DNA from: Hoeflea ulvae
GTDB lineage: Bacteria > Pseudomonadota > Alphaproteobacteria > Rhizobiales > Rhizobiaceae
Length of the DNA stretch: 64,000 nt
Assembly (NCBI RefSeq): GCF_026619435.1
Contig: NZ_JAOVZQ010000001.1
Span: 4,347,501 to 4,411,500, forward strand
Direction of reading: 5' to 3'
In this document: positions 1 through 64,000 of the stretch, piece after piece
Position numbering within the stretch: the first letter of the stretch is position 1
Layout of the letters: each line of letters starts with the position of its first letter
Made by a program: the position numbers and the translations under genes
Notes under the pieces: generated by a model
What the model saw: only the letters and a program-made list of their open reading frames with translations
Told to the model about the DNA's origin: nothing
The model's database searches: none

Positions 1-725
1 CGCTGCATGACAATCTCTACCCGTCGCGCATCGTGGTCGGCGCCCACACCCCGGAGGCGCATCAGTTTGCCCGGCTGTTGCAGGAGGCCGCAATCAAGCC
101 CGACATTCCGGTGCTGTTCACCGGCGCCGGCGAAGCCGAAGCAATCAAGCTCTTTGCCAACACCTATCTCGCCATGCGCGTGGCCTATTTCAACGAACTC
201 GATTCCTATGCCATCACCCATGGCATCGCCACCCGCGACATCATCGAAGGCATCAGCCTCGATCCGCGCATCGGCAAGCACTACAACAACCCCTCTTTCG
301 GCTATGGCGGCTATTGCCTGCCCAAGGACACAAGGCAATTGCTGGCCAATTTCAGCGAAACGCCGCAAAATCTCATCGGCGCCATTGTCGACGCCAATGC
401 GACGCGGATGGATTTCCTCGCCGCCGACATTCTTGCCCGCCAGCCCGGCGTCGTCGGCGTCTACCGGCTGGCGATGAAGCAGGGATCGGACAATTTTCGC
501 GAGTCCGCGATCCAGGGCATCATGAAACGCATCTGCGATCGCGGCATACCGCTCATCGTCTACGAACCGGATTGTCCCGACAGCGATTTTTTCGGATCCG
601 AAGTGGTCGCCGATCTTGCCGATTTCAAAAGCCGCGCCGACATCATCATCAGCAACCGGCGCTCGAGCGAGCTTGATGACGTGCCCGGCAAGGTCTATTC
701 GCGGGATATCTATGGTACAGACTAG
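1..725 (+). CDS. ugd: UDP-glucose 6-dehydrogenase, C-terminal part (5' end outside window)
   Basis: Oxidises UDP-glucose to UDP-glucuronate with two NAD+, feeding capsule, EPS or LPS sugars in the cytoplasm. The reading frame is open from base 3, so the N-terminal Rossmann domain lies upstream of the window. The visible part contains the dimerisation helix region, the catalytic cysteine motif [12 protein letters not shown] and the C-terminal UDP-binding domain (GIYRL-like [30 protein letters not shown]). The pattern resembles the short, E. coli-type Ugd of about 390 residues rather than the longer rhizobial RkpK type. A galE-type epimerase follows about 100 bases downstream on the same strand, which supports a nucleotide-sugar locus. 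The assignment to the family is firm; the exact physiological polymer is unknown. Confidence 0.93.
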
Positions 726-823
726 CCCGGCCGGATCATGAGACGCGGTATTCGTCCTGGCTCATGCGCCATGCCCCGGTCAGCGCGGGAAACACGATTC
801 CCCATCAACATCAGGATGGACAG

Positions 824-1849
824 ATGCCGGATACTATCTCTCATGATCCCACCCGCATCCTGGTAACCGGGGGCGCCGGCTATATCGGCTCCCATTGCTG
901 CGTCGAACTCATCAACGAGGGCTATCAACCGGTCATCCTGGATGATTTTTCCAATGCCCAGCCCGGCGTGGTTGACAGCATCGAGACGATCACCGGCAAG
1001 CGGCCACCGGTCATTGCCGCCGACATTCGCGACCGGGCCGCCATCGCAACCGCCCTTTCGGACCAACGGATCGGCGCGGTGATGCATTTCGCCGCCCTGA
1101 AGGCCGTCGGCGAGTCGGTGCGTCTTCCGCTGGCCTATTACGATGTGAATGTATCCGGCACGCTGGCGCTGCTCGGCGCGATGCAGCAGCATGGTCTCAA
1201 GACCATCGTGTTTTCGTCCTCGGCCACGGTCTACGGCATACCGGACTCCCTGCCCGTGCGCGAGGATGCCCCGCGAATGGCGACCAACCCCTATGGCCGC
1301 TCCAAGATCATCGCGGAGGATTTCCTCACCGACCTCTTTGCCGCCGAACCGGACTGGCAGATCGCCGTGCTGCGCTATTTCAACCCGGTTGGCGCCCATC
1401 AATCCGGCCTGATCGGCGAGGATCCGAGCGGAATACCCAACAATCTGATGCCTTTCGTGGCTCAGGTCGCATCGGGAAAGCAGCCTTGCCTGTCGATCTT
1501 CGGCGATGATTATCCAACGCGGGACGGCACAGGCGTCCGCGACTTCATCCATGTCGTCGATCTGGCGAAGGGCCATGTCGCCGCCATCAGGCATCTCGAG
1601 ACAGCCCCCGGGCTGATGACGCTCAATCTCGGCACCGGAACCGGCTATTCGGTCCTGGAACTGATCGAGGCCTTCATTGCAGCCAGCGGACGCGAGGTTC
1701 CCTACCGGATCGAGCCCCGCCGGCAGGGCGACGTCGCCGAGATCTATGCAGACCCTTCGCTTGCAGGCACGCGCATCGGCTGGCAAGCCACACGGACACT
1801 TGAGGACATGTGCCGCGACACATGGAACTGGCAATCCCGAAAGCCCTGA
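824..1849 (+). CDS. galE: UDP-glucose 4-epimerase (GalE family)
   Basis: Interconverts UDP-glucose and UDP-galactose (or a related UDP-sugar pair) by transient oxidation at C4. It is an extended short-chain dehydrogenase of 341 residues, close to the usual 338. The NAD motif VTGGAGYIGSH is near the N terminus, followed by FSSSATVYG, the catalytic Y-x3-K in NPYGRSK, and the GalE-typical RYFNPVGAH and GTGVRDFIHVVDLAKGH segments. The ATG at 824 was chosen because AGGATGGA lies just upstream; an in-frame ATG at 764 would add 20 unsupported residues. Neighbours are ugd upstream and an FkbM methyltransferase downstream, as in exopolysaccharide or glycan loci. Substrate preference cannot be read from sequence. 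Confidence 0.93.
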   Translation: MPDTISHDPTRILVTGGAGYIGSHCCVELINEGYQPVILDDFSNAQPGVVDSIETITGKRPPVIAADIRDRAAIATALSDQRIGAVMHFAALKAVGESVRLPLAYYDVNVSGTLALLGAMQQHGLKTIVFSSSATVYGIPDSLPVREDAPRMATNPYGRSKIIAEDFLTDLFAAEPDWQIAVLRYFNPVGAHQSGLIGEDPSGIPNNLMPFVAQVASGKQPCLSIFGDDYPTRDGTGVRDFIHVVDLAKGHVAAIRHLETAPGLMTLNLGTGTGYSVLELIEAFIAASGREVPYRIEPRRQGDVAEIYADPSLAGTRIGWQATRTLEDMCRDTWNWQSRKP

Positions 1850-1932
1850 CAGCGCGGGCGACGCAAGTGCTGGTGAGAGCATTGTGATACGGATCGGTCT
1901 TGCAGGGCTGCGGGAAGAGAGGAATGCAACGG

Positions 1933-2979
1933 ATGGACGTCAAAGAGATTGCGATGCCGCAAGCGGATCTGTTCGGTGATGATCTGCGTCTGATTTCAGA
2001 CCGGTGCGCGGACGAGAACCTGCCGGGGCTTCAGCGACTGCTGGAGGTCTACCTCCCCCATTCAGACGAGATCTCGCGCAGCCTCTACACCCGATTGCCC
2101 GTGGACGACCGGCCTGATTTCCTGGCTTTTCTCGCCAGGCGCTGGGCCGGCTTCGATCTTGTTCCAGACAGTCGGCTGAGAGCCTATGACGCTACGATTG
2201 CCGAAGCCCGCGCCCAACCGGCATCAGCCGTCACCGTCGCGGGACAGCGTTATCTGCGCCGGAATTTTGCGGCCCAGGGCGCCGACATCGATCTGATCGG
2301 ATATGAGGCAGCGCTCTGTGTTCATACCATTGGCCTCGATCAGTATCGCCACAGAGACTTCTCCGTTGCACCGGGTGACATCGTCATCGACGGCGGTGCC
2401 TTCATCGGCGATACCGCTGTCTATTTCCACCATGTGACCGGCCGCCAGTGCCAGATCCACAGTTTCGAATTGCTCTCGGAAAACGCCGCGCTGTTCGAGG
2501 CGAACAGGCAGTTGAACAGGATTTCTTCTGACGAGATGGTGCTCAACCGCCTCGCCCTGTCCGACCGCTCGGGTGAAACCATGCGGATTGCCAACACATC
2601 CGCACCTGCCGCAGCCCGCGCTTCGACCAACGATGCCGGCGAAGCAATCCAGACCATATCGATCGACGACTATGTCGAAAGCCGCAATCTTGACCGCGTC
2701 GACGTGATAAAGCTCGACCTGGAAGGCGGCGACGTTCCTGCCCTGGCTGGAGCACGCGCGACAATCCGCCGTTTCCGCCCGAAACTCGCGCTCTGCCTCT
2801 ACCACCGCTGGGACGACATCCTGGCGATCCCCGCCTTGATCCATGCCTCCGGCGTGGATTATCGCTTCGTGTTCAAATGGGTGCATCTGCGCGCAGGTTG
2901 GGAAGCGATCCTGATGTGTACACCGGTTTCGCCCGCAATCCCTTCGGCCGAGATCGACCAATCATCCCTGCGCGATTGA
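1933..2979 (+). CDS. FkbM family SAM-dependent methyltransferase
   Basis: Predicted O- or N-methyltransferase acting on a glycan or secondary metabolite, 348 residues. The FkbM core lies in the C-terminal two thirds: the SAM-binding motif VIDGGAFIGDTAVYF, then an acidic motif in HSFELLSEN, and the family signature VDVIKLDLEGGDVPALAGA near the end. The first ~130 residues are an extra helical region typical of sugar-locus FkbM proteins. The start at 1933 is favoured because AGAGAGGA ends nine bases before it; ATG codons at 1900 and 1924 are alternatives. It sits just after galE in the same direction, so a role in surface polysaccharide decoration is inferred. Confidence 0.85.
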   Translation: MDVKEIAMPQADLFGDDLRLISDRCADENLPGLQRLLEVYLPHSDEISRSLYTRLPVDDRPDFLAFLARRWAGFDLVPDSRLRAYDATIAEARAQPASAVTVAGQRYLRRNFAAQGADIDLIGYEAALCVHTIGLDQYRHRDFSVAPGDIVIDGGAFIGDTAVYFHHVTGRQCQIHSFELLSENAALFEANRQLNRISSDEMVLNRLALSDRSGETMRIANTSAPAAARASTNDAGEAIQTISIDDYVESRNLDRVDVIKLDLEGGDVPALAGARATIRRFRPKLALCLYHRWDDILAIPALIHASGVDYRFVFKWVHLRAGWEAILMCTPVSPAIPSAEIDQSSLRD

Positions 2980-3391
2980 CCGGGGCCGGACCGGTTTACC
3001 TTCCCGGCTCGATACAGGCGCCGCAGCCCCCGAACTCGGTGATGTCCTGCGCATCTTCGATCGCTTGTGCTTCGCAGATTTAACCCGGTCGCTAGGTCAT
3101 CGGAAGCGCGGAAAGTCGCTCCCCGGCAGCGGAAAACTTTGGCAAAATGGTCCGGCAACCGCGAGCCGCCATACCTCTCCCGTCCGCCGTCCGGCAGCCC
3201 GGATCGCCTTCCCCCAATACGACGTTCCGCAACACCCTCTCGCACCAGAGCTGCATGGCAAGTTCTTGCCGTCGCGGCCCGGGCACAGATCCGCACCAAG
3301 GGTTCAGCCCTGAGACTGTAATATTAAACCAGACTCATTAAGTCTAATTCACAATGTAAGCGTAGCGTAACAAGTAGCTTCGTAATTAATC
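2980..3391. other. Intergenic region, no gene seen
   Basis: About 400 bases between the FkbM gene and the small gene at 3475. The first 300 bases are G+C-rich with only short overlapping open frames and no ribosome binding site. From about 3320 the composition becomes AT-rich, leading into a likely promoter. No hairpin terminator or RNA gene was recognised. Confidence 0.5.
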
Positions 3392-3421
3392 TTGACAAAA
3401 ATTGTAACTGATACTTACTCT
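3392..3421 (+). promoter_or_regulatory. Probable sigma-70 type promoter of the RiPP-like operon
   Basis: A perfect -35 hexamer TTGACA (3392-3397) is followed after 18 bases by TACTCT (3416-3421), a moderate -10 match, in an AT-rich stretch unlike the surrounding DNA. It lies about 55 bases before the start of the precursor-like gene, and no other candidate promoter is obvious before the seven-gene run that follows. Confidence 0.45.
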
Positions 3422-3474
3422 GAATTGCGTCAAAGACAATGTTTGACACCGTACAATCAGAAGGAGTTGGGAAA

Positions 3475-3759
3475 ATGAAGAAACCGGACATCAGGGTCAT
3501 GGAAGGCAAAAAAATCGAAATGCGGTTGCCGGTAAAGGATGTCGTGCGGAAAATGTCGCCGGAGGTGCGCAAGCAGGTTCAGGTGGCCGCTGAAAAGCGC
3601 GGCATGGAAATCGAGCAATTCGTCCAGGAACAGCTGACGGCACAGCTTGTCGACCAGGACCTGTTCCTGATGACCGCGATTGATTGGGATATCCGCGCCG
3701 ACAGCAACCCGAGACGCGGCGATGTGCGTGTGGGCGGCGGCATTGGTGGCCGCTTCTGA
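3475..3759 (+). CDS. Small protein, candidate RiPP precursor peptide
   Basis: 94 residues, family not recognised. The start at 3475 is favoured by a strong AGAAGGAG eight bases upstream; an ATG at 3439 is less likely. Residues 1-60 are charged and probably helical (MRLPVKDVVRKMSPEVR, EQFVQEQLTAQL), as in a leader peptide. The last ~30 residues change character: one Trp, five Arg (in IRADSNPRRGDVRV and the final GRF) and a Gly-rich end GGGIGGRF with no Cys. That is a plausible core for C-methylation, hydroxylation or arginine modification. It is the first gene of the operon, 163 bases before a radical SAM enzyme whose family matures such peptides. Precursor identity is inferred from position, size and composition only; it could be another small protein. 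Confidence 0.55.
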   Translation: MKKPDIRVMEGKKIEMRLPVKDVVRKMSPEVRKQVQVAAEKRGMEIEQFVQEQLTAQLVDQDLFLMTAIDWDIRADSNPRRGDVRVGGGIGGRF

Positions 3760-3922
3760 CTGCCTTTCTTCGCAACCGCAATTTGGATGACCGTGGCCCT
3801 GTGCCGGAACCGGGACTGACCGATCAGTTCCTTCCGGTTCACCGCGGCATTCAGCCCGCGCGCCGATCTCCCGCAAGGCGGACCATGCCCGGGTAGTGGG
3901 CGTGGCGTGAAAAGGGGCGTCC

Positions 3923-5728
3923 ATGGATTTTGCAGATGCAGCACGCTTTTCGTCCTGTGAAGTGGCGCTGGTCGTGCCGCCATTCGCAGATGTGTTCCAG
4001 GCCAATCTGGCTTGCCATCTCCTCCAGGCCTGCGCCAAGGACGCCGGTTTCGATGTGAAGATCATCTATGGCAACATGCTGTTCGCCTCGATGGTCGGGC
4101 CAAGGGTCTATCGCGAGCTCATCACCGAACGCCTGGCGCTTGAGGCCGTTTTCCGGCGCGCCGCCTTCGGGGCTTTCGACACAGATCTCGACAGACGCCT
4201 TGCAAAGTCCGAGGCCTTTCAAAAGGCAGATGCATGTGTGTCCCCCTGGCTCGATGCGATCTCGGCGATCGTCGGGCAAATGGCGCCCCGGATTGTCGGG
4301 GCAAGCTGCTCCTTCGAGCAGATCACCTCGAGCATTGCCCTGCTTAAGCGGTGCAAGCATGACTTTCCCGATATCGTCACGCTCATCGGCGGTGCAAATT
4401 GCGAGGCGGACATGGCCGAAGGCCTGCTTTCAACCGGCGCCCGCATCGATCACGTCGCCTCGGGGGAGAGCGAGGACACCTTCATCACCCTGCTGCGGCA
4501 GATCCTGCGCGAGGGCACTGTCCCTGACCGCATCATCTACGGCAAGCCCTGCATGAAGATGAACGCGCTGCCGCTGCCTGACTATCATGCCTTCTTTGAT
4601 CAACACGCGCTGTTCCTCGCGGGCAAGGACGGCGCCATCCAGGAGCCTGCCCTGCCCCACGAAAGCAGCCGCGGCTGCTGGTGGGGCGAAAAGCACCATT
4701 GCACATTCTGCGGGCTGAACGGCGGAGGCATGGCATTCCGGGAGAAATCCGCCGACAGGATCGTTAGCGAGATCGAGACATTGTTCGAGTGTTATCCGAT
4801 CAAACAGCTCAACATGACCGACAACATCATGCCGCACCGGTATTTCCAGACGGTGCTGCCGCGGCTGGCCTCAAGCCTGCCGCCTGACGTGACGATCTTT
4901 TATGAGCAGAAGGCCAATATCAGCCTGGACAAGGCCCTGCTGCTGCGCGACGCGCATATTACCGAAATCCAACCCGGCATCGAATCCCTGAACACCGACC
5001 TGTTGACCCGCATGAACAAGGGCACCACTGCCGCGTTGAACCTGCGGCTGCTGCGGCTGGCGCGGATCCTCAAGATCGACGTGTCGTGGAATCTTCTGGT
5101 CGGCTTTCCCGGTGACAGGGCGGAAAGCTACACCGAGATGTTGCAGCTCATGCGCAAGATTCCGCACCTACAGCCGCCCAGTGACTTTGCCTTTCTCCGT
5201 CTCGACCGCTTCAGCCCGTATCACGAAAACCCGGCGCATTTCGGGATCGAGAACCTGCGCCCGCAGGAGATCTACCGGCAGCTTTTCCCGCCGCAGACCG
5301 ATATCGACAAACTCGCATATTATTTTTCCGGCGATTACCAGTCCGGCGCTTTCGAGTGTCCCGACACAATCGAACAGATCAAGGCGGAGGCGAAGACCTG
5401 GCACGACCGGTGGCAGAAACGGGGGAAGCCGGCCTTGTCCCTGGCCCATCTTGCCGATGATCTCTACGCCCTGGTCGACACCCGGTTCGAGGGCCGCGGC
5501 ACCCCTCTGGAGATCATTTCGACGCAGACGGCGCAGGCCGTGATGAACCCGGCGGACAGGATGAGCGCGTCTACGCGCGATTGGCTGTTGCAACGCGACA
5601 TCGTGGCCGAGCTGGATGGCGCTCTGGTGCCCCTGGCCACCGCTCCTGTTGCACTGTTGCAGCGGTTCTCACGACCGGCGGAAAACCAGACACATGCCGA
5701 TCTTGATGCACAGCTTCCCGCGGAATGA
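3923..5728 (+). CDS. B12-binding radical SAM enzyme, RiPP maturation radical SAM protein 1 type
   Basis: 601 residues. The N-terminal ~190 residues look like a cobalamin-binding fold (ALVVPPFADVFQANLA; IVGASCSFEQI; LIGGANCEADMAEGL). The radical SAM domain carries the iron-sulfur motif RGCWWGEKHHCTFCGLNG, with Cys at about 252, 260 and 263 (C-x7-C-x2-C) instead of the usual C-x3-C-x2-C. This wording is characteristic, as I recall it, of the family TIGR03975, which includes cobalamin-dependent C-methyltransferases of RiPP pathways. Later segments fit the barrel (FYEQKANISLDKALLL, IQPGIESLNTDLLTRMNKG, WNLLVGFPGD). AGGGG lies six bases before the ATG. It follows the precursor-like gene and precedes two oxygenases, so it is probably the first tailoring enzyme. 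C-methylation is inferred from the family. Confidence 0.88.
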   Translation: MDFADAARFSSCEVALVVPPFADVFQANLACHLLQACAKDAGFDVKIIYGNMLFASMVGPRVYRELITERLALEAVFRRAAFGAFDTDLDRRLAKSEAFQKADACVSPWLDAISAIVGQMAPRIVGASCSFEQITSSIALLKRCKHDFPDIVTLIGGANCEADMAEGLLSTGARIDHVASGESEDTFITLLRQILREGTVPDRIIYGKPCMKMNALPLPDYHAFFDQHALFLAGKDGAIQEPALPHESSRGCWWGEKHHCTFCGLNGGGMAFREKSADRIVSEIETLFECYPIKQLNMTDNIMPHRYFQTVLPRLASSLPPDVTIFYEQKANISLDKALLLRDAHITEIQPGIESLNTDLLTRMNKGTTAALNLRLLRLARILKIDVSWNLLVGFPGDRAESYTEMLQLMRKIPHLQPPSDFAFLRLDRFSPYHENPAHFGIENLRPQEIYRQLFPPQTDIDKLAYYFSGDYQSGAFECPDTIEQIKAEAKTWHDRWQKRGKPALSLAHLADDLYALVDTRFEGRGTPLEIISTQTAQAVMNPADRMSASTRDWLLQRDIVAELDGALVPLATAPVALLQRFSRPAENQTHADLDAQLPAE

Positions 5729-5761
5729 TCCCGCCATGGACCGGAAAGGAGAATGCGCGCC

Positions 5762-6649
5762 ATGCAGATTCAGACAGTTCCCATAGAGACACTGTTGTTG
5801 CCCGGTGAATTCGACGCCTATGTCCGCCCCGGCGGGCAGCCGGTGATTGCGCGCGGCTGGATGCATGGCTGGCCCGCGATGGACAAATGGGACTTCTCGT
5901 TCTTTCGCGATGTCTATGGCGACGATCCCGTCAAGCTTGCCGCGGATTCAATGAGCAACGAGGCAGCCTTCGTGACCACCATGGCGGCCTATATCGGCTA
6001 CATCCTGTCGGATGCCACCGGATCGGAACTATCCGCAAAACACGCGGAGATCGGTGCAATACGGCCGTTTTACTGCACCTCCTACAAGCCCTTCGCCCAC
6101 CATCCCGAGCTCGGAGATGATTTCGCGCTCCCGCCCTTTGCGCTCGACTGGTGGCCATGGATCAACCCGGCGTTCCAGGACGCGCATTTCCCCAACACCC
6201 AGGGATGGTTGCTGATCAGCCCAAAGGGGGCCGCATCGCGGATGCATATCGATTCCCACCACACTATCACCTGGCTCGCGCAGGTGCGCGGGCGCAAGAC
6301 CGCCTATCTGTTTTCGCCGCAAGATTCCGAGGCAGTCTACAAGGGGGCAGTCGACCCGGCCGCGCCGGACTATGCGCGTTTTCCGAAATTTCGGGACGCG
6401 ACCTGCCACAAATGCACATTGGACCCGGGCGACATGCTCTTTCTGCCGCCGGATTGGTGGCACCATGTCGTCACCGAGGAAAACTCGATCACGGTCAGCC
6501 AGAACCTCGTCAACCACACCAATTTCGGGCTCTATATCCGCCGCGCCTATGGCGCGCAATTGCCCGCATTCCTTGCCAGCCTGCCGCCCGACGGGGCAAT
6601 GCGGTCCGGAGCAGAAGAGGTGTTGCGGGAGGAAATGAGCGATGTCTAG
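5762..6649 (+). CDS. JmjC/cupin_8-like Fe(II)/2-oxoglutarate oxygenase
   Basis: 295 residues, predicted cytoplasmic protein or peptide hydroxylase of the cupin_8 (FIH/JMJD5-like) group. The double-stranded beta-helix iron ligands are visible: H-x-D in SRMHIDSHHTITW (His about 162, Asp about 164) and a distal His in PPDWWHHV (about 234). The segment PFYCTSYKPF and the Lys in GRKTAYLFSP may contact 2-oxoglutarate. The ATG at 5762 is chosen because AAAGGAG lies ten bases upstream; the ATG at 5753 is too close to it. The gene overlaps the next one by eight bases, so the two oxygenases are probably translated together. Acting on the RiPP candidate, for example by hydroxylating a side chain, is inferred from operon context. 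Confidence 0.83.
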   Translation: MQIQTVPIETLLLPGEFDAYVRPGGQPVIARGWMHGWPAMDKWDFSFFRDVYGDDPVKLAADSMSNEAAFVTTMAAYIGYILSDATGSELSAKHAEIGAIRPFYCTSYKPFAHHPELGDDFALPPFALDWWPWINPAFQDAHFPNTQGWLLISPKGAASRMHIDSHHTITWLAQVRGRKTAYLFSPQDSEAVYKGAVDPAAPDYARFPKFRDATCHKCTLDPGDMLFLPPDWWHHVVTEENSITVSQNLVNHTNFGLYIRRAYGAQLPAFLASLPPDGAMRSGAEEVLREEMSDV

Positions 6650-7902
6650 CCGCCCGACAGACCCTGCAGTTGCGGCGCAATGGTCGCTGGAAAAGCTGAT
6701 TGCCCCCGTGTCGGCCGAGGACTTTTTCTCGACCTATCTGGAGCGCGATTTTCTGCATGCCACGCCGCGAACCGGCCGCTCGCTCGCAACACTGTTCCAG
6801 CTCGGCGATCTCGAGAAACTCATTAGCCAGATGCAGGATCCGGACGCCGTCAGGACGACGGGAGGGCGCGGCGGGAACAAGGACGGCCCAAATCCCTCGG
6901 CACGCGGAGGTACGCGGATGGGCAGTCTCTATGCCGACTATTCGCGTGGAAAGACCATTGTCGTCAACGGCATCCACCAGAGCTGGGAACCGGTCCGCGA
7001 CCTGTGCGCCGCACTGACCTCCGATCTGGCGATGGCGCTTCAATGCAATCTCTATGTCACGCCTGCCCATGCACAGGGTCTTGATTGCCATTGGGACGGG
7101 CATGACGTGCTGATCCTGCAGGTGGACGGGTCCAAGGACTGGACACTCTACCCGATGATCGACACCCTGTCGGCGCCCGATGATGAGGGAAAGAGTGTCA
7201 GCCCCACCGCAGCGCCGCTCATGCAGCTGACGCTGCGCGCCGGAGATGTGCTCTACATGCCGCGCGGAATGCCCCATGTCGCCCGGGCGACGGACGAAAC
7301 ATCCGCGCATCTGACGATCGGCCTGATCGGGGTGACATGGCGCGACCTGATGCAGGCCGCCGTGCATGTCGCAGCCGAGACCCGACAGGACATGCGCCGG
7401 GTATTGCCCCCGGACTGGCTGTCAAAGGGCATTGCCGGGCCGTCCCTGCCAATGGCCTACAGGCAAGCCATCGCGGTGCTGGCGGATGAGGATGTGCTGC
7501 GCCGCGCCCTGGACCTGGTGGCGGCAAAGGTCATTTCCCAGTGCGCCCGTCCGGTCCAGCAGTCAGTTTCTGTCGCTCGATCTTGCGGATGCGATCACCC
7601 TCGACACCCGGGTGACGCGGCCATCGGCAAATCTGGCCCGCTGCGTGACCGGCGACGAGGGCGTCACCCTGCATTTTCCGGGCGGACAGATCACCAGTTC
7701 GGACAAGGCCCTGTGGGCGTTCGGTTTCTGTGCCGAAACGCCTGAGTTCCGTGTCCGCGACATTCCCGGATGGTACAGCGACGACGAACGCCTGACACTG
7801 GCGAAACAGCTGATACGGGCCGGCATGTATGCCATTTCGCACCTGCCCGAGCCTGCCACCTCAACCGACGCGCCGGCGCAGCCCGTGGCCGGCACAGGAT
7901 GA
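6642..7902 (+). CDS. Cupin_4 (ROXA/YcfD-type) Fe(II)/2-oxoglutarate oxygenase, frameshifted
   Basis: A second hydroxylase, of the ribosomal-oxygenase group (YcfD hydroxylates an arginine of L16). The first ~306 codons hold the catalytic core: H-x-D in LDCHWDGHDVLILQ (His about 150, Asp about 152), W-x-LYP, and the distal His in LYMPRGMPHVARA (about 212). The reading frame then shifts: around 7560 one base appears inserted, after which SQFLSLDLADAITLDTRV continues in the next frame to the stop at 7902. Both halves together give about 420 residues, a normal length with the C-terminal winged-helix-like domain. The gene overlaps its upstream neighbour by eight bases. The shift may be a sequence error or true inactivation; a truncated protein would keep the iron site. 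Confidence 0.8.
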
Positions 7903-7938
7903 GTGCCCCGCGCCATGCGACGCCTCGGGAGCAGGCCG

Positions 7939-9351
7939 ATGGATGACACCCACGCACTCGACGACCAGCGCTACCGGCTCAACCCGCGCCTCAGGCTGAC
8001 GCAATATGGGGGCGCGTTCTATGCCCATGATGCAGCCCTTGCCCAGGAACCGATGGTGCATATCGCGACCCAGAGGATAGCGGAAGCAGACTTCGCCACG
8101 CTTCGCGCGCTCAAGGGGCAAGGCCTGTTCATCGAGCCCGAGACAATGTCGTCCCTCAAGGCCGCGGTTTTGGCACTCGACGCCGATGCGGCAGCGCTTG
8201 ACCGCTGGATCAAGGCGCGGTTTCTCCTCAGCCACACCTCCCCGGCGCAACAGGTCGAGGCGCGCCTGCTGCAAAGACTGTCGGATGACTTTGCGGCCAT
8301 GCCGCAGCGCAGGGAATTTTCCGACCTTGAAACCAATCAGAGATTTTTCGCGCCGAATACATTCTTCAACCTGCCGCGCGATGTCGATCCGTCGCGGGCC
8401 CATGTCGGCATGATCGGGCTGCCCTTCGCCTCCCTGCCGGTCAGCGCGGGCACCCAGACCGCGCCCGAAGCCTTGCGGCTGCAATCGCGTGCCGTCTCCT
8501 GGCTCGATCTGCACAAAAACGGCGCCTATTCGGACATCGTCCTGTCCGGCGGCCGGCCCGGCGTGATCGGCCGGGGCATTGTCGTGCAGGACTGCGGGGA
8601 TCTGCAAAGCCCGGACGGCACCCCTTGCGGGATGCTGGGCGCCCTTGAAATGCTTCTGGACCGCCTGGCTGACGACACCATTCGCCCGCTTTTTGTCGGC
8701 GGTGACCACGCCGTGACCTATCCGGTCATCAAGGCCATGCTCGCACGCGAGCCGCGCCTTGGCCTGCTGCATTTCGATGCGCATAATGACCTGTTTTATC
8801 AGGATGCGATCAGCTACAACCACGCGGCCTTCCTGTCCAACCTGATCCGCGACACCGACATCGAAACCGTGGTCTCGCTTGGCCTGCGCACAGCGCTCGA
8901 CCAGCGCACGCAGGTGATGGACCGGGCCTATGCAAGCCATGGTGTTGGCGCTCGCGTCACATTGCTTCCGCTGATGCGGCTCAAGCAATTGCTGGCCTCC
9001 CCGGCCGCGCTGTCCGAGGCGATCGCCGCACTTGCGGGCCGTCCCTACTACATCACGCTTGATCTCGACGTCATGTCCGAAACCGCAATTGCAGGCCAGG
9101 TGTCAACGCCCTGCGGGGCCGGACTTGAATGGCACGAACTTCACACGCTGCTCCAGGCGATGTTTGCGCATCTGGATATTTGCGGCGCGGATGTGGTCGA
9201 ATTCAATCCCGGCAACGGAAAAGCCGGAGGCGCGGCGCGTGCGGTCAACGCCATGCTGGTGCACCTGATCGACGGGCTCGCCAGATCGGACGGCAAGCCA
9301 CCTGCGCCGGCACGGGACGAGCAAGACGATGCCCCATCAGACCGGCCTTGA
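7939..9351 (+). CDS. Arginase/agmatinase superfamily enzyme, candidate peptide arginase
   Basis: 470 residues, longer than free-standing arginases (about 300). The ureohydrolase fold occupies roughly residues 150-455, and all six manganese ligands are present: His 257 in VGGDHAVTYPV; Asp 280, His 282 and Asp 284 in HFDAHNDLF; Asp 375 and Asp 377 in ITLDLDVMS. A conserved His in SYNHAAFLSN and the acidic VVEFNPGNGK loop also fit. The first ~130 residues are an extra domain (YRLNPRLRLTQYGGAFYAHD) that could bind a leader peptide. The start at 7939 has GGAG seven bases upstream; GTG 7903 and ATG 7915 are alternatives. Arginases acting on RiPP cores make ornithine in landornamide-type pathways; the Arg-rich C terminus of the gene at 3475 is a fitting substrate. 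That role is inference. Confidence 0.85.
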   Translation: MDDTHALDDQRYRLNPRLRLTQYGGAFYAHDAALAQEPMVHIATQRIAEADFATLRALKGQGLFIEPETMSSLKAAVLALDADAAALDRWIKARFLLSHTSPAQQVEARLLQRLSDDFAAMPQRREFSDLETNQRFFAPNTFFNLPRDVDPSRAHVGMIGLPFASLPVSAGTQTAPEALRLQSRAVSWLDLHKNGAYSDIVLSGGRPGVIGRGIVVQDCGDLQSPDGTPCGMLGALEMLLDRLADDTIRPLFVGGDHAVTYPVIKAMLAREPRLGLLHFDAHNDLFYQDAISYNHAAFLSNLIRDTDIETVVSLGLRTALDQRTQVMDRAYASHGVGARVTLLPLMRLKQLLASPAALSEAIAALAGRPYYITLDLDVMSETAIAGQVSTPCGAGLEWHELHTLLQAMFAHLDICGADVVEFNPGNGKAGGAARAVNAMLVHLIDGLARSDGKPPAPARDEQDDAPSDRP

Positions 9352-10463
9352 TCCCGCTGCGGCCCGGGGCGGATTCCTCGGCGAAACCGGAGAACTGCAT
9401 CTCGCCTGCGCACCTTTCCTCAGACGCGAGAAGACGCCGCAGGGATATCTGGTGCAGGCGCCGATCCTGCAGGAGACGGTCGCACTGGATGCGGAGGACT
9501 GGGCCTTTCTCGATCACTTTCGCGGTCTTGAGACGGCCGGCGACGTTGCCGCTCTGCTGCTGTCGGAGGCTCAAAGCGCCGGAAAGTACCAAAGCCAGAT
9601 GGAGATCTATCTCGGCGTGGAGCGGTTTCGCGCGATGGGGCTGCTGGTTGAAACCCGGTTGATGCCGGTGGCGGAACTTGCCACGCTCCTGCGTCCTGAT
9701 CCCGGCATGCAGCCGGCATACGGCACGCCCGAAGACCCGGTGGCCATCACAAGGCGCATGGACGGGCGCTGGATCCTGGTGCAGGGCGACAGCGCCGTTC
9801 GCGCCGCCTTGCGCAGGCAGGTCCCGCTGCGCGCCAGCATTCTGAGCCATCCAGCGGCGCTGGCCCGGCTTGCCAGCCTGCCGGACGAATTCTTCGGCAC
9901 GGCGCGCGGCGGGATCCCCTATCAGAGCATCTTTCACGAAGATGTGGAGATCGTGCGCGGGCGCAGGCCGGATCTGCACGAGCGCTTTGCCAAGATCGAC
10001 CCTGCCGATCTGGTGGGCAAACGAGATCCTCGATCTCGGATGCAACATCGGCATGAACAGTTTCCAGGCGGCGCATCTTGGTGCCCGCGCCGTCCTGGGG
10101 CTGGACCTCGCCGCCTTTGCGGCGGCGGGACGGCGGCTCAATCTGTTTTTCGATGCGCCCTGCCGCTTCGAGGCGCAGGATCTCAACCTTGCCCCGGCAT
10201 CCGTCGAGCCCTTTGACACCATTTTCCTTTTTGCGGTCCTGGGCCATCTGCAGACCCTGGACGGGATCGTGTCGACCATCAGGCGAAGCCGTGCAGGATC
10301 CGTCTATGTCGAGACCCATTGCGACCGCCAGGACCAGGGGCAGACAGAGGCGTTCCTGAACCTTGCTTTGTTTGAAACGGTCACGCCCCTGGGCCTGAGC
10401 TTCGACAATATCGTGCGCAAGACCCGGTCGAGACAGGTCTACAAATGCCGTATCCGCCCGTGA
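9329..10463 (+). CDS. Class I SAM-dependent methyltransferase with N-terminal extra domain, frameshifted
   Basis: The N-terminal ~230 residues (to about 10018) resemble the start of the preceding protein in layout: a beta-rich segment (FLRREKTPQGYLVQAP, ETVALDAEDWAFLDHF) that may be a peptide-recognition domain, then a helical linker. After one apparently inserted base near 10020 the next frame continues with the SAM-binding motif ILDLGCNIGMNSFQAAHLG, the acidic VLGLDLAAF and DTIFLFAVLGHLQ, ending at 10463. The complete product would be about 377 residues. It begins inside the end of the arginase gene (23-base overlap) and its end overlaps the nucleotidyltransferase start by 19 bases, so the operon is tightly coupled. 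Whether the break is real or a sequence error is undecided. Likely target is the modified peptide. Confidence 0.75.
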
Positions 10464-11266
10464 TCCTGTGGCCCGACGCCGACGGCTTTGTCCAGCCCAT
10501 GGCCAGTCTGGCAGCCATTCAGCCTGCCTGGCGCGCACCGCTCGACGAGATTGCGGCAACCTGCCGAAGCGCCTGCGGAAACAGCTTTCACAGCCTCTAT
10601 ATCCGGGGAAGCGTTGCCCTGGGACAGGCCCGAGACCGGCTGTCGGACATTGATGCCATCCTGCTGTCGGAAGGAAACATGGACACCCTCGACAAGCCCT
10701 GGCGTGACCGCCTCGGCGATCGGATCTCTAGATCATGGCCCTTTGTGCAGGAGGTCGAATTGCTGCCGGCGTCGGTTTCAAGCCTGCGCCAGTCGGACAA
10801 GCTGTGCGCGCTGTTGAAGACCCAGTCGGTCTGTTATGCGGGGGCGGATGTGACGGCGCACTTGCAGCCGCGGCGACTCGGCCTTGACCTGGTGTTCGAA
10901 GGCTGGAGCCTGCCCAACGACATAGCGCTGGCCCGCAAGCTGCAGACGACGCCGAAGGCGGGCAAGGCCAGGTCCTGGATGGCCAGGAAAATCCTGCGCA
11001 GCAGCTTCGAACTGGTGATGTGCGAGGCGGGTTGCTACACACGCGACCTTTCCGCCTGCCGCGCCTGTTTCCTGCGCGTCCACCCGGACCAGGCGCCCAT
11101 GCTGAACGCCGCCTTCGACCTGGCACTCGGCCGGATTTCAGAGCAACCCGTCTTTGCCGCCCTCGCCGATTTCGGCACCGGCTGGCTCTACCCGGAAATC
11201 TGCCGGACCTACGGCGCCGACCTCATCACCCGCAATGCAAGCTCTGCTGTCACTGGCGCCCCGTGA
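10445..11266 (+). CDS. Nucleotidyltransferase-fold protein
   Basis: 273 residues. The signature of Pol-beta-like nucleotidyltransferases is visible at residues 50-75: YIRGSVALGQARDRLSDIDA, that is G-S-x3-G...D-x-D with metal-binding aspartates, as in antibiotic nucleotidyltransferases (ANT/KNT). The remainder is helical and contains several Cys (CEAGCYTRDLSACRACF). It overlaps the methyltransferase end by 19 bases and is the last gene of the operon. Possible roles are nucleotidylation of the finished peptide, of a self-immunity target, or of a host factor; none is established for RiPP operons known to me. The DNA-level fold call is secure, the function is not. Confidence 0.72.
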   Translation: MPYPPVILWPDADGFVQPMASLAAIQPAWRAPLDEIAATCRSACGNSFHSLYIRGSVALGQARDRLSDIDAILLSEGNMDTLDKPWRDRLGDRISRSWPFVQEVELLPASVSSLRQSDKLCALLKTQSVCYAGADVTAHLQPRRLGLDLVFEGWSLPNDIALARKLQTTPKAGKARSWMARKILRSSFELVMCEAGCYTRDLSACRACFLRVHPDQAPMLNAAFDLALGRISEQPVFAALADFGTGWLYPEICRTYGADLITRNASSAVTGAP

Positions 11267-11278
11267 CCCCATCTACCA

Positions 11279-11655
11279 TCAACACCGCCGTTCTTGCGCG
11301 GTGTGCGAGATCCAGAATTCATGCGCCGAACCGCTGTTGGCGTTGACGCCCTGATCGCTTCCCCGATCCGCGAGACGCTGCGCATGTCCACGCGGCTTCC
11401 GTCACCTTGCGGCGTCACCACCAGCACAACATCATCGGCAAGATAGAAGACCAAGGTGCGCACGGTTGCCTCAAGCCGGTGACGCTCCGCATCCGCGGCG
11501 ACGATTTCCCAGCCCATGTCCTGTGCGACCGCCAGTGCGCGTTGACACGCTGCATCCGCGGGCAGTTCCGTCTCCAGCGGCGCGATGTCGGGATAGGTGG
11601 CTTTCTGCGCTATGGAAATCAAAGGATTGATTGATTTGCTGGCTGAAGTCGCCAA
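11279..11655 (-). pseudogene. Decayed DUF1499 gene
   Basis: Frame-disrupted remnant of a DUF1499 domain protein, normally an envelope-associated protein of unknown role. Recognisable parts are YPDIAPLETELPADAA, MGWEIVAADAERHRLEATVR, DDVVLVVTPQGDGSRVDMR and SVSRIG. The frame then breaks near 11340 in a G run; the continuation SDQGVNAN, typical of the family, is in another frame and runs to a stop at 11279. A further shift near the start is possible, because an alternative frame reads INQSFDFHSA just before YPDIAP, and the usual N-terminal membrane segment is absent. It lies 35 bases beyond the 3' end of tRNA-Met and converges with the RiPP-like operon. Confidence 0.6.
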
Positions 11656-11690
11656 TCGGACTTCGCACGCCCCGAAGTTGGGGGGATTTT

Positions 11691-11767
11691 TGGTAGCGGG
11701 AGAGGGACTTGAACCCCCGACACGCGGATTATGATTCCGCTGCTCTAACCAGCTGAGCTACCCCGCC
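11691..11767 (-). tRNA. tRNA-Met (anticodon CAT)
   Basis: A complete 77-base cloverleaf including the encoded CCA. Acceptor stem GGCGGGG pairs with its partner before ACCA; D arm GCTC-AGCTGGTTA-GAGC; anticodon stem GCGGA/TCCGC with loop ATCATAA, giving CAT; T arm with GGTTCAAGTC. The anticodon is shared by elongator tRNA-Met and the lysidine-modified tRNA-Ile2; the body looks like elongator Met, but only a covariance model would separate the two. The 3' end faces the DUF1499 remnant and the RiPP-like operon, a usual position for integration. Confidence 0.92.
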
Positions 11768-12029
11768 GCCAGCCGCCGAAATTGATCGGGCCGGACGGGC
11801 GGCATATAAGGTGCGGCTTGCATCACTGTCAAGCAGGCATCGGGCTTTTCTCGCCTGTTTGTCGACATAGTTTGCCGGCGCCGGCGGCAGGCCTGCCCCG
11901 GCCCGGGTTTTGCCGTCCGCACCATCTGCATTTTGCCGGTACCGGCGCGCCGTTAGCAAGCCCCAAGGGCTGCTGGCTGACAGCGGCATGGCCTCGTCGG
12001 GCCTGCAGGCAGATATGCGCGCTGCGGTG

Positions 12030-12191
12030 CTTGCCCGCGGACGGACATAGCTCCGGTCCTGCCCTGCCAGCAGATATGCACGCTGCGTGGTCTGCCCGCG
12101 CCCGGACCTAAGCCGCGGCCCTGCCCTGCCGCCGCGTGGAGCAACGCGTGGTCTGCCCGCGCCCGGACCTAAGCCGTGGCCCTGTCCTGTC
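12030..12191. repeat. Degenerate tandem repeat, period about 61 bp
   Basis: Two clear copies (12085-12130 and 12146-12191) share GTGGTCTGCCCGCGCCCGGA followed by CCTAAGCCG and GGCCCTG with only C/T differences; a more diverged copy precedes them from about 12030 (CTTGCCCGCGGACGGACATA). The rest of the 536-base gap 11768-12302 contains no supported gene. Confidence 0.7.
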
Positions 12192-12302
12192 GCGCGCCAG
12201 TTCCCTGCCTTCGCCCGGCGTGCACCAGCGCCTTGCCTTGCCTCGGCGCGGCATCGGGTCTAATCCATGGCGCAAAGATCACGAGAAAGCACAGGACCAG
12301 CC

Positions 12303-13268
12303 ATGCAAAGCGCTCTGCCCCCCAGGATTGCCGTCGTCGGCTGCGGTTATTGGGGATCCAACCATGCCCGCACATTCGCCGAACTCGGCGCGCTCCACGC
12401 TGTGTCCGACCGCCATCGGGACCGGGCCGACACACTGGCGGCCACCCATGGCGTCAAGGCCATGGCGTTCGACGCGGTGCTCGCCGATCCGGAGATCGAC
12501 GGCGTGGTTCTGGCCCTGCCGCCGCATTACCATGCCGACCAGGCGATCGCGGTGCTGGAAGCCGGCAAGCATCTGCTGGTGGAAAAGCCCATTGCCCTGT
12601 CGGTGGCCGACGCCCGCCGGGTGGTGGACGCGGCCAAAAAGGCCGGCAGGGTGGCTATGACCGGCCATGTGCTGCGCTTCCATCCGGCCTTCGAGGCGCT
12701 CGAGGCGATGATTGCCGCAGGCGAGCTCGGCGCCATCCGCTACATCCATTCCCATCGGGTCGGACTTGGCAAGTTCCACGCCGAAAACGACGCGCTGTGG
12801 GACATCGCCCCGCATGACCTGTCGCTGATCCTGGCGCTGACCGGCGAAAAGCCGGTCAATGTCCGCGGCGTCGGCTCGGCCATGCTCAACCGGCTGTCGG
12901 ATTTTGCCCATCTGCACCTGCAGTTCCCCAGCGGCGTGCGCAGCCATGTCTTCGCCTCGCGGCTCAATCCCTACCGCGAACGCAAGCTCACGGTGATCGG
13001 CTCAAAGGCCATGGCGGTGTTTGACGATGTCGCGCCCTGGAACCAGAAGCTGGCGATTTTCCACCACAAGGTCTGGGAAGACGACAATGGCTGGCAGTCG
13101 GAAATGGTGGATCCCGACTATGTCGACATCCCTGACGGCATGCCGCTGACACGCGAATGCGAGCATTTTCTCGATTGCATCCGCACCGGCGCCGCCCCGC
13201 GCACGCCGGTATCGGACGGCCTTGCCGTCATCGAGATCCTGTCGGAAGGCACCGTGCGCCACGATTGA
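12303..13268 (+). CDS. Gfo/Idh/MocA family NAD(P)-dependent oxidoreductase
   Basis: 321 residues. The N-terminal dinucleotide fold opens with IAVVGCGYWGSNHAR; the family motif EKP occurs in HLLVEKPIAL, and the C-terminal substrate domain carries GHVLRFHPAFEAL and DIAPHDLSLI with the conserved catalytic His. The pattern is closest to sugar-nucleotide 3-dehydrogenases of the WlbA type, which oxidise UDP-sugars in surface glycan pathways. ATG 12303 has AGGA six bases upstream; ATG 12267 lacks a ribosome binding site. It stands alone, with a repeat-rich gap upstream and convergent mnmA downstream. Substrate is not determinable from sequence. Confidence 0.86.
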   Translation: MQSALPPRIAVVGCGYWGSNHARTFAELGALHAVSDRHRDRADTLAATHGVKAMAFDAVLADPEIDGVVLALPPHYHADQAIAVLEAGKHLLVEKPIALSVADARRVVDAAKKAGRVAMTGHVLRFHPAFEALEAMIAAGELGAIRYIHSHRVGLGKFHAENDALWDIAPHDLSLILALTGEKPVNVRGVGSAMLNRLSDFAHLHLQFPSGVRSHVFASRLNPYRERKLTVIGSKAMAVFDDVAPWNQKLAIFHHKVWEDDNGWQSEMVDPDYVDIPDGMPLTRECEHFLDCIRTGAAPRTPVSDGLAVIEILSEGTVRHD

Positions 13269-13325
13269 TCCGGCGCCGCGTCGCGCCGCCTCTGCAGCCG
13301 CGTCAGGGCCTGCAGCAGCCCCGCC

Positions 13326-14531
13326 TCAGGCGGCCGGCTGCAGCAGGCTCGACAACAGCGCCTGGGCTTCAGGCGAGCGCTCCGAGCGGTCTATGAAGCC
13401 GCCGCCGAGCACCCGGGCCTCGTCGCCCGGCGCCGAATAGAGCACGCAGGCCTGGCCCGGCGCCACGCCGGCCTCGCCATCGACCAGTTCCACCGAGATC
13501 TCGCCGTCGATTGCGCGCAGGATTGCCGGCTTCGGCGGCCGGGTCGAACGCACCTTGGCAAAACATTCAAATCCGTCGGCGCCGCTGGCTTCAAGCGGCG
13601 CATCGCCGAGCCAGTTGACATCGCGCAGCACCACACGGCGCGTCTCCAGCGCCTCGCGCGGACCGACGATCACCCGCCGCGAGCGGGCGTCGAGATGGAC
13701 CACATAAAGCGGATCGCCAATGGCCACGCCGATGCCGCGGCGCTGGCCGATGGTGTAGTGCACGATACCGGGATGCTCGCCCAGCACCCGGCCGTCCATA
13801 TGGACAATCTCGCCGGCCAGCGCAGAATTGGGCCGCAGCTTCTCGATGACATTGGCATATTTGCCCAGCGGCACGAAGCAGATGTCCTGGCTGTCGGCCT
13901 TCTTGGCCACGCCCAGGCCCATTTCTTCCGCCAGCTCGCGGGTGCGGGCCTTGGACAGCTCCCCCAGCGGAAAGCGCAGATAATCCAGCTGGTCCTGGGT
14001 GGTGGCAAACAGGAAATAGCTCTGGTCGCGCTCCGCATCGACCGGGCGGAACAGCGCCCGCCGGCCCGGATTGTCCGGCGAGGGATTGGCGCGTGAGCGG
14101 ATGTAATGCCCGGTCGCCAGCGCATCGGCGCCGAGATCGCGCGCGGTAGCCAGCAGATCGGCGAACTTGACCGTCTGGTTGCAGGCAACACAGGGGATCG
14201 GCGTTTCGCCGGCGACATAGCTCTCGGCGAAGGGGTTGATCACCGCCTCGCGGAAGCGCTTTTCATAATCAAGCACATAATGCGGGATGCGGAGCGTTTC
14301 GCAGACCCGCCGCGCATCGTCGATATCCTGGCCGGCGCAGCAGGATCCGGCCCGGTGCACCGCAGCACCGTGGTCATAGAGCTGCAGCGTCACGCCGAGC
14401 ACATCATAGCCCTGCCGCGCGAGAATGCCCGCCACAACGGAGCTGTCGACGCCGCCCGACATGGCAACCACCACCCGCGTGTCGCGGGGTTCTTTGTCAA
14501 AATCTAGACTGTTCACTGTCATCCCCGGCAT
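13326..14531 (-). CDS. mnmA: tRNA-specific 2-thiouridylase
   Basis: Adds sulfur to U34 of tRNA Lys, Glu and Gln using ATP and a persulfide relay. The product has 401 residues, slightly longer than E. coli MnmA (368). Key parts are the PP-loop [16 protein letters not shown] near the N terminus, the first catalytic Cys in [17 protein letters not shown], the SQDICFV segment with the second catalytic Cys, and the C-terminal beta-barrel ([12 protein letters not shown]). Neither ATG 14531 nor ATG 14522 has a strong ribosome binding site. No operon partner is visible. Confidence 0.96.
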
Positions 14532-14675
14532 TCAACAGCGTTCAAGGCGCTGATCAAGCGGTTGCAAGATATCCATTCAGGACACCCCCTTTATAGGGTT
14601 TGCGGCGATCTGCAACAAGATGCCGGATGGACGCACCGCACCTGTGCCAAATCTTACCAAATCATTGCCGCACCC

Positions 14676-14690
14676 TTAGGCAAATTTTAA
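14676..14690 (+). promoter_or_regulatory. Candidate CtrA box upstream of sciP
   Basis: TTAG-N7-TTAA, one mismatch from the CtrA consensus TTAA-N7-TTAA, 53 bases before the sciP start. In Caulobacter sciP is a CtrA-dependent late cell-cycle gene, which fits. Confidence 0.6.
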
Positions 14691-14742
14691 ACCCCCACCT
14701 GTAGGGTCCGGTGCATAGGTCTTGAGTATGTAAGAGAGTCCA

Positions 14743-15018
14743 ATGACCGATATGGTACGACCCCGCGTCAAATATGTGATCGGCCCCGACGGGAGCCCGT
14801 TGACGATCGCTGATTTGCCACCCGCCAACACCCGTCGATGGGTCATAAGGCGAAAAGCTGAAGTGGTTGCCGCTGTTCGCGGCGGCCTTCTCAGCCTCGA
14901 AGAGGCCTGCGAGCGCTATACGCTGACAGTTGAGGAATTCCTCTCCTGGCAGTCGTCCATCAGCGACTACGGCCTTGCTGGCCTGCGCACGACGCGCATC
15001 CAGCAATACCGGCATTAG
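14743..15018 (+). CDS. sciP: CtrA inhibitor SciP (DUF1153)
   Basis: 91-residue helix-turn-helix protein. In Caulobacter SciP binds CtrA at promoters and blocks transcription of CtrA targets in G1 cells. The whole protein matches the DUF1153 pattern: VRPRVKYVIGPDGSPLT, LPPANTRRWVIRRKAEVVAA and LSLEEACERYTLTVEEFLSW, the last being the HTH. It lies 2.2 kb upstream of ctrA in the same direction, separated by unrelated small genes, and has a candidate CtrA box in its promoter. Essentiality and phase of action in this organism are inferred from the relatives. Confidence 0.93.
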   Translation: MTDMVRPRVKYVIGPDGSPLTIADLPPANTRRWVIRRKAEVVAAVRGGLLSLEEACERYTLTVEEFLSWQSSISDYGLAGLRTTRIQQYRH

Positions 15019-15235
15019 ACCGCCATGCGTCCGCTCGGACGTGCAATGGAAGCCGCCTTTCCTTGAATTCAGCCCATAGCCTGTGTGACCCGGTTTTCGC
15101 CTGGCCGCATCGGCAATGATCTGCCCAAGTGGCTTAACTGTTGTCTGAAAATCCAGGCATTCGGCAATGGATGCCGCCCGGTCCGGACCGGGATCCCGCC
15201 ATAGGCAGGGTCCCGGTTCTGGTCGCGGTGTGCGA

Positions 15236-15694
15236 TCAGGCCCCGGCAGCCTTGCCATGCCTGCTGGCAAGCCCGTGCGCCAGCGCTGCCATCAGCGCCG
15301 ATCCGGCGTAAAACCACAGTCCCGGCTGTGAAAAGGCCTCGGCGATGCCGCCGGTCTTGGCGGCGACGATCACCAGCGCCACCAGCACGACATCCATCAG
15401 CGACCAGCGGCTGAGATGCGGCACCAGCCGCATTGCCAGGCCGGACCGGTTTTCAATGCCCACCGCCTCGGCCATGATCGCCATCAGCTTGATCACCGGA
15501 AACACGACCGAAACCAGCGCCACCACCACGGCCAGCACCGGATCTCCGCCTGTCCACAAGGCCGCCACGACGCCCAGCAGCGATGGCGACTGGTTGAAAA
15601 AATACAATGTTTCGAACCGCACCAGCGGCAAGATGAGTCCCAGGCCGAAAAACAACGGCGCCAGCACCAGGGCTGCCGCGAGCACCAAACGCAT
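15236..15694 (-). CDS. PqiA-like (paraquat-inducible protein A) membrane protein
   Basis: 152 residues with about four membrane helices: residues 2-24 (LVLAAALVLAPLFFGLGLIL), the segment PVLAVVVALVSVVFPVIK, MDVVLVALVIVAAKTG and the last helix WFYAGSALMAALAHG. The FETLYFFNQSPS loop and the HLSRWSLMDV motif are typical of single PqiA domains. ATG 15694 is chosen because GGGGAG lies eight bases upstream; the longer open frame to 16069 runs into the neighbouring gene. Pqi proteins are linked to lipid transport across the envelope; here there is no pqiB partner, so the function is open. Confidence 0.85.
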   Translation of the reverse strand: MRLVLAAALVLAPLFFGLGLILPLVRFETLYFFNQSPSLLGVVAALWTGGDPVLAVVVALVSVVFPVIKLMAIMAEAVGIENRSGLAMRLVPHLSRWSLMDVVLVALVIVAAKTGGIAEAFSQPGLWFYAGSALMAALAHGLASRHGKAAGA

Positions 15695-15978
15695 TCCACA
15701 CACTCCCCGGAAAACCCTTTTCGCGCCCGGTCCGGCGCGCCAGTCTGCACTGGACGGGCTCGACCCGCTGACGCGAACAGGACTTGCCCGCAACGCCTGC
15801 AGCGTCACATATTCGCTCGGCCGCGCAAAGCTGGCTGTAGCAGTTTGGCACGATGCATGTAAGCATGAAGCATGCAAGCCGGGTCCGGAAAAATCCCGGC
15901 TGGACACGGGCCTCGGCAGCGAGCCCGCCGGTGGCCGGCCGCGCGATCGGCCATTGACTATCGACAGGGAGTGAAACC

Positions 15979-16257
15979 ATGGACATCGTTGATGAAGCCG
16001 GCCCCAGCGGCGGTCGCTACATTGCGCGCCTTGACGGCGTCGAGGCCGAAATGACCTTTTCCCGTGCATCGCCGCAGCTCGTCATCATCGATCACACCGG
16101 CGTGCCGGATTCCCTGCGGGGCAAGGGCGTCGGTCAGGCCCTGGCGCTTCACGCCATCGAGGCGGCGCGCGCCGGCGGCTGGAAAATCATCCCGCTTTGC
16201 CCCTTCTTCAAGGCCCAGGCCCAGCGAAATCCGGATTGGCGGGATGTGGTCGTATAG
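15979..16257 (+). CDS. Small YjdJ-type GNAT N-acetyltransferase
   Basis: 92 residues, one minimal GNAT domain of the YjdJ group. The acetyl-CoA loop is visible as PDSLRGKGVGQALALHAIEA (R/Q-x2-G-x-G), preceded by the central strand LVIIDHTGVP and followed by IIPLCPFFKAQAQRNPDW, a conserved ending. The substrate is unknown in this family. It lies head-to-head with the PqiA-like gene and converges on fliJ, with two strong hairpins in between. Confidence 0.87.
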   Translation: MDIVDEAGPSGGRYIARLDGVEAEMTFSRASPQLVIIDHTGVPDSLRGKGVGQALALHAIEAARAGGWKIIPLCPFFKAQAQRNPDWRDVVV

Positions 16258-16354
16258 ACGATCCCGCCCTGCCCCGGGCAAGGCCGTTCGGAACAGCGGA
16301 TCCGCAGGCCCGCGGATCCGCAGGCCCGGTCGGGCCGGCCTGCACGCAAAAGCA

Positions 16355-16384
16355 CCTGCGACCGGCCAGATGACCGGTCGCAGG
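16355..16384. terminator. Strong hairpin between convergent genes
   Basis: Perfect 11-bp stem CCTGCGACCGG / CCGGTCGCAGG around an 8-base loop, 100 bases after the GNAT gene. There is no T tract, so it may be a bidirectional structure or a Rho-assisted site. A direct repeat (CGGATCCGCAGGCCCG, twice, 16299-16331) precedes it. Confidence 0.4.
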
Positions 16385-16400
16385 CGATTGCAGGCATCAA

Positions 16401-16446
16401 TGAATGTCGTGTTCCAGTGAGATCACCCGAACACGACATGCATTCA
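16401..16446. terminator. Long inverted repeat at the 3' end of fliJ
   Basis: Arms TGAATGTCGTGTTC (16401-16414) and GAACACGACATGCATTCA (16429-16446) pair almost completely around a 14-base loop, ending directly at the fliJ stop. Probable transcription-end or mRNA-stabilising structure for both convergent genes. Confidence 0.45.
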
Positions 16447-16447
16447 T

Positions 16448-16804
16448 TCAGACTGCCCGGTTCGACCGATGTCCGGCATCACGCTCTTCAAGCGCGGTTG
16501 CCTTGTCGAACTCAGCCTGCGCCTCTTCGAGCGCCAGTTCAGCCGCATCAAGCTGCACCTTCAATTCCTTGATTGAGGTTTGCAGATTGTCGGATCGCTG
16601 GCGCGCCGCCTTGGCGAAGGTCGGATAGGCGAAATGGGAAGGATCGGTGTTACCCGCCTTCTTTTCCTCGGCGATGATCTGGTACTCCAGTTCGGCCGCC
16701 ATCTTTTCCATTTCTGCCATCATCAGCTGGATCTGGCCCAGTTGACGGGTTTTTTCGTTGACCTGAAACTGTTTCAGGCGAACATGGCTCTCACGCGACT
16801 TCAT
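16448..16804 (-). CDS. fliJ: Flagellar export chaperone FliJ-like protein
   Basis: 118 residues, almost entirely helical and charged (KSRESHVRLKQFQVNEKTRQ; LQTSIKELKVQLDAAELALE), as expected for the coiled-coil FliJ, which assists the flagellar ATPase FliI. The central HFAYPTFAKAARQRSDNL segment is typical of rhizobial FliJ proteins encoded divergently from ctrA. ATG 16804 has GGGAG eight bases upstream; an upstream TTG at 16810 is less likely. No other flagellar genes are in the window, which is the known rhizobial arrangement. The intergenic region shared with ctrA contains CtrA-like sites. Confidence 0.87.
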   Translation of the reverse strand: MKSRESHVRLKQFQVNEKTRQLGQIQLMMAEMEKMAAELEYQIIAEEKKAGNTDPSHFAYPTFAKAARQRSDNLQTSIKELKVQLDAAELALEEAQAEFDKATALEERDAGHRSNRAV

Positions 16805-16916
16805 ACGCAATACTCCCGTGATGCGAGATCCCGGTTGGTGAAACTCGATACTCTGGCGAATTCACCAGTCCCGATTTGCAAATAATGACCGCAGCGTTAA
16901 CTTTTTATCCACAGCG

Positions 16917-16975
16917 GTAACCATTCGTTTACGGGCATCATTAATAATAGCCGTCATGGTTTAAGGCGGAGTAAA
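16917..16975. promoter_or_regulatory. Cluster of CtrA-like sites in the fliJ-ctrA promoter region
   Basis: Two near-consensus full sites: GTAA-N7-TTTA (16918-16932) and TTAA-N7-TAAA (16961-16975). An isolated half-site TTAACCAT occurs at 17146-17153, 92 bases before the ctrA start. CtrA autoregulation is established in Caulobacter, so these are the sites expected. The 434-base region 16811-17244 has no gene and becomes AT-rich. Confidence 0.5.
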
Positions 16976-17244
16976 CGGGAACAATGATTTTTTCCGGCCT
17001 TTTTTCCAGAGTCCTTTGAATCACTTGGGTCGGTTTCGTGAAGTGTCACTTCAAGAAATCCAAGAGAATTTTTGGGAATGAAATCATGAGTTTGCCAGTG
17101 AAAATTAACATTGTGATAGTGGTTGCATAACCTGATCAGAATTTGTTAACCATTCCGTGGCAGCCTCCAAATCAGGCAACAACTGGATCCGTATAGCGTA
17201 AGTGGATCTCGAAACCTTGCGGCGGCGGAAAAGGGGATTAAAAA

Positions 17245-17946
17245 ATGCGGGTTCTATTGATCGAGGATGACAGCGCGACCGCGCAGAGCATCGAACTGAT
17301 GCTGAAGTCCGAAAGCTTCAACGTGTACACCACGGATCTGGGCGAAGAGGGCGTCGACCTCGGCAAACTGTACGACTACGACATCATTCTGCTGGACCTC
17401 AACCTGCCGGACATGTCCGGTTACGAGGTTTTGCGCACTCTCAGGCTTTCCAAGGTGAAGACACCGATCCTGATCCTGTCCGGCATGGCCGGAATCGAGG
17501 ACAAGGTTCGCGGTCTCGGCTTCGGCGCCGATGATTACATGACCAAGCCGTTCCACAAGGACGAACTTGTTGCACGCATTCACGCCATCGTGCGCCGTTC
17601 GAAGGGCCATGCCCAGTCGGTCATCACCACCGGTGACCTGGTCGTCAATCTCGATGCCAAGACCGTGGAAGTCGGTTCGCAGCGCGTGCATCTGACCGGC
17701 AAGGAATACCAGATGCTGGAGCTGCTCTCGCTTCGCAAGGGCACGACGCTGACCAAGGAAATGTTCCTCAACCATCTCTATGGCGGAATGGACGAGCCGG
17801 AACTGAAGATCATCGACGTCTTCATCTGCAAATTGCGCAAGAAGCTCGCCACATCGGCAGGCGGCAAGAACTACATCGAAACGGTGTGGGGCCGCGGCTA
17901 TGTTCTGCGCGAGCCGGAAGAAAACCAGATTCTCGAAAGCGCCTGA
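17245..17946 (+). CDS. ctrA: Cell-cycle master response regulator CtrA
   Basis: OmpR-type regulator, 233 residues. The receiver domain (1-120) has LIEDD, the phospho-acceptor Asp at 51 in [11 protein letters not shown], and Lys in [10 protein letters not shown]. The DNA-binding winged helix (130-233) includes [33 protein letters not shown] and VWGRGYVL, all diagnostic of CtrA. It controls division, flagella, replication origin silencing in some species, and envelope genes. A half-site for CtrA lies upstream and a clear terminator downstream, so it is monocistronic. Its phosphotransferase ChpT and inhibitor SciP are both within 3 kb. Confidence 0.98.
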
Positions 17947-17981
17947 ACTTCCTCCCTTTTTCAGGACTGCAACGAACAAGA

Positions 17982-18007
17982 ACCCGCCTTTGTCAGGCGG
18001 GTTTTTT
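17982..18007 (+). terminator. Rho-independent terminator of ctrA
   Basis: Stem ACCCGCC / GGCGGGT with a 7-base loop followed by six T, 35 bases after the ctrA stop. Confidence 0.9.
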
Positions 18008-18056
18008 CATGGCTCAAGCGCGTGCGGAGAACAGTTCGGCATCCGGGATGCCGGCG

Positions 18057-18422
18057 TCAGGCGACGGCTGCCGCATAGGGCGCGAAGGCTTCGGTCAGGC
18101 TGCGCCGGTCAAAAGGCTTGAGCAGGAAATCATCCGCGCCCGCCCGTTTGCCGGCCATCATCTGCTTGAATTCCTTCTCGATCATCAGATAGTGGATCCG
18201 GACAGAATCACCGCCCTCCATCTGACGCACCGAGGCAATCAGGTCCAGGGCGCCGGTCATGCCGGCATCCACGCACAGCACATCGGGAAGCTGTGCATCG
18301 CACATGATCATGGCTTCGCCGGAATTTGACGCTTCTATCACGAGATAATCCAGCCCGCTGAGGATGCGCTTGGCAACCTTGCAGATAACGGCAGAATCAT
18401 CGGCGATCATAAAGCGGCGCAT
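18057..18422 (-). CDS. Single-domain CheY-like response regulator
   Basis: 121 residues, receiver domain only. Acidic pocket in MIADDSAVICKV, presumed phospho-acceptor Asp in LPDVLCVDAGMTGALDL, Lys in DFLLKPFDRRSL. The region after the Asp is atypical (no M-P-x-M-D-G). ATG 18422 has AGGGAGG five bases upstream. It sits between ctrA and chpT, which is conserved in rhizobia. It may interact with the CckA-ChpT relay, but that is inferred from position only. Confidence 0.82.
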   Translation of the reverse strand: MRRFMIADDSAVICKVAKRILSGLDYLVIEASNSGEAMIMCDAQLPDVLCVDAGMTGALDLIASVRQMEGGDSVRIHYLMIEKEFKQMMAGKRAGADDFLLKPFDRRSLTEAFAPYAAAVA

Positions 18423-18557
18423 GGCAGCCTCCCTTGGCTTCTTCCAGACCAACCCGGAACGGATCCGGTATTGTTGAGATGAAGTCTATTCCAAGGGAGC
18501 AAAGATTCCGTAATCAGACAGGCTTAACGGAGCGTTTCCGCCATGGCCTAAGCCGTC

Positions 18558-19208
18558 TCAGGCGGCGGCTGGGCGTTGCGCGGTAAACACCACTTCGTCC
18601 GCATTCGCCGAGCACGACAGCTCCAGTCCGGCTTCGTCGGCCAGCAGCACCGTGTAATAGGGCTGGATGGAATGGGCATCGACAGCTTCTTCCATTTCGC
18701 CCGAATAGATCTCGAGGAATTTCGGCGGCACCCGCACCATGCGGCCGCGGCAGGCCAGGCGGAAGCGCGGATCGGTTTCCGGCGTTTCAACCGTCACATC
18801 GATCTCGCCACCGCGCGGGATCGCGCCATAGGCAACCAGGAACAGGTTGAGCAGCAGTTTCACCTGGTTTTTCGGGATGATGGCGCGCGGACCGTTCCAG
18901 TTGACTTCGGTTTTCTTGTCGGCCGAGACATAGTCGATCACGGCTTTTTCGGCCTCGCCGGTGTCGATCGATGCGCCAACCGAGCCGGATGCGCCAAAGG
19001 CGAGCCGGGCAAATTTCAGCCGCACCGAGGCGTTGAGCGCGCTGGTGCGAATGAGATCCATCGCATCGGCGTCGGCGCCGCCCTCATCGAGCAGTTCGAG
19101 ACCATTGTTGATCGCTCCGACGGGAGAAATGATGTCATGGCAAACACGGCTGCACAAAAGCGCGGCAAGGTCCGGTCCTGCCAAAGTCAGATTGAGGTTC
19201 TTCGACAT
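18558..19208 (-). CDS. chpT: Histidine phosphotransferase ChpT
   Basis: 216 residues. ChpT passes phosphate from the hybrid kinase CckA to CtrA and CpdR. The dimerisation/phosphotransfer helix holds the active His in LCSRVCHDIISPVGAINNGL, followed by a degenerate ATPase-like fold (VKLLLNLFLVAYGAIPRGGE; GRMVRVPPKFLEI) that lacks ATP-binding motifs, as known for ChpT. ATG 19208 is supported by GAGGAG seven bases upstream. The gene is 136 bases upstream of the response regulator gene in the same orientation; they could be cotranscribed. Confidence 0.92.
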   Translation of the reverse strand: MSKNLNLTLAGPDLAALLCSRVCHDIISPVGAINNGLELLDEGGADADAMDLIRTSALNASVRLKFARLAFGASGSVGASIDTGEAEKAVIDYVSADKKTEVNWNGPRAIIPKNQVKLLLNLFLVAYGAIPRGGEIDVTVETPETDPRFRLACRGRMVRVPPKFLEIYSGEMEEAVDAHSIQPYYTVLLADEAGLELSCSANADEVVFTAQRPAAA

Positions 19209-19360
19209 AAAATTCTCCTCTTTGCGCCCCACGCCGAATCAGCGCGGTTGGAAATTCGCACCCGGTGCGGTCAATCGCAAGCACTGTCGGTCAGAAGTCG
19301 TTCAATGGCCCATTGCCGATGGCAACGTAAGCCGTCCGTTCCTAAAGACACCATATTTGG

Positions 19361-19375
19361 TAAACTGCTTATTAA
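19361..19375 (+). promoter_or_regulatory. Candidate CtrA box upstream of eipA
   Basis: TAAA-N7-TTAA, one mismatch from consensus, 69 bases before the start of the DUF1134 gene. The Brucella orthologue is reported as a CtrA target. Confidence 0.5.
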
Positions 19376-19443
19376 GATCGGCGCGTCACAATGTGATCAA
19401 TGTTTTCTGCGGTACCTACCGTCCCATCAACGGAGTGGATCTA

Positions 19444-20031
19444 ATGATCGCGTCCCGCCTAGGCCTTCGCGCTTATGCCTCTATCTTTCTCTGCCTGCTG
19501 CTCATCGCCGGAGCCGCACCGGACGCGCGTGCGCAGTCGGCAAATGCCTCGCAATACACGACGCAGGAAATCGTCGATGCAGGGCACGGATTTTTCGGAT
19601 CCACCTCCGGCGGCCTGGCCAAGATCGTCGAGAAGGCATTCCAGTCCTACGGCCTGCCCAATGGCTATATTCTTGGCCAGGAAGCCTCCGGCGCCTTCAT
19701 CGGCGGCCTGACCTATGGCGAGGGCCAGCTGTTTACCAAGAATGCCGGCCAGCACGATGTGTTCTGGCAGGGTCCGTCGCTGGGCTGGGATTATGGCGGC
19801 AACGGCAACCGGACGATGATGCTGGTCTACAATCTTCCCAGCATCGAGGCTGTCTATGGTCGCTTTGGCGGCGTGTCGGGCTCGGCATTCGTGGTTGCCG
19901 GCCTGGGCATGACCGTTCTCAAGCGCGATGATGTCTATGTCGTGCCGATCCGGACCGGTGTCGGAGCCAGGCTTGGCATCAATATCGGCTATCTGAAAAT
20001 GACACCCGCGCCGACCTGGAATCCGTTCTAG
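19444..20031 (+). CDS. eipA: EipA family (DUF1134) periplasmic envelope integrity protein
   Basis: 195 residues. An N-terminal signal peptide (RAYASIFLCLLLIAGAAPDA, cleavage likely after ARA) is followed by a compact beta domain with the DUF1134 features HGFFGSTSGGLAKIVEKAF, GQEASGAFIGGLTYGEG, VFWQGPSLGWDYGGNG and VGARLGINIGYLK. In Brucella EipA is a periplasmic protein needed for envelope stress resistance and virulence and is under CtrA control. ATG 19444 has GGAG eight bases upstream; the open frame further upstream belongs to the chpT antisense. Located just after the ctrA block, in line with coordinated control. Confidence 0.9.
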   Translation: MIASRLGLRAYASIFLCLLLIAGAAPDARAQSANASQYTTQEIVDAGHGFFGSTSGGLAKIVEKAFQSYGLPNGYILGQEASGAFIGGLTYGEGQLFTKNAGQHDVFWQGPSLGWDYGGNGNRTMMLVYNLPSIEAVYGRFGGVSGSAFVVAGLGMTVLKRDDVYVVPIRTGVGARLGINIGYLKMTPAPTWNPF

Positions 20032-20247
20032 ACGACCGTTTGCCTGACCTGCCAAACACCGGCGTCGCCGCGGGCATTGTCAAGAGACGCGCGGCGTACG
20101 GCGGCAAGCAAAACCGGGGTCTGTTCTTGACAAGCCAACAGTCTCTTCCTTCGCTTGCTGCTTGCCGAGGCCGGATGACCATGCTTAAAGCTCCGGCGGG
20201 CCTTTGCGGGGCCTTTTGAGCCCTGTTCCTGATTGTGTGGATTTGCC

Positions 20248-21453
20248 GTGATCGAGTTTGTGCTGTTATTCGCATTGGGTTTTCTGGCCGCCGCCCTGGT
20301 TGCGCTGATTGCGGCGCCGATCATCCAGCGCCGTGTCGTCAAGCTCACCGAACGCCGCATCCGTGCGAGCGTGCCGCTGTCGGCAGCCGAAATACGGGCC
20401 GAAAAGGACATGGCGCGAGCCGCCTTCGCCGCTGAAACCGCCCGCCTGTCTGTCGATCTCAAGCACAACCGCGAACAGCTCACCCAAAGCGTTGCCCGCA
20501 GCGCGCGCTTGAGCAATGACCTGGTGGCGCTGCGCAGCGAAAAGATCTCGGTCGAAAAGGCGGTGGAAGAGCGCGAGGCCGACATCCGCGATCTCCATGC
20601 CAAACTGAACGAGCGCGACACCACCATCGCCACCCTGACCGGCAATTTCAGCGACGCGGCGCGTCTGAGCGAAGCACTGAAACGGGAACTCGCCGCCCGC
20701 GATGACAAGATCAACCGGCTCGGCGCCGAGCTGGAAGAGCTCCGCATCGACCTGGTCACCCTCGACACCGAGGCTGAAAACTTCAAATCGCAGATCCGGG
20801 AACTGCGCGACGAGCGCAATGCCTTGCGTGATTCGCTGACCAAGGCCGGAACCGCCAACAGGGACCTGGAAATCCGCTTGAAAAACCATGACGAGCGACT
20901 GGCGCAAACCCAGGAAAAACTTGCCAAGACCATCACCGCGCTGACCGATCGCGAAAACGCGCTTGACCGGCGCGTGGCCGAAGTCGAGCGGTTCCGGCAG
21001 AAAAACCGGGAACTGTCCGACGAGATGCGGGCCCTCAAGAAGCAGGGCACGACCAACAGTGCCGCCCGGCAGCAGGCTGCCGAACAGCCGCCGGCCGCGC
21101 TCGTCAGCAGCAATGAGGCGCCGGTCACGGCGCCGGATGAATCCGATGAGCCGGCAGAGGATGCGGCGCTGCACGAGGAGCTTCCGGAAGCCGAAAAGAT
21201 CGACCGGCTGCGCGCCCGGCAGGCGGCACTGGCCGAGCGGCTGCTCAAGGCCGACAAGAACGGCAATGATGCAGCCCTGCGCCGCGAGATCGCGGTTGTG
21301 GCGGCGATGATGGTGGAACTTACCGCTGCCCGCGACGGTAGCACCTCGCCGATCCACGCCATCCTCAAGGGCAGCGAGGATCCGTCGCTGTCGGGACGGT
21401 CCGACCCCAGTCTTGCCACCCGCGCCCGCGAGCTGCTTGTCTCCAGCCGCTGA
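20248..21453 (+). CDS. Membrane-anchored coiled-coil protein, conserved in rhizobia
   Basis: 401 residues from a GTG start (a TTG at 20233 is an alternative). One N-terminal membrane helix (FVLLFALGFLAAALVALIAA) is followed by RRVVKLTERRIRASVPLSAA, then about 220 residues of continuous heptad-like coiled coil (EKAVEEREADIRDLHAKLNE; RLKNHDERLAQTQEKLAK). A Pro/Ala/Glu-rich linker comes next and a short helical C-terminal part (RARQAALAERLLKADKNG). The topology predicts a long cytoplasmic coil anchored in the inner membrane. Function unknown; a structural or division-related role is only a guess from its form and CtrA-block neighbourhood. Confidence 0.8.
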   Translation: MIEFVLLFALGFLAAALVALIAAPIIQRRVVKLTERRIRASVPLSAAEIRAEKDMARAAFAAETARLSVDLKHNREQLTQSVARSARLSNDLVALRSEKISVEKAVEEREADIRDLHAKLNERDTTIATLTGNFSDAARLSEALKRELAARDDKINRLGAELEELRIDLVTLDTEAENFKSQIRELRDERNALRDSLTKAGTANRDLEIRLKNHDERLAQTQEKLAKTITALTDRENALDRRVAEVERFRQKNRELSDEMRALKKQGTTNSAARQQAAEQPPAALVSSNEAPVTAPDESDEPAEDAALHEELPEAEKIDRLRARQAALAERLLKADKNGNDAALRREIAVVAAMMVELTAARDGSTSPIHAILKGSEDPSLSGRSDPSLATRARELLVSSR

Positions 21454-21504
21454 GCCGGCCGGCACCCTGCCGCGCAAACGGCACGGCCGGTCAAGCGCTG
21501 CGGT

Positions 21505-22338
21505 TCAGACGCGGCCCATGCGGCAGGCCGCCTGCCACAGCGCGATGCCGCTGGCCGTTGCCACATTGAGGCTGTCCATGCCGGGCGCCTGTTCGATCCT
21601 GAGCGTGGTCAGCCGCTCGAGAATGTCGGCCGGCAGGCCCTCGCCCTCGGTGCCGGCCAGCAAGGCCACCCGGCGGCCGGGTTCAAACGCGCTGAGCGTC
21701 TGACTGCCCTGCGGCGACAGGCCGATGACCTCGAACCCGTTCAGCGTCAGGCTGCGCACCATCTCTGCGATGGATCCGGCGCGGCAGAACGGCACCCGCA
21801 ACGCCGCGCCGACCGAAACACGGATCGCCTTGCGGTAGAGCGGATCGCAGCAGGACGAATCGAGCACGACGCCATCGGCGCCGAACACCCCGGCATTGCG
21901 GAAGATGCCGCCGATATTGTCGTGATTGGAAATGCCGCAGGCCGCCACCAGCAGCGCCCGGTCCGGCAGCCGCGACAGGAAGGCGTCGAACGAGGCCGGC
22001 GGGACATGCCGGCCGACGGCCAGAATGCCGCGATGCATGGCAAAGCCGACCGCGGCGTCGAGCACATCGCGTCCCGCCACATAGACCGGGCAGCCGGGCT
22101 CCACATGGTCCAGCAGATCGCCGGTGCCCTCGACCCGATTCTCAAGGAGCAGGATCTTTTCAAGCACGAAGCGCGCGTCGCCCGCCTGGGCATCGACCAG
22201 CGCCTGCAGCACGACCCGGCCTTCGGCGATGAAACGGTCGCCGCGGCCGGCCAGGTCCCGGTCGCGCATGGCGGTGAATTCGGCGATGCGCGGGTCGGCC
22301 GGATCATCTATGCGGATGAAACGCCCCTGCCCGTCCAT
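21505..22338 (-). CDS. TrmH/SpoU family RNA 2'-O-methyltransferase
   Basis: 277 residues. The N-terminal substrate-binding region (RFIAEGRVVLQALV) is followed by the trefoil-knot SPOUT domain with its three motifs: motif 1 CGISNHDNIGGIFRNAGVFG, motif 2 VALLAGTEGEGLP, motif 3 APGMDSLNVATASGIALW. It methylates ribose in tRNA or rRNA. The specific position cannot be read from sequence. It is transcribed away from the coiled-coil gene and lies directly downstream of the DUF6476-like gene. Confidence 0.92.
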   Translation of the reverse strand: MDGQGRFIRIDDPADPRIAEFTAMRDRDLAGRGDRFIAEGRVVLQALVDAQAGDARFVLEKILLLENRVEGTGDLLDHVEPGCPVYVAGRDVLDAAVGFAMHRGILAVGRHVPPASFDAFLSRLPDRALLVAACGISNHDNIGGIFRNAGVFGADGVVLDSSCCDPLYRKAIRVSVGAALRVPFCRAGSIAEMVRSLTLNGFEVIGLSPQGSQTLSAFEPGRRVALLAGTEGEGLPADILERLTTLRIEQAPGMDSLNVATASGIALWQAACRMGRV

Positions 22339-22340
22339 GA

Positions 22341-22736
22341 TCAGCGATTGATCACGACGATGTCGCCGACGATCCGGCCGACCGACATGTCATGGATGAT
22401 CAGCCGTTGCGAGCCATCGGCGGCCCGACCGAAAAAGGCGATGCGGTTGCCATCAAGCGAGACGCTGTCGACCACGAAACCGTCGGGCAGGGCCGCCACG
22501 GCGGCGACCGGCGCATCCGAGGGCACGCTCATCGACGGCGAGGCCGACTGGCTGACGGGTGCACCCGCATCACCGGCCTGCGTGAATTTGTAGACAATTG
22601 CGCCCAGCACGGCCATAAGACCGATGAACATGACGCCGATCGACACGGCGAGCAGCCGCACCATCTTGCGCCGTACCTTTTCCATCTCCGGATCAAGCGG
22701 CTTTTCGTCGAGATCGTCGTCATTCACTGTCGACAT
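22341..22736 (-). CDS. DUF6476-like single-span membrane protein
   Basis: 131 residues. An acidic N terminus (DDDLDEKPLDPEMEKVRRKM) precedes one membrane helix (LLAVSIGVMFIGLMAVLGAI), a Ser/Pro-rich linker and a small C-terminal beta domain (LPDGFVVDSVSLDGNRIAFF; QRLIIHDMSVGRIVGDIVV). Orthologues are common next to rluD in rhizobia, without known function. ATG 22736 is preferred because AAGGA lies six bases upstream. Its start is only 29 bases from that of rluD on the other strand, so they share a divergent promoter. Confidence 0.75.
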   Translation of the reverse strand: MSTVNDDDLDEKPLDPEMEKVRRKMVRLLAVSIGVMFIGLMAVLGAIVYKFTQAGDAGAPVSQSASPSMSVPSDAPVAAVAALPDGFVVDSVSLDGNRIAFFGRAADGSQRLIIHDMSVGRIVGDIVVINR

Positions 22737-22765
22737 TTCCATTCCTTGCCGGGCGGACCCTGATA

Positions 22766-23815
22766 TTGAAGAACGCGACATCGTTTAGCGAAGCCCAGCC
22801 CGATAGGGAAGCCCAACCGGCTGCGAAAACCCTGGTTGTTGGCGAGGAGGATTCCGGCCGGCTCGATGCCTGGCTGGCAGCAGCGCTCGAACCCGACCTT
22901 TCGCGCAGCCGTCTCAAGGCGCTGATCGAGGCCGGTGCGGTGATGGTCAACGGCGTGGCCGCCAAGCAGGCCGGGCACAAGATCGCGCCGGGCGACCGCA
23001 TCGAGCTGACAATTCCCGACCCCGAGGATCCCGAGCCGATCGGCGAGGACATCGCGCTGGAGATCCTCTACGAGGACGATGACCTGATCGTCATCAACAA
23101 GCAGGCCGGCCTCGTGGTCCATCCCGGCGCCGGCAACTGGACCGGAACCCTGGTCAATGCGCTGATCCACCATTGCGGCGACAGCCTGTCGGGCATCGGC
23201 GGCGTGCGCAGGCCCGGCATCGTGCACCGGCTCGACCGCGACACCACCGGGGTGATGGTGGTGGCCAAGAACGACATCACCCACCGCCATCTCGCCGAGC
23301 AATTTGCCGATCACGGTCTCACCGGCCCGCTGGAGCGCGCCTACAAGGCGATTGTCTGGGGCAAGCCGGACGGGCTCAAAGGCACCATCGACGCAAGCCT
23401 CGGCCGCGCCAAGGACCGGATCCGCCGCGCCGTGCGCACCGACGAGGGCGACGATGTGCGCCATGCCGTCACCCATTACCTGGTCTGCGAGCGCTACCAG
23501 GAAAAGCCCGACGGAAGCAGTGCGGCGACACTGGTGGAATGCCGGCTGGAGACCGGCCGCACCCACCAGATCCGGGTGCACATGGCCCATATCGGACATC
23601 CGCTGATCGGCGACCTGGACTATGGCGCCGCCTTCAAGACCAAGGCCAACCGGCTGCCCGACGCAGTGCGCGACACCGTGACCGGCTTCACCCGCCAGGC
23701 GCTGCATGCGTTTCTGCTGGTGATCGAGCATCCGATCACCGGCGAGACACTGCGCTTCGAGGCGCCGCTGCCGCAAGACATGGAGCAATTGCGGCTGGCG
23801 CTTGCCAATCTGTAA
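22766..23815 (+). CDS. rluD: RluA/RluD family 23S rRNA pseudouridine synthase
   Basis: 349 residues from a TTG start, the only start codon that covers the whole N-terminal domain. The S4 RNA-binding domain comes first (GRLDAWLAAALEPDLSRSRL, LIEAGAVMVNG), then the catalytic domain with the active Asp in GIVHRLDRDTTGVMVVAKN and conserved RTHQIRVHMAHIGHPLIGD and RQALHAFLLVIEHP. RluD makes pseudouridines in helix 69 of 23S rRNA. It is followed by rpoH, the usual order in rhizobia. Confidence 0.92.
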   Translation: MKNATSFSEAQPDREAQPAAKTLVVGEEDSGRLDAWLAAALEPDLSRSRLKALIEAGAVMVNGVAAKQAGHKIAPGDRIELTIPDPEDPEPIGEDIALEILYEDDDLIVINKQAGLVVHPGAGNWTGTLVNALIHHCGDSLSGIGGVRRPGIVHRLDRDTTGVMVVAKNDITHRHLAEQFADHGLTGPLERAYKAIVWGKPDGLKGTIDASLGRAKDRIRRAVRTDEGDDVRHAVTHYLVCERYQEKPDGSSAATLVECRLETGRTHQIRVHMAHIGHPLIGDLDYGAAFKTKANRLPDAVRDTVTGFTRQALHAFLLVIEHPITGETLRFEAPLPQDMEQLRLALANL

Positions 23816-23856
23816 ACCAGCCTTGCGCTTCACGCGACCGTGATGGGGCTTGCACC

Positions 23857-23885
23857 TTGATACCGGGTTTCGCCACAATTACATG
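23857..23885 (+). promoter_or_regulatory. Candidate promoter of rpoH
   Basis: TTGATA (23857-23862), 17-base spacer, TACATG (23880-23885), 90 bases before the rpoH start. The -35 is good, the -10 moderate. Confidence 0.35.
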
Positions 23886-23974
23886 ACACATGGGTTGGTT
23901 CGGATGCGATGTTCGGTCCGAACCGTTTGGCTTGCCGCAAGGAAGCCGGAATCCGGGAATCAGGGGGTGCTGTT

Positions 23975-24877
23975 ATGGCCCAGGGAAGTTTACCGTCCAT
24001 TTCTGCCGGCGAGAACGGTCTCAACCGTTATCTCTCCGAAATTCGCAAGTTCCCGATGCTGGAACCGCAGGAAGAATACATGCTCGCCAAGCGTTTCCTC
24101 GAACATGAGGACACCAAGGCGGCGCACAAGCTCGTCACCAGCCATCTGCGCCTGGTCGCCAAGATCGCCATGGGCTATCGCGGCTACGGCCTGCCGATCG
24201 GCGAGGTCATTTCCGAAGGCAATGTCGGCCTGATGCAGGCGGTCAAGAAATTCGACCCCGAGCGCGGCTTCCGCCTTGCCACCTACGCGATGTGGTGGAT
24301 CAAGGCCTCGATCCAGGAATATATCCTGCGCTCCTGGAGCCTGGTCAAGATGGGCACGACCGCAAACCAGAAGCGGCTGTTCTTCAACCTGCGCAAGGTC
24401 AAGAGCAAGATTCAGGCCGTCGAGGACGGCGATCTGCGCCCCGATCAGGTGGCCGAGATCGCCACCAAGCTCAACGTGTCGGAGGCCGAGGTGATCTCGA
24501 TGAACCGCCGGCTGGCGGGCGACGCCTCGCTCAACGCACCGATCAAGGCCAGCGAAGGCGAATCCGGCCAGTGGCAGGACTGGCTGGTCGATGATTCCGA
24601 CAGCCAGGAGGACATGCTGGTCGAGCAGGACCAGCTCGAGACCCGGCGCGGCATGCTGCAGGGTGCGCTCGACGTGCTCAACGAGCGCGAACGCCGCATC
24701 TTCGAGGCCCGCCGCCTGCGCGACGACCCAATCACGCTGGAGGACCTGTCGACCGAATTCGACATCTCCCGCGAGCGCGTCCGCCAGATCGAGGTCCGCG
24801 CCTTTGAAAAGGTGCAGGACGCGGTGCAAAAGGCCGCCGCTGCGCGTGACAAGGCGCTGGTCACCGTCGCCGACTGA
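23975..24877 (+). CDS. rpoH: RNA polymerase sigma-32 factor
   Basis: 300 residues; directs transcription of heat-shock genes. Region 2 is YRGYGLPIGEVISEGNVGLM and FRLATYAMWWIKASIQEYIL; the RpoH box QKRLFFNLRKVKSKI distinguishes it from other sigma-70 proteins; region 4.2 HTH is LEDLSTEFDISRERVRQIEV. Start 23975 is supported by GGGGG seven bases upstream. Rhizobia often carry two rpoH genes; this looks like the major rpoH1 type next to rluD, though that is inferred. A terminator follows. Confidence 0.96.
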   Translation: MAQGSLPSISAGENGLNRYLSEIRKFPMLEPQEEYMLAKRFLEHEDTKAAHKLVTSHLRLVAKIAMGYRGYGLPIGEVISEGNVGLMQAVKKFDPERGFRLATYAMWWIKASIQEYILRSWSLVKMGTTANQKRLFFNLRKVKSKIQAVEDGDLRPDQVAEIATKLNVSEAEVISMNRRLAGDASLNAPIKASEGESGQWQDWLVDDSDSQEDMLVEQDQLETRRGMLQGALDVLNERERRIFEARRLRDDPITLEDLSTEFDISRERVRQIEVRAFEKVQDAVQKAAAARDKALVTVAD

Positions 24878-24899
24878 TCTGACGCCTGACGATAAAGGA

Positions 24900-24930
24900 C
24901 CCCGGAAGCGGAGACGCTTTCGGGGTTTTT
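24900..24930 (+). terminator. Rho-independent terminator of rpoH
   Basis: Stem CCCCGGAAGCG / CGCTTTCGGGG with a GAGA loop, followed by five T, starting 22 bases after the stop codon. Confidence 0.9.
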
Positions 24931-24965
24931 GTGTGGTGGGGTTTGAACTCGGGGCAACCCCACTT

Positions 24966-25080
24966 CCGTCATGCCGGACACCGGTCCGGCATCCGGTACG
25001 CCCAAGTCCTTGGGCTAAAGGAGTATCGGGCCCGGCAGACGCTCGCCCGCTGGATACCGGATCTGGTCCGGTACGACGGG
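24966..25080. repeat. Long imperfect palindromic intergenic repeat
   Basis: Left arm 24966-24994 (CCGTCATGCCGGAC...) and right arm 25052-25080 (...GGTCCGGTACGACGG) are near-perfect inverted copies around a 57-base centre. This CCGTCATGCCGGA type resembles dispersed palindromic elements common in alphaproteobacterial intergenic DNA; other copies would lie outside the window. Confidence 0.65.
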
Positions 25081-25115
25081 TGTGAAGATCTCGCGGCCAC
25101 TCCGTCCCCGCCCGG

Positions 25116-25691
25116 CTACTGTCTTCCGGACGCGCCGAAATCAGCGTCTCCGGCATCGCGCCACTGGTCTGCACCTATCGAGTAGCGGATGTGGTTGACC
25201 CATTTGTCATAAAGCCATTCGGCATTCTCGATCGTGCCCTGATCTGAAAGCCCGAGCCGTTCGCAGACCGCCCGGCTTCGCATGTTCCCCTCGGCCACCG
25301 GAATATCCACCCGCTGCAGACCGAGTTCCGTAAACGCATAATCGATGAAAAAAGCCGCGCAGCGGGATATGATGCCGTTTCCCTGATGGGCTTCAGCCAA
25401 CCAGTAGCCGATGACAACGGACCGAGTGTGCGTGTCGATTTCATGGAACCCGCACAGGCCGACAAGCCTGTTGTCCCGGAACACACCACAGGCAAAACCT
25501 TTGCCTGCATCATGCTGATGATGGATGCTTTCAATGAAGGCGCGCGAGTCTTCCCGTGTGGTATTGCGATCGAGCCAGGGCAACCACTGCCGCAAATGGG
25601 CCCGGTTCTGGTCGACCACCTCAAACAGCAGATCGGCATCGTCAGGCTGAAGAAGCCGCAAGGACAAATTGGGGGCAATGTCAAATCTCAT
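25116..25691 (-). CDS. RimJ/RimL-type GNAT N-acetyltransferase
   Basis: 191 residues with the acetyltransferase_3 pattern: N-terminal strand LSLRLLQPDDADLLFEVVDQ, RQWLPWLDRNTTRED, GLCGFHEIDTHTRSVVIGYW, the acetyl-CoA loop EAHQGNGIISRCAAFFIDYA, and VAEGNMRSRAVCERLGL. Relatives acetylate N termini of ribosomal proteins or detoxify small amines; the substrate here is unknown. The start at ATG 25691 fits the domain start; the longer open frame adds unrelated sequence. Confidence 0.85.
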   Translation of the reverse strand: MRFDIAPNLSLRLLQPDDADLLFEVVDQNRAHLRQWLPWLDRNTTREDSRAFIESIHHQHDAGKGFACGVFRDNRLVGLCGFHEIDTHTRSVVIGYWLAEAHQGNGIISRCAAFFIDYAFTELGLQRVDIPVAEGNMRSRAVCERLGLSDQGTIENAEWLYDKWVNHIRYSIGADQWRDAGDADFGASGRQ

Positions 25692-26171
25692 GGCGAAATA
25701 TCTGCCATGGTTGACGGTGGAGGAAAACCCCACGCCAAAACCCCGCGCGCGAAACAAATTTCGCCGACGGTGTGGTGGCAGTCTCGGGGTCCGGCAGAAA
25801 CCCGGACTCGTGGGGCGCGGGCGACGTGCCCGTGGTGGTCAAGAAGATGTGGCTTGGCGCGTGTCCCGCGCCCCACCGGTGAGGGACAGATGCGCCTTCC
25901 GGGCGCAAATGGGGCTCCTCCCCGCAATCAGGGCGACGCAGTCCCGGGCAGTTCGTCTTGTTCGGCTGAACCGCCAACCGAACCCGCCCTTGCCTGCCCG
26001 CTCCCGGCCTCAATACCGTCCAGCGAAACAGGCCTTGTCAGGACCGGCGTGTTTTTTGACGCCGCCGGTGCTGGTGCGGACCAGCAGGTCTCCGGTTCCG
26101 GCGCGCAGGCCGGGGTGTTCCCGATCGCGAAGCTTCTGACGCCGGGTGCGGCCCCCGCGCGCCAGAACTCA
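25692..26171. other. Intergenic region, no gene seen
   Basis: About 480 G+C-rich bases with overlapping open frames in several directions but no ribosome binding site, no recognisable protein and low-complexity composition. A short repeat copy follows at 26172. Confidence 0.45.
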
Positions 26172-26264
26172 CCGCCTTCCGCCGGCCAGGGCTCCGTGGG
26201 CCCGGGCCATCCGTTCGGGACGGAAGGCGCAGAAAGTGTGCCACGGCATCAAGGGGTGTGGAAA
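26172..26264 (+). repeat. About 93-bp repeat, copy A (flanks DUF4112 gene)
   Basis: Shares with copy B (26893-26983) the blocks TCCGCCGGCCA, CTCCGTGGGCCC, CGTTCGGGACGG / GGTTCGGGACGG, AGTGTG and GGGTGTGGAAA in the same order and spacing. Copies lie on either side of the gene at 26344. Confidence 0.7.
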
Positions 26265-26343
26265 TTTTAAGGGATTTTTTTGTCGGCGGAAGTTTTTTCG
26301 CGCGGCGCTAAGCTGGGCCTGAGGACGACCCGGCGAGGATGCC

Positions 26344-26763
26344 TCAGGCCGCAGCGCGGGTTTCGGTCTGCGCAGCGCTGTGCGCCTGATGCCGGGCGCC
26401 AAGTTGCTCGCGCAGGATCGCGACATTGCGCAGATTGGCCTTGAAGCCGACATCGAACAAATCGCCGATCACCGGGACCAGGCCGATGACATAGTCGGCG
26501 GCCGAATTGGCAACCATCCGGGCAATATGCCGCCGGCCGATCCCCATCTTGTGGCCGCGCCAGATGATCCAGGCCGACGGTGCCGCCACCAGCGTGTCGC
26601 CGATGCCCGGAATAAGGCCGACCACCGTGTCCAGTCCGAAGCGGATCGAGGTGCCCGGCAGCCGGAAGCGGCTGTCGAGTGTTTTGGCCAGCCGGTTCAA
26701 ATGATCCAGCTCGCGCTCGATCACGATGAGGTCCCGGTCAAAATGTTGCGCTGTGTCTGTCAT
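26344..26763 (-). CDS. DUF4112 membrane-associated protein
   Basis: 139 residues. The family pattern is clear: helical start RDLIVIERELDHLNRLAKTL, then SIRFGLDTVVGLIPGIGDTL, APSAWIIWRGHKMG and YVIGLVPVIGDLFDVGFKAN with two Gly-Asp turn motifs. The hydrophobic stretches suggest one or two membrane-inserting helices. No function is known. Flanked on both sides by copies of a 93-bp direct repeat, with G+C content like the core genome. Confidence 0.88.
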   Translation of the reverse strand: MTDTAQHFDRDLIVIERELDHLNRLAKTLDSRFRLPGTSIRFGLDTVVGLIPGIGDTLVAAPSAWIIWRGHKMGIGRRHIARMVANSAADYVIGLVPVIGDLFDVGFKANLRNVAILREQLGARHQAHSAAQTETRAAA

Positions 26764-26892
26764 GGCAGACTAACTGTTTCGGGCGGGTTTGGTTCCCGTG
26801 GGGGGGCATCGGGGGAAGTGGCGGGCGTGTGGACAGGCGTCCACCGGTGAACACCGCTGCGCTTCGCTCAGGACTTCTTGGACGCAAATCAC

Positions 26893-26983
26893 GGCGCCTC
26901 CGCCGGCCAAGTCTCCGTGGGCCCACCCATCGGTTCGGGACGGTAGGTAATGGTAGTGTGACACCGTGGAAAGGGTGTGGAAA
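26893..26983 (+). repeat. About 91-bp repeat, copy B
   Basis: Direct copy of the element at 26172-26264, about 75% identical by eye; ends at the transition to AT-rich DNA. Confidence 0.7.
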
Positions 26984-27416
26984 AACTCGAGGAACCTTCG
27001 GGTTCGGGGCAGGTGAGGATTGCTTCAACAAAAATTGGGTTGAATCAAATCAACGTTGCAAGCATAGGGTCATCGAGTACAATGAACCCACTACTTCAAA
27101 TTCGTAGTTAATGCGTTTTAGTGCGGGACCATATCTCGACGCTTGACATAGACAAGGGGAGCAAGATAGGCCGACAGCCAATCAGCATCTATCACTGCAG
27201 GCTCATGCCCGTCGGAAATTGTTGTGAAACTGAAGTGGTTTTGTAACAAAAATGATTTTCGCCCGCTTGGAAGAAGCTCCTTGCCGCAGGCTGAAATTCG
27301 CTTGCTAGCCTCATTTCAAACTTAGGTTAGTGCCTTTCGACAACGCCACATTTTAGATTGACAACAGCCACTTAACATCGACTTGCGACGAATTATGTTG
27401 GAAAGAACATTCACCA
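26984..27416. other. AT-rich intergenic region before the ATPase gene
   Basis: Composition falls from about 62% to about 43% G+C. No open frame of note and no tRNA was recognised. The region ends with GGAAAG eleven bases before the ATPase ATG. It marks the left side of a transferred segment. Confidence 0.5.
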
Positions 27417-28868
27417 ATGAATACACTTAGAGACTTACCTTCTTTTGGAGCAATTGCTGCAGAGGACGACGCTGTCTTGGAATACTTCCTTACTACAGAT
27501 GCCGTGGAAAGTATTTCAAGCGGTCAAACTCTTCTCGTTCTAGGGAGAAAAGGAAGCGGAAAAACCGCATTGGTGAAGCACTTTACGGAAACATTCCCTG
27601 AAAAGCATGGTAAGCCACTTTCTCTTCGTAGTTATCCTTGGAACGCTCACGCGGGACTCGTAGATAAAGGTGCATCCGACACGGAGGCTTATGTCGCATC
27701 TTGGCGTCTGCTGATAGCGATTAGATTGGCCAGTATGGTAGTAAACTTAGGTGAAGGGAAATACACAGATACAATTGCAGGATTAACCAAATTTTTAATA
27801 AGCAATTTCGGAACAACGGAACCGGAGACTAGATCGATACTTTCTCGTCAGCGATTAAAAATAGTTGGGCTAACCCTAGGACCGCAAATAGCCGGGGTTT
27901 CCCTTGGCTCTATATCATTCGGTGATCGCGCAAATTCAAACGTCTTGGGCCTCGAACTGGATAGCCTAGCTAACTCGTTGTTGAAGGACGTCAGCACCGC
28001 AATCGAACAATTAAATATAGATAACTTATATTTGCATTTCGACGAGCTTGATCAAGGTCTGGACACTCTAGACGACACAAAAAAACGTATGCTTATAGGA
28101 TTGGTTCTCGCAGCTCGCGAAATAAAAGGCTCAGGAAAATTTCGAGGGAATATTTCCCCCATAGTTTATTTGAGGTCTGACATCTGGGAACAGGTTAATT
28201 TTTCGGATAAGAATAAAATCACAAGAACCTCCACAGTTCGTTTGGCCTGGGACGAAGCCAGTCTAAAAACATTAATAGAAAACAGGTTAAGGTCAAAATT
28301 GGGAGCGACCATCACTTGGGAGGACGTCGAAGACGGCTCCAAAATGCGAGGATCCCAACCTAAGCTTCAACATATGTTCTCACGCACTCTTCTAAGGCCT
28401 AGGGATGTAATTCAATTTCTAAATGAGGCATTGGCTGTTGCTAAATCCAGAAGCGATGAACCTCTTATTTTTGTTAATGAAGACTTTAATGCATGCCGCG
28501 AGCAGTACTCCGAATATCTAAAGGAAGAGCTTGACGACGAAATAAATCCGCACTGGCCCCAGTGGACCCAAGCACTACAAGCATGCTCAAAAACTCAAAC
28601 TATCACGTTTGAAAGAGATGTTTTTATTAAGAATTACAAGGCATTAAAAACGCCTGACAATGGGTTTTCCGCAGAATCCGCGTTGGAACAATTATATCGA
28701 TTTTCAGTGGTAGGCTACCTGCAACCATCTGGTGGCGGAGGCTCAAGTTGGTTGTTTCGATATACCGACACTAGTTCGGCTTGGGATTCTACTGCTACAA
28801 GATTGAAAGTACATATCGGTCTAAAAGAACACGCTAAATTGAAAGAAGAAAGAATACCCGGCGCATGA
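27417..28868 (+). CDS. P-loop ATPase, Sll1717-like, AT-rich island gene
   Basis: 483 residues. The N terminus EDDAVLEYFLTTDAVESI leads into a Walker A LLVLGRKGSGKTALVKHF (residues 43-50); a Walker B follows near residue 208 in LYLHFDELDQGLD; an arginine-finger-like IVYLRSDIWEQVNF and LLRPRDVIQFLNEAL come later. This layout matches what I recall of the Sll1717 family of P-loop ATPases, often found in islands and suspected in phage defence. Codon use is strongly AT-biased (about 42% G+C) unlike its neighbours, so it was acquired. No partner gene is adjacent. A diverged relative is encoded at 37789-39174. Function is inferred only from the family. Confidence 0.75.
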   Translation: MNTLRDLPSFGAIAAEDDAVLEYFLTTDAVESISSGQTLLVLGRKGSGKTALVKHFTETFPEKHGKPLSLRSYPWNAHAGLVDKGASDTEAYVASWRLLIAIRLASMVVNLGEGKYTDTIAGLTKFLISNFGTTEPETRSILSRQRLKIVGLTLGPQIAGVSLGSISFGDRANSNVLGLELDSLANSLLKDVSTAIEQLNIDNLYLHFDELDQGLDTLDDTKKRMLIGLVLAAREIKGSGKFRGNISPIVYLRSDIWEQVNFSDKNKITRTSTVRLAWDEASLKTLIENRLRSKLGATITWEDVEDGSKMRGSQPKLQHMFSRTLLRPRDVIQFLNEALAVAKSRSDEPLIFVNEDFNACREQYSEYLKEELDDEINPHWPQWTQALQACSKTQTITFERDVFIKNYKALKTPDNGFSAESALEQLYRFSVVGYLQPSGGGGSSWLFRYTDTSSAWDSTATRLKVHIGLKEHAKLKEERIPGA

Positions 28869-28965
28869 CAAGTACAGCAGTTGAGCAGGGCTTTAGCAGA
28901 GCATCAGCCACTTGGGGAAGGCCAACATCGTTACGCCCTCACAGCGCGGGTGTGACCGTCGCCTG

Positions 28966-29187
28966 AGTGTTCAGCGCCTGATTGAACACTTTCAGTTCAG
29001 CTGGAATCCTTTTCGAGTTTGATCAGCGCCTATCGGCCGCTGGCATAGACCACGAGGTTGTCGATCCAGTTGTGCTTGCGCAGCAGATCGATTTAGTATT
29101 AGCGTCGCGCGCTTCCAAAAAATAGTTGAGCATCGCCAAGCCAAATTCCGAGATGATCTTGGCCGGCGGGGCGATTAGCGGATGCCC
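28966..29187 (-). pseudogene. Decayed duplicate of the 3' end of the gene at 30470
   Basis: The stretch aligns, with indels, to 30497-30714, the coding end of the membrane protein gene at 30470-32083. Shared blocks are CAGCGCCTG-TTGAACAC, TGATCAGCGCCT, GGCATAGACCAC, TGTCGATCCAGTTG, GATCTTGGCCGGC and AGCGGAT. Translated pieces such as HPLIAPPAKI against NPLVAVPAKI confirm it. Several frameshifts make it non-coding. It sits between the AT-rich ATPase and the aminopeptidase gene and probably marks the right edge of the inserted segment. No other feature was seen in the 28869-29295 gap. Confidence 0.7.
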
Positions 29188-29295
29188 CTCCCCCAACCTT
29201 GCCCCAAACCCGCGCACGCCTTCGCACTCAGTCTTCTTTCATGAGCCATCGCGGCATATGCTCGACGGAAAGCCTAGCAATTCCCTGGACACCCC

Positions 29296-30354
29296 ATGCA
29301 ACGCACCTTCTCCCTGATCCTGCTGGTCATCCTCGTCTCCCCCCTCTCCGGCTGCACCGGCGTGTCCTACTACGCGCAGTCTCTCTCTGGGCATGTCGAG
29401 GTGATGGCGGGGCGGCGGGATGTGGGCAGGCTGATCGAGGATGCTTCGACGCCTGACACCTTGCGCGCAAAAATGGCGGCGGCGCGGGACATCAGGCTGT
29501 TTGCCAGCGAGGCGCTGGCGCTGCCGGACAATGCGAGCTACCGATCTTATGTCGATATCGGCCGGGACTATGTGACCTGGGCGGTGTTTGCCGCCCCCGA
29601 ATTCTCGCTTGCGCCGCGGATCTGGTGTTTTTCGGTGTTCGGCTGCGTGCCTTACCGGGGCTATTTTTCGCGTGAGACGGCGGAGCGGACCGCGGCCGGG
29701 CTCGCGCGCCAGGGATTTGACGTGCATGTCTCGGGCGTCACCGCCTATTCGACGCTGGGCTGGTTTAGCGATCCGCTGCTGTCGACCATGCTGCGCCGGG
29801 ACGAGAGCTTTCTCGCCGGCCTGGTGTTTCACGAGCTGGCGCATCAGCGGGTCTATGTCGACGATGATTCCGCCTTCAACGAGGCCTTTGCCGTTGCGGT
29901 GGAACAGACCGGGGTGAAATCATGGCTGCGCGCGCGCGGCGACACGGCCGGCCTGCGCCGCTACGAGGCCGGGCTGACCCGCAATGCCGCCTTCCTGGCG
30001 CTGGTGGCGCAGACCCGGGTTGAATTGCAGGCTATCTATCAGGGGCCCGGCAGCGCCGCCGAGAAACGGGCGGCGAAGGCGGACGCGATCGAGCGGCTGA
30101 GGGCGCGCCACCGGCGGATGCGCGCGCGCCGCTGGGGCGGGTATTCAGGCTATGACGCCTGGATCGCGGCGCCGATCAACAATGCCAAGATCGCCGCGAC
30201 CTCGGTCTATAATGACCGGGTGCCGGCATTTTTGCGGCTGTTTGCGCTCTGTACGCAGGATTATCCGCGGTTTTACGCTGCGGTGGCGCGCTTGGGCGCA
30301 CTCGACAAGGCTTTGCGCGCCAAAGCAGTCGAGACCGCGGCCACGTGCGAGTGA
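29296..30354 (+). CDS. Putative lipoprotein aminopeptidase (COG4324 type)
   Basis: 352 residues. The signal peptide ends in a lipobox, VSPLSGC, so it is likely anchored to a membrane through Cys 19 and acts in the periplasm. A zinc site is formed by H-E-x2-H in LVFHELAHQRVYV, with a downstream Glu in FNEAFAVAVEQTG. The segment RDYVTWAVFAAPEFSLAP and CVPYRGYFSRETAE are typical of the predicted aminopeptidase family. The C-terminal part is rich in Arg. The ATG lies right after CACCCC with no strong ribosome binding site. It stands alone between repeats. Confidence 0.85.
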   Translation: MQRTFSLILLVILVSPLSGCTGVSYYAQSLSGHVEVMAGRRDVGRLIEDASTPDTLRAKMAAARDIRLFASEALALPDNASYRSYVDIGRDYVTWAVFAAPEFSLAPRIWCFSVFGCVPYRGYFSRETAERTAAGLARQGFDVHVSGVTAYSTLGWFSDPLLSTMLRRDESFLAGLVFHELAHQRVYVDDDSAFNEAFAVAVEQTGVKSWLRARGDTAGLRRYEAGLTRNAAFLALVAQTRVELQAIYQGPGSAAEKRAAKADAIERLRARHRRMRARRWGGYSGYDAWIAAPINNAKIAATSVYNDRVPAFLRLFALCTQDYPRFYAAVARLGALDKALRAKAVETAATCE

Positions 30355-30404
30355 CGGCTCCGGTCTGACGGCTGGCGGGATGCGGTGAAAGCGGAATGCG
30401 GGGG

Positions 30405-30458
30405 CATTACCCCCTCTGTCGGCTGCGCCGACATCTCCCCCGCAAGGAGGGAGATTGA
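30405..30458. repeat. Short rhizobial-type intergenic palindrome
   Basis: CCCCCTCTGTCGGCTGCGCC followed by GACATCTCCCCC and AAGGAGGGAGATTG forms nested inverted repeats (CTCCC/GGGAG, GTCGGC/GCCGAC). This resembles a repeat seen widely between genes in Rhizobiales; recognised by pattern only. Confidence 0.5.
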
Positions 30459-30469
30459 AGGGCGGCGGG

Positions 30470-32083
30470 TCAGTTCTGGGGGGTGGCGCGGGCCCAGGCG
30501 TCCAGCGCCTGGTTGAACACCTCGGTGCCGCTGGCGCCCTTTTCCAGGGTGATCAGCGCCTGGCGGCCATTGGCATAGACCACCGGAATGTCGATCCAGT
30601 TGCGCTGGCGCAAGAGATCGGTGTTGAAGGTGCGCGCCTCGTCGAGATCGTTGAGCGCCACCATGTAGAAATCCTGGGTGATCTTGGCCGGCACGGCCAC
30701 CAGCGGATTGCCCTGGTCGGCCTCGGTCTGCTTCATGGCGATGCGCTGCAACTGGTCGATCGAGCCGCCGGCGAAATCGGACGGCACGGCGAAGACGACC
30801 TCGACAATGTGGCTGGCCGGCAGCGACGGGTCGGTGTTGCGCTTGATGGTGAGCAGCGCCGACAGGCCGGTGTCGGGATTGTTGATCTCGCCGCGGATCA
30901 CCTGCTCGTCCGGGCCGTCGCCGGAGGCCTCGCTGACCAGGGTCCAGACCACGGTGCCGTTCTTGACCTCGAGCGACTGCTGGCCGAGACGCTCCTCATA
31001 CAGGATCATCTTCTGCGCCACGCCGAGCGGCTGGGCATCGGGAGCTGCGGCATCGCCGGGCGCGGCTGCGGCATCGGCGGAAGTGTCCGCCGCCACCGCA
31101 TCCTCGGCCGGGCCGGCATCGGTCAGCGCTGCAACCGAGCGGCCCTCGACCGTGTCGTCGACATCGGGGCCGGGCGCGGGGCCGGCATCGGTTTCGGTGC
31201 CGTCCGGATTGAGCCGCTGGGTGAACTTGGTGTCGTCGCCTTCAGCCGCGGTGGCGGGCACCTCGGGCGCGGCCGTTTCTTCCGGCGCGGCGGGCTCTTC
31301 CGCCGGGGTTTCCGGCGTCGCCAGCGCGGTTTCGGTCTCCGCCGGGGTTTCCTCGGTGGCGAGCGGCGTTTCCACCGCGGTGGAGCCGAACATCGCCGTC
31401 AGCGTGTCCTTGTAGGTCCAGCCGGCATAGGCGATGGCGCCGAGCACCAGGATCAGCGCCAGGATGGTCCAGCCGCCCTTGCTCGGCTTGTCCTGCCGCG
31501 CGGGCGCAGGACCGGCATCGCGCCGCGGCGCGGTGTCGAGACCGAAGGCTTCGTCATGGGCAGATCCCGCCAGGTCCGGCGGACGCGTGCCGGCCACGGG
31601 CTGCACCGGATCCATCTCGCCGGTCTCGCCCGGAAGCACCGAGGCCGCGCCGGGCTGGGCCACTTCGGCCGGAATCACCGGCGCGTCCGTTTCCGGCTCG
31701 GGCTCGGGCTCAGCTTCGGACCCGGATTCGGCTTCGGGAGATGCGGGCGCCGGCTCGATCGGCTGCGGCTCGGGCGGTTGCGGCGCCGGCTCGGCAAGCA
31801 CCGGGCTTTTTTCCACCATCGACTCGAGTTCGGCCATCAGCGCATCGGCTTCGTCATCCTCGGCCGGAAGCGCCTCGGCATGTTCGGTCTCGACCTCGTC
31901 AATGGCCTTGTCGAGCTTGTCGAGCTGGCGGGTCATCACCTCGTCGGAGGGTTGCGGATTGATCGCCTCGAGCTGGCGCCGGATGGCAGCCCGCGCCTTG
32001 TCATAGACCCTGCTCCGGTTTTCCGGCGTGTTCTCGGGCAGATTGTCGACTGCCTTCCGGATGACTGCTACAAAATCCGCCAT
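30470..32083 (-). CDS. Single-span membrane protein with acidic linkers, downstream of purA
   Basis: 537 residues. An N-terminal helical domain (ADFVAVIRKAVDNLPENTPE, YDKARAAIRRQLEAI) precedes a Pro/Glu/Ala-rich linker, one membrane helix near 230 (GGWTILALILVLGAIAYAGW), a second acidic low-complexity linker, and a C-terminal globular beta-rich domain of about 170 residues (KMILYEERLGQQSLEVKNGT; VVFAVPSDFAGGSIDQLQRI). Topology suggests a cytoplasmic N terminus and a periplasmic C domain. It is common beside purA in rhizobia; no function is known. Its 3' end has a decayed duplicate at 28966-29187. Confidence 0.82.
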   Translation of the reverse strand: MADFVAVIRKAVDNLPENTPENRSRVYDKARAAIRRQLEAINPQPSDEVMTRQLDKLDKAIDEVETEHAEALPAEDDEADALMAELESMVEKSPVLAEPAPQPPEPQPIEPAPASPEAESGSEAEPEPEPETDAPVIPAEVAQPGAASVLPGETGEMDPVQPVAGTRPPDLAGSAHDEAFGLDTAPRRDAGPAPARQDKPSKGGWTILALILVLGAIAYAGWTYKDTLTAMFGSTAVETPLATEETPAETETALATPETPAEEPAAPEETAAPEVPATAAEGDDTKFTQRLNPDGTETDAGPAPGPDVDDTVEGRSVAALTDAGPAEDAVAADTSADAAAAPGDAAAPDAQPLGVAQKMILYEERLGQQSLEVKNGTVVWTLVSEASGDGPDEQVIRGEINNPDTGLSALLTIKRNTDPSLPASHIVEVVFAVPSDFAGGSIDQLQRIAMKQTEADQGNPLVAVPAKITQDFYMVALNDLDEARTFNTDLLRQRNWIDIPVVYANGRQALITLEKGASGTEVFNQALDAWARATPQN

Positions 32084-32134
32084 AATTTACCCTGGTTCGA
32101 TCACGTCCTGCGCCGCATGGCCATGCGCGCTAAC

Positions 32135-33433
32135 CTAGTCTTCAAACGGGTCCGTCACAAGTATCGTGTCGTCGCGCTCGGGGCTTGTGGACAACAGCGC
32201 CACCGGCGCGCCGATCAGCTCCTCGATCCGCCGCACATATTTGATCGCCTGCGCCGGCAGCTCGGCCCAGCTGCGCGCGCCGACGGTGGTTCCGTCCCAT
32301 CCTGCGATGGTCTCGTAGATCGGTGTCACCCGGGCCTGGGCGCCCTGGCTGGCCGGCAGGTGATCGACGCGCTCGCCGTCGATCTCGTAGCCGATGCAGA
32401 TCTTGAGTTCCTTCAGCCCATCGAGAACATCGAGCTTTGTCAGCGCGATGCCGGTGATGCCGTTGACCGCGACGGCCTGGCGCACAAGCGCTGCATCGAA
32501 CCAGCCGCAGCGGCGCTTGCGCCCGGTGACGGTGCCGAATTCATGGCCGCGCTCGCCCAGGAACTGGCCGGTCTCGTCATTGAGTTCGGTCGGGAACGGG
32601 CCCTCGCCGACGCGGGTCGTATAGGCCTTGGTGATGCCCAGCACATAGCTCAGCGCACCCGGCCCGAGGCCCGAACCGGCAGCCGCCTGGCCGGCGATGG
32701 TGTTGGACGAGGTGACGAAGGGATAGGTGCCGTGATCGACGTCGAGCAGCGTGCCCTGGGCGCCCTCGAACAGGATGCGGGCGCCGGCGCGGCGCTTCTT
32801 GTCGAGAAGCAGCCACACGGTCTCGCGGAACGGCAGGATGCGTTCGGCGACCGAGGTGAGTTCGTCCAGAATGGTCTCGACGCTGAATTCGGGCTGGCCG
32901 AGGCCGCGGCGCAGCGCATTGTGGTGGGTCAGCAGCCGGTCGACCTTGGCCGGCAATGTTTCGAGATTGGCCAGATCCATCACCCGAATCGCCCGTCGGC
33001 CGACCTTGTCTTCATAGGCCGGGCCGATGCCGCGGCGGGTGGTGCCGATCTTGGTGCCGGAATTCGACGCGGCGTCTTCGCGCAGCGCGTCGAGTTCGCG
33101 GTGCAGCGACAGGATCAGCGTGGCATTGTCGGCGATGCGCAGATTGTCGCCATTGATGACGACGCCCTGCTCGGCCAGCCGGTCGATTTCGCTGACCAGC
33201 GCATGCGGGTCGATGACCACGCCATTGCCGATGACGCCGAGCTTCCCCGGCCGCACCACGCCCGAAGGCAGCAGCGACAGCTTGTAGACGGCGCCGTCGA
33301 CGACCAGCGTGTGGCCGGCATTGTGGCCTCCCTGGAAACGCACGACCACGTCGGCCCGCTCTGAAAGCCAGTCGACGATCTTGCCCTTACCTTCGTCGCC
33401 CCATTGCGACCCGACAACAACTACGTTGGCCAT
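32135..33433 (-). CDS. purA: Adenylosuccinate synthetase
   Basis: 432 residues, standard length. Joins IMP and aspartate with GTP in AMP synthesis. Motifs: [20 protein letters not shown] (P-loop with catalytic Asp), [14 protein letters not shown] (catalytic His), [35 protein letters not shown], and [14 protein letters not shown] 33433 was chosen: the longer open frame upstream adds about 100 unrelated residues. It lies 51 bases upstream of the membrane protein gene on the same strand, so the two may be cotranscribed. Confidence 0.97.
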
Positions 33434-33765
33434 ATCATCCCCTTGGCGTGCGGACTCTTCCTGAGAGGCCCGGAAAACAAAACCCGCGCATGCATACAGA
33501 CTCGGCCAACCAAAATCGACCCTCCCGCGCGGCGAAGAGCCGTTATTAAGTGACAATTTCACAAAAGCGGGAAAAACCAAACGGCCCGCCATGGAACACG
33601 CATCATTTTGCAGCACAAACCGCCCTGCCCGGCACTGAACCGGTGTCATAGCGCAGCGATATTGCGTCTGGCTGGACAGAATCGGTGTGTCAGGTAAGGT
33701 CCGGTCGGCCACATCCGCATCGGAGGTCATCCTGCCAAGCCCGGCCCGAGCCAGAAAGTCCCGTC
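33434..33765. other. Divergent intergenic region purA / EamA transporter
   Basis: 332 bases carrying the promoters of two divergent genes. No RNA gene or clear operator was recognised; AT-rich patch around 33540-33600. Confidence 0.4.
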
Positions 33766-34665
33766 GTGATCCTGCGCGCCTATCTGTTCCTGATCATCAC
33801 CGCCCTGTCCTGGGGCGGCAATGCGGTGGCCGGCAAGCTGGCCGTCGGCCATATTTCGCCGATGATCCTGACCTCGGTCCGCTGGGCCCTGGCCTTCGCG
33901 ATCGTGCTGATGTTCGCCCTGCCGCAGGTGCGCCGAGACATCAAGACCATCAGGAAACACCTGCCGCTGTTGTTCTGCTACGGCATGTTCGGCTTCACCT
34001 TCTTCAATGTGCTGCTGTATTCCGCGCTCGAACACACCACGGCGATCAATGTCGCCATCGAGCAGGCGGGCATGCCGATGGTGATCTTTCTCGCCAATTT
34101 CATCCTGTTCCGGATCAGGGTGACGCCGGCGCAGATCATTGGCTTTGCGCTGACGCTGATCGGCGTCGGCATCACCGCCGCAAGCGGCAGCCTGGCCCGG
34201 CTGATCACGCTGGAGCTCAGCCGGGGCGACGCGCTGATGCTGCTGGCGGTGCTGTTTTACGGCGGCTACACCGTGGCGCTGCGCTACAAGCCGGTGCTGC
34301 ACTGGCAGTCGATGATCACGGTGATGGCGGGGTCGGCCTTCCTGACCTCGCTGCCTTTCGCGGCCTTCGAGCTCGGCCGCGGCACCGCCATCCTGCCCGA
34401 CACCACCGGCTGGCTGGTGGCGATCTTCACCGCCGTCTTCCCGTCGCTGGTGGCTCAGGTGCTCTATATCAAGGGCAACGAGATCATCGGCTCCAACCGC
34501 GCCGGCATCTTCATCAACCTGGTGCCGATCTTCGGCACGATCCTGTCAGTGCTGATCCTCGGCGAGATCCTGCATCTCTATCACGTGGTCGCCCTGGTTC
34601 TGGTGCTGAGCGGCATCTGGCTGTCGGAGCGGCGCAAGGCCAATCCCTCGCTTCGCCCGGGCTGA
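33766..34665 (+). CDS. EamA/DMT family transporter
   Basis: 299 residues with ten predicted membrane helices arranged as two EamA repeats (first repeat from [20 protein letters not shown], second from [20 protein letters not shown]). The conserved WGGN at the first helix, [20 protein letters not shown] and the end motif [20 protein letters not shown] are typical. Start is a GTG at 33766 at the head of the first helix. Family members export metabolites such as amino acids; substrate unknown. Converges with a LysR regulator gene, which may or may not control it. Confidence 0.9.
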
Positions 34666-34688
34666 GACCCGGGCCTAAGCGGCACCGC

Positions 34689-35600
34689 TCACGTTCCCGC
34701 GTCTGACGTGGAGCACAACCGCTCGGCAATCTGGCGGATCACCCGCGCGACCGGCGGGATCCGCGCCGGCCATTGCCGCCCCTTGCCGGAGATCAGCCAC
34801 AGCTCGTGACTGCGGCCTTGCGGCAGGCCGACGATCTGCAGCCGGTCGCGCTGCGGATAGGCGTCATAGCCGCTGCGCGGCAGCAGCGTGTAGCCGATGC
34901 CATGGGCGACCGGCGCCGGGATCTGGCTGATCTGGTTGACGAAGGCGCGGACGCGCAACCGGTCGGCGCCGCGGAATTCATCAGGGAAATTCAGCGCAAA
35001 CAGATCATCGGCATAGGCAAACCCGTCCGGATGGGCAATGAACCCGCGGGCGTCGAGATCCGCGAGGCTGAGATCACCCGGCACTTCGCCGGCTGGAAGC
35101 AGCAGGCACAATTCCTCGACGCCGAGACGGGTGGCCTCGAGCCGCGGGTGATCGGGCCTGTGGCCGACAATGCCGAGATCGAGCCGGCGGTCGAGCACAG
35201 CGGCAATGATGCCGTCGCGCGGCATGGCTTCCAGCCGCACGGTCAGCTTGGGCGCGGCCTGCATCAGCGGCAGCAGGCCGGGATAAAGCAGCATGGCGAA
35301 ACTTCCGGAACAGCCGATACTGACCTCGCCGATATCGGGCGCGTCATGGGACACCGACTGCATCAGGCTCTGCTCCTCGCGCCGTCGCAACCGTCCCACC
35401 GCCAGCACCGCCTCGCCGGCGGGTGTCAGGCTGAAACCCTTGCCCTGGCGGGAAATCAGCGGATGCCCGACCTGGTCCTCGAGCTTGCGCAAATGCTGCG
35501 AGACGCCCGGCTGGGTCATGCCGCGCAATTCCGCCGTGCGGGTGAAATGCCCAGTTTCACACAGCGTGGTGAAGGTGTCGAGCCAGCCGGAATTCAGCAT
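34689..35600 (-). CDS. LysR family transcriptional regulator
   Basis: 303 residues. N-terminal winged HTH: LDTFTTLCETGHFTRTAELR, GMTQPGVSQHLRKLEDQVGH, FSLTPAGEAVLAVG. The C-terminal effector domain has the periplasmic-binding-like fold (DIGEVSIGCSGSFAMLLYPG; RRLDLGIVGHRPDHPR). It is divergent from the VOC-family gene at 35702; the 100-base AT-rich gap between them (35601-35701) is a normal LysR operator location, so control of the VOC gene is inferred. The likely effector is unknown. Confidence 0.9.
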   Translation of the reverse strand: MLNSGWLDTFTTLCETGHFTRTAELRGMTQPGVSQHLRKLEDQVGHPLISRQGKGFSLTPAGEAVLAVGRLRRREEQSLMQSVSHDAPDIGEVSIGCSGSFAMLLYPGLLPLMQAAPKLTVRLEAMPRDGIIAAVLDRRLDLGIVGHRPDHPRLEATRLGVEELCLLLPAGEVPGDLSLADLDARGFIAHPDGFAYADDLFALNFPDEFRGADRLRVRAFVNQISQIPAPVAHGIGYTLLPRSGYDAYPQRDRLQIVGLPQGRSHELWLISGKGRQWPARIPPVARVIRQIAERLCSTSDAGT

Positions 35601-35701
35601 GATCATTCCATTTTGTTATTATTATTCTTATAAATGATAATTTCACATATTCAAGCGGCACGCCTATATCGGCCTCATCGCAATAGATAAAGGAGGCTGC
35701 C

Positions 35702-36199
35702 ATGCTGCCGACACCGAGAAGTTTTTCCCATATCGGACTGTCCGTCCCCGACCTCGACGGCGCCGTCAAATTCTATTCCGAGGTGCTTGGATTCTACACC
35801 ATCATGCAACCGACCGAGATTGCCGAGGACGACAGTGAAATCGGCCGGATGTGCACCGATGTCTTCGGACCCGGCTGGAAAAAGCTGCGCATCGCCCACA
35901 TGGCCACGGCCGACCGGATCGGCATCGAACTGTTCGAATTCGACGGCAACCACGCCCCCGCCGACAACATGGATTTCCGCCAGCACGGCACCTTCCATTT
36001 CGCCATTCAGGATCCCGATCTCGAGACGCTTCTGGAAAAGATCGTCGCCGCCGGCGGCAAGCAGCGCATGCCGGTGCGGGAATATTTCCCGGGCGACAAG
36101 CCCTACCGCATGGTCTATGTCGAAGACCCCTTCGGCATCGTCTTCGAACTCTACAGCCATAGTTATGAGCTGACCTATTCGTCTGGGGCCTATGGCTGA
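35702..36199 (+). CDS. VOC (glyoxalase/dioxygenase) superfamily protein
   Basis: 165 residues. The beta-alpha-beta3 fold is apparent: FSHIGLSVPDLDGAVKFYSE with the first metal His, GIELFEFDGNHAPADNMDFR, GTFHFAIQDPDLETLLEKI and YRMVYVEDPFGIVFELYSHS with a terminal Glu. Metal ligands probably are His 12, a second His and Glu. Relatives include lactoylglutathione lyase and fosfomycin/bleomycin resistance proteins; the substrate is open. AGGAGG lies six bases before the ATG. Divergent to a LysR gene, which likely regulates it. Confidence 0.87.
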   Translation: MLPTPRSFSHIGLSVPDLDGAVKFYSEVLGFYTIMQPTEIAEDDSEIGRMCTDVFGPGWKKLRIAHMATADRIGIELFEFDGNHAPADNMDFRQHGTFHFAIQDPDLETLLEKIVAAGGKQRMPVREYFPGDKPYRMVYVEDPFGIVFELYSHSYELTYSSGAYG

Positions 36200-36439
36200 A
36201 CGAACGTGAGTGCGCCGCGCAGAGCAGGTGCGACTTTGTGAACGCATCTGACTGCGCGCGGGCGTACCGCAAACGGGCCATTGGAAGGGCTGCCGTTCAT
36301 GGCCGTTTTCGGCCCTTTTGTATGTGCCGGCTGCTGTTCGCAATCGAGAAATTGGCACGATTTTCGGAAATCGCTCATATGTATCCGGCCTGTTGATCGG
36401 CTCGCGGGCCGTGGCCTTGATGGGGTTACGCACGCACCT
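36200..36439. other. Intergenic region before the IS110-type element
   Basis: About 240 bases without a supported gene. Contains GGCCGTTTTCGGCCCTTTTG (about 36301-36320), a small hairpin with T's that could end the VOC transcript. Confidence 0.4.
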
Positions 36440-37812
36440 TGGTCTCATTAGCGGATAGGTCTCTGAAGACCTAAAGGGCCGTCAGACTCTGGGGGCGTAT
36501 CTTCTCCGTTCCATGCTGTCCTCTCTATCGCGAACTCCTTGGTGACCGTGGAAGGCGTCAGATCGCTTCCATGGCCGCGTCTTGTGGGGCATCGAACCGG
36601 GTGCCATTGCGCAGAATGCTCCAGGCGGTTCGAGCGAGTTTGTTGGCAAGCGCGATGGCCGCTTTGTTGCGCGGCATACGGGCTGTCGCCTCCGTCAGCC
36701 ACGAGCCGAAACTGAAGTCGGACCATCGGTGTGGGCGCATCATAATCACTTTCGCCGCCTGCACGAACAACATCCTCAGATAGCGGCTGCCGCGTTTGGT
36801 AATCCGGCCGAGAATGGTGCGGCCACCGGTGCTGAATTGTCGGGGCACCAAGCCGACCCATGCCGCGAAATCACGCCCCCGGTCGAATGCCTCGCCTTTG
36901 CCGACGGCCGCGACCATCGCTGTCGAAATCATTGGACCGATGCCGGGTATTGTCATGATGTTGGCGCAGTTCTCTTCGGTGCGGCTGATCTCTTCGATCT
37001 CGCCAGAAACATCCTCGATCCGTTTGTCCAACCAGAGCCAATCGCCATAAAGACCAATCAGGATGCCGCGCATCCGAGGCGATATCTCATCCCGCCGCTG
37101 TTCGAGGATCGTCTCGAAAGAATTCTTCAGTGCCCGCAGCCCCGTCCTGACGGTGATGCCCTGTTCAATCAGAAAGGCCCGGATTTGGTTGATGGTGGCC
37201 GTGCGCCGCGAGACCAGCCGTGCCCGGACCCGGTGCAAGGCCTGAAGGTCGAGCTGATCCTGGTCCTTCTCAGAAACGGTCCGAAGGTTGGGCCGCAACG
37301 CTGCCTCTGCGATCGCCTCAGCGTCGTTGTAATCGTTCTTCTGTCCCTTGTTGAACGGCTTCACGTAAATCGCCGGGATGATCCGCGGCTCGAATCCCAT
37401 GCCCCGCAGCGTTCGGCTGACAAAATGGGCGCTGAGGCAAGCCTCCATTCCCACGATGCAGCGCGGGAGTTGCTCAAAAGTGGTATTCAGGGCCAAGCGC
37501 TTGATCTGCTTGCGCATGACCAGCTGGCCGGACCGGTCGAACCCGACCAGGTGAAACGTATCCTTCCCGATGTCGATTCCGACGACGGCGAGGTCTTCGA
37601 TGCTTCCTGTCTTCTTTGCACACATGGCTGCTTCTCCTTGTTGCGCGGTTGATTCCGGTTAAGAATAACCCAACGGTGAGGGGAGCAGCCGGCACATCCC
37701 ATTAGCAGACATTCGGTGTCACGACCGCTTCTGCCGCGGCAGGCCAAACCTGACGATCGCGGTAGATGCGCGCCTCTATGGTGATCTCCTACCCTGTTCG
37801 CATTAAATGAGA
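36440..37812 (-). mobile_element. IS110-family (probably IS1111 group) insertion sequence, approximate ends
   Basis: Transposase gene plus flanks. Ends are not certain: GGTCTCATT at 36441-36449 recurs inverted as AATGAGACC at 37804-37812, compatible with short subterminal inverted repeats, but the right copy lies inside the last codons of the neighbouring ATPase gene. Between the transposase stop and the left end, a perfect 7-bp hairpin TAGGTCT-CTGA-AGACCTA (36456-36473) and further stem potential may belong to the guide (bridge) RNA, which in IS1111 elements lies 3' of the transposase. Confidence 0.55.
36558..37625 (-). CDS. IS110 family transposase (DEDD recombinase)
   Basis: 355 residues. 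The N-terminal RuvC-like DEDD domain has VVGIDIGKDTFHLVGFDRSG (first Asp), IVGMEACLSAHFVSR (Glu) and KGQKNDYNDAEAIAEAA (Asp, Asp). The C-terminal transposase_20 domain has MTIPGIGPMISTAMVAAVGK, FAAWVGLVPRQFSTGG and LGRITKRGSRYLRMLFVQAA with the serine nucleophile region. Length is normal and no frame break is seen, so it may be active. IS110 elements recombine as circles guided by a bridge RNA. It borders an AT-rich two-gene module, so it probably took part in the assembly of this accessory region. Confidence 0.93.
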   Translation of the reverse strand: MCAKKTGSIEDLAVVGIDIGKDTFHLVGFDRSGQLVMRKQIKRLALNTTFEQLPRCIVGMEACLSAHFVSRTLRGMGFEPRIIPAIYVKPFNKGQKNDYNDAEAIAEAALRPNLRTVSEKDQDQLDLQALHRVRARLVSRRTATINQIRAFLIEQGITVRTGLRALKNSFETILEQRRDEISPRMRGILIGLYGDWLWLDKRIEDVSGEIEEISRTEENCANIMTIPGIGPMISTAMVAAVGKGEAFDRGRDFAAWVGLVPRQFSTGGRTILGRITKRGSRYLRMLFVQAAKVIMMRPHRWSDFSFGSWLTEATARMPRNKAAIALANKLARTAWSILRNGTRFDAPQDAAMEAI

Positions 37813-39174
37813 CCGAAGCATTGGATGAAGTTCGAAGTTCAGCGCTTCTGGCTCTTCTAGAAGCTCAATGTACTCGTGAGTATATGGGAAATGCGTGACA
37901 CCGTTTAATTTTATCAGCAAGCACCCACATTCTGTAAGAAAATCTACGTATTTCTCAACAATGTCAAATTCATTTTTTGCATCAGCGGATTGGAACTTTA
38001 CGCTATTTACTCGTCTTTCTTGAATCGCTGCAAGTAACTCTTGGTAAGACAGTTCAGACTGATTTGAAAACAACTCTCGAAGGATCACCTGGATGTCCGA
38101 AACTATATCTTTGTAGCCCGACGTAATCTGTTGCATCGAATGCTTCCCTGCCGCGGGTAGCGTTTTCTCAAGATGGAGCTTGCAAATCTTCTTTCGGCCT
38201 GCTTCTTCAAAGGCAAGCGCCAGCCAGACAAACAGATCTCTAGGGCCGCTCCTAAGGTTGGCGAACACATCTCTTTCGATGTCGACTCCCGTCTCGTCTA
38301 TAAAATCACTTAACTTAACTCCAGCAGCGTTTAGCCTAAGCTTCAAAGCCCCACTTAAATCTGATGCCCCCCAAGTGAGTGAGGAAATGCGCGCCGGAAA
38401 AATGTTTGCGGTCTCCTCATAATCCATCACCCTGCGATAAAGGTGCGACTTCAAGAGCACAGTTACGTCAAAAACACCACCGAAGTTGGTATTTACTTGA
38501 TCGGCCGCTTGTACCAGGCCAGCCAACGCGTCCCATCCTGTCTTCTCTGTTCCAAGAAGCATTTCTGGATCGTCGAAGAAATAATGAACTCTGATCTTTT
38601 GGGCCCTAATTGATGCGAATAGCTCGCGCGACGCCTCTCTATCGAAATTCTGAATTCGCGCGTCAACATCCTCGCTCAAATCGAATTTGAAGCCAAATGC
38701 TCCCGTCAGTCGTGCTCGCGCCTGCGAAAAAAGTACTTCAGTAGGGCCCTCTACCGGCCCGATAATGTCCTCTATCTTACTGAGAAATTGACGCGCTTTC
38801 GAACGTGGAGTCAAATTGTTTGCGCGGAAGAATGAAATTGCGCTCATGAGTAAGATGTTATAGAGGCGCTCGCGGTATTCGCCCGAGGTCCCTTTCGACA
38901 ATTTTAATAGCTGGTCAGACCCCGGTGAAAATCCGAGCCGAAATACTCTCATCTCGCTTTCTGGGTTTCCTGTCGGCTGAGTGAAGTATTTGAATGCCGT
39001 AGATTTACCAATCCCTTTTAACCCCAAAACCAGTGAGATAGGCTCCGCTGCGGTCGCGATCGTGGACATACTCTCTGTGTCATGGGTATATTCGAGGACT
39101 TGGTCGTCGGCTCGTCCATCAGTTTTCTTGAGAAGCGATGACAACAGATTTGATTTTTCCTGGTCCATTTTCAA
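37789..39174 (-). CDS. P-loop ATPase of a two-gene accessory module
   Basis: 461 residues. The N terminus DDQVLEYTHDTESMSTIA and Walker A SLVLGLKGIGKSTAFKYF (51-58) mirror the ATPase at 27417; Walker B is VHYFFDDPEMLLG near residue 205 with two Asp. Middle parts include FDVTVLLKSHLYRRVMDYEE (sensor-like Arg) and a long C-terminal helical/winged region (ELSYQELLAAIQERRVNSVK; YVDFLTECGCLLIKLNG). G+C is about 47%. Its start overlaps the stop of the upstream gene by four bases (ATGA), so both form one translational unit. The last codons touch the IS110 flank, so the C terminus may be altered. A defence role is suspected, not shown. Confidence 0.72.
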   Translation of the reverse strand: MKMDQEKSNLLSSLLKKTDGRADDQVLEYTHDTESMSTIATAAEPISLVLGLKGIGKSTAFKYFTQPTGNPESEMRVFRLGFSPGSDQLLKLSKGTSGEYRERLYNILLMSAISFFRANNLTPRSKARQFLSKIEDIIGPVEGPTEVLFSQARARLTGAFGFKFDLSEDVDARIQNFDREASRELFASIRAQKIRVHYFFDDPEMLLGTEKTGWDALAGLVQAADQVNTNFGGVFDVTVLLKSHLYRRVMDYEETANIFPARISSLTWGASDLSGALKLRLNAAGVKLSDFIDETGVDIERDVFANLRSGPRDLFVWLALAFEEAGRKKICKLHLEKTLPAAGKHSMQQITSGYKDIVSDIQVILRELFSNQSELSYQELLAAIQERRVNSVKFQSADAKNEFDIVEKYVDFLTECGCLLIKLNGVTHFPYTHEYIELLEEPEALNFELHPMLRSHLMRTG

Positions 39175-39773
39175 ACACTCCAGAAAATTCTTTGATGCAT
39201 CGCCATTCTAGATTGCCGAAATTCGAAATCGTCATTGAGAAGATCAAACATCTCTAGGCACTGGGCGAATTTGAACTCGTTTATACCAGGGCGCACTTCA
39301 TCATAAAGCGAGCGAAGCGTGGGTGCGGAAATTGGAAAGTCTGCGGCTGATTTGTTTATTAACCGATTTCTGATGGTATCTTGTATCTGCAAAAAGCCAA
39401 ATCCCTTTGGCTGGCAGAAGTCGTGAAGCAGCTGCCGAAGTTGAGTTTGAAAACCAGTAAGATTTGTTGACCCCATTAAAGGTGGGTTTGGCACAAGATC
39501 GCTGGTCAAAACCCCCAGATCAACGGACAGAGAAATGTATTTCGCTATTGTGTTGGCCTTAATCGGCAGGAGTTGATTGAGGAGAGAGCGCTGAAATGCG
39601 GACGGTCGCCCTTGCTTGATGCGTGAGGCGTTGTATTTTTCAACGCTACTAGCAAGAGCGAGCATCGTCGCGGAATTGATTCCCGCCGAGGTGCGCATGA
39701 TCTCATACTGTCTAATAACGGAGTTTGACATCACTCTCTCAATATTCAGTTTCAACCGCCACCAAGAAGCCAT
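39171..39773 (-). CDS. Unknown protein, partner of the P-loop ATPase
   Basis: 200 residues; no family recognised. An ATG at 39731 (starting MSNSVIRQYEIMR) is a plausible shorter start. The sequence is mostly helical with two regions that could be winged helices (FQRSLLNQLLPIKANTIAKY; FLQIQDTIRNRLINKSAADF). No catalytic motif, signal peptide or membrane helix was seen. It overlaps the ATPase by four bases and shares its low G+C content, so the pair was acquired together. It could be a recognition or effector subunit of the ATPase. Confidence 0.6.
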   Translation of the reverse strand: MASWWRLKLNIERVMSNSVIRQYEIMRTSAGINSATMLALASSVEKYNASRIKQGRPSAFQRSLLNQLLPIKANTIAKYISLSVDLGVLTSDLVPNPPLMGSTNLTGFQTQLRQLLHDFCQPKGFGFLQIQDTIRNRLINKSAADFPISAPTLRSLYDEVRPGINEFKFAQCLEMFDLLNDDFEFRQSRMAMHQRIFWSV

Positions 39774-39999
39774 CTGTGCTGTACTAGGTCAAGATGTATT
39801 GTATGGTCGGGCCTCGAATTTAACTGCTTTGAGAATTTTCCTTTGTCCACCTTCGCATCTGCCGCAAGTCTGCTTTCCGCCCATTGCAGTCAACCGGGAG
39901 CTTCTTCCAGAGGTCCACTCGGCATCCTTCGGCATCGCAGGTCATTCACTTTCAACTGCGCTAAGAACGACAGTATCTGTATCGGCAGAGCCCAAAAGC

Positions 40000-40040
40000 A
40001 AAACTGCCCCCCGAAGCTGGACGTCAGTTTCGGGGGGCAG
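40000..40040 (-). terminator. Rho-independent terminator of serA
   Basis: On the minus strand CTGCCCCCCGAA pairs with TTCGGGGGGCAG around a 13-base loop, followed by TTTTG; 29 bases after the serA stop. Confidence 0.9.
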
Positions 40041-40068
40041 AATATTCAGGCTTTGAACAGCGTCAGTC

Positions 40069-41664
40069 TCAATCCACGTTAAACACCAGCGGCTTGGCCT
40101 GCTTGATCGCGGCGTGGGCGGTGAGCTTGTCGAGCACGTCCTGGCTCACAACGCCGTCGACATAGAGCAGTGCGATCGCCTCGCCGCTTTCCTTGTCGCG
40201 GCCGAGCTGGAAATTGGCGATGTTGACGCCGGCGTCGCCCAGCGTGGTGCCCATGAAGCCGATCATGCCGGGCACGTCGGTGTTGGCGATGTAGATCATG
40301 TGCTGGCCGACATCGGCGTCGAGATTGATGCCCTTGATCTGGAGGAAGCGCGGCTTGCCGTCCGAGAACACGGTGCCCGCGACCGAGCGGGTCTGGCGCT
40401 CGGTGGTGACGGTGAGCTTGATATAGCCGTCATAGACGCCAGTCTTGTCGCGCTTGACTTCCGACAGCACGATGCCCTTTTCCTTCACCATGATCGGCGC
40501 CGACACCATGTTGACGTCGGAAACCTGGTTGCGGATCAGGCCGGCCAGAAGTGCCGAGGTCAGCGCCTTGGTGTTCATGCCGGCGGTGACGCCGTCATAG
40601 AGGATCTCGATTTCCTTGATCGGGCTTTCGGTGACCTGGCCGGCGAATGAGCCGAGCACATCGGCAAGCCGGATGAAGGGTTTGAGGATCGGCGCTTCTT
40701 CCGCGGTGATCGAGGGCATGTTGATGGCGTTGGAAACAGCACCGCGGACCAGATAATCCGACATCTGCTCGGCCACCTGCAGAGCGACATTTTCCTGGGC
40801 TTCGGTGGTGGAGGCGCCGAGATGCGGCGTGCAGACCACGTTGGGCAGACCGAACAGCGGGCTTTCGGTGGCGGGCTCGACCTCGAACACGTCAAAACCG
40901 GCGCCGGCGACATGGCCGGACTTGATGGCTTCGGCAAGGGCTGCCTCGTCAACCAGGCCGCCGCGGGCGCAATTGATGATGCGCACGCCGGGCTTGGTCT
41001 TGGCCAGCGCTTCGGCGCCGAGGATGCCGCGGGTCTTGTCGGTCATCGGCACATGCAGGGTGATGAAATCGGCGCGGGCCAGCAGCTCGTCGAGCTCGAC
41101 CTTGGTGACACCCATCTCCTCGGCGCGCTCCTTGGACAGGAACGGGTCATAGGCAACCACATGCATCTTCAGGCCGATGGCGCGCGAGCAGACGATGCCG
41201 CCGATATTGCCCGCACCGATGACGCCGAGCGTCTTGCCGGTGATTTCGACACCCATGAATTTCGACTTTTCCCATTTGCCGGCCTGCGTCGAGGCGTCGG
41301 CTGCGGGCAGCTGGCGGGCGACGGCGAACATCAGCGCGATGGCGTGCTCGGCGGTGGTGATCGAATTGCCGAAGGGCGTGTTCATGACGATGATGCCGCG
41401 GCGCGAGGCGGCCGGAATGTCGACATTGTCGACGCCGATGCCGGCGCGACCGATGACCTTGAGATTGGTCGCGGCCGAAATCAGCTTTTCGGTGGCCTTG
41501 GTGGCCGAGCGGATGGCCAGGCCGTCATATTGGCCGATGATTTCGAGCAGTTTGTCCTTGTCCTTGCCGAGCTTCGGCATGAAATCGACATCGACGCCGC
41601 GGTCGCGGAAAATCTGGACGGCGGTTTCCGAGAGTGCATCGGATACGAGTACGCGAGGTGCCAT
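40069..41664 (-). CDS. serA: D-3-phosphoglycerate dehydrogenase
   Basis: 531 residues, the long form with an extra ASB domain and a C-terminal ACT domain. First step of serine synthesis from 3-phosphoglycerate. NAD motif GKTLGVIGAGNIGGIVCSRA; catalytic Arg in INCARGGLVDEAALAEAI, Glu in FDVFEVEPATESPL and His in VCTPHLGASTTEAQEN. The ACT part is HMIYIANTDVPGMIGFMGTT, which may bind serine. ATG 41664 has GGAGG five bases upstream and gives the usual MAPRVLVSD start. It lies downstream of serC in the same operon. Confidence 0.96.
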   Translation of the reverse strand: MAPRVLVSDALSETAVQIFRDRGVDVDFMPKLGKDKDKLLEIIGQYDGLAIRSATKATEKLISAATNLKVIGRAGIGVDNVDIPAASRRGIIVMNTPFGNSITTAEHAIALMFAVARQLPAADASTQAGKWEKSKFMGVEITGKTLGVIGAGNIGGIVCSRAIGLKMHVVAYDPFLSKERAEEMGVTKVELDELLARADFITLHVPMTDKTRGILGAEALAKTKPGVRIINCARGGLVDEAALAEAIKSGHVAGAGFDVFEVEPATESPLFGLPNVVCTPHLGASTTEAQENVALQVAEQMSDYLVRGAVSNAINMPSITAEEAPILKPFIRLADVLGSFAGQVTESPIKEIEILYDGVTAGMNTKALTSALLAGLIRNQVSDVNMVSAPIMVKEKGIVLSEVKRDKTGVYDGYIKLTVTTERQTRSVAGTVFSDGKPRFLQIKGINLDADVGQHMIYIANTDVPGMIGFMGTTLGDAGVNIANFQLGRDKESGEAIALLYVDGVVSQDVLDKLTAHAAIKQAKPLVFNVD

Positions 41665-41749
41665 GATGGCCTCCATTGCTATGATTTAATTATGAGAATT
41701 GGGCAGGTGGGCCACGCAGGATCATACCGGCGCGGCCGCCAAAGCAAGA

Positions 41750-42925
41750 TCAGGCAGCCTGCCTGAGCGCGGCCTTTTCCTGGGCAAAGGCCCAGCTGAG
41801 CCACGGCATCAGCGCTTCGAGATCAGCGGTCTCGACGGTCGCGCCGCACCAGATCCGAAGACCGGCAGGCGCATCGCGATAGGCGCCGATGTCGAGCGCC
41901 ACGCCTTCCTTGTCGAGCCGGCCCACCATCGCCTTGGCGAAAGCGGCCTGGGCGTCGGGCGCAAGCGCTGCAATTTCCGGATCGGCGATGACCAGGCACA
42001 CCGAGGTGTTGGAGCGGGTCTCGTCGCGCTTGGCGAGATTGGCGATCCAGCCATTCGCCGCAACAAAGCGATGCAGCACATCGGCATTGGCGTCGGCGCG
42101 GGCCATCAGCCCCTTGAGGCCGCCAACGCTTTCGGACCATGTCAGCGCATCGATATAGTCCTCGACGCACAGCATCGACGGCGTGTTGATGGTCTCGCCC
42201 TTGAAGATGCCCTCGATCAGTTTGCCGCCCTTGGTCATGCGGAAGATCTTTGGCAGCGGCCAGGCCGGAACATAGCTTTCGAGCCGCTCGACGGCGCGGG
42301 GGCTGAGGATCAGCATGCCGTGACCGCCCTCGCCGCCCAGAACCTTCTGCCAGGAGAAGGTGGTGACATCGAGCTTGGCGAAATCGAGATCCTGGGCAAA
42401 GGCTGCCGAGGTGGCGTCACAGATGGTGAGGCCCGCACGGTCGGCAGGAATGAAATCGGCGTTCGGGACGCGGACGCCGGAGGTGGTGCCGTTCCAGGTG
42501 AAGACCACGTCGCGATCGAAATCGATTGTCGCGAGATCGGGAAGCTCGCCATAGGGCGCGGTGATCTTGCGCACATCGTCAAGCTTGAGCTGCTTGACCA
42601 CATCGGTGACCCAGCCTTCGCCAAAGCTTTCCCAGGCAACCATGTCGACGCCGCGGGCGCCGAGCATCGACCACAGCGCCATCTCGACGGCGCCGGTGTC
42701 GGACGCCGGAACGATGCCGATGCGGTAGTCGTCCGGAACGCCCAGAATCTGGCGAGTCAGGTCGATGGCGTGGCCGAGTTTGGATTTGCCGATCTTGGCC
42801 CGGTGCGAGCGGCCCAGAGCCGCATCGATAAGCGCTTCAGGCGTCCACCCGGGACGCTTGGCGCAGGGACCAGAAGAAAAACGGGGGTTTGCCGGACGCA
42901 GGTCCGGCTTCGTCAGATCAGTCAT
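41750..42925 (-). CDS. serC: Phosphoserine aminotransferase
   Basis: 391 residues, PLP-dependent class V enzyme of the alphaproteobacterial branch. Second step of serine synthesis and also used in vitamin B6 synthesis. Motifs: start [38 protein letters not shown], and the PLP-lysine region [20 protein letters not shown]. Ending [19 protein letters not shown]. Its Shine-Dalgarno sequence lies inside a hairpin of the leader (see 42926-42985). serA follows 85 bases downstream. Confidence 0.95.
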
Positions 42926-42985
42926 TTGGCTATCCTTCCAGATAGTGGCCCCTCGTTGGGGAGGGGTGGCCCACTGGCGGGATTA
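42926..42985 (-). promoter_or_regulatory. Probable serC leader RNA element
   Basis: Two hairpins precede the start codon on the minus strand: CCCCTC/GAGGGG (42949-42966) and CTATC-TGGAAG-GATAG (42930-42945), the second holding the Shine-Dalgarno GGAAGGA four bases before ATG. The overall order CCGCCAGTGGGCCACC, hairpin, GGCCA, hairpin, CCAA-ATG agrees with my memory of the serC RNA motif reported for Alphaproteobacteria. Ligand, if any, unknown. Confidence 0.65.
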
Positions 42986-43030
42986 GACCTCGGCAAAGTC
43001 CGAGTCAAGCGGCGCGATGCAGCGCAGCAC

Positions 43031-43057
43031 AAAAAAGAGGGCGGTCATGCCGCCCTC
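43031..43057 (-). terminator. Rho-independent terminator of the first porin gene
   Basis: On the minus strand GAGGGCGG / CCGCCCTC with a 5-base loop followed by TTTTTT, 30 bases after the stop. Confidence 0.9.
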
Positions 43058-43086
43058 CCCTCGTCACTTCTGCAGGTCTTTGGCGC

Positions 43087-43929
43087 CTACCAGATCGAGT
43101 AGCGCAGGCCGACCCGGATCTCGTGCTTTTCAAAACCGTTGTCGGAAACCTTGATGCCGGTTGCGCCGGCCGCAGCGCTGGTGGCGTCAAAGCCATACTG
43201 GTCGCCGGAGCGGATCTTCGAATATTTGTAGCCGAGGTCGATCTTGAGATCCTTGGTCAGATCGTAGGAGGCACCGGCCATCAGCGCATAGGTGAAGCGC
43301 CAGGTGTCAGACCCGGGATAGGTCCGGTCGGTGGCGGTGCCCGTGCAGATATTGCCGACTGCCGAGATGCAGCTCTGGTCGCTGTTGGCGGGTTCCCACA
43401 GCACGCGGGTCACGCCGGCACCGGCGCCGACATAGGGGGTGAAGCCGTTGACCGTGCCCAGATCGACATAGGCATTGGCCATGAAGCCATATTGCTCGAA
43501 ATCCTGCGATTCGGCGCTGGCGCATTGTCCGGCCGCCAGTCCGGTGCAGCTGCCGGTGGAGCTTGTCGAGCCCGCGAAGCGGCCGCGGCTGTAATCAAAG
43601 GTGACGTCGGCGCGGAGATAGTCGGTGAAATTGTAGCCGGCACCGAAGGAGCCGGACCAGTCGCCGTCGAGCGAGGAGCCGGTGAAGGTCGCGCCGGTAT
43701 AGGTGGCCGGCGGCCCGGCGCTGAAGATCGAGTAATCTGTCGCCACGCCGCGGGTCTTGGTGGAGTAGCCCAAATCGCCGCGCAGATACCATCCGGTGCC
43801 GATTTCGACCGGCTGGGTCACCGGCAATTCCGGTGCATAGATGATGTCATCAAGATCTGCGGCCTGAACCGGCGCCGACAGCGCGGTCAGGGTCACGATG
43901 CCCGAGGTCAAAGCAATTCGCATGAACAT
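43087..43929 (-). CDS. Omp25/RopB-like outer membrane beta-barrel protein (1)
   Basis: 280 residues. Signal peptide with cleavage likely after PVQA-ADL. The mature part alternates beta strands typical of the eight-stranded porin family (GTGWYLRGDLGYSTKTRGVA; SGSFGAGYNFTDYLRADVTF; TPYVGAGAGVTRVLWEP; RFTYALMAGASYDLTKDLKI) and ends with an aromatic residue after GLRYSIW, the BAM targeting signal. Four Cys lie in external loops. A perfect CtrA box precedes it and a terminator follows, so it is a single transcription unit. Paralogue at 44162. Confidence 0.9.
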   Translation of the reverse strand: MFMRIALTSGIVTLTALSAPVQAADLDDIIYAPELPVTQPVEIGTGWYLRGDLGYSTKTRGVATDYSIFSAGPPATYTGATFTGSSLDGDWSGSFGAGYNFTDYLRADVTFDYSRGRFAGSTSSTGSCTGLAAGQCASAESQDFEQYGFMANAYVDLGTVNGFTPYVGAGAGVTRVLWEPANSDQSCISAVGNICTGTATDRTYPGSDTWRFTYALMAGASYDLTKDLKIDLGYKYSKIRSGDQYGFDATSAAAGATGIKVSDNGFEKHEIRVGLRYSIW

Positions 43930-44007
43930 GGCCGATTTCCCTTCAATAGATCCGGTCTCGCTCAGTGCGTTCCGAATGCCTGTTGAGGGCACTATGGCCA
44001 AGACTGG

Positions 44008-44022
44008 TTAAGTCCCGGTTAA
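44008..44022 (-). promoter_or_regulatory. CtrA box upstream of porin gene 1
   Basis: Perfect TTAA-N7-TTAA (spacer GTCCCGG), 79-93 bases before the start codon. A further GTTAACC half-site lies at 44031-44037. Confidence 0.7.
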
Positions 44023-44094
44023 GCATGCTTGTTAACCGTGTTTTGCCGTGCATTTTTTACCGGCGGCCCGGTTTGGCTCAGCGCGAGACGGCCA

Positions 44095-44126
44095 AAACAA
44101 AACCGCCCGGCAGCACTGCCGGGCGG
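44095..44126 (-). terminator. Rho-independent terminator of the second porin gene
   Basis: On the minus strand CCGCCCGGCAG / CTGCCGGGCGG with a 2-base loop followed by TTTTGTTTT, 36 bases after the stop. Confidence 0.9.
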
Positions 44127-44161
44127 TCAAGATGTAAGCTTCGCAGGATTGAGGCGGGTGT

Positions 44162-45040
44162 CTACTTGTAGACAGCCGGCATGATCGGCGCAGGCTCGAT
44201 ATAGACTTCTTCCTGGGCGCAATCACCGGCACCGAGGCTGTAGCGAAGACCGCCGCGAACTTCGTGCGAGGCCATGTTCTTGTGATAGCCCTGCGTGCCA
44301 TTGCTGTTAAGGCTCATGAACATCGCGCCGCTTGCCACATTGCGGTAGCGATAGCCGACATCGGCCTTGAGCTTGCAGGTCAGATCAACCGAGGCGCCGG
44401 CCATCAGCGCATAGGTGAAACGCCATCCCTCGACACCACGGTGGATCTCGGTCGGGTCGCACAGCGCCGGGTTGGCCGAGCTGCACGAGGTGTTGCTCAG
44501 GTCGTCCCACCTGACATAGGTGCCACCGATACCGGCACCGCCATACAGGGTGTAGCGGCCCGACTTGTAGAAATCGACATAGGCATTGGCAAGCAGGCTC
44601 AGGCCTGACACGCCGCTGATATCGGTCGATGTGCAGGGTCCGGCCGGCAGCACGCCGCAGCCGCCCGTGGTCGAGCCGCGGAAATCCGCGATGCTGAAAT
44701 AGTCCAGCGTCACGTCCGAGCGCAGCTTGCTGTTGATCTGGTAGCCGACACCGCCGCCGACGCTGTAGGACGAGCGCAAGGATGCTGTGGTGAAGGGAAC
44801 ATAGGTGTTCAAGTCGCCTTGAAAGAAGGTGGGCTTCTCGGTCCGGTTCCAAGCATAGCCGGCATCGCCGCGGAGATACCAGCCGCTGGCGGCGGCGACC
44901 GGCTGGTGCACCGGCGTCTCATAGACCGGGGCATCGATGACCGGCGCTTCAATGACCGGCGCAGGATAGATGTCAGCAGCAGAGGCCGACCCTGCTCCGA
45001 CAAGCACCATGGCTGCTCCAGCCAGCAAGATCTTGTTCAT
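44162..45040 (-). CDS. Omp25-like outer membrane beta-barrel protein (2)
   Basis: 292 residues. Signal peptide MNKILLAGAAMVLVGAGSAS-A; then a Pro/Val linker (PAPVIEAPVIDAPVYETPVH) and a beta barrel closely following porin 1 (ASGWYLRGDAGYAWNRTEK; YSVGGGVGYQINSKLRSDVT; RFTYALMAGASVDLTCKL; GGLRYSLG). Unlike porin 1 it extends past the last strand with AQEEVYIEPAPIMPAVYK. ATG 45040 has GGAG six bases upstream. It carries a perfect CtrA box and its own terminator. Tandem porins suggest duplication followed by divergence. Confidence 0.88.
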   Translation of the reverse strand: MNKILLAGAAMVLVGAGSASAADIYPAPVIEAPVIDAPVYETPVHQPVAAASGWYLRGDAGYAWNRTEKPTFFQGDLNTYVPFTTASLRSSYSVGGGVGYQINSKLRSDVTLDYFSIADFRGSTTGGCGVLPAGPCTSTDISGVSGLSLLANAYVDFYKSGRYTLYGGAGIGGTYVRWDDLSNTSCSSANPALCDPTEIHRGVEGWRFTYALMAGASVDLTCKLKADVGYRYRNVASGAMFMSLNSNGTQGYHKNMASHEVRGGLRYSLGAGDCAQEEVYIEPAPIMPAVYK

Positions 45041-45126
45041 GGTAGACTCCATCGTCGAGACATGCGCTGTCACCGGTTCCGGAGACGACACGCTTAAGGT
45101 TCGGTAACGATAATGGAGCACAAAGG

Positions 45127-45141
45127 TTAAAAGCGGTTTAA
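45127..45141 (-). promoter_or_regulatory. CtrA box upstream of porin gene 2
   Basis: Perfect TTAA-N7-TTAA (spacer AAGCGGT), 87-101 bases before the start codon. Confidence 0.7.
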
Positions 45142-45327
45142 CCACGCTTCTTTACCAAGAAACGCAAAATATCCGCCCTGCAACCGACCCCGCAACAGGT
45201 ATTTTTGGCGCACGGGGCGGTCATGATCGGGCAAACACCTATCAGCCGGAAATCCGGCCATGAGGCTTTGCAAGGATGGGGAAGAAGCGCCAGGAGGCGA
45301 AGCCGCCGGTCTGTACCGGCGGCGTGC

Positions 45328-46680
45328 TCAGGCGGCGTTGCGGACGCCGGAGATCACATTGATCAGCTGGTCGACCACTGTCTCGATCTGGCCGCGGTCA
45401 TCGCCCTCGGCCATCACCCGGATCAGCGGCTCGGTGCCCGAGGGGCGGATGACAAGACGCGCCGAACTGCCCAGCGACGCCTCGGCCTCGCTGATGGCTG
45501 CCTTGACGAAGCTGTCATTGAGCGGATTGCCGCCCGAGTGCCGCACATTCTTGAGCACCTGCGGCACCGGTTCGAACCGGCGGCAGACTTCCGAGACCGG
45601 GCGTCCCATGCGCTGCACACAAGCCATAACCTGCAAGGCTGCAACCAGACCGTCGCCGGTGGTGGCGAAATCGGTAAGCACGATGTGCCCGGACTGCTCG
45701 CCGCCGACATTGAAGCCGTTCTGGCGCATATGCTCGACAACATAGCGGTCGCCGACCTTGGTACGGGCCAGCGACAGGCCGATATCGCCGAGAAACCGTT
45801 CGAGCCCGAGATTGGACATCACCGTGGCGACGATGCCGTTGCCCTGCAGGGTGTTGTCGGCGGCCCAGGATTCGGCAATCAGCGCCATCAGCTGGTCGCC
45901 GTCGATCACCGCACCGGTCTCGTCGACAATGAGCACCCGGTCGGCGTCGCCATCGAGCGCAATACCGATATCGGCACGGACTTCGTGCACCTTGCGGGCC
46001 AGAGCCACCGGATGGGTCGAGCCGCAATTGAGATTGATATTGGTGCCGTTCGGCTCCTCGCCGATGGCGATCACATCGGCGCCCAGTTCCCACAAGGCGG
46101 CAGGCGCCACCTTGTAGCCGGCGCCATTGGCGCAATCGATGACGACACGCAGGCCCGACAGGGTGATGTCCTTGGGCAAGGTGCGCTTGGCAAATTCGAT
46201 ATAGCGGTCGTGCACGCCGTCGATGCGCTTGGCCCGGCCGATGGCTTCGGGCCGCGCCAGCTGCAGATGGATGTCCTCATCCATCAGGTCCTCGATGCGG
46301 TGCTCGAGCTCGTCCGACAGCTTGAAGCCGTCCGGTCCGAACAGCTTGATGCCATTGTCCTGATAGGGATTGTGCGAGGCGGAGATCATCACGCCGATAT
46401 CGGCGCGCAGCGAGCGGGTCAGCATCGCCACCGCAGGCGTCGGGATCGGACCCAGCAGGAACACGTCCACGCCGGCGGCGGTAAAGCCGGCAACGAGCGC
46501 GTTTTCGATCATGTAGCCGGAAAGCCGTGTGTCCTTGCCGATCACCACCCTGTGCCGGTGCTCGCCGCGTCGAAACAGGTTGCCCACTGCAATACCGACC
46601 CGCATTGCCAGATCCGGCGTCATCGGTGCCTTGTTGGCCTGACCCCGGATCCCGTCAGTGCCGAAATATCGTCTGCTCAT
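45328..46680 (-). CDS. glmM: Phosphoglucosamine mutase
   Basis: 450 residues, standard length. Converts glucosamine-6-phosphate to glucosamine-1-phosphate for peptidoglycan and LPS. Start [14 protein letters not shown]; active-site phosphoserine in [15 protein letters not shown]; Mg2+ loop [15 protein letters not shown]; sugar loop GGEQSGHI; phosphate loop [15 protein letters not shown]. The order ftsH-glmM on the same strand is conserved in alphaproteobacteria; they are separated by about 170 bases with a terminator. Confidence 0.97.
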
Positions 46681-46785
46681 GGAGCCCCCGTCCTCGTCCC
46701 GCATGTCACTATGTGTTTTGACTGTACTCCACCAAAATCGCGGCTGGATACAATCAGATTATGTTACAAACCGTTTCAATATACA

Positions 46786-46814
46786 CAAAACAGCCGCCGA
46801 ATTGGCGGCTGTTT
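46786..46814 (-). terminator. Rho-independent terminator of ftsH
   Basis: On the minus strand AAACAGCCGCC / GGCGGCTGTTT with a 5-base loop, followed by TGTG; 38 bases after the ftsH stop. Confidence 0.8.
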
Positions 46815-46852
46815 CGGGGTTTTCTGGTTTTATAGTTGACGCGGGCGCCCGC

Positions 46853-48790
<1,938 letters not shown>

Positions 48791-48903
48791 GCTCTTCCTC
48801 GGGGATCATGGTCAGCGGCCACCGGCGCACAACCGAATTTCGAATACTCAGCCTACAACATAGGAGCCCGACAGGTCATTGCCAAGGCTGCAGCATGCCT
48901 TTG

Positions 48904-50260
48904 TCATAGCACATCGGCCTTTGCGGACGCCAATTCACCTTTCGGCGTGTCCCAGGGACATGGCGGCGGTCCACCGGTTTGCACCAGACGGGCCAGGGAT
49001 TGCGCCAGCGGCAACTCGCAAACCGGCAGGATTGCCGAGCTGCGGCCCAAGAGACGGCGGGATCTGAAACCGCCGATCACCTGTTGTGTGTTGCTCCACA
49101 CTGTCTCTGGATGCAAATCGCGTCCAAACGAGGGCGAGACACCGTCACATCCGCCCGCAGACACGGTCAGACGGGCTTTTGCGTCGAGATTTTGCACCCG
49201 GTAGCGACCATCCCAGTCCGCGACGGCGCCCGGCGCAACATCAAGGGTTTCCAGCCCCCTGCTCTCCCGGCGGATCAGCAAATCCCTGCCCCTGTGGCGC
49301 AGCAGCGCGCGCCCGAGGGTGACAGCCCGATGGCTCGTGTCAGGTCCTTTGATGCAGTCCTTTGCCAAGGCGGCAAGCGTCGCTTTGCCGCGCCTGTCGA
49401 GCGGCTGCGCCGCCCCGCCGCACAGATCGATCAGCGCCGCAATCACGGCCGCCACCACCTCCGCGTCGTCGCCGGGACTGCAGCGCATGCGGATCGTCTC
49501 ATCCTCGCCCGCGCGGCACCGGGCCCCGATGAAGGCAGCTGCCGATTCGGCAAGCCGGGACCGGGCTCCAGCAATCGCTTCGCTGTCCTGACCGCCATGC
49601 GCCGCCGGCCGGTCCTTGAGTTGCGCGCGCACCCGCACCCGCTCGAAACGGAGATCGCGGTTGGAGGGATCCTCGATCCAGTCCACCCCGGCATGGGCGA
49701 GATGAGCGCGGATCTCGGCCCGGGTGACGTCGAGCAGCGGGCGCAGCACCCACAGGCGGCCGTCAAACAGCGTGGCGCGGGAAATCCCGGCAAGGCCGGG
49801 CGCAGATTCCGACGGGCTGCGGGACCGGCGCATTTCCAGCGTCTCGTCCTGGTCGTCACTTGTATGGGCGGTCAGCACCGCGGCGAGCCCCAGCCGCGCC
49901 GCAGCCGAGCCGAGCAGCCGGTAGCGCGCCCGCCGCGCAGCGGCCTGCAGGCCGGCCTTCGGTGGTTCGGCCTCCCACACAAGCGTCTCGTGACAGATGC
50001 CGAGCCGGCGGCAATGGGCCTTGACCCGGCGGGCTTCATCCGCCGACCCGGCGCGCAGGCCATGATCCACCGTCAGCGCCACCAGCTTGTTGGGCGCGGC
50101 AAGACCGGCCAGGCCATGAAGCAGACCAAGCGAGATCCGAGCCGCCGGATACGGCCACGCCCAGCGGCCGGCGGTCGGTCAGCCGGGACAAAAAATCGGA
50201 CAGGGATGAAATGAAACGGGAAGGCGTGGGAGCCGGACGGCCGGACAAAGGCGGCGTCAT
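48904..50260 (-). CDS. tilS: tRNA(Ile)-lysidine synthetase, frameshifted in this sequence
   Basis: Modifies C34 of tRNA-Ile2 to lysidine, needed to read AUA codons; essential in most bacteria. From ATG 50260 the frame reads to the PP-loop start LGVAVSGGSD, then an extra base near 50134 shifts the frame. The other frame continues SLGLLHGLAGLAAPNK into ALTVDHGLRAGSADEARRV, TAHTSDDQDETLEMR, GLAGI and IRPLLDV-like VLRPLLDVTRAEIRAHL, to a stop at 48904. Total about 451 residues. The substitution of HTSDD for the common HHADD is mild. The gene starts 16 bases after cpoB ends. Since it is probably essential, the break suggests a sequence error. Confidence 0.85.
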
Positions 50261-50276
50261 CGGCCGAAATCCGGAC

Positions 50277-51176
50277 TCAGCAGCTCGCCAGTATCTGCTC
50301 TTCGCTGACCTTGGCACGCACGGCGGCGGAGGCGCCGGGATAGCGGATCAGGACTTCGCGCAGGGTGGCGCAGGCGGTATCGCGGTTGTCGAGCTTGGCC
50401 AGCGACATGCCGAGTTTGAGCAGCGCGTCAGCGCCCTTGTCGGCGCGCGGATACTGCTTGTGGGCATCGAGAAATGTCTTGGCCGAATCCTGGTAGTTGC
50501 CCTGCGAATACTGGGCTTCGCCAAGCCAGAACATCGCATCCGCAGCCCGCGACCCCTCGGGGTGATTGGCGACGTAATCGCGGAACACCTGCTCGGCCAG
50601 CGCGTAGTCTCCGGCCAGCATGTGGTTGTAGCCGACCTGGTAGAGGTCATCGGGCGAGGACAGCGCGGCGGTGTCTGTGCCGCGGTCGGGCTCTATGATG
50701 CCGCCGATCAGGTCGCCCTTGTCGTCGAACTGGATCGATCCGAGATCGGTCGCAGGCGCGCCGGTGCCCAATTCGCCCTGCCCGGTCGACGCGGTGGCCT
50801 GATCGCCGCTGTCGGGCAGCGTCATGATCGAGCCGGCGTCGCTGCGCTGGCTGCCACCCTTTTCGAGTTCCTGGAAGCGGAACTCGTTGTCCTGCTGCAT
50901 CTGCCGCATCTGCTCCTGCATCTGCAGCATCTGGAACCCGAGTTCCTCGATGCGGCCGTTGAGAGCGCGAATCTGCTCTTCGAGCTGACCGATGCGGAAC
51001 ACGGGATCGCCCGACTGCGCCAGAACCAGCGGAGCCTGTTCGGGGGCTGCGGAGCTGATCCCGGCCGGCGGGAGCGGCGCGCTTCGTTCAAATCCGGACA
51101 ACAGCGGCGCCGCATTGACCGGAAACGCGAGGGCGCCGAGCGCCACCACGGTTAGCAATCTTGGAATGATCTTCAT
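50277..51176 (-). CDS. cpoB: Tol-Pal associated periplasmic protein CpoB (YbgF)
   Basis: 299 residues. Signal peptide (RLLTVVALGALAFPVNAAPL), then a coiled coil for trimerisation (IGQLEEQIRALNGRIEELGF; LQMQEQMRQMQQ), a low-complexity linker, and C-terminal tetratricopeptide repeats (LYQVGYNHMLAGDYALAEQV; AMFWLGEAQYSQGNYQDSAK; LKLGMSLAKLDNRDTACATL). CpoB coordinates peptidoglycan synthesis and outer membrane constriction with the Tol-Pal system. It ends the tol-pal block, before tilS. Confidence 0.93.
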   Translation of the reverse strand: MKIIPRLLTVVALGALAFPVNAAPLLSGFERSAPLPPAGISSAAPEQAPLVLAQSGDPVFRIGQLEEQIRALNGRIEELGFQMLQMQEQMRQMQQDNEFRFQELEKGGSQRSDAGSIMTLPDSGDQATASTGQGELGTGAPATDLGSIQFDDKGDLIGGIIEPDRGTDTAALSSPDDLYQVGYNHMLAGDYALAEQVFRDYVANHPEGSRAADAMFWLGEAQYSQGNYQDSAKTFLDAHKQYPRADKGADALLKLGMSLAKLDNRDTACATLREVLIRYPGASAAVRAKVSEEQILASC

Positions 51177-51290
51177 CTGCCTGACCTCATTACACGGGCA
51201 ATCGCCCGGATATATCGAATACCGCATGGCGGGTCCTCAAATCAACGCACAAACAGGCCAAACTATGGTCATGTCCCAATCCAACGCAAA

Positions 51291-51314
51291 GAGGGCGACC
51301 CGATGGCCGCCCTC
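51291..51314 (-). terminator. Hairpin after pal
   Basis: On the minus strand GAGGGCG / CGCCCTC around a 10-base loop followed by only three T, 24 bases after the pal stop. Weak T tract, so possibly partial read-through to cpoB. Confidence 0.5.
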
Positions 51315-51337
51315 TCGCCTGCAAACAGGATCAGCTT

Positions 51338-51844
51338 TTAGCTGCCGGCGCCGCCAAGGGCCGTGACTGCGCGACGGTTCTGCGACCAGCAGGAAATGTC
51401 GTCACAGACCGCCACCGGGCGTTCCTTGCCGTAGGAAATGGTGTTGATGCGGTTTGCCGCAACACCACGGGTGGCGAGATACTGCCGTGTCGCAGACGCC
51501 CGGCGGGCGCCCAGGGCAAGGTTGTATTCGCGGGTGCCGCGTTCGTCGGCATGGCCTTCGACCGTGATCTGGTAGTTCGGATACTGGTTGAGCCACTGCG
51601 CCTGACGATCCAGCGTTGCGGCTGCATCGGCACGGACCACCGAGGAATCGGTGTCGAAGAAGATCCGGTCACCAACATTGACGGTGAAGTCCTGCTGCGA
51701 GCCCGGCGTGGCATTGCCGGCAAGGCCGAGATCGGCCGCGTTGTTGGGCAGGTTGTTCTTTTTCGAGGCGCAGCCGGTCAGCACGAGCGCTGTGAAAAGC
51801 GCGAGCATTGCCGGGTTGCGGGCAAGAGTTTGCATGCGGCCCAT
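51338..51844 (-). CDS. pal: Peptidoglycan-associated lipoprotein
   Basis: 168 residues. The signal peptide ends in the lipobox LVLTGC, giving an outer-membrane lipoprotein. The OmpA-like domain contains RIFFDTDSSVVRADAAATLD and the peptidoglycan-binding motif TVEGHADERGTREYNLALGA, RRASATRQYL, ending YGKERPVAVCDDISCWSQNR with the two Cys typical of rhizobial Pal. AAGGAG lies seven bases before ATG 51844. Downstream of tolB with a 165-base gap, so it may have its own promoter. Confidence 0.97.
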   Translation of the reverse strand: MGRMQTLARNPAMLALFTALVLTGCASKKNNLPNNAADLGLAGNATPGSQQDFTVNVGDRIFFDTDSSVVRADAAATLDRQAQWLNQYPNYQITVEGHADERGTREYNLALGARRASATRQYLATRGVAANRINTISYGKERPVAVCDDISCWSQNRRAVTALGGAGS

Positions 51845-52009
51845 GGCCGGTCTCCTTGAAAGTTTTGGTTGACCATTCGTAACCGGTCGCGGTTAACCGG
51901 CATTGAAGGAACATGGTTAAATTTGTCTAATTCGACGTCCCGAAAGGCGGATCTGACTGCACAATGAGGCGCAAACACGGCGAAAATCCGCCCTTTCGGA
52001 GAACTTGCT

Positions 52010-53323
52010 CTATTCCAGCAACGGCGACCATGCCGGATCCGACGCATAGGTCGGTGTCGGCACAAGCTGCTCATTGTAACCGGTCAGGTCGATGGAATAG
52101 ATCTGCGGCCCGCCGGCGCCGGCAGATTGGCGGAAGAACATCAGCACCCGGCCATTGGGCGCCCAGGTCGGTCCTTCATTGTGAAACCCGGTGGTCAGGA
52201 TCCGTTCACCGGAGCCGTCGGTGCGCATCACGCCGATGGAGAACTTGCCGCCCGACTGCTTGGTAAAGGCGATCAGATCGCCGCGCGGCGACCAGACCGG
52301 GGTTGAATAGGAGCCGTCACCGAAGGACACCCGGCGCTGGTTGGAGCCGTCCGCGCCCATGGCATAGAGCTGCTGGCGGCCGCCGCGGTCACTTTCGAAG
52401 ACGATCTGGGTGCCGTCGGGCGAATAGGAGGGCGAGGTGTCGATCGCCGCCGTGCTGGTCAGCCGTGTCGTCGCCCGCGAGCGCAGGTCCATGGTGTAGA
52501 TATTGGCATTGCCTTCCTGCTGAAGGCTCATGATCACCTTCTGGCCGTCCGGCGAGAACCGCGGCGAGAATGTCATGCCGGGGAAATTGCCGACCAGTTC
52601 GCGCTGGCCGGTCTCGAGCTGCAGCAGATAGACCCGCGGCTGACCGCCCTCGAACGACATATAGGTGATTTCCTGGCGCGATGGCGAGAACCGCGGCGTC
52701 AGCACGATGTCATTGGCATTGGTCAGCATGCGCAGATTGGCGCCGTCCTGGTCCATGATCGCCAGCTGCTTCTTGCGGTCGATCTTCGGGCCGCTTTCGG
52801 AAACAAACACCACGCGGCTGTCGAAATAGCCCTTTTCACCGGTCAGCCGCTCATAGATGGCGTCGGCGATGATATGGGCGACCCGGCGCCAGTTTTCCGG
52901 ACGGGTGAAGAACTGCTCGCCGGAAAGCTGCTGGCTGGCGAATGTGTCCCACAGGCGGAATTCGGCGCGCAGCCGGCCATCGGCCTCGCGCACCAGCCGG
53001 CCGGTGACCAGCGCCTGGGCATTGATCACCTTCCAGTCGGCAAAGCGCGGCGCGACATCGGGATTGGAGATCTTTTCGATAAAGGCAGCCTTGGCGATCG
53101 GCGCGAACAGGCCGGAGCGCTTCAGATCGGCGGCGACAACCTCGGCGATCTGCGCGCCCACGGCGTCATTCGAGATGAAATCGGTGATGGCGATCGGCAA
53201 CGGCTCGACATTGGCGCGGTTGATATCGATTTCCACCACGGCGCGCGCCGGGCTCGCCGCAAACACGGCAAGTGCAGCGGCCATCACCAATGGCAGGACA
53301 AGAATTCGGTTGATCATTTTCAT
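52010..53323 (-). CDS. tolB: Tol-Pal system beta-propeller protein TolB
   Basis: 437 residues. Signal peptide ([21 protein letters not shown]), N-terminal domain interacting with TolA ([20 protein letters not shown]), then a six-bladed propeller of repeated T-S/W-S-P-D-G units ([75 protein letters not shown]). Links TolA to Pal in the periplasm. ATG 53323 has AAAGG seven bases upstream. Follows tolA directly. Confidence 0.97.
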
Positions 53324-53368
53324 AATGCAGCCTTTCAGCGCCATTTCTGTCACAGTCTTGTACCCCGC

Positions 53369-54499
53369 CTAGAACATCTGGCTGGGGTCGAAATTCACGA
53401 TCACTTCGGACCATGAATCAAATTTCTCTTTGGGCAACTGGTACGGCTGGGCCTGAAGCACCGCGCGCCGGGCGCTGCCGGCGAGTGTGCTGCGGGTCGC
53501 AGCCGATCCGCCCGTGGCGGTCACATCCGGCTGGCCGACGATGTTGCCGGTCAGGTCGAGCCGCATCTTGACGATCACCCGGACATCACCGCCATCGGCC
53601 ATGCCCGGAATGATGCTCCAGTATTTCTGGATCTGGCCGCGCAGCGCATCCATTTCGCTCTGGCTCAAAGTGTTGCCGCGCGTGGTCTGGGTTCCGCCGA
53701 GTGATGCCGTCTCGGTGGAGCGCTTGGCGCCGCCGCCGGCAGCCTCCTGCTTGTTGAGCAGGGCCGCAACCGCGTCGGCATTGAAATCGCTCTGCTTCGA
53801 CGACGCCGATTCCGAGGCCGCCGGCTTGGCCGCAACCTTCGGCTGCTCCGGCTTGGGCGGTTCGGGTCGGGCCTGCGGCACCGGACCGGCGCTGGGCAGG
53901 GCGGCAAATTCGGGTTGCGGCGGGGCCGCCTCGGAGATTGCCTCGGCCACCGGGTCAGGCTTGGTTTCGGCCGGCAGGGCCGCGACTTCCACCGGCGCCG
54001 GCTTGGGCTCGGCAGGCTTTTCCTGGGCGACGGGCTTTTCCACCGGCGGTGTCGGCGCCGGTTTTTCAGCGGGCTTGGGCTCGGTCACCTTCACGGGCTC
54101 GGGCACGGGCTCTGGCGCCGGGGCCTCCGGTTTGGGCTCGGGCTTCGGTTCCGGCTTGGGCGCAGGTTTTTCCGCAGGCTTGGGCGGCGCTTCCGACACC
54201 ACTTCCTTGGGGCTCGGCTTGGCGGCCTTCGCCGGGTTCAGATCAACGCTGTTGTCGCCGACATTCTGCGCATCAGCCACGGGATCGGGCCGGGCGGTGG
54301 GAATCGGCGCGGATTTTTCTGCCAGCGGCGCGGTCTTTTCGCCCTGCTGGATCTGGGTGATTTCCTCGATCGGCACGATGGCGACGGGGAAGGACTCCAC
54401 ATTCTCCACCTCAAGCGTCTTCGGCGCGCTGAAGGTCGACAATGCGAAGCCGAGCACCGCAATGTGCAAAACTGTTGATGTCGCCAGGCTTCCCTTCAT
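53369..54499 (-). CDS. tolA: Cell envelope integrity protein TolA
   Basis: 376 residues. One N-terminal membrane helix (ATSTVLHIAVLGFALSTFSA), a long Pro/Lys/Glu/Ala-rich periplasmic spacer (KPAPKPEPKPEPKPEAPAPE) and a C-terminal TonB/TolA-like domain (LRGQIQKYWSIIPGMADGGD; VIVKMRLDLTGNIVGQPDVT; VLQAQPYQLPKEKFDSWSEV). Spans the periplasm and transmits the proton-motive-force driven motion of TolQR to TolB-Pal. Starts 10 bases after tolR. Confidence 0.93.
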   Translation of the reverse strand: MKGSLATSTVLHIAVLGFALSTFSAPKTLEVENVESFPVAIVPIEEITQIQQGEKTAPLAEKSAPIPTARPDPVADAQNVGDNSVDLNPAKAAKPSPKEVVSEAPPKPAEKPAPKPEPKPEPKPEAPAPEPVPEPVKVTEPKPAEKPAPTPPVEKPVAQEKPAEPKPAPVEVAALPAETKPDPVAEAISEAAPPQPEFAALPSAGPVPQARPEPPKPEQPKVAAKPAASESASSKQSDFNADAVAALLNKQEAAGGGAKRSTETASLGGTQTTRGNTLSQSEMDALRGQIQKYWSIIPGMADGGDVRVIVKMRLDLTGNIVGQPDVTATGGSAATRSTLAGSARRAVLQAQPYQLPKEKFDSWSEVIVNFDPSQMF

Positions 54500-54509
54500 C
54501 AGCGCGCCG

Positions 54510-54962
54510 TCAACTGTCCTGTTCCTGAAGCGTGACCAGGCCGAGATTGGTAAATCCGGCCGCGGAGATGCGCGCCATCACTTTCATGACGGTGCCATAA
54601 TCCGCATTGGTGTCGCCCCGGACATAGATCCGTTCCTTGTAGCCGGTGGTGGCGATGGCCTCGAGCTTGGCCACCACTTCCTCGATCGGGATTTCGGTTT
54701 CCTGCAGATAGATCTGGCCATCCGAATTCACCGAAACCGTGATCGGCTGGGTGTCGGAATTCAATGCCTTTGCCGCCGTTTCCGGCAGGTCGATCGGCAC
54801 GCCGACGGTGAGCAGCGGCGCGGCGACCATGAAGATGATCAGCAGCACAAGCATCACGTCGACAAACGGCGTGACGTTGATTTCGCTCAACAGCTGCTTG
54901 CGGCCACCGCGGCGTCCGCGGCGCGAGCCGCCGCCGGAACGACCTTGTGCGGACATGCCCAT
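54510..54962 (-). CDS. tolR: Biopolymer transport protein TolR (ExbD family)
   Basis: 150 residues. Basic Gly/Arg-rich N terminus (RSGGGSRRGRRGGRKQ), one membrane helix with the conserved proton-path Asp in INVTPFVDVMLVLLIIFMVA, followed by GVPIDLPETAAKALN and a periplasmic domain (IYVRGDTNADYGTVMKVMAR). Forms the stator with TolQ. AGGGG is five bases before ATG 54962. Confidence 0.96.
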   Translation of the reverse strand: MGMSAQGRSGGGSRRGRRGGRKQLLSEINVTPFVDVMLVLLIIFMVAAPLLTVGVPIDLPETAAKALNSDTQPITVSVNSDGQIYLQETEIPIEEVVAKLEAIATTGYKERIYVRGDTNADYGTVMKVMARISAAGFTNLGLVTLQEQDS

Positions 54963-54971
54963 CCCGGCCCC

Positions 54972-55688
54972 CTATTCCGCGGCCTGACGGGCGTTCTGGC
55001 GCTCGTCGATCTGGCGGGAGAGGATGCCGGAGAACTCGTCGGTGAAGCCTTCCATGCGGGCCGACAGCTTGGCCGCATCGGAGGAAAACTTGTTGTAGGC
55101 GATCACCGCCGGAATGGCCGCCAGCAGACCGATGGCGGTCGCCAGCAGGGCCTCGGCGATGCCGGGCGCGACCACGGCGAGATTGGTCGATTTCGAGCCG
55201 GCAATGGCCTGGAACGAGGTCATGATGCCGACCACGGTGCCGAAAAGTCCGATGAACGGTGCCGCCGAGCCGATGGTCGCCAGCGAGCCGAGCTTGGATT
55301 CAAGCGCATCGGCTTCGCGCGCCAAGGTCACATCCATGGCCTTGTCGATGCGCATCTGCAGACCGATCGGCGATTTGGCGCCGCGCTCGAAGGATTTCTT
55401 CCACTCGCGCATAGCCGAGACGAAAATGGCGCTCATGCCGACGGACTTGCGGTCCGACAGCGTCCGGTACAGCTCTTCCAGTGACTGTCCCGACCAGAAC
55501 ACCTGTTCGAACTGGTCAAGCTGGCGGCGGAATTTGCCGAACGAGATCCACTTGTCGGCGACAATGGCCCAGGTCCATATCGATGCGCCGATCAGGCCGA
55601 GCATCACGAACTTGACCACGAACCCGGCCTGCATGAAGAGCGACCAGAGCGTCACTTCGCTGGTTGCCGCAAGTCCTACTTGTTCCAT
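54972..55688 (-). CDS. tolQ: Tol-Pal system protein TolQ (MotA/ExbB family)
   Basis: 238 residues with three membrane helices: FVVKFVMLGLIGASIWTWAI, LGSLATIGSAAPFIGLFGTV and AEALLATAIGLLAAIPAVIA. The conserved family segment GTVVGIMTSFQAI and the cytoplasmic loop with WKKSFERGAK are present. First gene of the tolQRAB-pal-cpoB run. GAGGG lies eight bases before the ATG; a CtrA-like box is 189 bases upstream. Confidence 0.96.
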   Translation of the reverse strand: MEQVGLAATSEVTLWSLFMQAGFVVKFVMLGLIGASIWTWAIVADKWISFGKFRRQLDQFEQVFWSGQSLEELYRTLSDRKSVGMSAIFVSAMREWKKSFERGAKSPIGLQMRIDKAMDVTLAREADALESKLGSLATIGSAAPFIGLFGTVVGIMTSFQAIAGSKSTNLAVVAPGIAEALLATAIGLLAAIPAVIAYNKFSSDAAKLSARMEGFTDEFSGILSRQIDERQNARQAAE

Positions 55689-55876
55689 TCAAATAACCCT
55701 CAAATCCAAACGCCCGGTTTTGTCACCGGGCGGCCAAGACGTCACTTTTGCCGGGAGTCCAGAAGTGAGTGACCTTCGCCTATTCACTTTCCAGTCCTTC
55801 TCGCGGTCAATTTTGGTCAAAGGATGGCGCACCCAATCCGCGCAATCCTAACGGTTCAGGTAATAAATAATTATGG

Positions 55877-55891
55877 TTAAGGTTCCGTTAG
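55877..55891 (-). promoter_or_regulatory. Candidate CtrA box upstream of tolQ
   Basis: TTAA-N7-TTAG (spacer GGTTCCG), one mismatch from consensus, in the AT-rich gap between map and tolQ. Confidence 0.55.
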
Positions 55892-55929
55892 GACTCGGTT
55901 TTAATGCGACGGGGGCAAACCGGGCCGCA

Positions 55930-56694
55930 TCAATCGGGAAATGTGAGGATGATCGGACCGTTGCGGCCGGCAACGACCGTGTGCTCGAATTGCACCGTCA
56001 AGGCGCGCGGAACCGAGTGCAGGGTCCAGCTTGAGCCCTCGTCGTCGTCTTCGGCGAAGGTGGCGCCCAGGGACAGGAACGGCTCGACGGTGAAGACCTG
56101 GCCTTCCTTCATCACGCGCTTTTCGTGCCGGTCGGGCCAGGTCGCGATTTCCGTGGGATCTTCATGCAGGGACTGGCCGACACCGTGGCTGGCGAGATTG
56201 CGGATGAGCGTATAGCCATTCTTCCTGGCGAATTTGCCGACCGCGTCACCGATGGCGCCATAGCCGGCGCCGCTTCTGACCTGGGTGAGCCCCGTCGACA
56301 GCGCCCGTTTTCCGTCACGCAGCAGGCGCGCGGTCTTCTGCGCCACCGGAGCAACGCCAAAGGAGGCGCCGGTGTCGCCGAAATAGCCGTCCTTGAGCGC
56401 AGACACATCGATATTGACGAGATCGCCGGGCGCGATGACGCGGTCTCCGGGAACGCCGTGGGCCACTTCCTCATTGACCGAAATGCAGGTGGCGCCCGGA
56501 AATTCGTAACAGAATTCCGGCGCCGAGAGCGCATCATGCGCCTCGAGATACTGCCGTCCGACCAGATCCAGCTCGCGGGTGGTCATGCCCGGCTCCATCG
56601 CCCTGGCCATCACCTGTATGGTGTTGGCGCATATGCGCCCGATCTCTCTGAGCTTTTCCAGCTCTTCTTGCGTCGTGACCACCAAGGCGATCAT
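55930..56694 (-). CDS. map: Type I methionine aminopeptidase
   Basis: 254 residues. Removes N-terminal Met. The dinuclear metal ligands are visible: Asp in DLVNIDVSALKDGYFGDTGA (two Asp), His in NLASHGVGQSLHEDP, Glu in FTVEPFLSLGA and Glu in VQFEHTVV. The domain starts at EELEKLREIGRICANTI. ATG 56694 is directly behind AAAGG, so a TTG/GTG slightly downstream could be used instead. It stands between ybgC and tolQ on the same strand, where these are normally adjacent; it may be a second map gene. Confidence 0.94.
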   Translation of the reverse strand: MIALVVTTQEELEKLREIGRICANTIQVMARAMEPGMTTRELDLVGRQYLEAHDALSAPEFCYEFPGATCISVNEEVAHGVPGDRVIAPGDLVNIDVSALKDGYFGDTGASFGVAPVAQKTARLLRDGKRALSTGLTQVRSGAGYGAIGDAVGKFARKNGYTLIRNLASHGVGQSLHEDPTEIATWPDRHEKRVMKEGQVFTVEPFLSLGATFAEDDDEGSSWTLHSVPRALTVQFEHTVVAGRNGPIILTFPD

Positions 56695-56709
56695 CCTTTC
56701 GATGGGAGT

Positions 56710-57180
56710 TCAGGCGACCTGGTCGCCACTCAAACGCGCCAGCAGCGCCTCGGGCAACCGTCGCGCCCGGCCATGGCCATTGACCACCGCGACAGTGACC
56801 GCCGCCAGCGCCAGGGTGTCATCGCCGCGCTTGATGATCTGTTGCAACTGCATCCGCGCGCCGCGGATCTCGGCCGGCGTGGTGAGAATGGTCAGCACAT
56901 CATCCATCCGCGCCGGTGCCTTGAAATCGATCTCCATGCGCCGCACCACAAAGGCCACGGCGTCCGCCGGCTCGGCGCCGGCATGCAGCGCACCCTGCGA
57001 CACACCCAGCAGCCGGATGTAATCGGTTCTGCCGCGTTCGAAGAAGTGCAGGTAGCGGGCGTGATAGACGAAACCGGAAAAATCCGTGTCCTCGTAATAG
57101 ACCCGCTGCGTCAGCCGGTGGCCGCCGTCAGCCAGGTGTCCCGACAGGGATTCATCCATGTTTTCAAACCTCGCTGGCAT
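56710..57180 (-). CDS. ybgC: Tol-Pal associated acyl-CoA thioesterase
   Basis: 156 residues, hot-dog fold. Motif RVYYEDTDFSGFVYHARYLH has the catalytic Asp; FFERGRTDYIRLLGVSQGAL and FVVRRMEIDFKAPARMDDVL follow. Hydrolyses acyl-CoA or acyl-ACP and is encoded with tol-pal in most proteobacteria, possibly linked to phospholipid synthesis. ATG 57180 is chosen for AGGGG four bases upstream; ATG 57159 is possible. Only 15 bases separate it from map, indicating a shared transcript. Divergent to sqdB. Confidence 0.92.
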   Translation of the reverse strand: MPARFENMDESLSGHLADGGHRLTQRVYYEDTDFSGFVYHARYLHFFERGRTDYIRLLGVSQGALHAGAEPADAVAFVVRRMEIDFKAPARMDDVLTILTTPAEIRGARMQLQQIIKRGDDTLALAAVTVAVVNGHGRARRLPEALLARLSGDQVA

Positions 57181-57289
57181 ATTGCCCCTTGTTTTTTCAC
57201 AGCCATCCGATGCATTTGGGGGCAATCGTCATTCTGTCATAAAACCGATCTATCAGGATTGAAACCGGATGGGCACAGGAGAATCATCG

Positions 57290-58510
57290 ATGAAGATTGC
57301 AATCATGGGCGGCGACGGCTTTGTTGGCTGGCCAACGGCACTGCACCTGTCCAACGCCGGACATGAGATCCACATCATCGACAACCTGTCGCGCCGCTGG
57401 ATCGACACCGAACTCGGGGTGCAGTCGCTCACCCCGATGGATTCGATCCAGGAACGCACCCGGATCTGGCATGCCGAGACCGGTCGCAAGATCCATTTCC
57501 ATCTCATCGACCTGGCCCGCGACTATGATGTGCTGAAAAACTGGCTGGCCGAAGAGCGTCCCGACGCCATCGTGCATTTCGCCGAACAGCGCGCCGCCCC
57601 CTATTCGATGAAAAGCGACCGCCACAAGAATTACACCGTCAACAACAACGTCAATGCCACCCACAATCTGCTCAATGCCATGGTCGAACTGGGCCTCGAC
57701 GCACATCTGGTGCATCTGGGCACCATGGGCGTCTATGGCTATTCCACCGTCGGTGCTGCCATCCCCGAGGGCTATCTGCCGGTCGGCATCGAGACCATGG
57801 ATGGCGAGACGGTGCAGCAGGACATTTTGTATCCGGCCAATCCCGGCTCAATCTACCACATGACCAAATGCCTCGATCAGCTGATCTTCCAGTTCTACGC
57901 CAAGAACGACGCGCTCAGGATCACCGATCTGCACCAGGGCATTGTCTGGGGCACCCACACCGACCAGACCCGGCGGCATGACCAGCTGGTCAACCGGTTC
58001 GATTATGACGGCGACTATGGCACAGTGCTCAACCGTTTCCTGATCCAGGCGGCGATCGGCTATCCGCTCACCGTGCACGGCACCGGTGGCCAGACCCGCG
58101 CCTTCATCCACATCCAGGATTCGGTGCGCTGCATCGAGATCGCATTGAGCAATCCGCCGGCGCGCGGCTCCAAGGTCGAGATCTTCAACCAGATGACCGA
58201 GACCCACCGGGTGCGCGATCTGGCCAGGATGATTTCCGCCATGACCGGCGCCGAGATCGCCTGGCTGCCCAATCCGCGCAAGGAAGCGGCGGAAAACGAT
58301 CTCGTCGTTCACAACGAGAAATTCCTCGAGCTGGGGCTTGAGCCGACGACGCTGAAGCAAGGGCTGCTGGGCGAAGTTGTCGATGTGGCCAAAAAGTTCG
58401 CCTATCGCGTCGACCGCTCGCGGGTTCCCGCCGTCTCGGCCTGGACCAAGGACATTGCCACGTCGATCAACCGCGATCCCGAAGGCAAGAAGCTCAAATC
58501 CGTCTCATGA
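57290..58510 (+). CDS. sqdB: UDP-sulfoquinovose synthase
   Basis: 406 residues. Makes UDP-sulfoquinovose from UDP-glucose and sulfite, the first committed step of the sulfolipid SQDG. Extended SDR: IAIMGGDGFVGWPTALHLSN with the NAD motif, HFAEQRAAPYSMKSDRHKNY, NNNVNATHNLLNAM, LGTMGVYGYS and the catalytic Y-x3-K in GSIYHMTKCLDQLI; then GIVWGTHTDQTRRHDQLVNR and QTRAFIHIQDSVRCIEIAL, matching plant SQD1. ATG 57290 has AGGAGA seven bases upstream. Overlaps sqdD by four bases. Confidence 0.96.
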   Translation: MKIAIMGGDGFVGWPTALHLSNAGHEIHIIDNLSRRWIDTELGVQSLTPMDSIQERTRIWHAETGRKIHFHLIDLARDYDVLKNWLAEERPDAIVHFAEQRAAPYSMKSDRHKNYTVNNNVNATHNLLNAMVELGLDAHLVHLGTMGVYGYSTVGAAIPEGYLPVGIETMDGETVQQDILYPANPGSIYHMTKCLDQLIFQFYAKNDALRITDLHQGIVWGTHTDQTRRHDQLVNRFDYDGDYGTVLNRFLIQAAIGYPLTVHGTGGQTRAFIHIQDSVRCIEIALSNPPARGSKVEIFNQMTETHRVRDLARMISAMTGAEIAWLPNPRKEAAENDLVVHNEKFLELGLEPTTLKQGLLGEVVDVAKKFAYRVDRSRVPAVSAWTKDIATSINRDPEGKKLKSVS

Positions 58511-59376
58511 GCAAAGTGGCAGCGACGCAGACGGGCGTGCAGGGCGGCAAGGCCGCTTCCGCGCGCGCCTTTGTCACGCTTGTCACCAATGCGGATTACG
58601 CCATGGGGGCTGTGGCGCTGGCCCGATCGATCGGCCTGAGCGGAAGTGCTGCCGATATCGTGGTGCTGCACACCGGCGCTGTGGTCGGGGCCGATCTGGC
58701 GCCGCTCGCAGCGCTTGGCTGCCGGCTGGTCGAGGTCGATCATTTGCCGCTGTCGGACGCCTTCAACCAGCGCCATGCCCGCGGCAATCTGCATGCAGCA
58801 GCGCCCTTTGCAAAAGGCCGCAAGCCGGCCTTCCATTCGCCGCTCGACAATTTCTGCAAGCTGCGGCTCTGGCAACTCACCGAGTACGAGGCTTGCGTCT
58901 TTATTGATGCCGACGCGCTGGTGCTGCGCAACATCGACAGGCTGTTTGACTATCCGGAATTTTCCGCCGCCCCCAATGTCTATGAGAGCCTGGGCGATTT
59001 TCACCGGCTCAATTCCGGCGTCTTTGTCGCCCGTCCATCTGAGGCGACTTTCGCCGCCATGCTGGACATGCTTGACCAGCCGGAAGTTTTCTGGCGGCGC
59101 ACCGACCAGACCTTTCTGGAGACGTTCTTTCCCGACTGGCACGGGCTGCCGGTGTTCATGAACATGCTGCAATATGTCTGGTTCAACCTGCCGGAGCTGT
59201 GGGACTGGAAGCAGATCGGCGTGCTGCATTACCAGTATGAAAAACCCTGGGAGGCGGGCCATCCGAGATCAGCAGAGCTCAAGCCGCTGATCGATCTCTG
59301 GCAGGCCTTTTATGAGGGCGAGGCGATCCCCGACATTGCTTCGCTTGCAGGCCCAATCGCGGTCGCGAACGCATGA
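58507..59376 (+). CDS. sqdD: Sulfolipid glycosyltransferase SqdD (GT8-like)
   Basis: 289 residues of the glycogenin-like GT8 fold. The start has ARAFVTLVTNADYAMGAVAL; a D-x-D metal/donor motif lies in YEACVFIDADALVLRNIDRL; FNSG-like HRLNSGVFVARPSEATF and FFPDWHGLPVFMNMLQYVWF follow. In Rhodobacter and Sinorhizobium sqdD is required for SQDG synthesis, and its product probably transfers sulfoquinovose. Overlaps sqdB and sqdC by four bases each (ATGA), so the three are translationally coupled. Confidence 0.88.
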   Translation: MSKVAATQTGVQGGKAASARAFVTLVTNADYAMGAVALARSIGLSGSAADIVVLHTGAVVGADLAPLAALGCRLVEVDHLPLSDAFNQRHARGNLHAAAPFAKGRKPAFHSPLDNFCKLRLWQLTEYEACVFIDADALVLRNIDRLFDYPEFSAAPNVYESLGDFHRLNSGVFVARPSEATFAAMLDMLDQPEVFWRRTDQTFLETFFPDWHGLPVFMNMLQYVWFNLPELWDWKQIGVLHYQYEKPWEAGHPRSAELKPLIDLWQAFYEGEAIPDIASLAGPIAVANA

Positions 59377-60257
59377 AGGCACTGATTTCCGGCGGCACCG
59401 GCCTGGTCGGCCGCTACATTGTCGAAGCTTTGCTGGACGCAAACTATGAGATCGTGGTCGGCGGGCGGACCCCGCCGGCAGGCGGGCTGTTTTCGAAACC
59501 CGTCGAATTCCGCCCGCTCAGCCTCGATCCGGACCGGAGCCCCGGTGACATGTTCGCAGATGTGGATGCCTTCATCCATGCAGCCTTCGATCACCTGCCC
59601 GGACGCTATCGTGGTGGCGAAGGCGATGATCCGGCCCGTTTCCGGCGCAGCAACGTTGAGGGAACGATCAATCTGTTCGAAGCCGCGAAGCGCGCGGACG
59701 TCCGGCGTGTAGTGTTTTTGTCCAGCCGCGCGGTCTATGACGGTGTGCCCCCGGGCACCCGGCTGACGGAAACCCTCGATCTGCAGCCGGCCTCGCTATA
59801 CGGCGAGATCAAGCTTCTGGGTGAACGGGCGCTTGCAGGGTTGAATGCGCCAGATTTTGTTACATCAGGTCTGCGTTTGACTGGAGTTTATGGCGAATTG
59901 CGCCCAAACAAGTGGGACACGTTGTTCGCCGATTTCCTTGCTGGCCGCGAGATACCGGTTCGCGCAGGTTCAGAAGTTCATGGCCACGATGTCGGCCAAG
60001 CCGTGCGGCTGATGCTGGAATCCGAGCTGAAAAAGATCGGTGGCCAGGCATTCAATGTCTCTGACCTTGTAGCTGACACGTGCGACCTGCTTGAAACGCT
60101 GCACCAGAACAATCCAGGCTCTCCAGCGCTCCCACTTGCGGCAGACAAGTCGGGTGTGGCCGAGATGGATACGAGCAAAATCAGACGGCTTGGCTGGATA
60201 CCTGGAGGTTGGCCATTGCTGAAAAAAACCACAGCAGTGCTTAGCCTAACTCAATGA
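59373..60257 (+). CDS. sqdC: SqdC-like NAD-dependent epimerase/dehydratase family protein
   Basis: 294 residues. Extended SDR with KALISGGTGLVGRYIVEALL, AFIHAAFDHLPGRYRGGEGD, FLSSRAVYDGVPPG and a catalytic Y-x3-K in ASLYGEIKLLGERAL. It is the third gene of sqdBDC operons; its loss in Rhodobacter leads to an altered sulfolipid intermediate, so it acts late in the pathway, though the exact reaction is unresolved. Its last bases overlap the end of the convergent phosphoesterase gene by 17. Confidence 0.85.
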   Translation: MKALISGGTGLVGRYIVEALLDANYEIVVGGRTPPAGGLFSKPVEFRPLSLDPDRSPGDMFADVDAFIHAAFDHLPGRYRGGEGDDPARFRRSNVEGTINLFEAAKRADVRRVVFLSSRAVYDGVPPGTRLTETLDLQPASLYGEIKLLGERALAGLNAPDFVTSGLRLTGVYGELRPNKWDTLFADFLAGREIPVRAGSEVHGHDVGQAVRLMLESELKKIGGQAFNVSDLVADTCDLLETLHQNNPGSPALPLAADKSGVAEMDTSKIRRLGWIPGGWPLLKKTTAVLSLTQ

Positions 60258-61140
60258 GCAAGATTTCCGGCCAAGCGCCGATCCGTACCGGAAGTATCGA
60301 ACAGCCCAAGCCCTTGGACACGATCATGTCGCGATTTTCCTCACGGTAGTGACCGAGTGGATACCGCCGCGACCCTGCGGACGCCGCCGCCGGTCGCCAA
60401 CCGAATATGTTGACCTGACCGCCATGAGTGTGACCGCACAGCGTAAGGCTTACCCTGTCCGGTACACTGGGAAAAATATCCGGTTCATGCGCCATAAGGA
60501 GAACAGGAGCTTCGTCAGTTACCTGCGACAGCGTCCCGCGGAGATCATCGATCCCGACGACAGACGATCGTCCAGAGCCTGATCCCGGCAGGAGCGCCAA
60601 TTGATCGCCAAGTCCCGCAATCCAGAAAGGGCGCCCATCCTTCTCCAACCGAACTGAATCGTTGATATAAGTCGCAATTCCCGCTTTTCGTAGCGCACTG
60701 GCCGCGATGTTTTCCGACCGCTGATCTTTCTGGAAAGCGAGGTCTTCCCAATAGTCGTGATTGCCAAGAATGGCGTGGACACCGAGGGGTGCCTGAAGAG
60801 ACGCCAGTGCGCGAGACCAGTCCGCGGAATTAACGTAATCACTCACCAGCCGCGTTCCCGCAGCATAGTCCCCCAGCAGGAGAATAATGTCTGCCTCAAG
60901 CGAATTTGCCTTCTCACAAATCGACTTGATGCGTGACAGGTTCATCCACGGCTCGCAGGCGTGAAAGTCGGCAAGCGCGCAGATCCGAAGCTTCAATCCG
61001 TCTGTCCAGCCGGGCGGCTTGAGCGAGTAGCGCGTCACGCGAGGTCTGGCGAGCACTTCGACAAATGGATAGGCAGCGAGACCGGTCAGGCCCACAGCTC
61101 CGACAAGCATTGTCTTGAGAAAGGTCCGGCGCGTGAGCAT
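60241..61140 (-). CDS. YkuE-like metallophosphoesterase, exported or membrane-anchored
   Basis: 299 residues. The N terminus LTRRTFLKTMLVGAVGLTGL is a twin-arginine-like signal or anchor. Metallophosphoesterase motifs: CALADFHACEPW (D-x-H), ILLLGDYAAG (G-D), HAILGNHDYWED (GNHD), LLMAHEPDIF and LTLCGHTHGGQVN (GH-x-H). Relatives hydrolyse UDP-diacylglucosamine-type lipids or unknown phosphoesters at the membrane. Its start codon follows the ruvB stop without a gap, so it is likely cotranscribed with ruvB. Confidence 0.9.
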   Translation of the reverse strand: MLTRRTFLKTMLVGAVGLTGLAAYPFVEVLARPRVTRYSLKPPGWTDGLKLRICALADFHACEPWMNLSRIKSICEKANSLEADIILLLGDYAAGTRLVSDYVNSADWSRALASLQAPLGVHAILGNHDYWEDLAFQKDQRSENIAASALRKAGIATYINDSVRLEKDGRPFWIAGLGDQLALLPGSGSGRSSVVGIDDLRGTLSQVTDEAPVLLMAHEPDIFPSVPDRVSLTLCGHTHGGQVNIFGWRPAAASAGSRRYPLGHYREENRDMIVSKGLGCSILPVRIGAWPEILLIELG

Positions 61141-62178
61141 TCATTCCTCTTCAAACAGGCTGGCCTGGGTGGCGGCGAGATCCCCGGGCGGGTTGAGCCC
61201 CATATGACCCCAGGCGCGCTGGGTCAGCACCCTTCCGCGCGGCGTGCGCTGCAGGAACCCCTGCTGGATCAGATAGGGCTCGATGATGTCCTCGATGGCA
61301 TCGCGCGGCTCCGACAGGCCGGCGGCAATGGTTTCGATCCCCACCGGGCCGCCGCCGAAATTGCGCACGATCATGTCGAGATAGCGCCGGTCGAGCTGGT
61401 CGAGCCCGATGCTGTCGACCGAAAGCCGGGTCAGCGCTTCATCGGCGATGGCCCGGGTGACGGCCTCGGCCTTTGCCACTTCGGCAAAATCCCTAACGCG
61501 CCTGAGCAGCCGCCCGGCAATGCGCGGCGTGCCCCGCGACCGGCGGGCAATCTCCAGAGCGCCCTCGTCAGTCATGCCCAGCCCCATGATGCGGGCGCCA
61601 CGGCGCACGATCAGCTCAAGCTCGGCAACGGTGTAGAACTGCAGCCGCACCGGAATGCCGAACCGGTCGCGCAGCGGATTGGTCAACAGCCCCAGCCGGG
61701 TGGTGGCCGCCACCAGGGTAAAGCGCGACAGGTCGATTTTCACCGAGCGCGCCGCCGGGCCTTCGCCGATGATCAGGTCGAGCTGGAAATCCTCCATCGC
61801 TGGATAGAGGATTTCCTCGACCGCCGGACTGAGCCGGTGGATCTCGTCGATGAACAAGACATCGCGGTCTTCAAGATTTGTCAGAAGCGCCGCCAGATCG
61901 CCGGCCTTGGCGATCACCGGACCGGAGGTGGAGCGAAAATTCACCCCCAGCTCCTTGGCCATGATCTGCGCCAGCGTGGTCTTGCCGAGACCGGGCGGGC
62001 CGACAAACAGCACATGGTCGAGCGCTTCGCCGCGGTTCTTGGCCGCCTCGATGAACACCTTGAGATTGGCGCGCGCATCGGCCTGGCCGGTGAACTCGTC
62101 CAGCGACTGCGGCCGCAGCGTCGTGTCGATGTCCTCGCCACGCTTTTCAGCATCGATCAAACGGTCGGATTCGCTCAC
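61141..62178 (-). CDS. ruvB: Holliday junction branch migration ATPase RuvB
   Basis: 345 residues, standard length. AAA+ motor of RuvABC. Motifs: [19 protein letters not shown] [19 protein letters not shown], Walker [21 protein letters not shown], Walker [21 protein letters not shown], sensor [20 protein letters not shown], and a C-terminal winged helix [18 protein letters not shown]. The start overlaps the stop of the PIN toxin gene by four bases (ATGA). Confidence 0.97.
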
Positions 62179-62573
62179 GACAACAACTCCATGCCGGGCA
62201 CGGATGCGGCGGCCTTTTTGTCAAAGGTCATGGTCTTCTCGCAGCCATTGTCCCGGTTGATCCCGGCGATGACGACATCGGAAAAATCCGGATGTGGCGA
62301 ATGCAGCCATTCGGCCCAGTTTTTCATATGCAACATCTCCGGCACCTTGATTTCCACCGTGTCGAGCAAACCCGCCACCTGGCTGCGCGCGGTTTCCCGA
62401 TCAGTCTTGTACACCCGTTCCAGCACCCAGATGGTCTCGGCAATGACCATCGGGTTGACGAAGAGCGGTCTGTCGGCGCCGCTGGCCTTGACCAGTGCTA
62501 CCGCAGCATCAAATTGCGTCTTGTCATCCCGGGTCAGAAGCCGGACGATGATGTTGGTGTCAATCCCGATCAT
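62175..62573 (-). CDS. VapC-like PIN-domain toxin
   Basis: 132 residues. PIN ribonuclease fold with acidic residues in [20 protein letters not shown] (first Asp), [11 protein letters not shown] (Glu), [20 protein letters not shown] (Asp) and TFDKKAA (Asp). Toxins of this group cleave RNA, often tRNA, unless bound by their antitoxin. It overlaps the antitoxin gene by 14 bases and ruvB by four, so toxin production is tied to ruvB translation. No damage to the active site is seen. Confidence 0.9.
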
Positions 62574-62826
62574 GCGAGTGCTCGTACCGATCGGAAATGA
62601 CCTCGCCGATTGCCTCGTTCATGGTCTCCACTGAAACCGGCGCGCGATCCGGCTCGAAGAGAACGCCTGCAAAATCGAGCGCGCTTCGGTTCTTTGGAAC
62701 CAGCACAACCTTGCCCTTGACGAATTCATAGCCGATGCGATCGCCCGCGCCGATCTTGAGATAGTCCCGCACCTCGATCGGAATCGTCGTCTGACCCTTG
62801 CTGGTAATCTTGGATTCGATGCCCAT
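62560..62826 (-). CDS. AbrB/SpoVT-type antitoxin
   Basis: 88 residues. Swapped-hairpin AbrB domain at the N terminus: ESKITSKGQTTIPIEVRDYL and GDRIGYEFVKGKVVLVPK, typical of VapB/PrlF antitoxins; the C-terminal tail (VSVETMNEAIGEVISDRYEH) should wrap the toxin. ATG 62826 has GAGG seven bases upstream. The toxin follows with a 14-base overlap. A palindromic operator lies just upstream (62844-62874). Confidence 0.9.
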   Translation of the reverse strand: MGIESKITSKGQTTIPIEVRDYLKIGAGDRIGYEFVKGKVVLVPKNRSALDFAGVLFEPDRAPVSVETMNEAIGEVISDRYEHSHDRD

Positions 62827-62843
62827 TTCCTTACCTCTACGCA

Positions 62844-62874
62844 TATTCCTTACCTGTTATAATAGTAAGGAATA
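62844..62874 (-). promoter_or_regulatory. Palindromic operator of the AbrB-PIN module
   Basis: Perfect inverted repeat TATTCCTTAC-N11-GTAAGGAATA; a further TTCCTTAC half-site lies at 62827-62834, covering the ribosome binding site. The spacer includes a -10-like TATTAT. Fits autorepression by the antitoxin. Confidence 0.75.
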
Positions 62875-62895
62875 AATCTTCTTGCAAGGAAAGCC

Positions 62896-63513
62896 CTACC
62901 GGGCCAGTTCCTTCAGCCCCAACCGGATCAGCTTGGCTGAATCGACGTCCTCACCGGCAAGCTTCATCGCCGCAGCCACCGCATTGGCGGCCTGATCGCG
63001 GGAATAGCCCAGATTGGTCAATGCCGACACCGCATCGGCCACCGGTGCGGCGGCCACGCCTTCGCCCAGTTCCTGTTTCAGCCCCATGGCCTCCCCGGCG
63101 TCAACGGCATAGGCGGGAACCTTGTTCTTGAGTTCGGTGACGATGCGCTGCGCCACTTTCGGGCCGATGCCCGGCGCGCGCGCCACGGTGGCCTTGTCCT
63201 GCAAGGCGATCGCATTGGCGAGATCGGACGGCGTCAGCGTCGAAAGCACCGCCAGCGCCACCTTGGCGCCAACGCCCTGGACGCTTTGCAGCAGCCGGAA
63301 CCATTCGCGCTCGAGCTGGCTTTCGAAACCGAACAGCCTGAGCTGGTCCTCACGCACATAGGTCTCGATGAACAGCACCGCCGCCTCGCCGGCCGAGCCA
63401 AGCCGCGACAGCGTGCGCGCCGAACAATAGGCCACGTAACAGACCCCGTGCACATCGATGAGCACATGGTCCTCTGCGATTTCTTCAATGCTGCCCTTGA
63501 GTTTGCCGATCAT
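62896..63513 (-). CDS. ruvA: Holliday junction DNA helicase RuvA
   Basis: 205 residues. N-terminal OB fold [20 protein letters not shown], domain II with helix-hairpin-helix motifs ([40 protein letters not shown]) and domain III for RuvB binding ([20 protein letters not shown]). Binds four-way junctions. It is separated from ruvB by a toxin-antitoxin module. ruvC is not in the window; another PIN module lies upstream. Confidence 0.96.
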
Positions 63514-63520
63514 TGAACTC

Positions 63521-63930
63521 TCACGGATGGGTGTCGGGCGAAATCACCTCGACATCGGGGAAATAGGCTCTGTAGCCTTGCGGATCACGGGTCAAAACGG
63601 AATAGCCGCGCACGGCGGCATGCGCACCGATGAAAAAATCCGGCAGCACCTTCTCCCCGCGCCCTCCCCTCATCCGGTAGAGCCTGAACGCCTGACCTGC
63701 GGCAAAGGCCGCCTCCCAGGGCAGGTTCTCCCGCTGGATTCGTCCAGATCAAGCGCCTGGATCGCCGCGTCATAGCTCTCGTAACGCACGCTGAACTCGG
63801 AAAAGACGATCGGATTGATGACCAGCCTGCGCTCGAAAGCCTGCGTCAGTGCCGTTTGCGACCAATCGGCCCAGGCAGGATCGCCGACTGCCACATCCAC
63901 CAGCACATTGGTGTCCACAAGCACCCGCAT
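63521..63930 (-). CDS. PIN-domain toxin, frameshifted
   Basis: Reads [20 protein letters not shown], then [20 protein letters not shown] to LDESS near 63733, where one base seems missing. The continuation in another frame is [40 protein letters not shown] and [19 protein letters not shown], to a stop at 63521, about 136 residues in all. Acidic residues of the PIN site are present in both halves. Start ATG 63930 overlaps the stop of the antitoxin by one base (TGATG). Either inactivated or a sequence error. Confidence 0.72.
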
Positions 63931-64000
63931 CACCGGTCCCGCGTCATCTGCATCAATTGATCGGCATCGATCGATTGATCGCCGGTTCCTTCCAGCCTGC
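63930..64000 (-). CDS. C-terminal end of an antitoxin gene (start outside window)
   Basis: The last 23 codons read LEGTGDQSIDADQLMQMTRD-R and stop in TGATG, overlapping the PIN toxin start. Position and coupling indicate its antitoxin; the DNA-binding part is outside the window, so the family is unknown. Confidence 0.5.
   Translation of the reverse strand, partial: RLEGTGDQSIDADQLMQMTRDR

What the first reader, a model, noticed from the sequence alone, without database searches (positions are those of the whole stretch)
3475..11266. Undescribed RiPP-like operon combining a B12 radical SAM, two JmjC oxygenases and an arginase
Seven tightly spaced or overlapping genes encode a small precursor-like peptide, a C-x7-C-x2-C radical SAM of the RiPP-maturation type, a cupin_8 and a cupin_4 2-oxoglutarate oxygenase, an arginase-fold enzyme with all six metal ligands, a SAM methyltransferase and a nucleotidyltransferase. 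Radical SAM C-methylation and arginine-to-ornithine conversion are each known in RiPPs (polytheonamide-type, landornamide-type). I know of no pathway that joins them with two JmjC-type hydroxylases, one of them related to the arginyl hydroxylase YcfD. The product would be a peptide with methylated, hydroxylated and ornithine (or hydroxyornithine) residues.
Basis: partly seen in the sequence, partly recalled or inferred. Interest (0 to 1): 0.92.

Follow-up and report, generated by a model that had tools for sequence, protein, structure and literature searches.

The report
Orphan peptide-modifying operon, two genes frameshifted
A bacterium carries a small gene cluster that probably makes a short peptide and chemically decorates its tail (for example turning arginine into ornithine and adding oxygen or methyl groups); each kind of enzyme is known from other peptide pathways, but this exact set was not found in the genomes searched and two of its genes are broken in this assembly.

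Summary
The operon is real: a 94-aa precursor-like ORF, a TIGR03975 B12 radical SAM (530.8 bits, cutoff 281.85), a JMJD5-like and a NO66/MINA-like JmjC protein, an agmatinase-type PF00491 arginase, a methyltransferase and a nucleotidyltransferase-like gene. The second JmjC gene and the methyltransferase are frameshifted here. A RiPP role is supported: the radical SAM falls in a 15-row group in which 7 of the 14 others have, just upstream, a small ORF ending in an alternating V-x-V-x-V-[KRE]-F tail. Our precursor ends in RF but fails that strict pattern; its best match among 9,510 small ORFs is weak (E 0.045) but lies just upstream of the closest radical SAM relative. The full set was found nowhere else: 2 of 91 relative loci have one generic partner-like gene each. 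The claim that no pathway joins these enzymes is out of date: biphenomycin papers (2025) join B12 radical SAM, arginase and a JmjC ornithine hydroxylase, with another arginase family and an MNIO. Verdict: new variant of a known kind; chemistry inferred, function of the broken genes uncertain.

The parts
3475..3759 (+). precursor-like peptide, 94 aa (first possible ATG 3439); C-terminal tail NPRRGDVRVGGGIGGRF
   Evidence: no Pfam/NCBIfam family above cutoff
3923..5728 (+). B12-binding-type radical SAM, TIGR03975
   Evidence: 530.8 bits, cutoff 281.85; PF04055 8.1e-12; PF02310 B12-binding 1.1e-5 but below its cutoff; CX7CX2C
5753..6649 (+). Cupin_8/JmjC 2-oxoglutarate oxygenase, JMJD5-like
6642..7902 (+). 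JmjC_2 (cupin_4) oxygenase, NO66/MINA-like; frameshifted near 7,550 (catalytic part intact in ORF 6642-7745, C-terminal part in ORF 7366-7902)
7939..9351 (+). arginase-fold enzyme PF00491 with about 150-residue N-terminal extension of unknown fold (GTG at 7903 also possible)
9329..10463 (+). SAM methyltransferase with N-terminal extension; frameshifted near 10,010 (ORFs 9329-10216 and 9870-10463)
10445..11266 (+). nucleotidyltransferase-like protein, GSX10SDID motif
11691..11767 (-). tRNA-Met, edge of the region shared with congeners (not part of the operon)

Best explanation
A horizontally variable RiPP operon. A 94-aa precursor (3475-3759), whose leader looks ribbon-helix-helix-like by eye, is made and the B12 radical SAM modifies its C-terminal tail (...NPRRGDVRVGGGIGGRF), most likely by C-methylation. 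The PF00491 arginase turns one or more tail arginines into ornithine, the two JmjC proteins hydroxylate tail side chains (arginine/ornithine being the likeliest targets), and the methyltransferase and nucleotidyltransferase finish the product or protect the host. Shown: gene content, order, motifs, radical SAM family, and precursor position. Inferred: every substrate, residue, reaction and step order. Whether the pathway is fully active here is open, because two genes are frameshifted as assembled.
For: TIGR03975 530.8 bits, the only such gene in this genome. Tree of 89 rows: P0002 in a 15-row group on one side of a branch with support 100. Small ORFs with V-x-V-x-V-[KRE]-F tails lie 12-215 bp upstream of the radical SAM match in 7 of the 14 other rows, and in L039, which was too short for the tree. 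Best match of the precursor among 9,510 small ORFs is the ORF just upstream of the radical SAM of L020, the closest relative found. Coupled gene spacing. JmjC and arginase ligand motifs present. Nearest plasmid relatives by context: P0004-like cupin in a Nif11/LanM/NHLP-exporter cluster (L126), P0007-like gene inside an adenylation-domain (NRPS-type) cluster (L125). Arg-rich tail fits an arginase. Precedent: biphenomycin and PF00491 KgrD in enteropeptin.
Against: No second operon with the set. P0001 matches no precursor family and fails the strict tail pattern; its match to L020 is E 0.045 and the L020 tail ends differently. Two genes are frameshifted. No dedicated protease or exporter was seen among the 7 operon and 5 flanking proteins scanned; the rest of the genome was not searched for one. 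RRE-like N-terminal domains suspected by eye had no support.
Confidence: 0.55

Rival explanations
1. A RiPP operon in decay: once functional, now partly or wholly inactive because the second JmjC and the methyltransferase are broken.
For: Two frameshifts in one operon; the operon is absent from congeners and lies in a variable region.
Against: The other five ORFs are intact, and the catalytic part of the second JmjC survives. Two single frameshifts could equally be assembly errors; no reads were available, and the only other gene compared, MnmA, is intact.
Confidence: 0.25
2. A biphenomycin-like logic: the radical SAM cross-links rather than methylates, and arginase plus JmjC give hydroxyornithine.
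For: Same three enzyme kinds as pbs/bpm/bip.
Against: No FHAFRF motif in P0001; no MNIO, TldD or PF12640 hit among the 7 operon and 5 flanking proteins; the radical SAM scores as TIGR03975, named a C-methyltransferase family. Sequences of the biphenomycin enzymes were not compared.
Confidence: 0.1
3. Not a RiPP: P0001 is a CopG-like regulator, and the enzymes modify a cellular protein or a small molecule (JMJD5/NO66 relatives hydroxylate proteins; the arginase is an agmatinase).
For: CopG_antitoxin is a weak match (E 0.084, 14.1 bits, cutoff 28; a CBP4 chance hit scores better). The arginase scores best on agmatinase models.
Against: TIGR03975 score and the precursor tails of its relatives. 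The agmatinase models are below cutoff (104.5 of 302; 95.6 of 174.3), and the genome has three other PF00491 genes with much higher family scores (236-301 against 129 bits).
Confidence: 0.1

Closest known systems
Biphenomycin pathways pbs/bpm/bip (PMC12257519, PMC12707348; passages and abstracts seen)
   Same: B12 radical SAM, arginase and JmjC/cupin hydroxylase in one RiPP cluster; ornithine then hydroxyornithine
   Different: There: MNIO with partner, PF12640/UPF0489 arginase, FHAFRF precursors, TldD protease, cross-linking radical SAM. Here: no MNIO hit among the proteins scanned, PF00491 arginase, two JmjC proteins, methyltransferase, nucleotidyltransferase, another precursor
Peptide arginases OspR, FlmR, OhkR (PF12640) and KgrD of enteropeptin (PF00491) (PMC12703449, parts 1-2 of 5 seen)
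   Same: Proposed Arg-to-Orn in a precursor; KgrD is in the same Pfam family as P0005
   Different: [quoted passage not shown] KgrD acts on a thiomorpholine intermediate; P0005 was not compared with KgrD by sequence
TIGR03975 radical SAM clusters (proteusin, pheganomycin-type, Nif11/epimerase, YcaO)
   Same: Same radical SAM family, 31-45% identity
   Different: None of the 91 relative loci had the P0003-P0007 set nearby
Ribosomal oxygenases JMJD5, NO66, MINA, YcfD
   Same: JmjC folds and metal-ligand motifs by sequence
   Different: Those act on ribosomal or nuclear proteins (recalled; molecule names); here the genes sit in a RiPP-type operon

Membership tests
TIGR03975 RiPP maturation radical SAM C-methyltransferase | whole-protein score over curated cutoff 281.85 | tested here: met
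   530.8 bits
TIGR03975 RiPP maturation radical SAM C-methyltransferase | B12-binding domain | tested here: inconclusive
   PF02310 E 1.1e-5 but 25.7 bits against cutoff 32.1
TIGR03975 RiPP maturation radical SAM C-methyltransferase | C-methylation activity | not testable with these tools
   needs co-expression and MS
PF12640 peptide arginases (OspR type) | PF12640 match and EEH(N/H)EAF motif | tested here: not met
   Only PF00491 reported for P0005; GGDH in place of EEH; motif from PMC12703449
PF00491 arginase family | score over cutoff 22 and six metal ligands | tested here: met
   127.8 bits; GGDH, DAHND, DLD
Agmatinase TIGR01230 / arginase TIGR01229 | score over curated cutoff | tested here: not met
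   95.6 of 174.3 and 40.6 of 227.6
JmjC / JmjC_2 oxygenases | Pfam cutoff and HxD...H | tested here: met
   P0003 PF13621 108 bits, P0004 PF08007 87.6 bits; motifs
Biphenomycin-type cluster | MNIO, PF12640 arginase and FHAFRF precursor | tested here: not met
   None among the 7 operon and 5 flanking proteins scanned
NHLP / Nif11 precursor families | NCBIfam match of the precursor | tested here: not met
   0 families for the 94-aa ORF; 7 of 8 relatives' ORFs tested show only weak, below-cutoff NHLP-clan matches
RRE (PqqD-like) fusions | PqqD/RRE profile or fold | tested here: inconclusive
   No Pfam hit for P0005 or P0006 N-termini; hhalign between single sequences no support; structure prediction never ran

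The most novel reading that the evidence does not exclude
A RiPP type of its own: a precursor with a ribbon-helix-helix-like leader, tail-modified by a distinct group of B12 radical SAMs, in which an agmatinase-type (PF00491) peptide arginase and two JmjC hydroxylases of the ribosomal-oxygenase kind make (hydroxy)ornithine in a C-methylated tail, with a nucleotidyltransferase as modifier or self-protection.
Probability: 0.3. Interest if true: 0.7.

Novelty: new variant of a known kind. Interest (0 to 1): 0.45.

Why it matters
If the arginase acts on the peptide it would be a second PF00491 route to ornithine in RiPPs beside KgrD, with a recognition domain that is easy to test. The group of B12 radical SAMs with alternating V-x-V-x-V-[KRE]-F tailed precursors gives a concrete, minable substrate hypothesis. 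The operon also offers two JmjC oxygenases whose peptide substrate is encoded next door.

Tried and rejected
Tried without result: arginase homologues with full coverage on plasmids (246 records, none with 80% of the query covered); viral contigs with three queries (none); precursor on plasmids (none); P0006 on plasmids (none); solved structures for P0007 and P0002 (none). RRE domains at the N-termini of P0005 and P0006 were suspected by eye and not supported (all pairs at 1.3% probability or less). Structure prediction of P0005 was asked for nine times and never ran. Integrative-element reading of the tRNA-Met edge: no integrase near the site (nearest on this contig about 0.66 Mb away), and the tRNA-end 30-mer occurs once in the window, so rejected for now. 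Promoter/terminator scan gave fewer sites than shuffles, so not used. The tail pattern was written after seeing some of the tails; P0001 does not match it, and 3 of its 11 hits (L034, L063, L066) are not just upstream of the radical SAM.

Full report
Observation. Seven same-strand ORFs lie at 3475-11266. P0002 scores 530.8 bits on TIGR03975 (cutoff 281.85) and carries CX7CX2C; its PF02310 match is below the curated cutoff. P0003 is Cupin_8/JmjC with JMJD5 as the nearest solved protein (7.3e-20). P0004 is JmjC_2 with NO66 and MINA nearest (8.3e-19 and 9.7e-16) and YcfD weaker (1.4e-4). P0005 is PF00491 with GGDH, DAHND and DLD, best on agmatinase models but below their cutoffs. P0009, the second frame of the methyltransferase gene, hits Methyltransf_12 and others. 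P0007 has GSX10SDID; it hits no Pfam model and no solved structure at E 5, but 13 plasmid records hold relatives, and the 10 listed are annotated as nucleotidyltransferases.

Frameshifts. In the second JmjC gene the G+C-richest codon phase changes around 7,440-7,600, and the Pseudanabaena homologue in L126 aligns to P0004 18-300 and then to the other-frame ORF P0008 68-159 (33.7% over 95 aa, 2e-11). The Dolichospermum homologue in L127 aligned to P0004 but gave no hit to P0008. In the methyltransferase gene the phase changes around 9,930-10,080; the measure is noisy, for the first 250 bases of that gene do not show the expected phase. Whether these are assembly errors cannot be told here.

Relatives of the radical SAM. 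One scan of genome contigs gave 524 relatives, of which the best 79 loci were kept; 7 plasmid loci (of 56 plasmid records matched) and 5 loci of the same family (5 of 246 other genomes) were added, 91 in all. Homologues of P0003-P0007 near them at E 1e-4 (tblastn) or 0.01 (phmmer): L026, an ordinary arginase-family gene on the other strand about 8 kb away, and L043, a Cupin_8 gene on the other strand; none in the 7 plasmid loci (read against 13 loci). Many contigs are short, so flanks are incomplete; 4 of the 5 family loci were re-read with longer flanks and showed none, the fifth was not.

Tree and precursors. A quick IQ-TREE of 89 rows (90 relatives considered, two with an ORF of 450 aa or less or no hit left out, L039 among them; the same-family loci L015-L018 replaced by longer copies and L019 dropped) puts P0002 with 14 others on one side of a branch with support 100, length 0.81; the root is by midpoint only. 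In 7 of those 14 (L023, L024, L029, L030, L031, L033, L036; L029 and L030 are near copies), and in L039, an ORF 12-215 bp upstream of the match start ends in an alternating V-x-V-x-V-[KRE]-F-like tail. The pattern was made after seeing some tails. It matched 11 of 8,617 ORFs of 40-160 aa in the 91 loci, 8 of them these, and 0 of 430 in the window, so P0001 itself does not match. P0001 does end in RF; ends [KRE]F occur in 75 of 15,829 ORFs of all loci held. For L021, L022, L025, L026, L027 and L028 no such ORF was found. Most of the tailed ORFs show weak, below-cutoff NHLP-clan matches; P0001 shows none. P0001's best match among 9,510 small ORFs is in L020 (Plesiocystis), just upstream of the closest radical SAM relative: E 0.045, under HMMER's inclusion threshold; as a single pair 12 of 41 identical, 3e-6. 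The L020 ORF had been picked out by eye before this search. Its tail is unlike ours.

Distribution. P0005 orthologues: 0 of 296 other genomes of the order (E 1e-30), 0 of 384 of the class (1e-25), 1 of 397 of the phylum (1e-22; G1198, 32% over residues 227-437). The samples overlap. In 17 congeners, 12 have a match at 1e-15, all of them partial (query from residue 160 or later, 28-36% identity), that is, ordinary family members. P0007 and P0004: 0 of 212 other family genomes each (1e-12 and 1e-30). The radical SAM is absent from the 3 congeners that were; the other 14 were not searched for it. In 5 of the 17 congeners the DNA from the tRNA-Met rightwards is 79-93% identical, while window 1-11610 has no BLASTN match in the 15-16.5 kb fetched on the other side, nor does that DNA match the 40 kb left of the window. 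The operon thus lies in a variable region that ends at the tRNA; to its left are polysaccharide-type genes.

How it likely works. The radical SAM family, the small ORF in front of it and the behaviour of its relatives point to a RiPP. An arginine-bearing tail (NPRRGDVRVGGGIGGRF), an arginase without the free-arginine models' score, and two JmjC proteins of the protein-hydroxylase kind make peptide arginine/ornithine modification the simplest reading. Reactions and order are inference. A nucleotidyltransferase relative sits in a Pantoea adenylation-domain cluster and a P0004 relative near LanM, Nif11 and NHLP-export genes in Pseudanabaena, which fits natural-product roles; other relatives looked at (Dolichospermum, Streptomyces anulatus, Rhizobium tropici, S. 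clavuligerus, Pantoea piersonii) sit in contexts that say little or nothing.

Compared with the literature. Biphenomycin (PMC12257519, passages; PMC12707348, abstract and passages) already joins a B12 radical SAM, an arginase and a JmjC/cupin ornithine hydroxylase, with an MNIO; there the radical SAM cross-links. PMC12703449 (parts 1 and 2 of 5) describes PF12640 peptide arginases and the PF00491 arginase KgrD. PMC12710340 (passages) reports RRE domains fused to JmjC (PF08007), with bacterial homologues in RiPP-like contexts. No paper with this gene set showed in the search listings (CC-licensed PMC only).

Noticed in passing
   Followed up: partly
L023, L024, L029, L030, L031, L033, L036, L039 just upstream of the radical SAM: Small ORFs ending in alternating V-x-V-x-V-[KRE]-F tails, with weak NHLP-clan similarity in most: a minable precursor group.
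   Followed up: partly
L034 and L035: Radical SAMs from a MAG labelled Spirochaeta and one labelled Myxococcota are near copies with the same neighbours: transfer or mis-binning.
   Followed up: no
L007:8571-14035: Paracoccus denitrificans plasmid with a Cys-rich, Gly-tailed small ORF, TIGR03975-like radical SAM and what look like ThiF-, YcaO- and SagB-like proteins (read by eye), unannotated in the collection.
   Followed up: no
window 1-11610: Variable region ending at tRNA-Met in 5 of 5 congeners examined; UDP-sugar dehydrogenase, GalE-like and FkbM-type genes next to the operon.
   Followed up: partly
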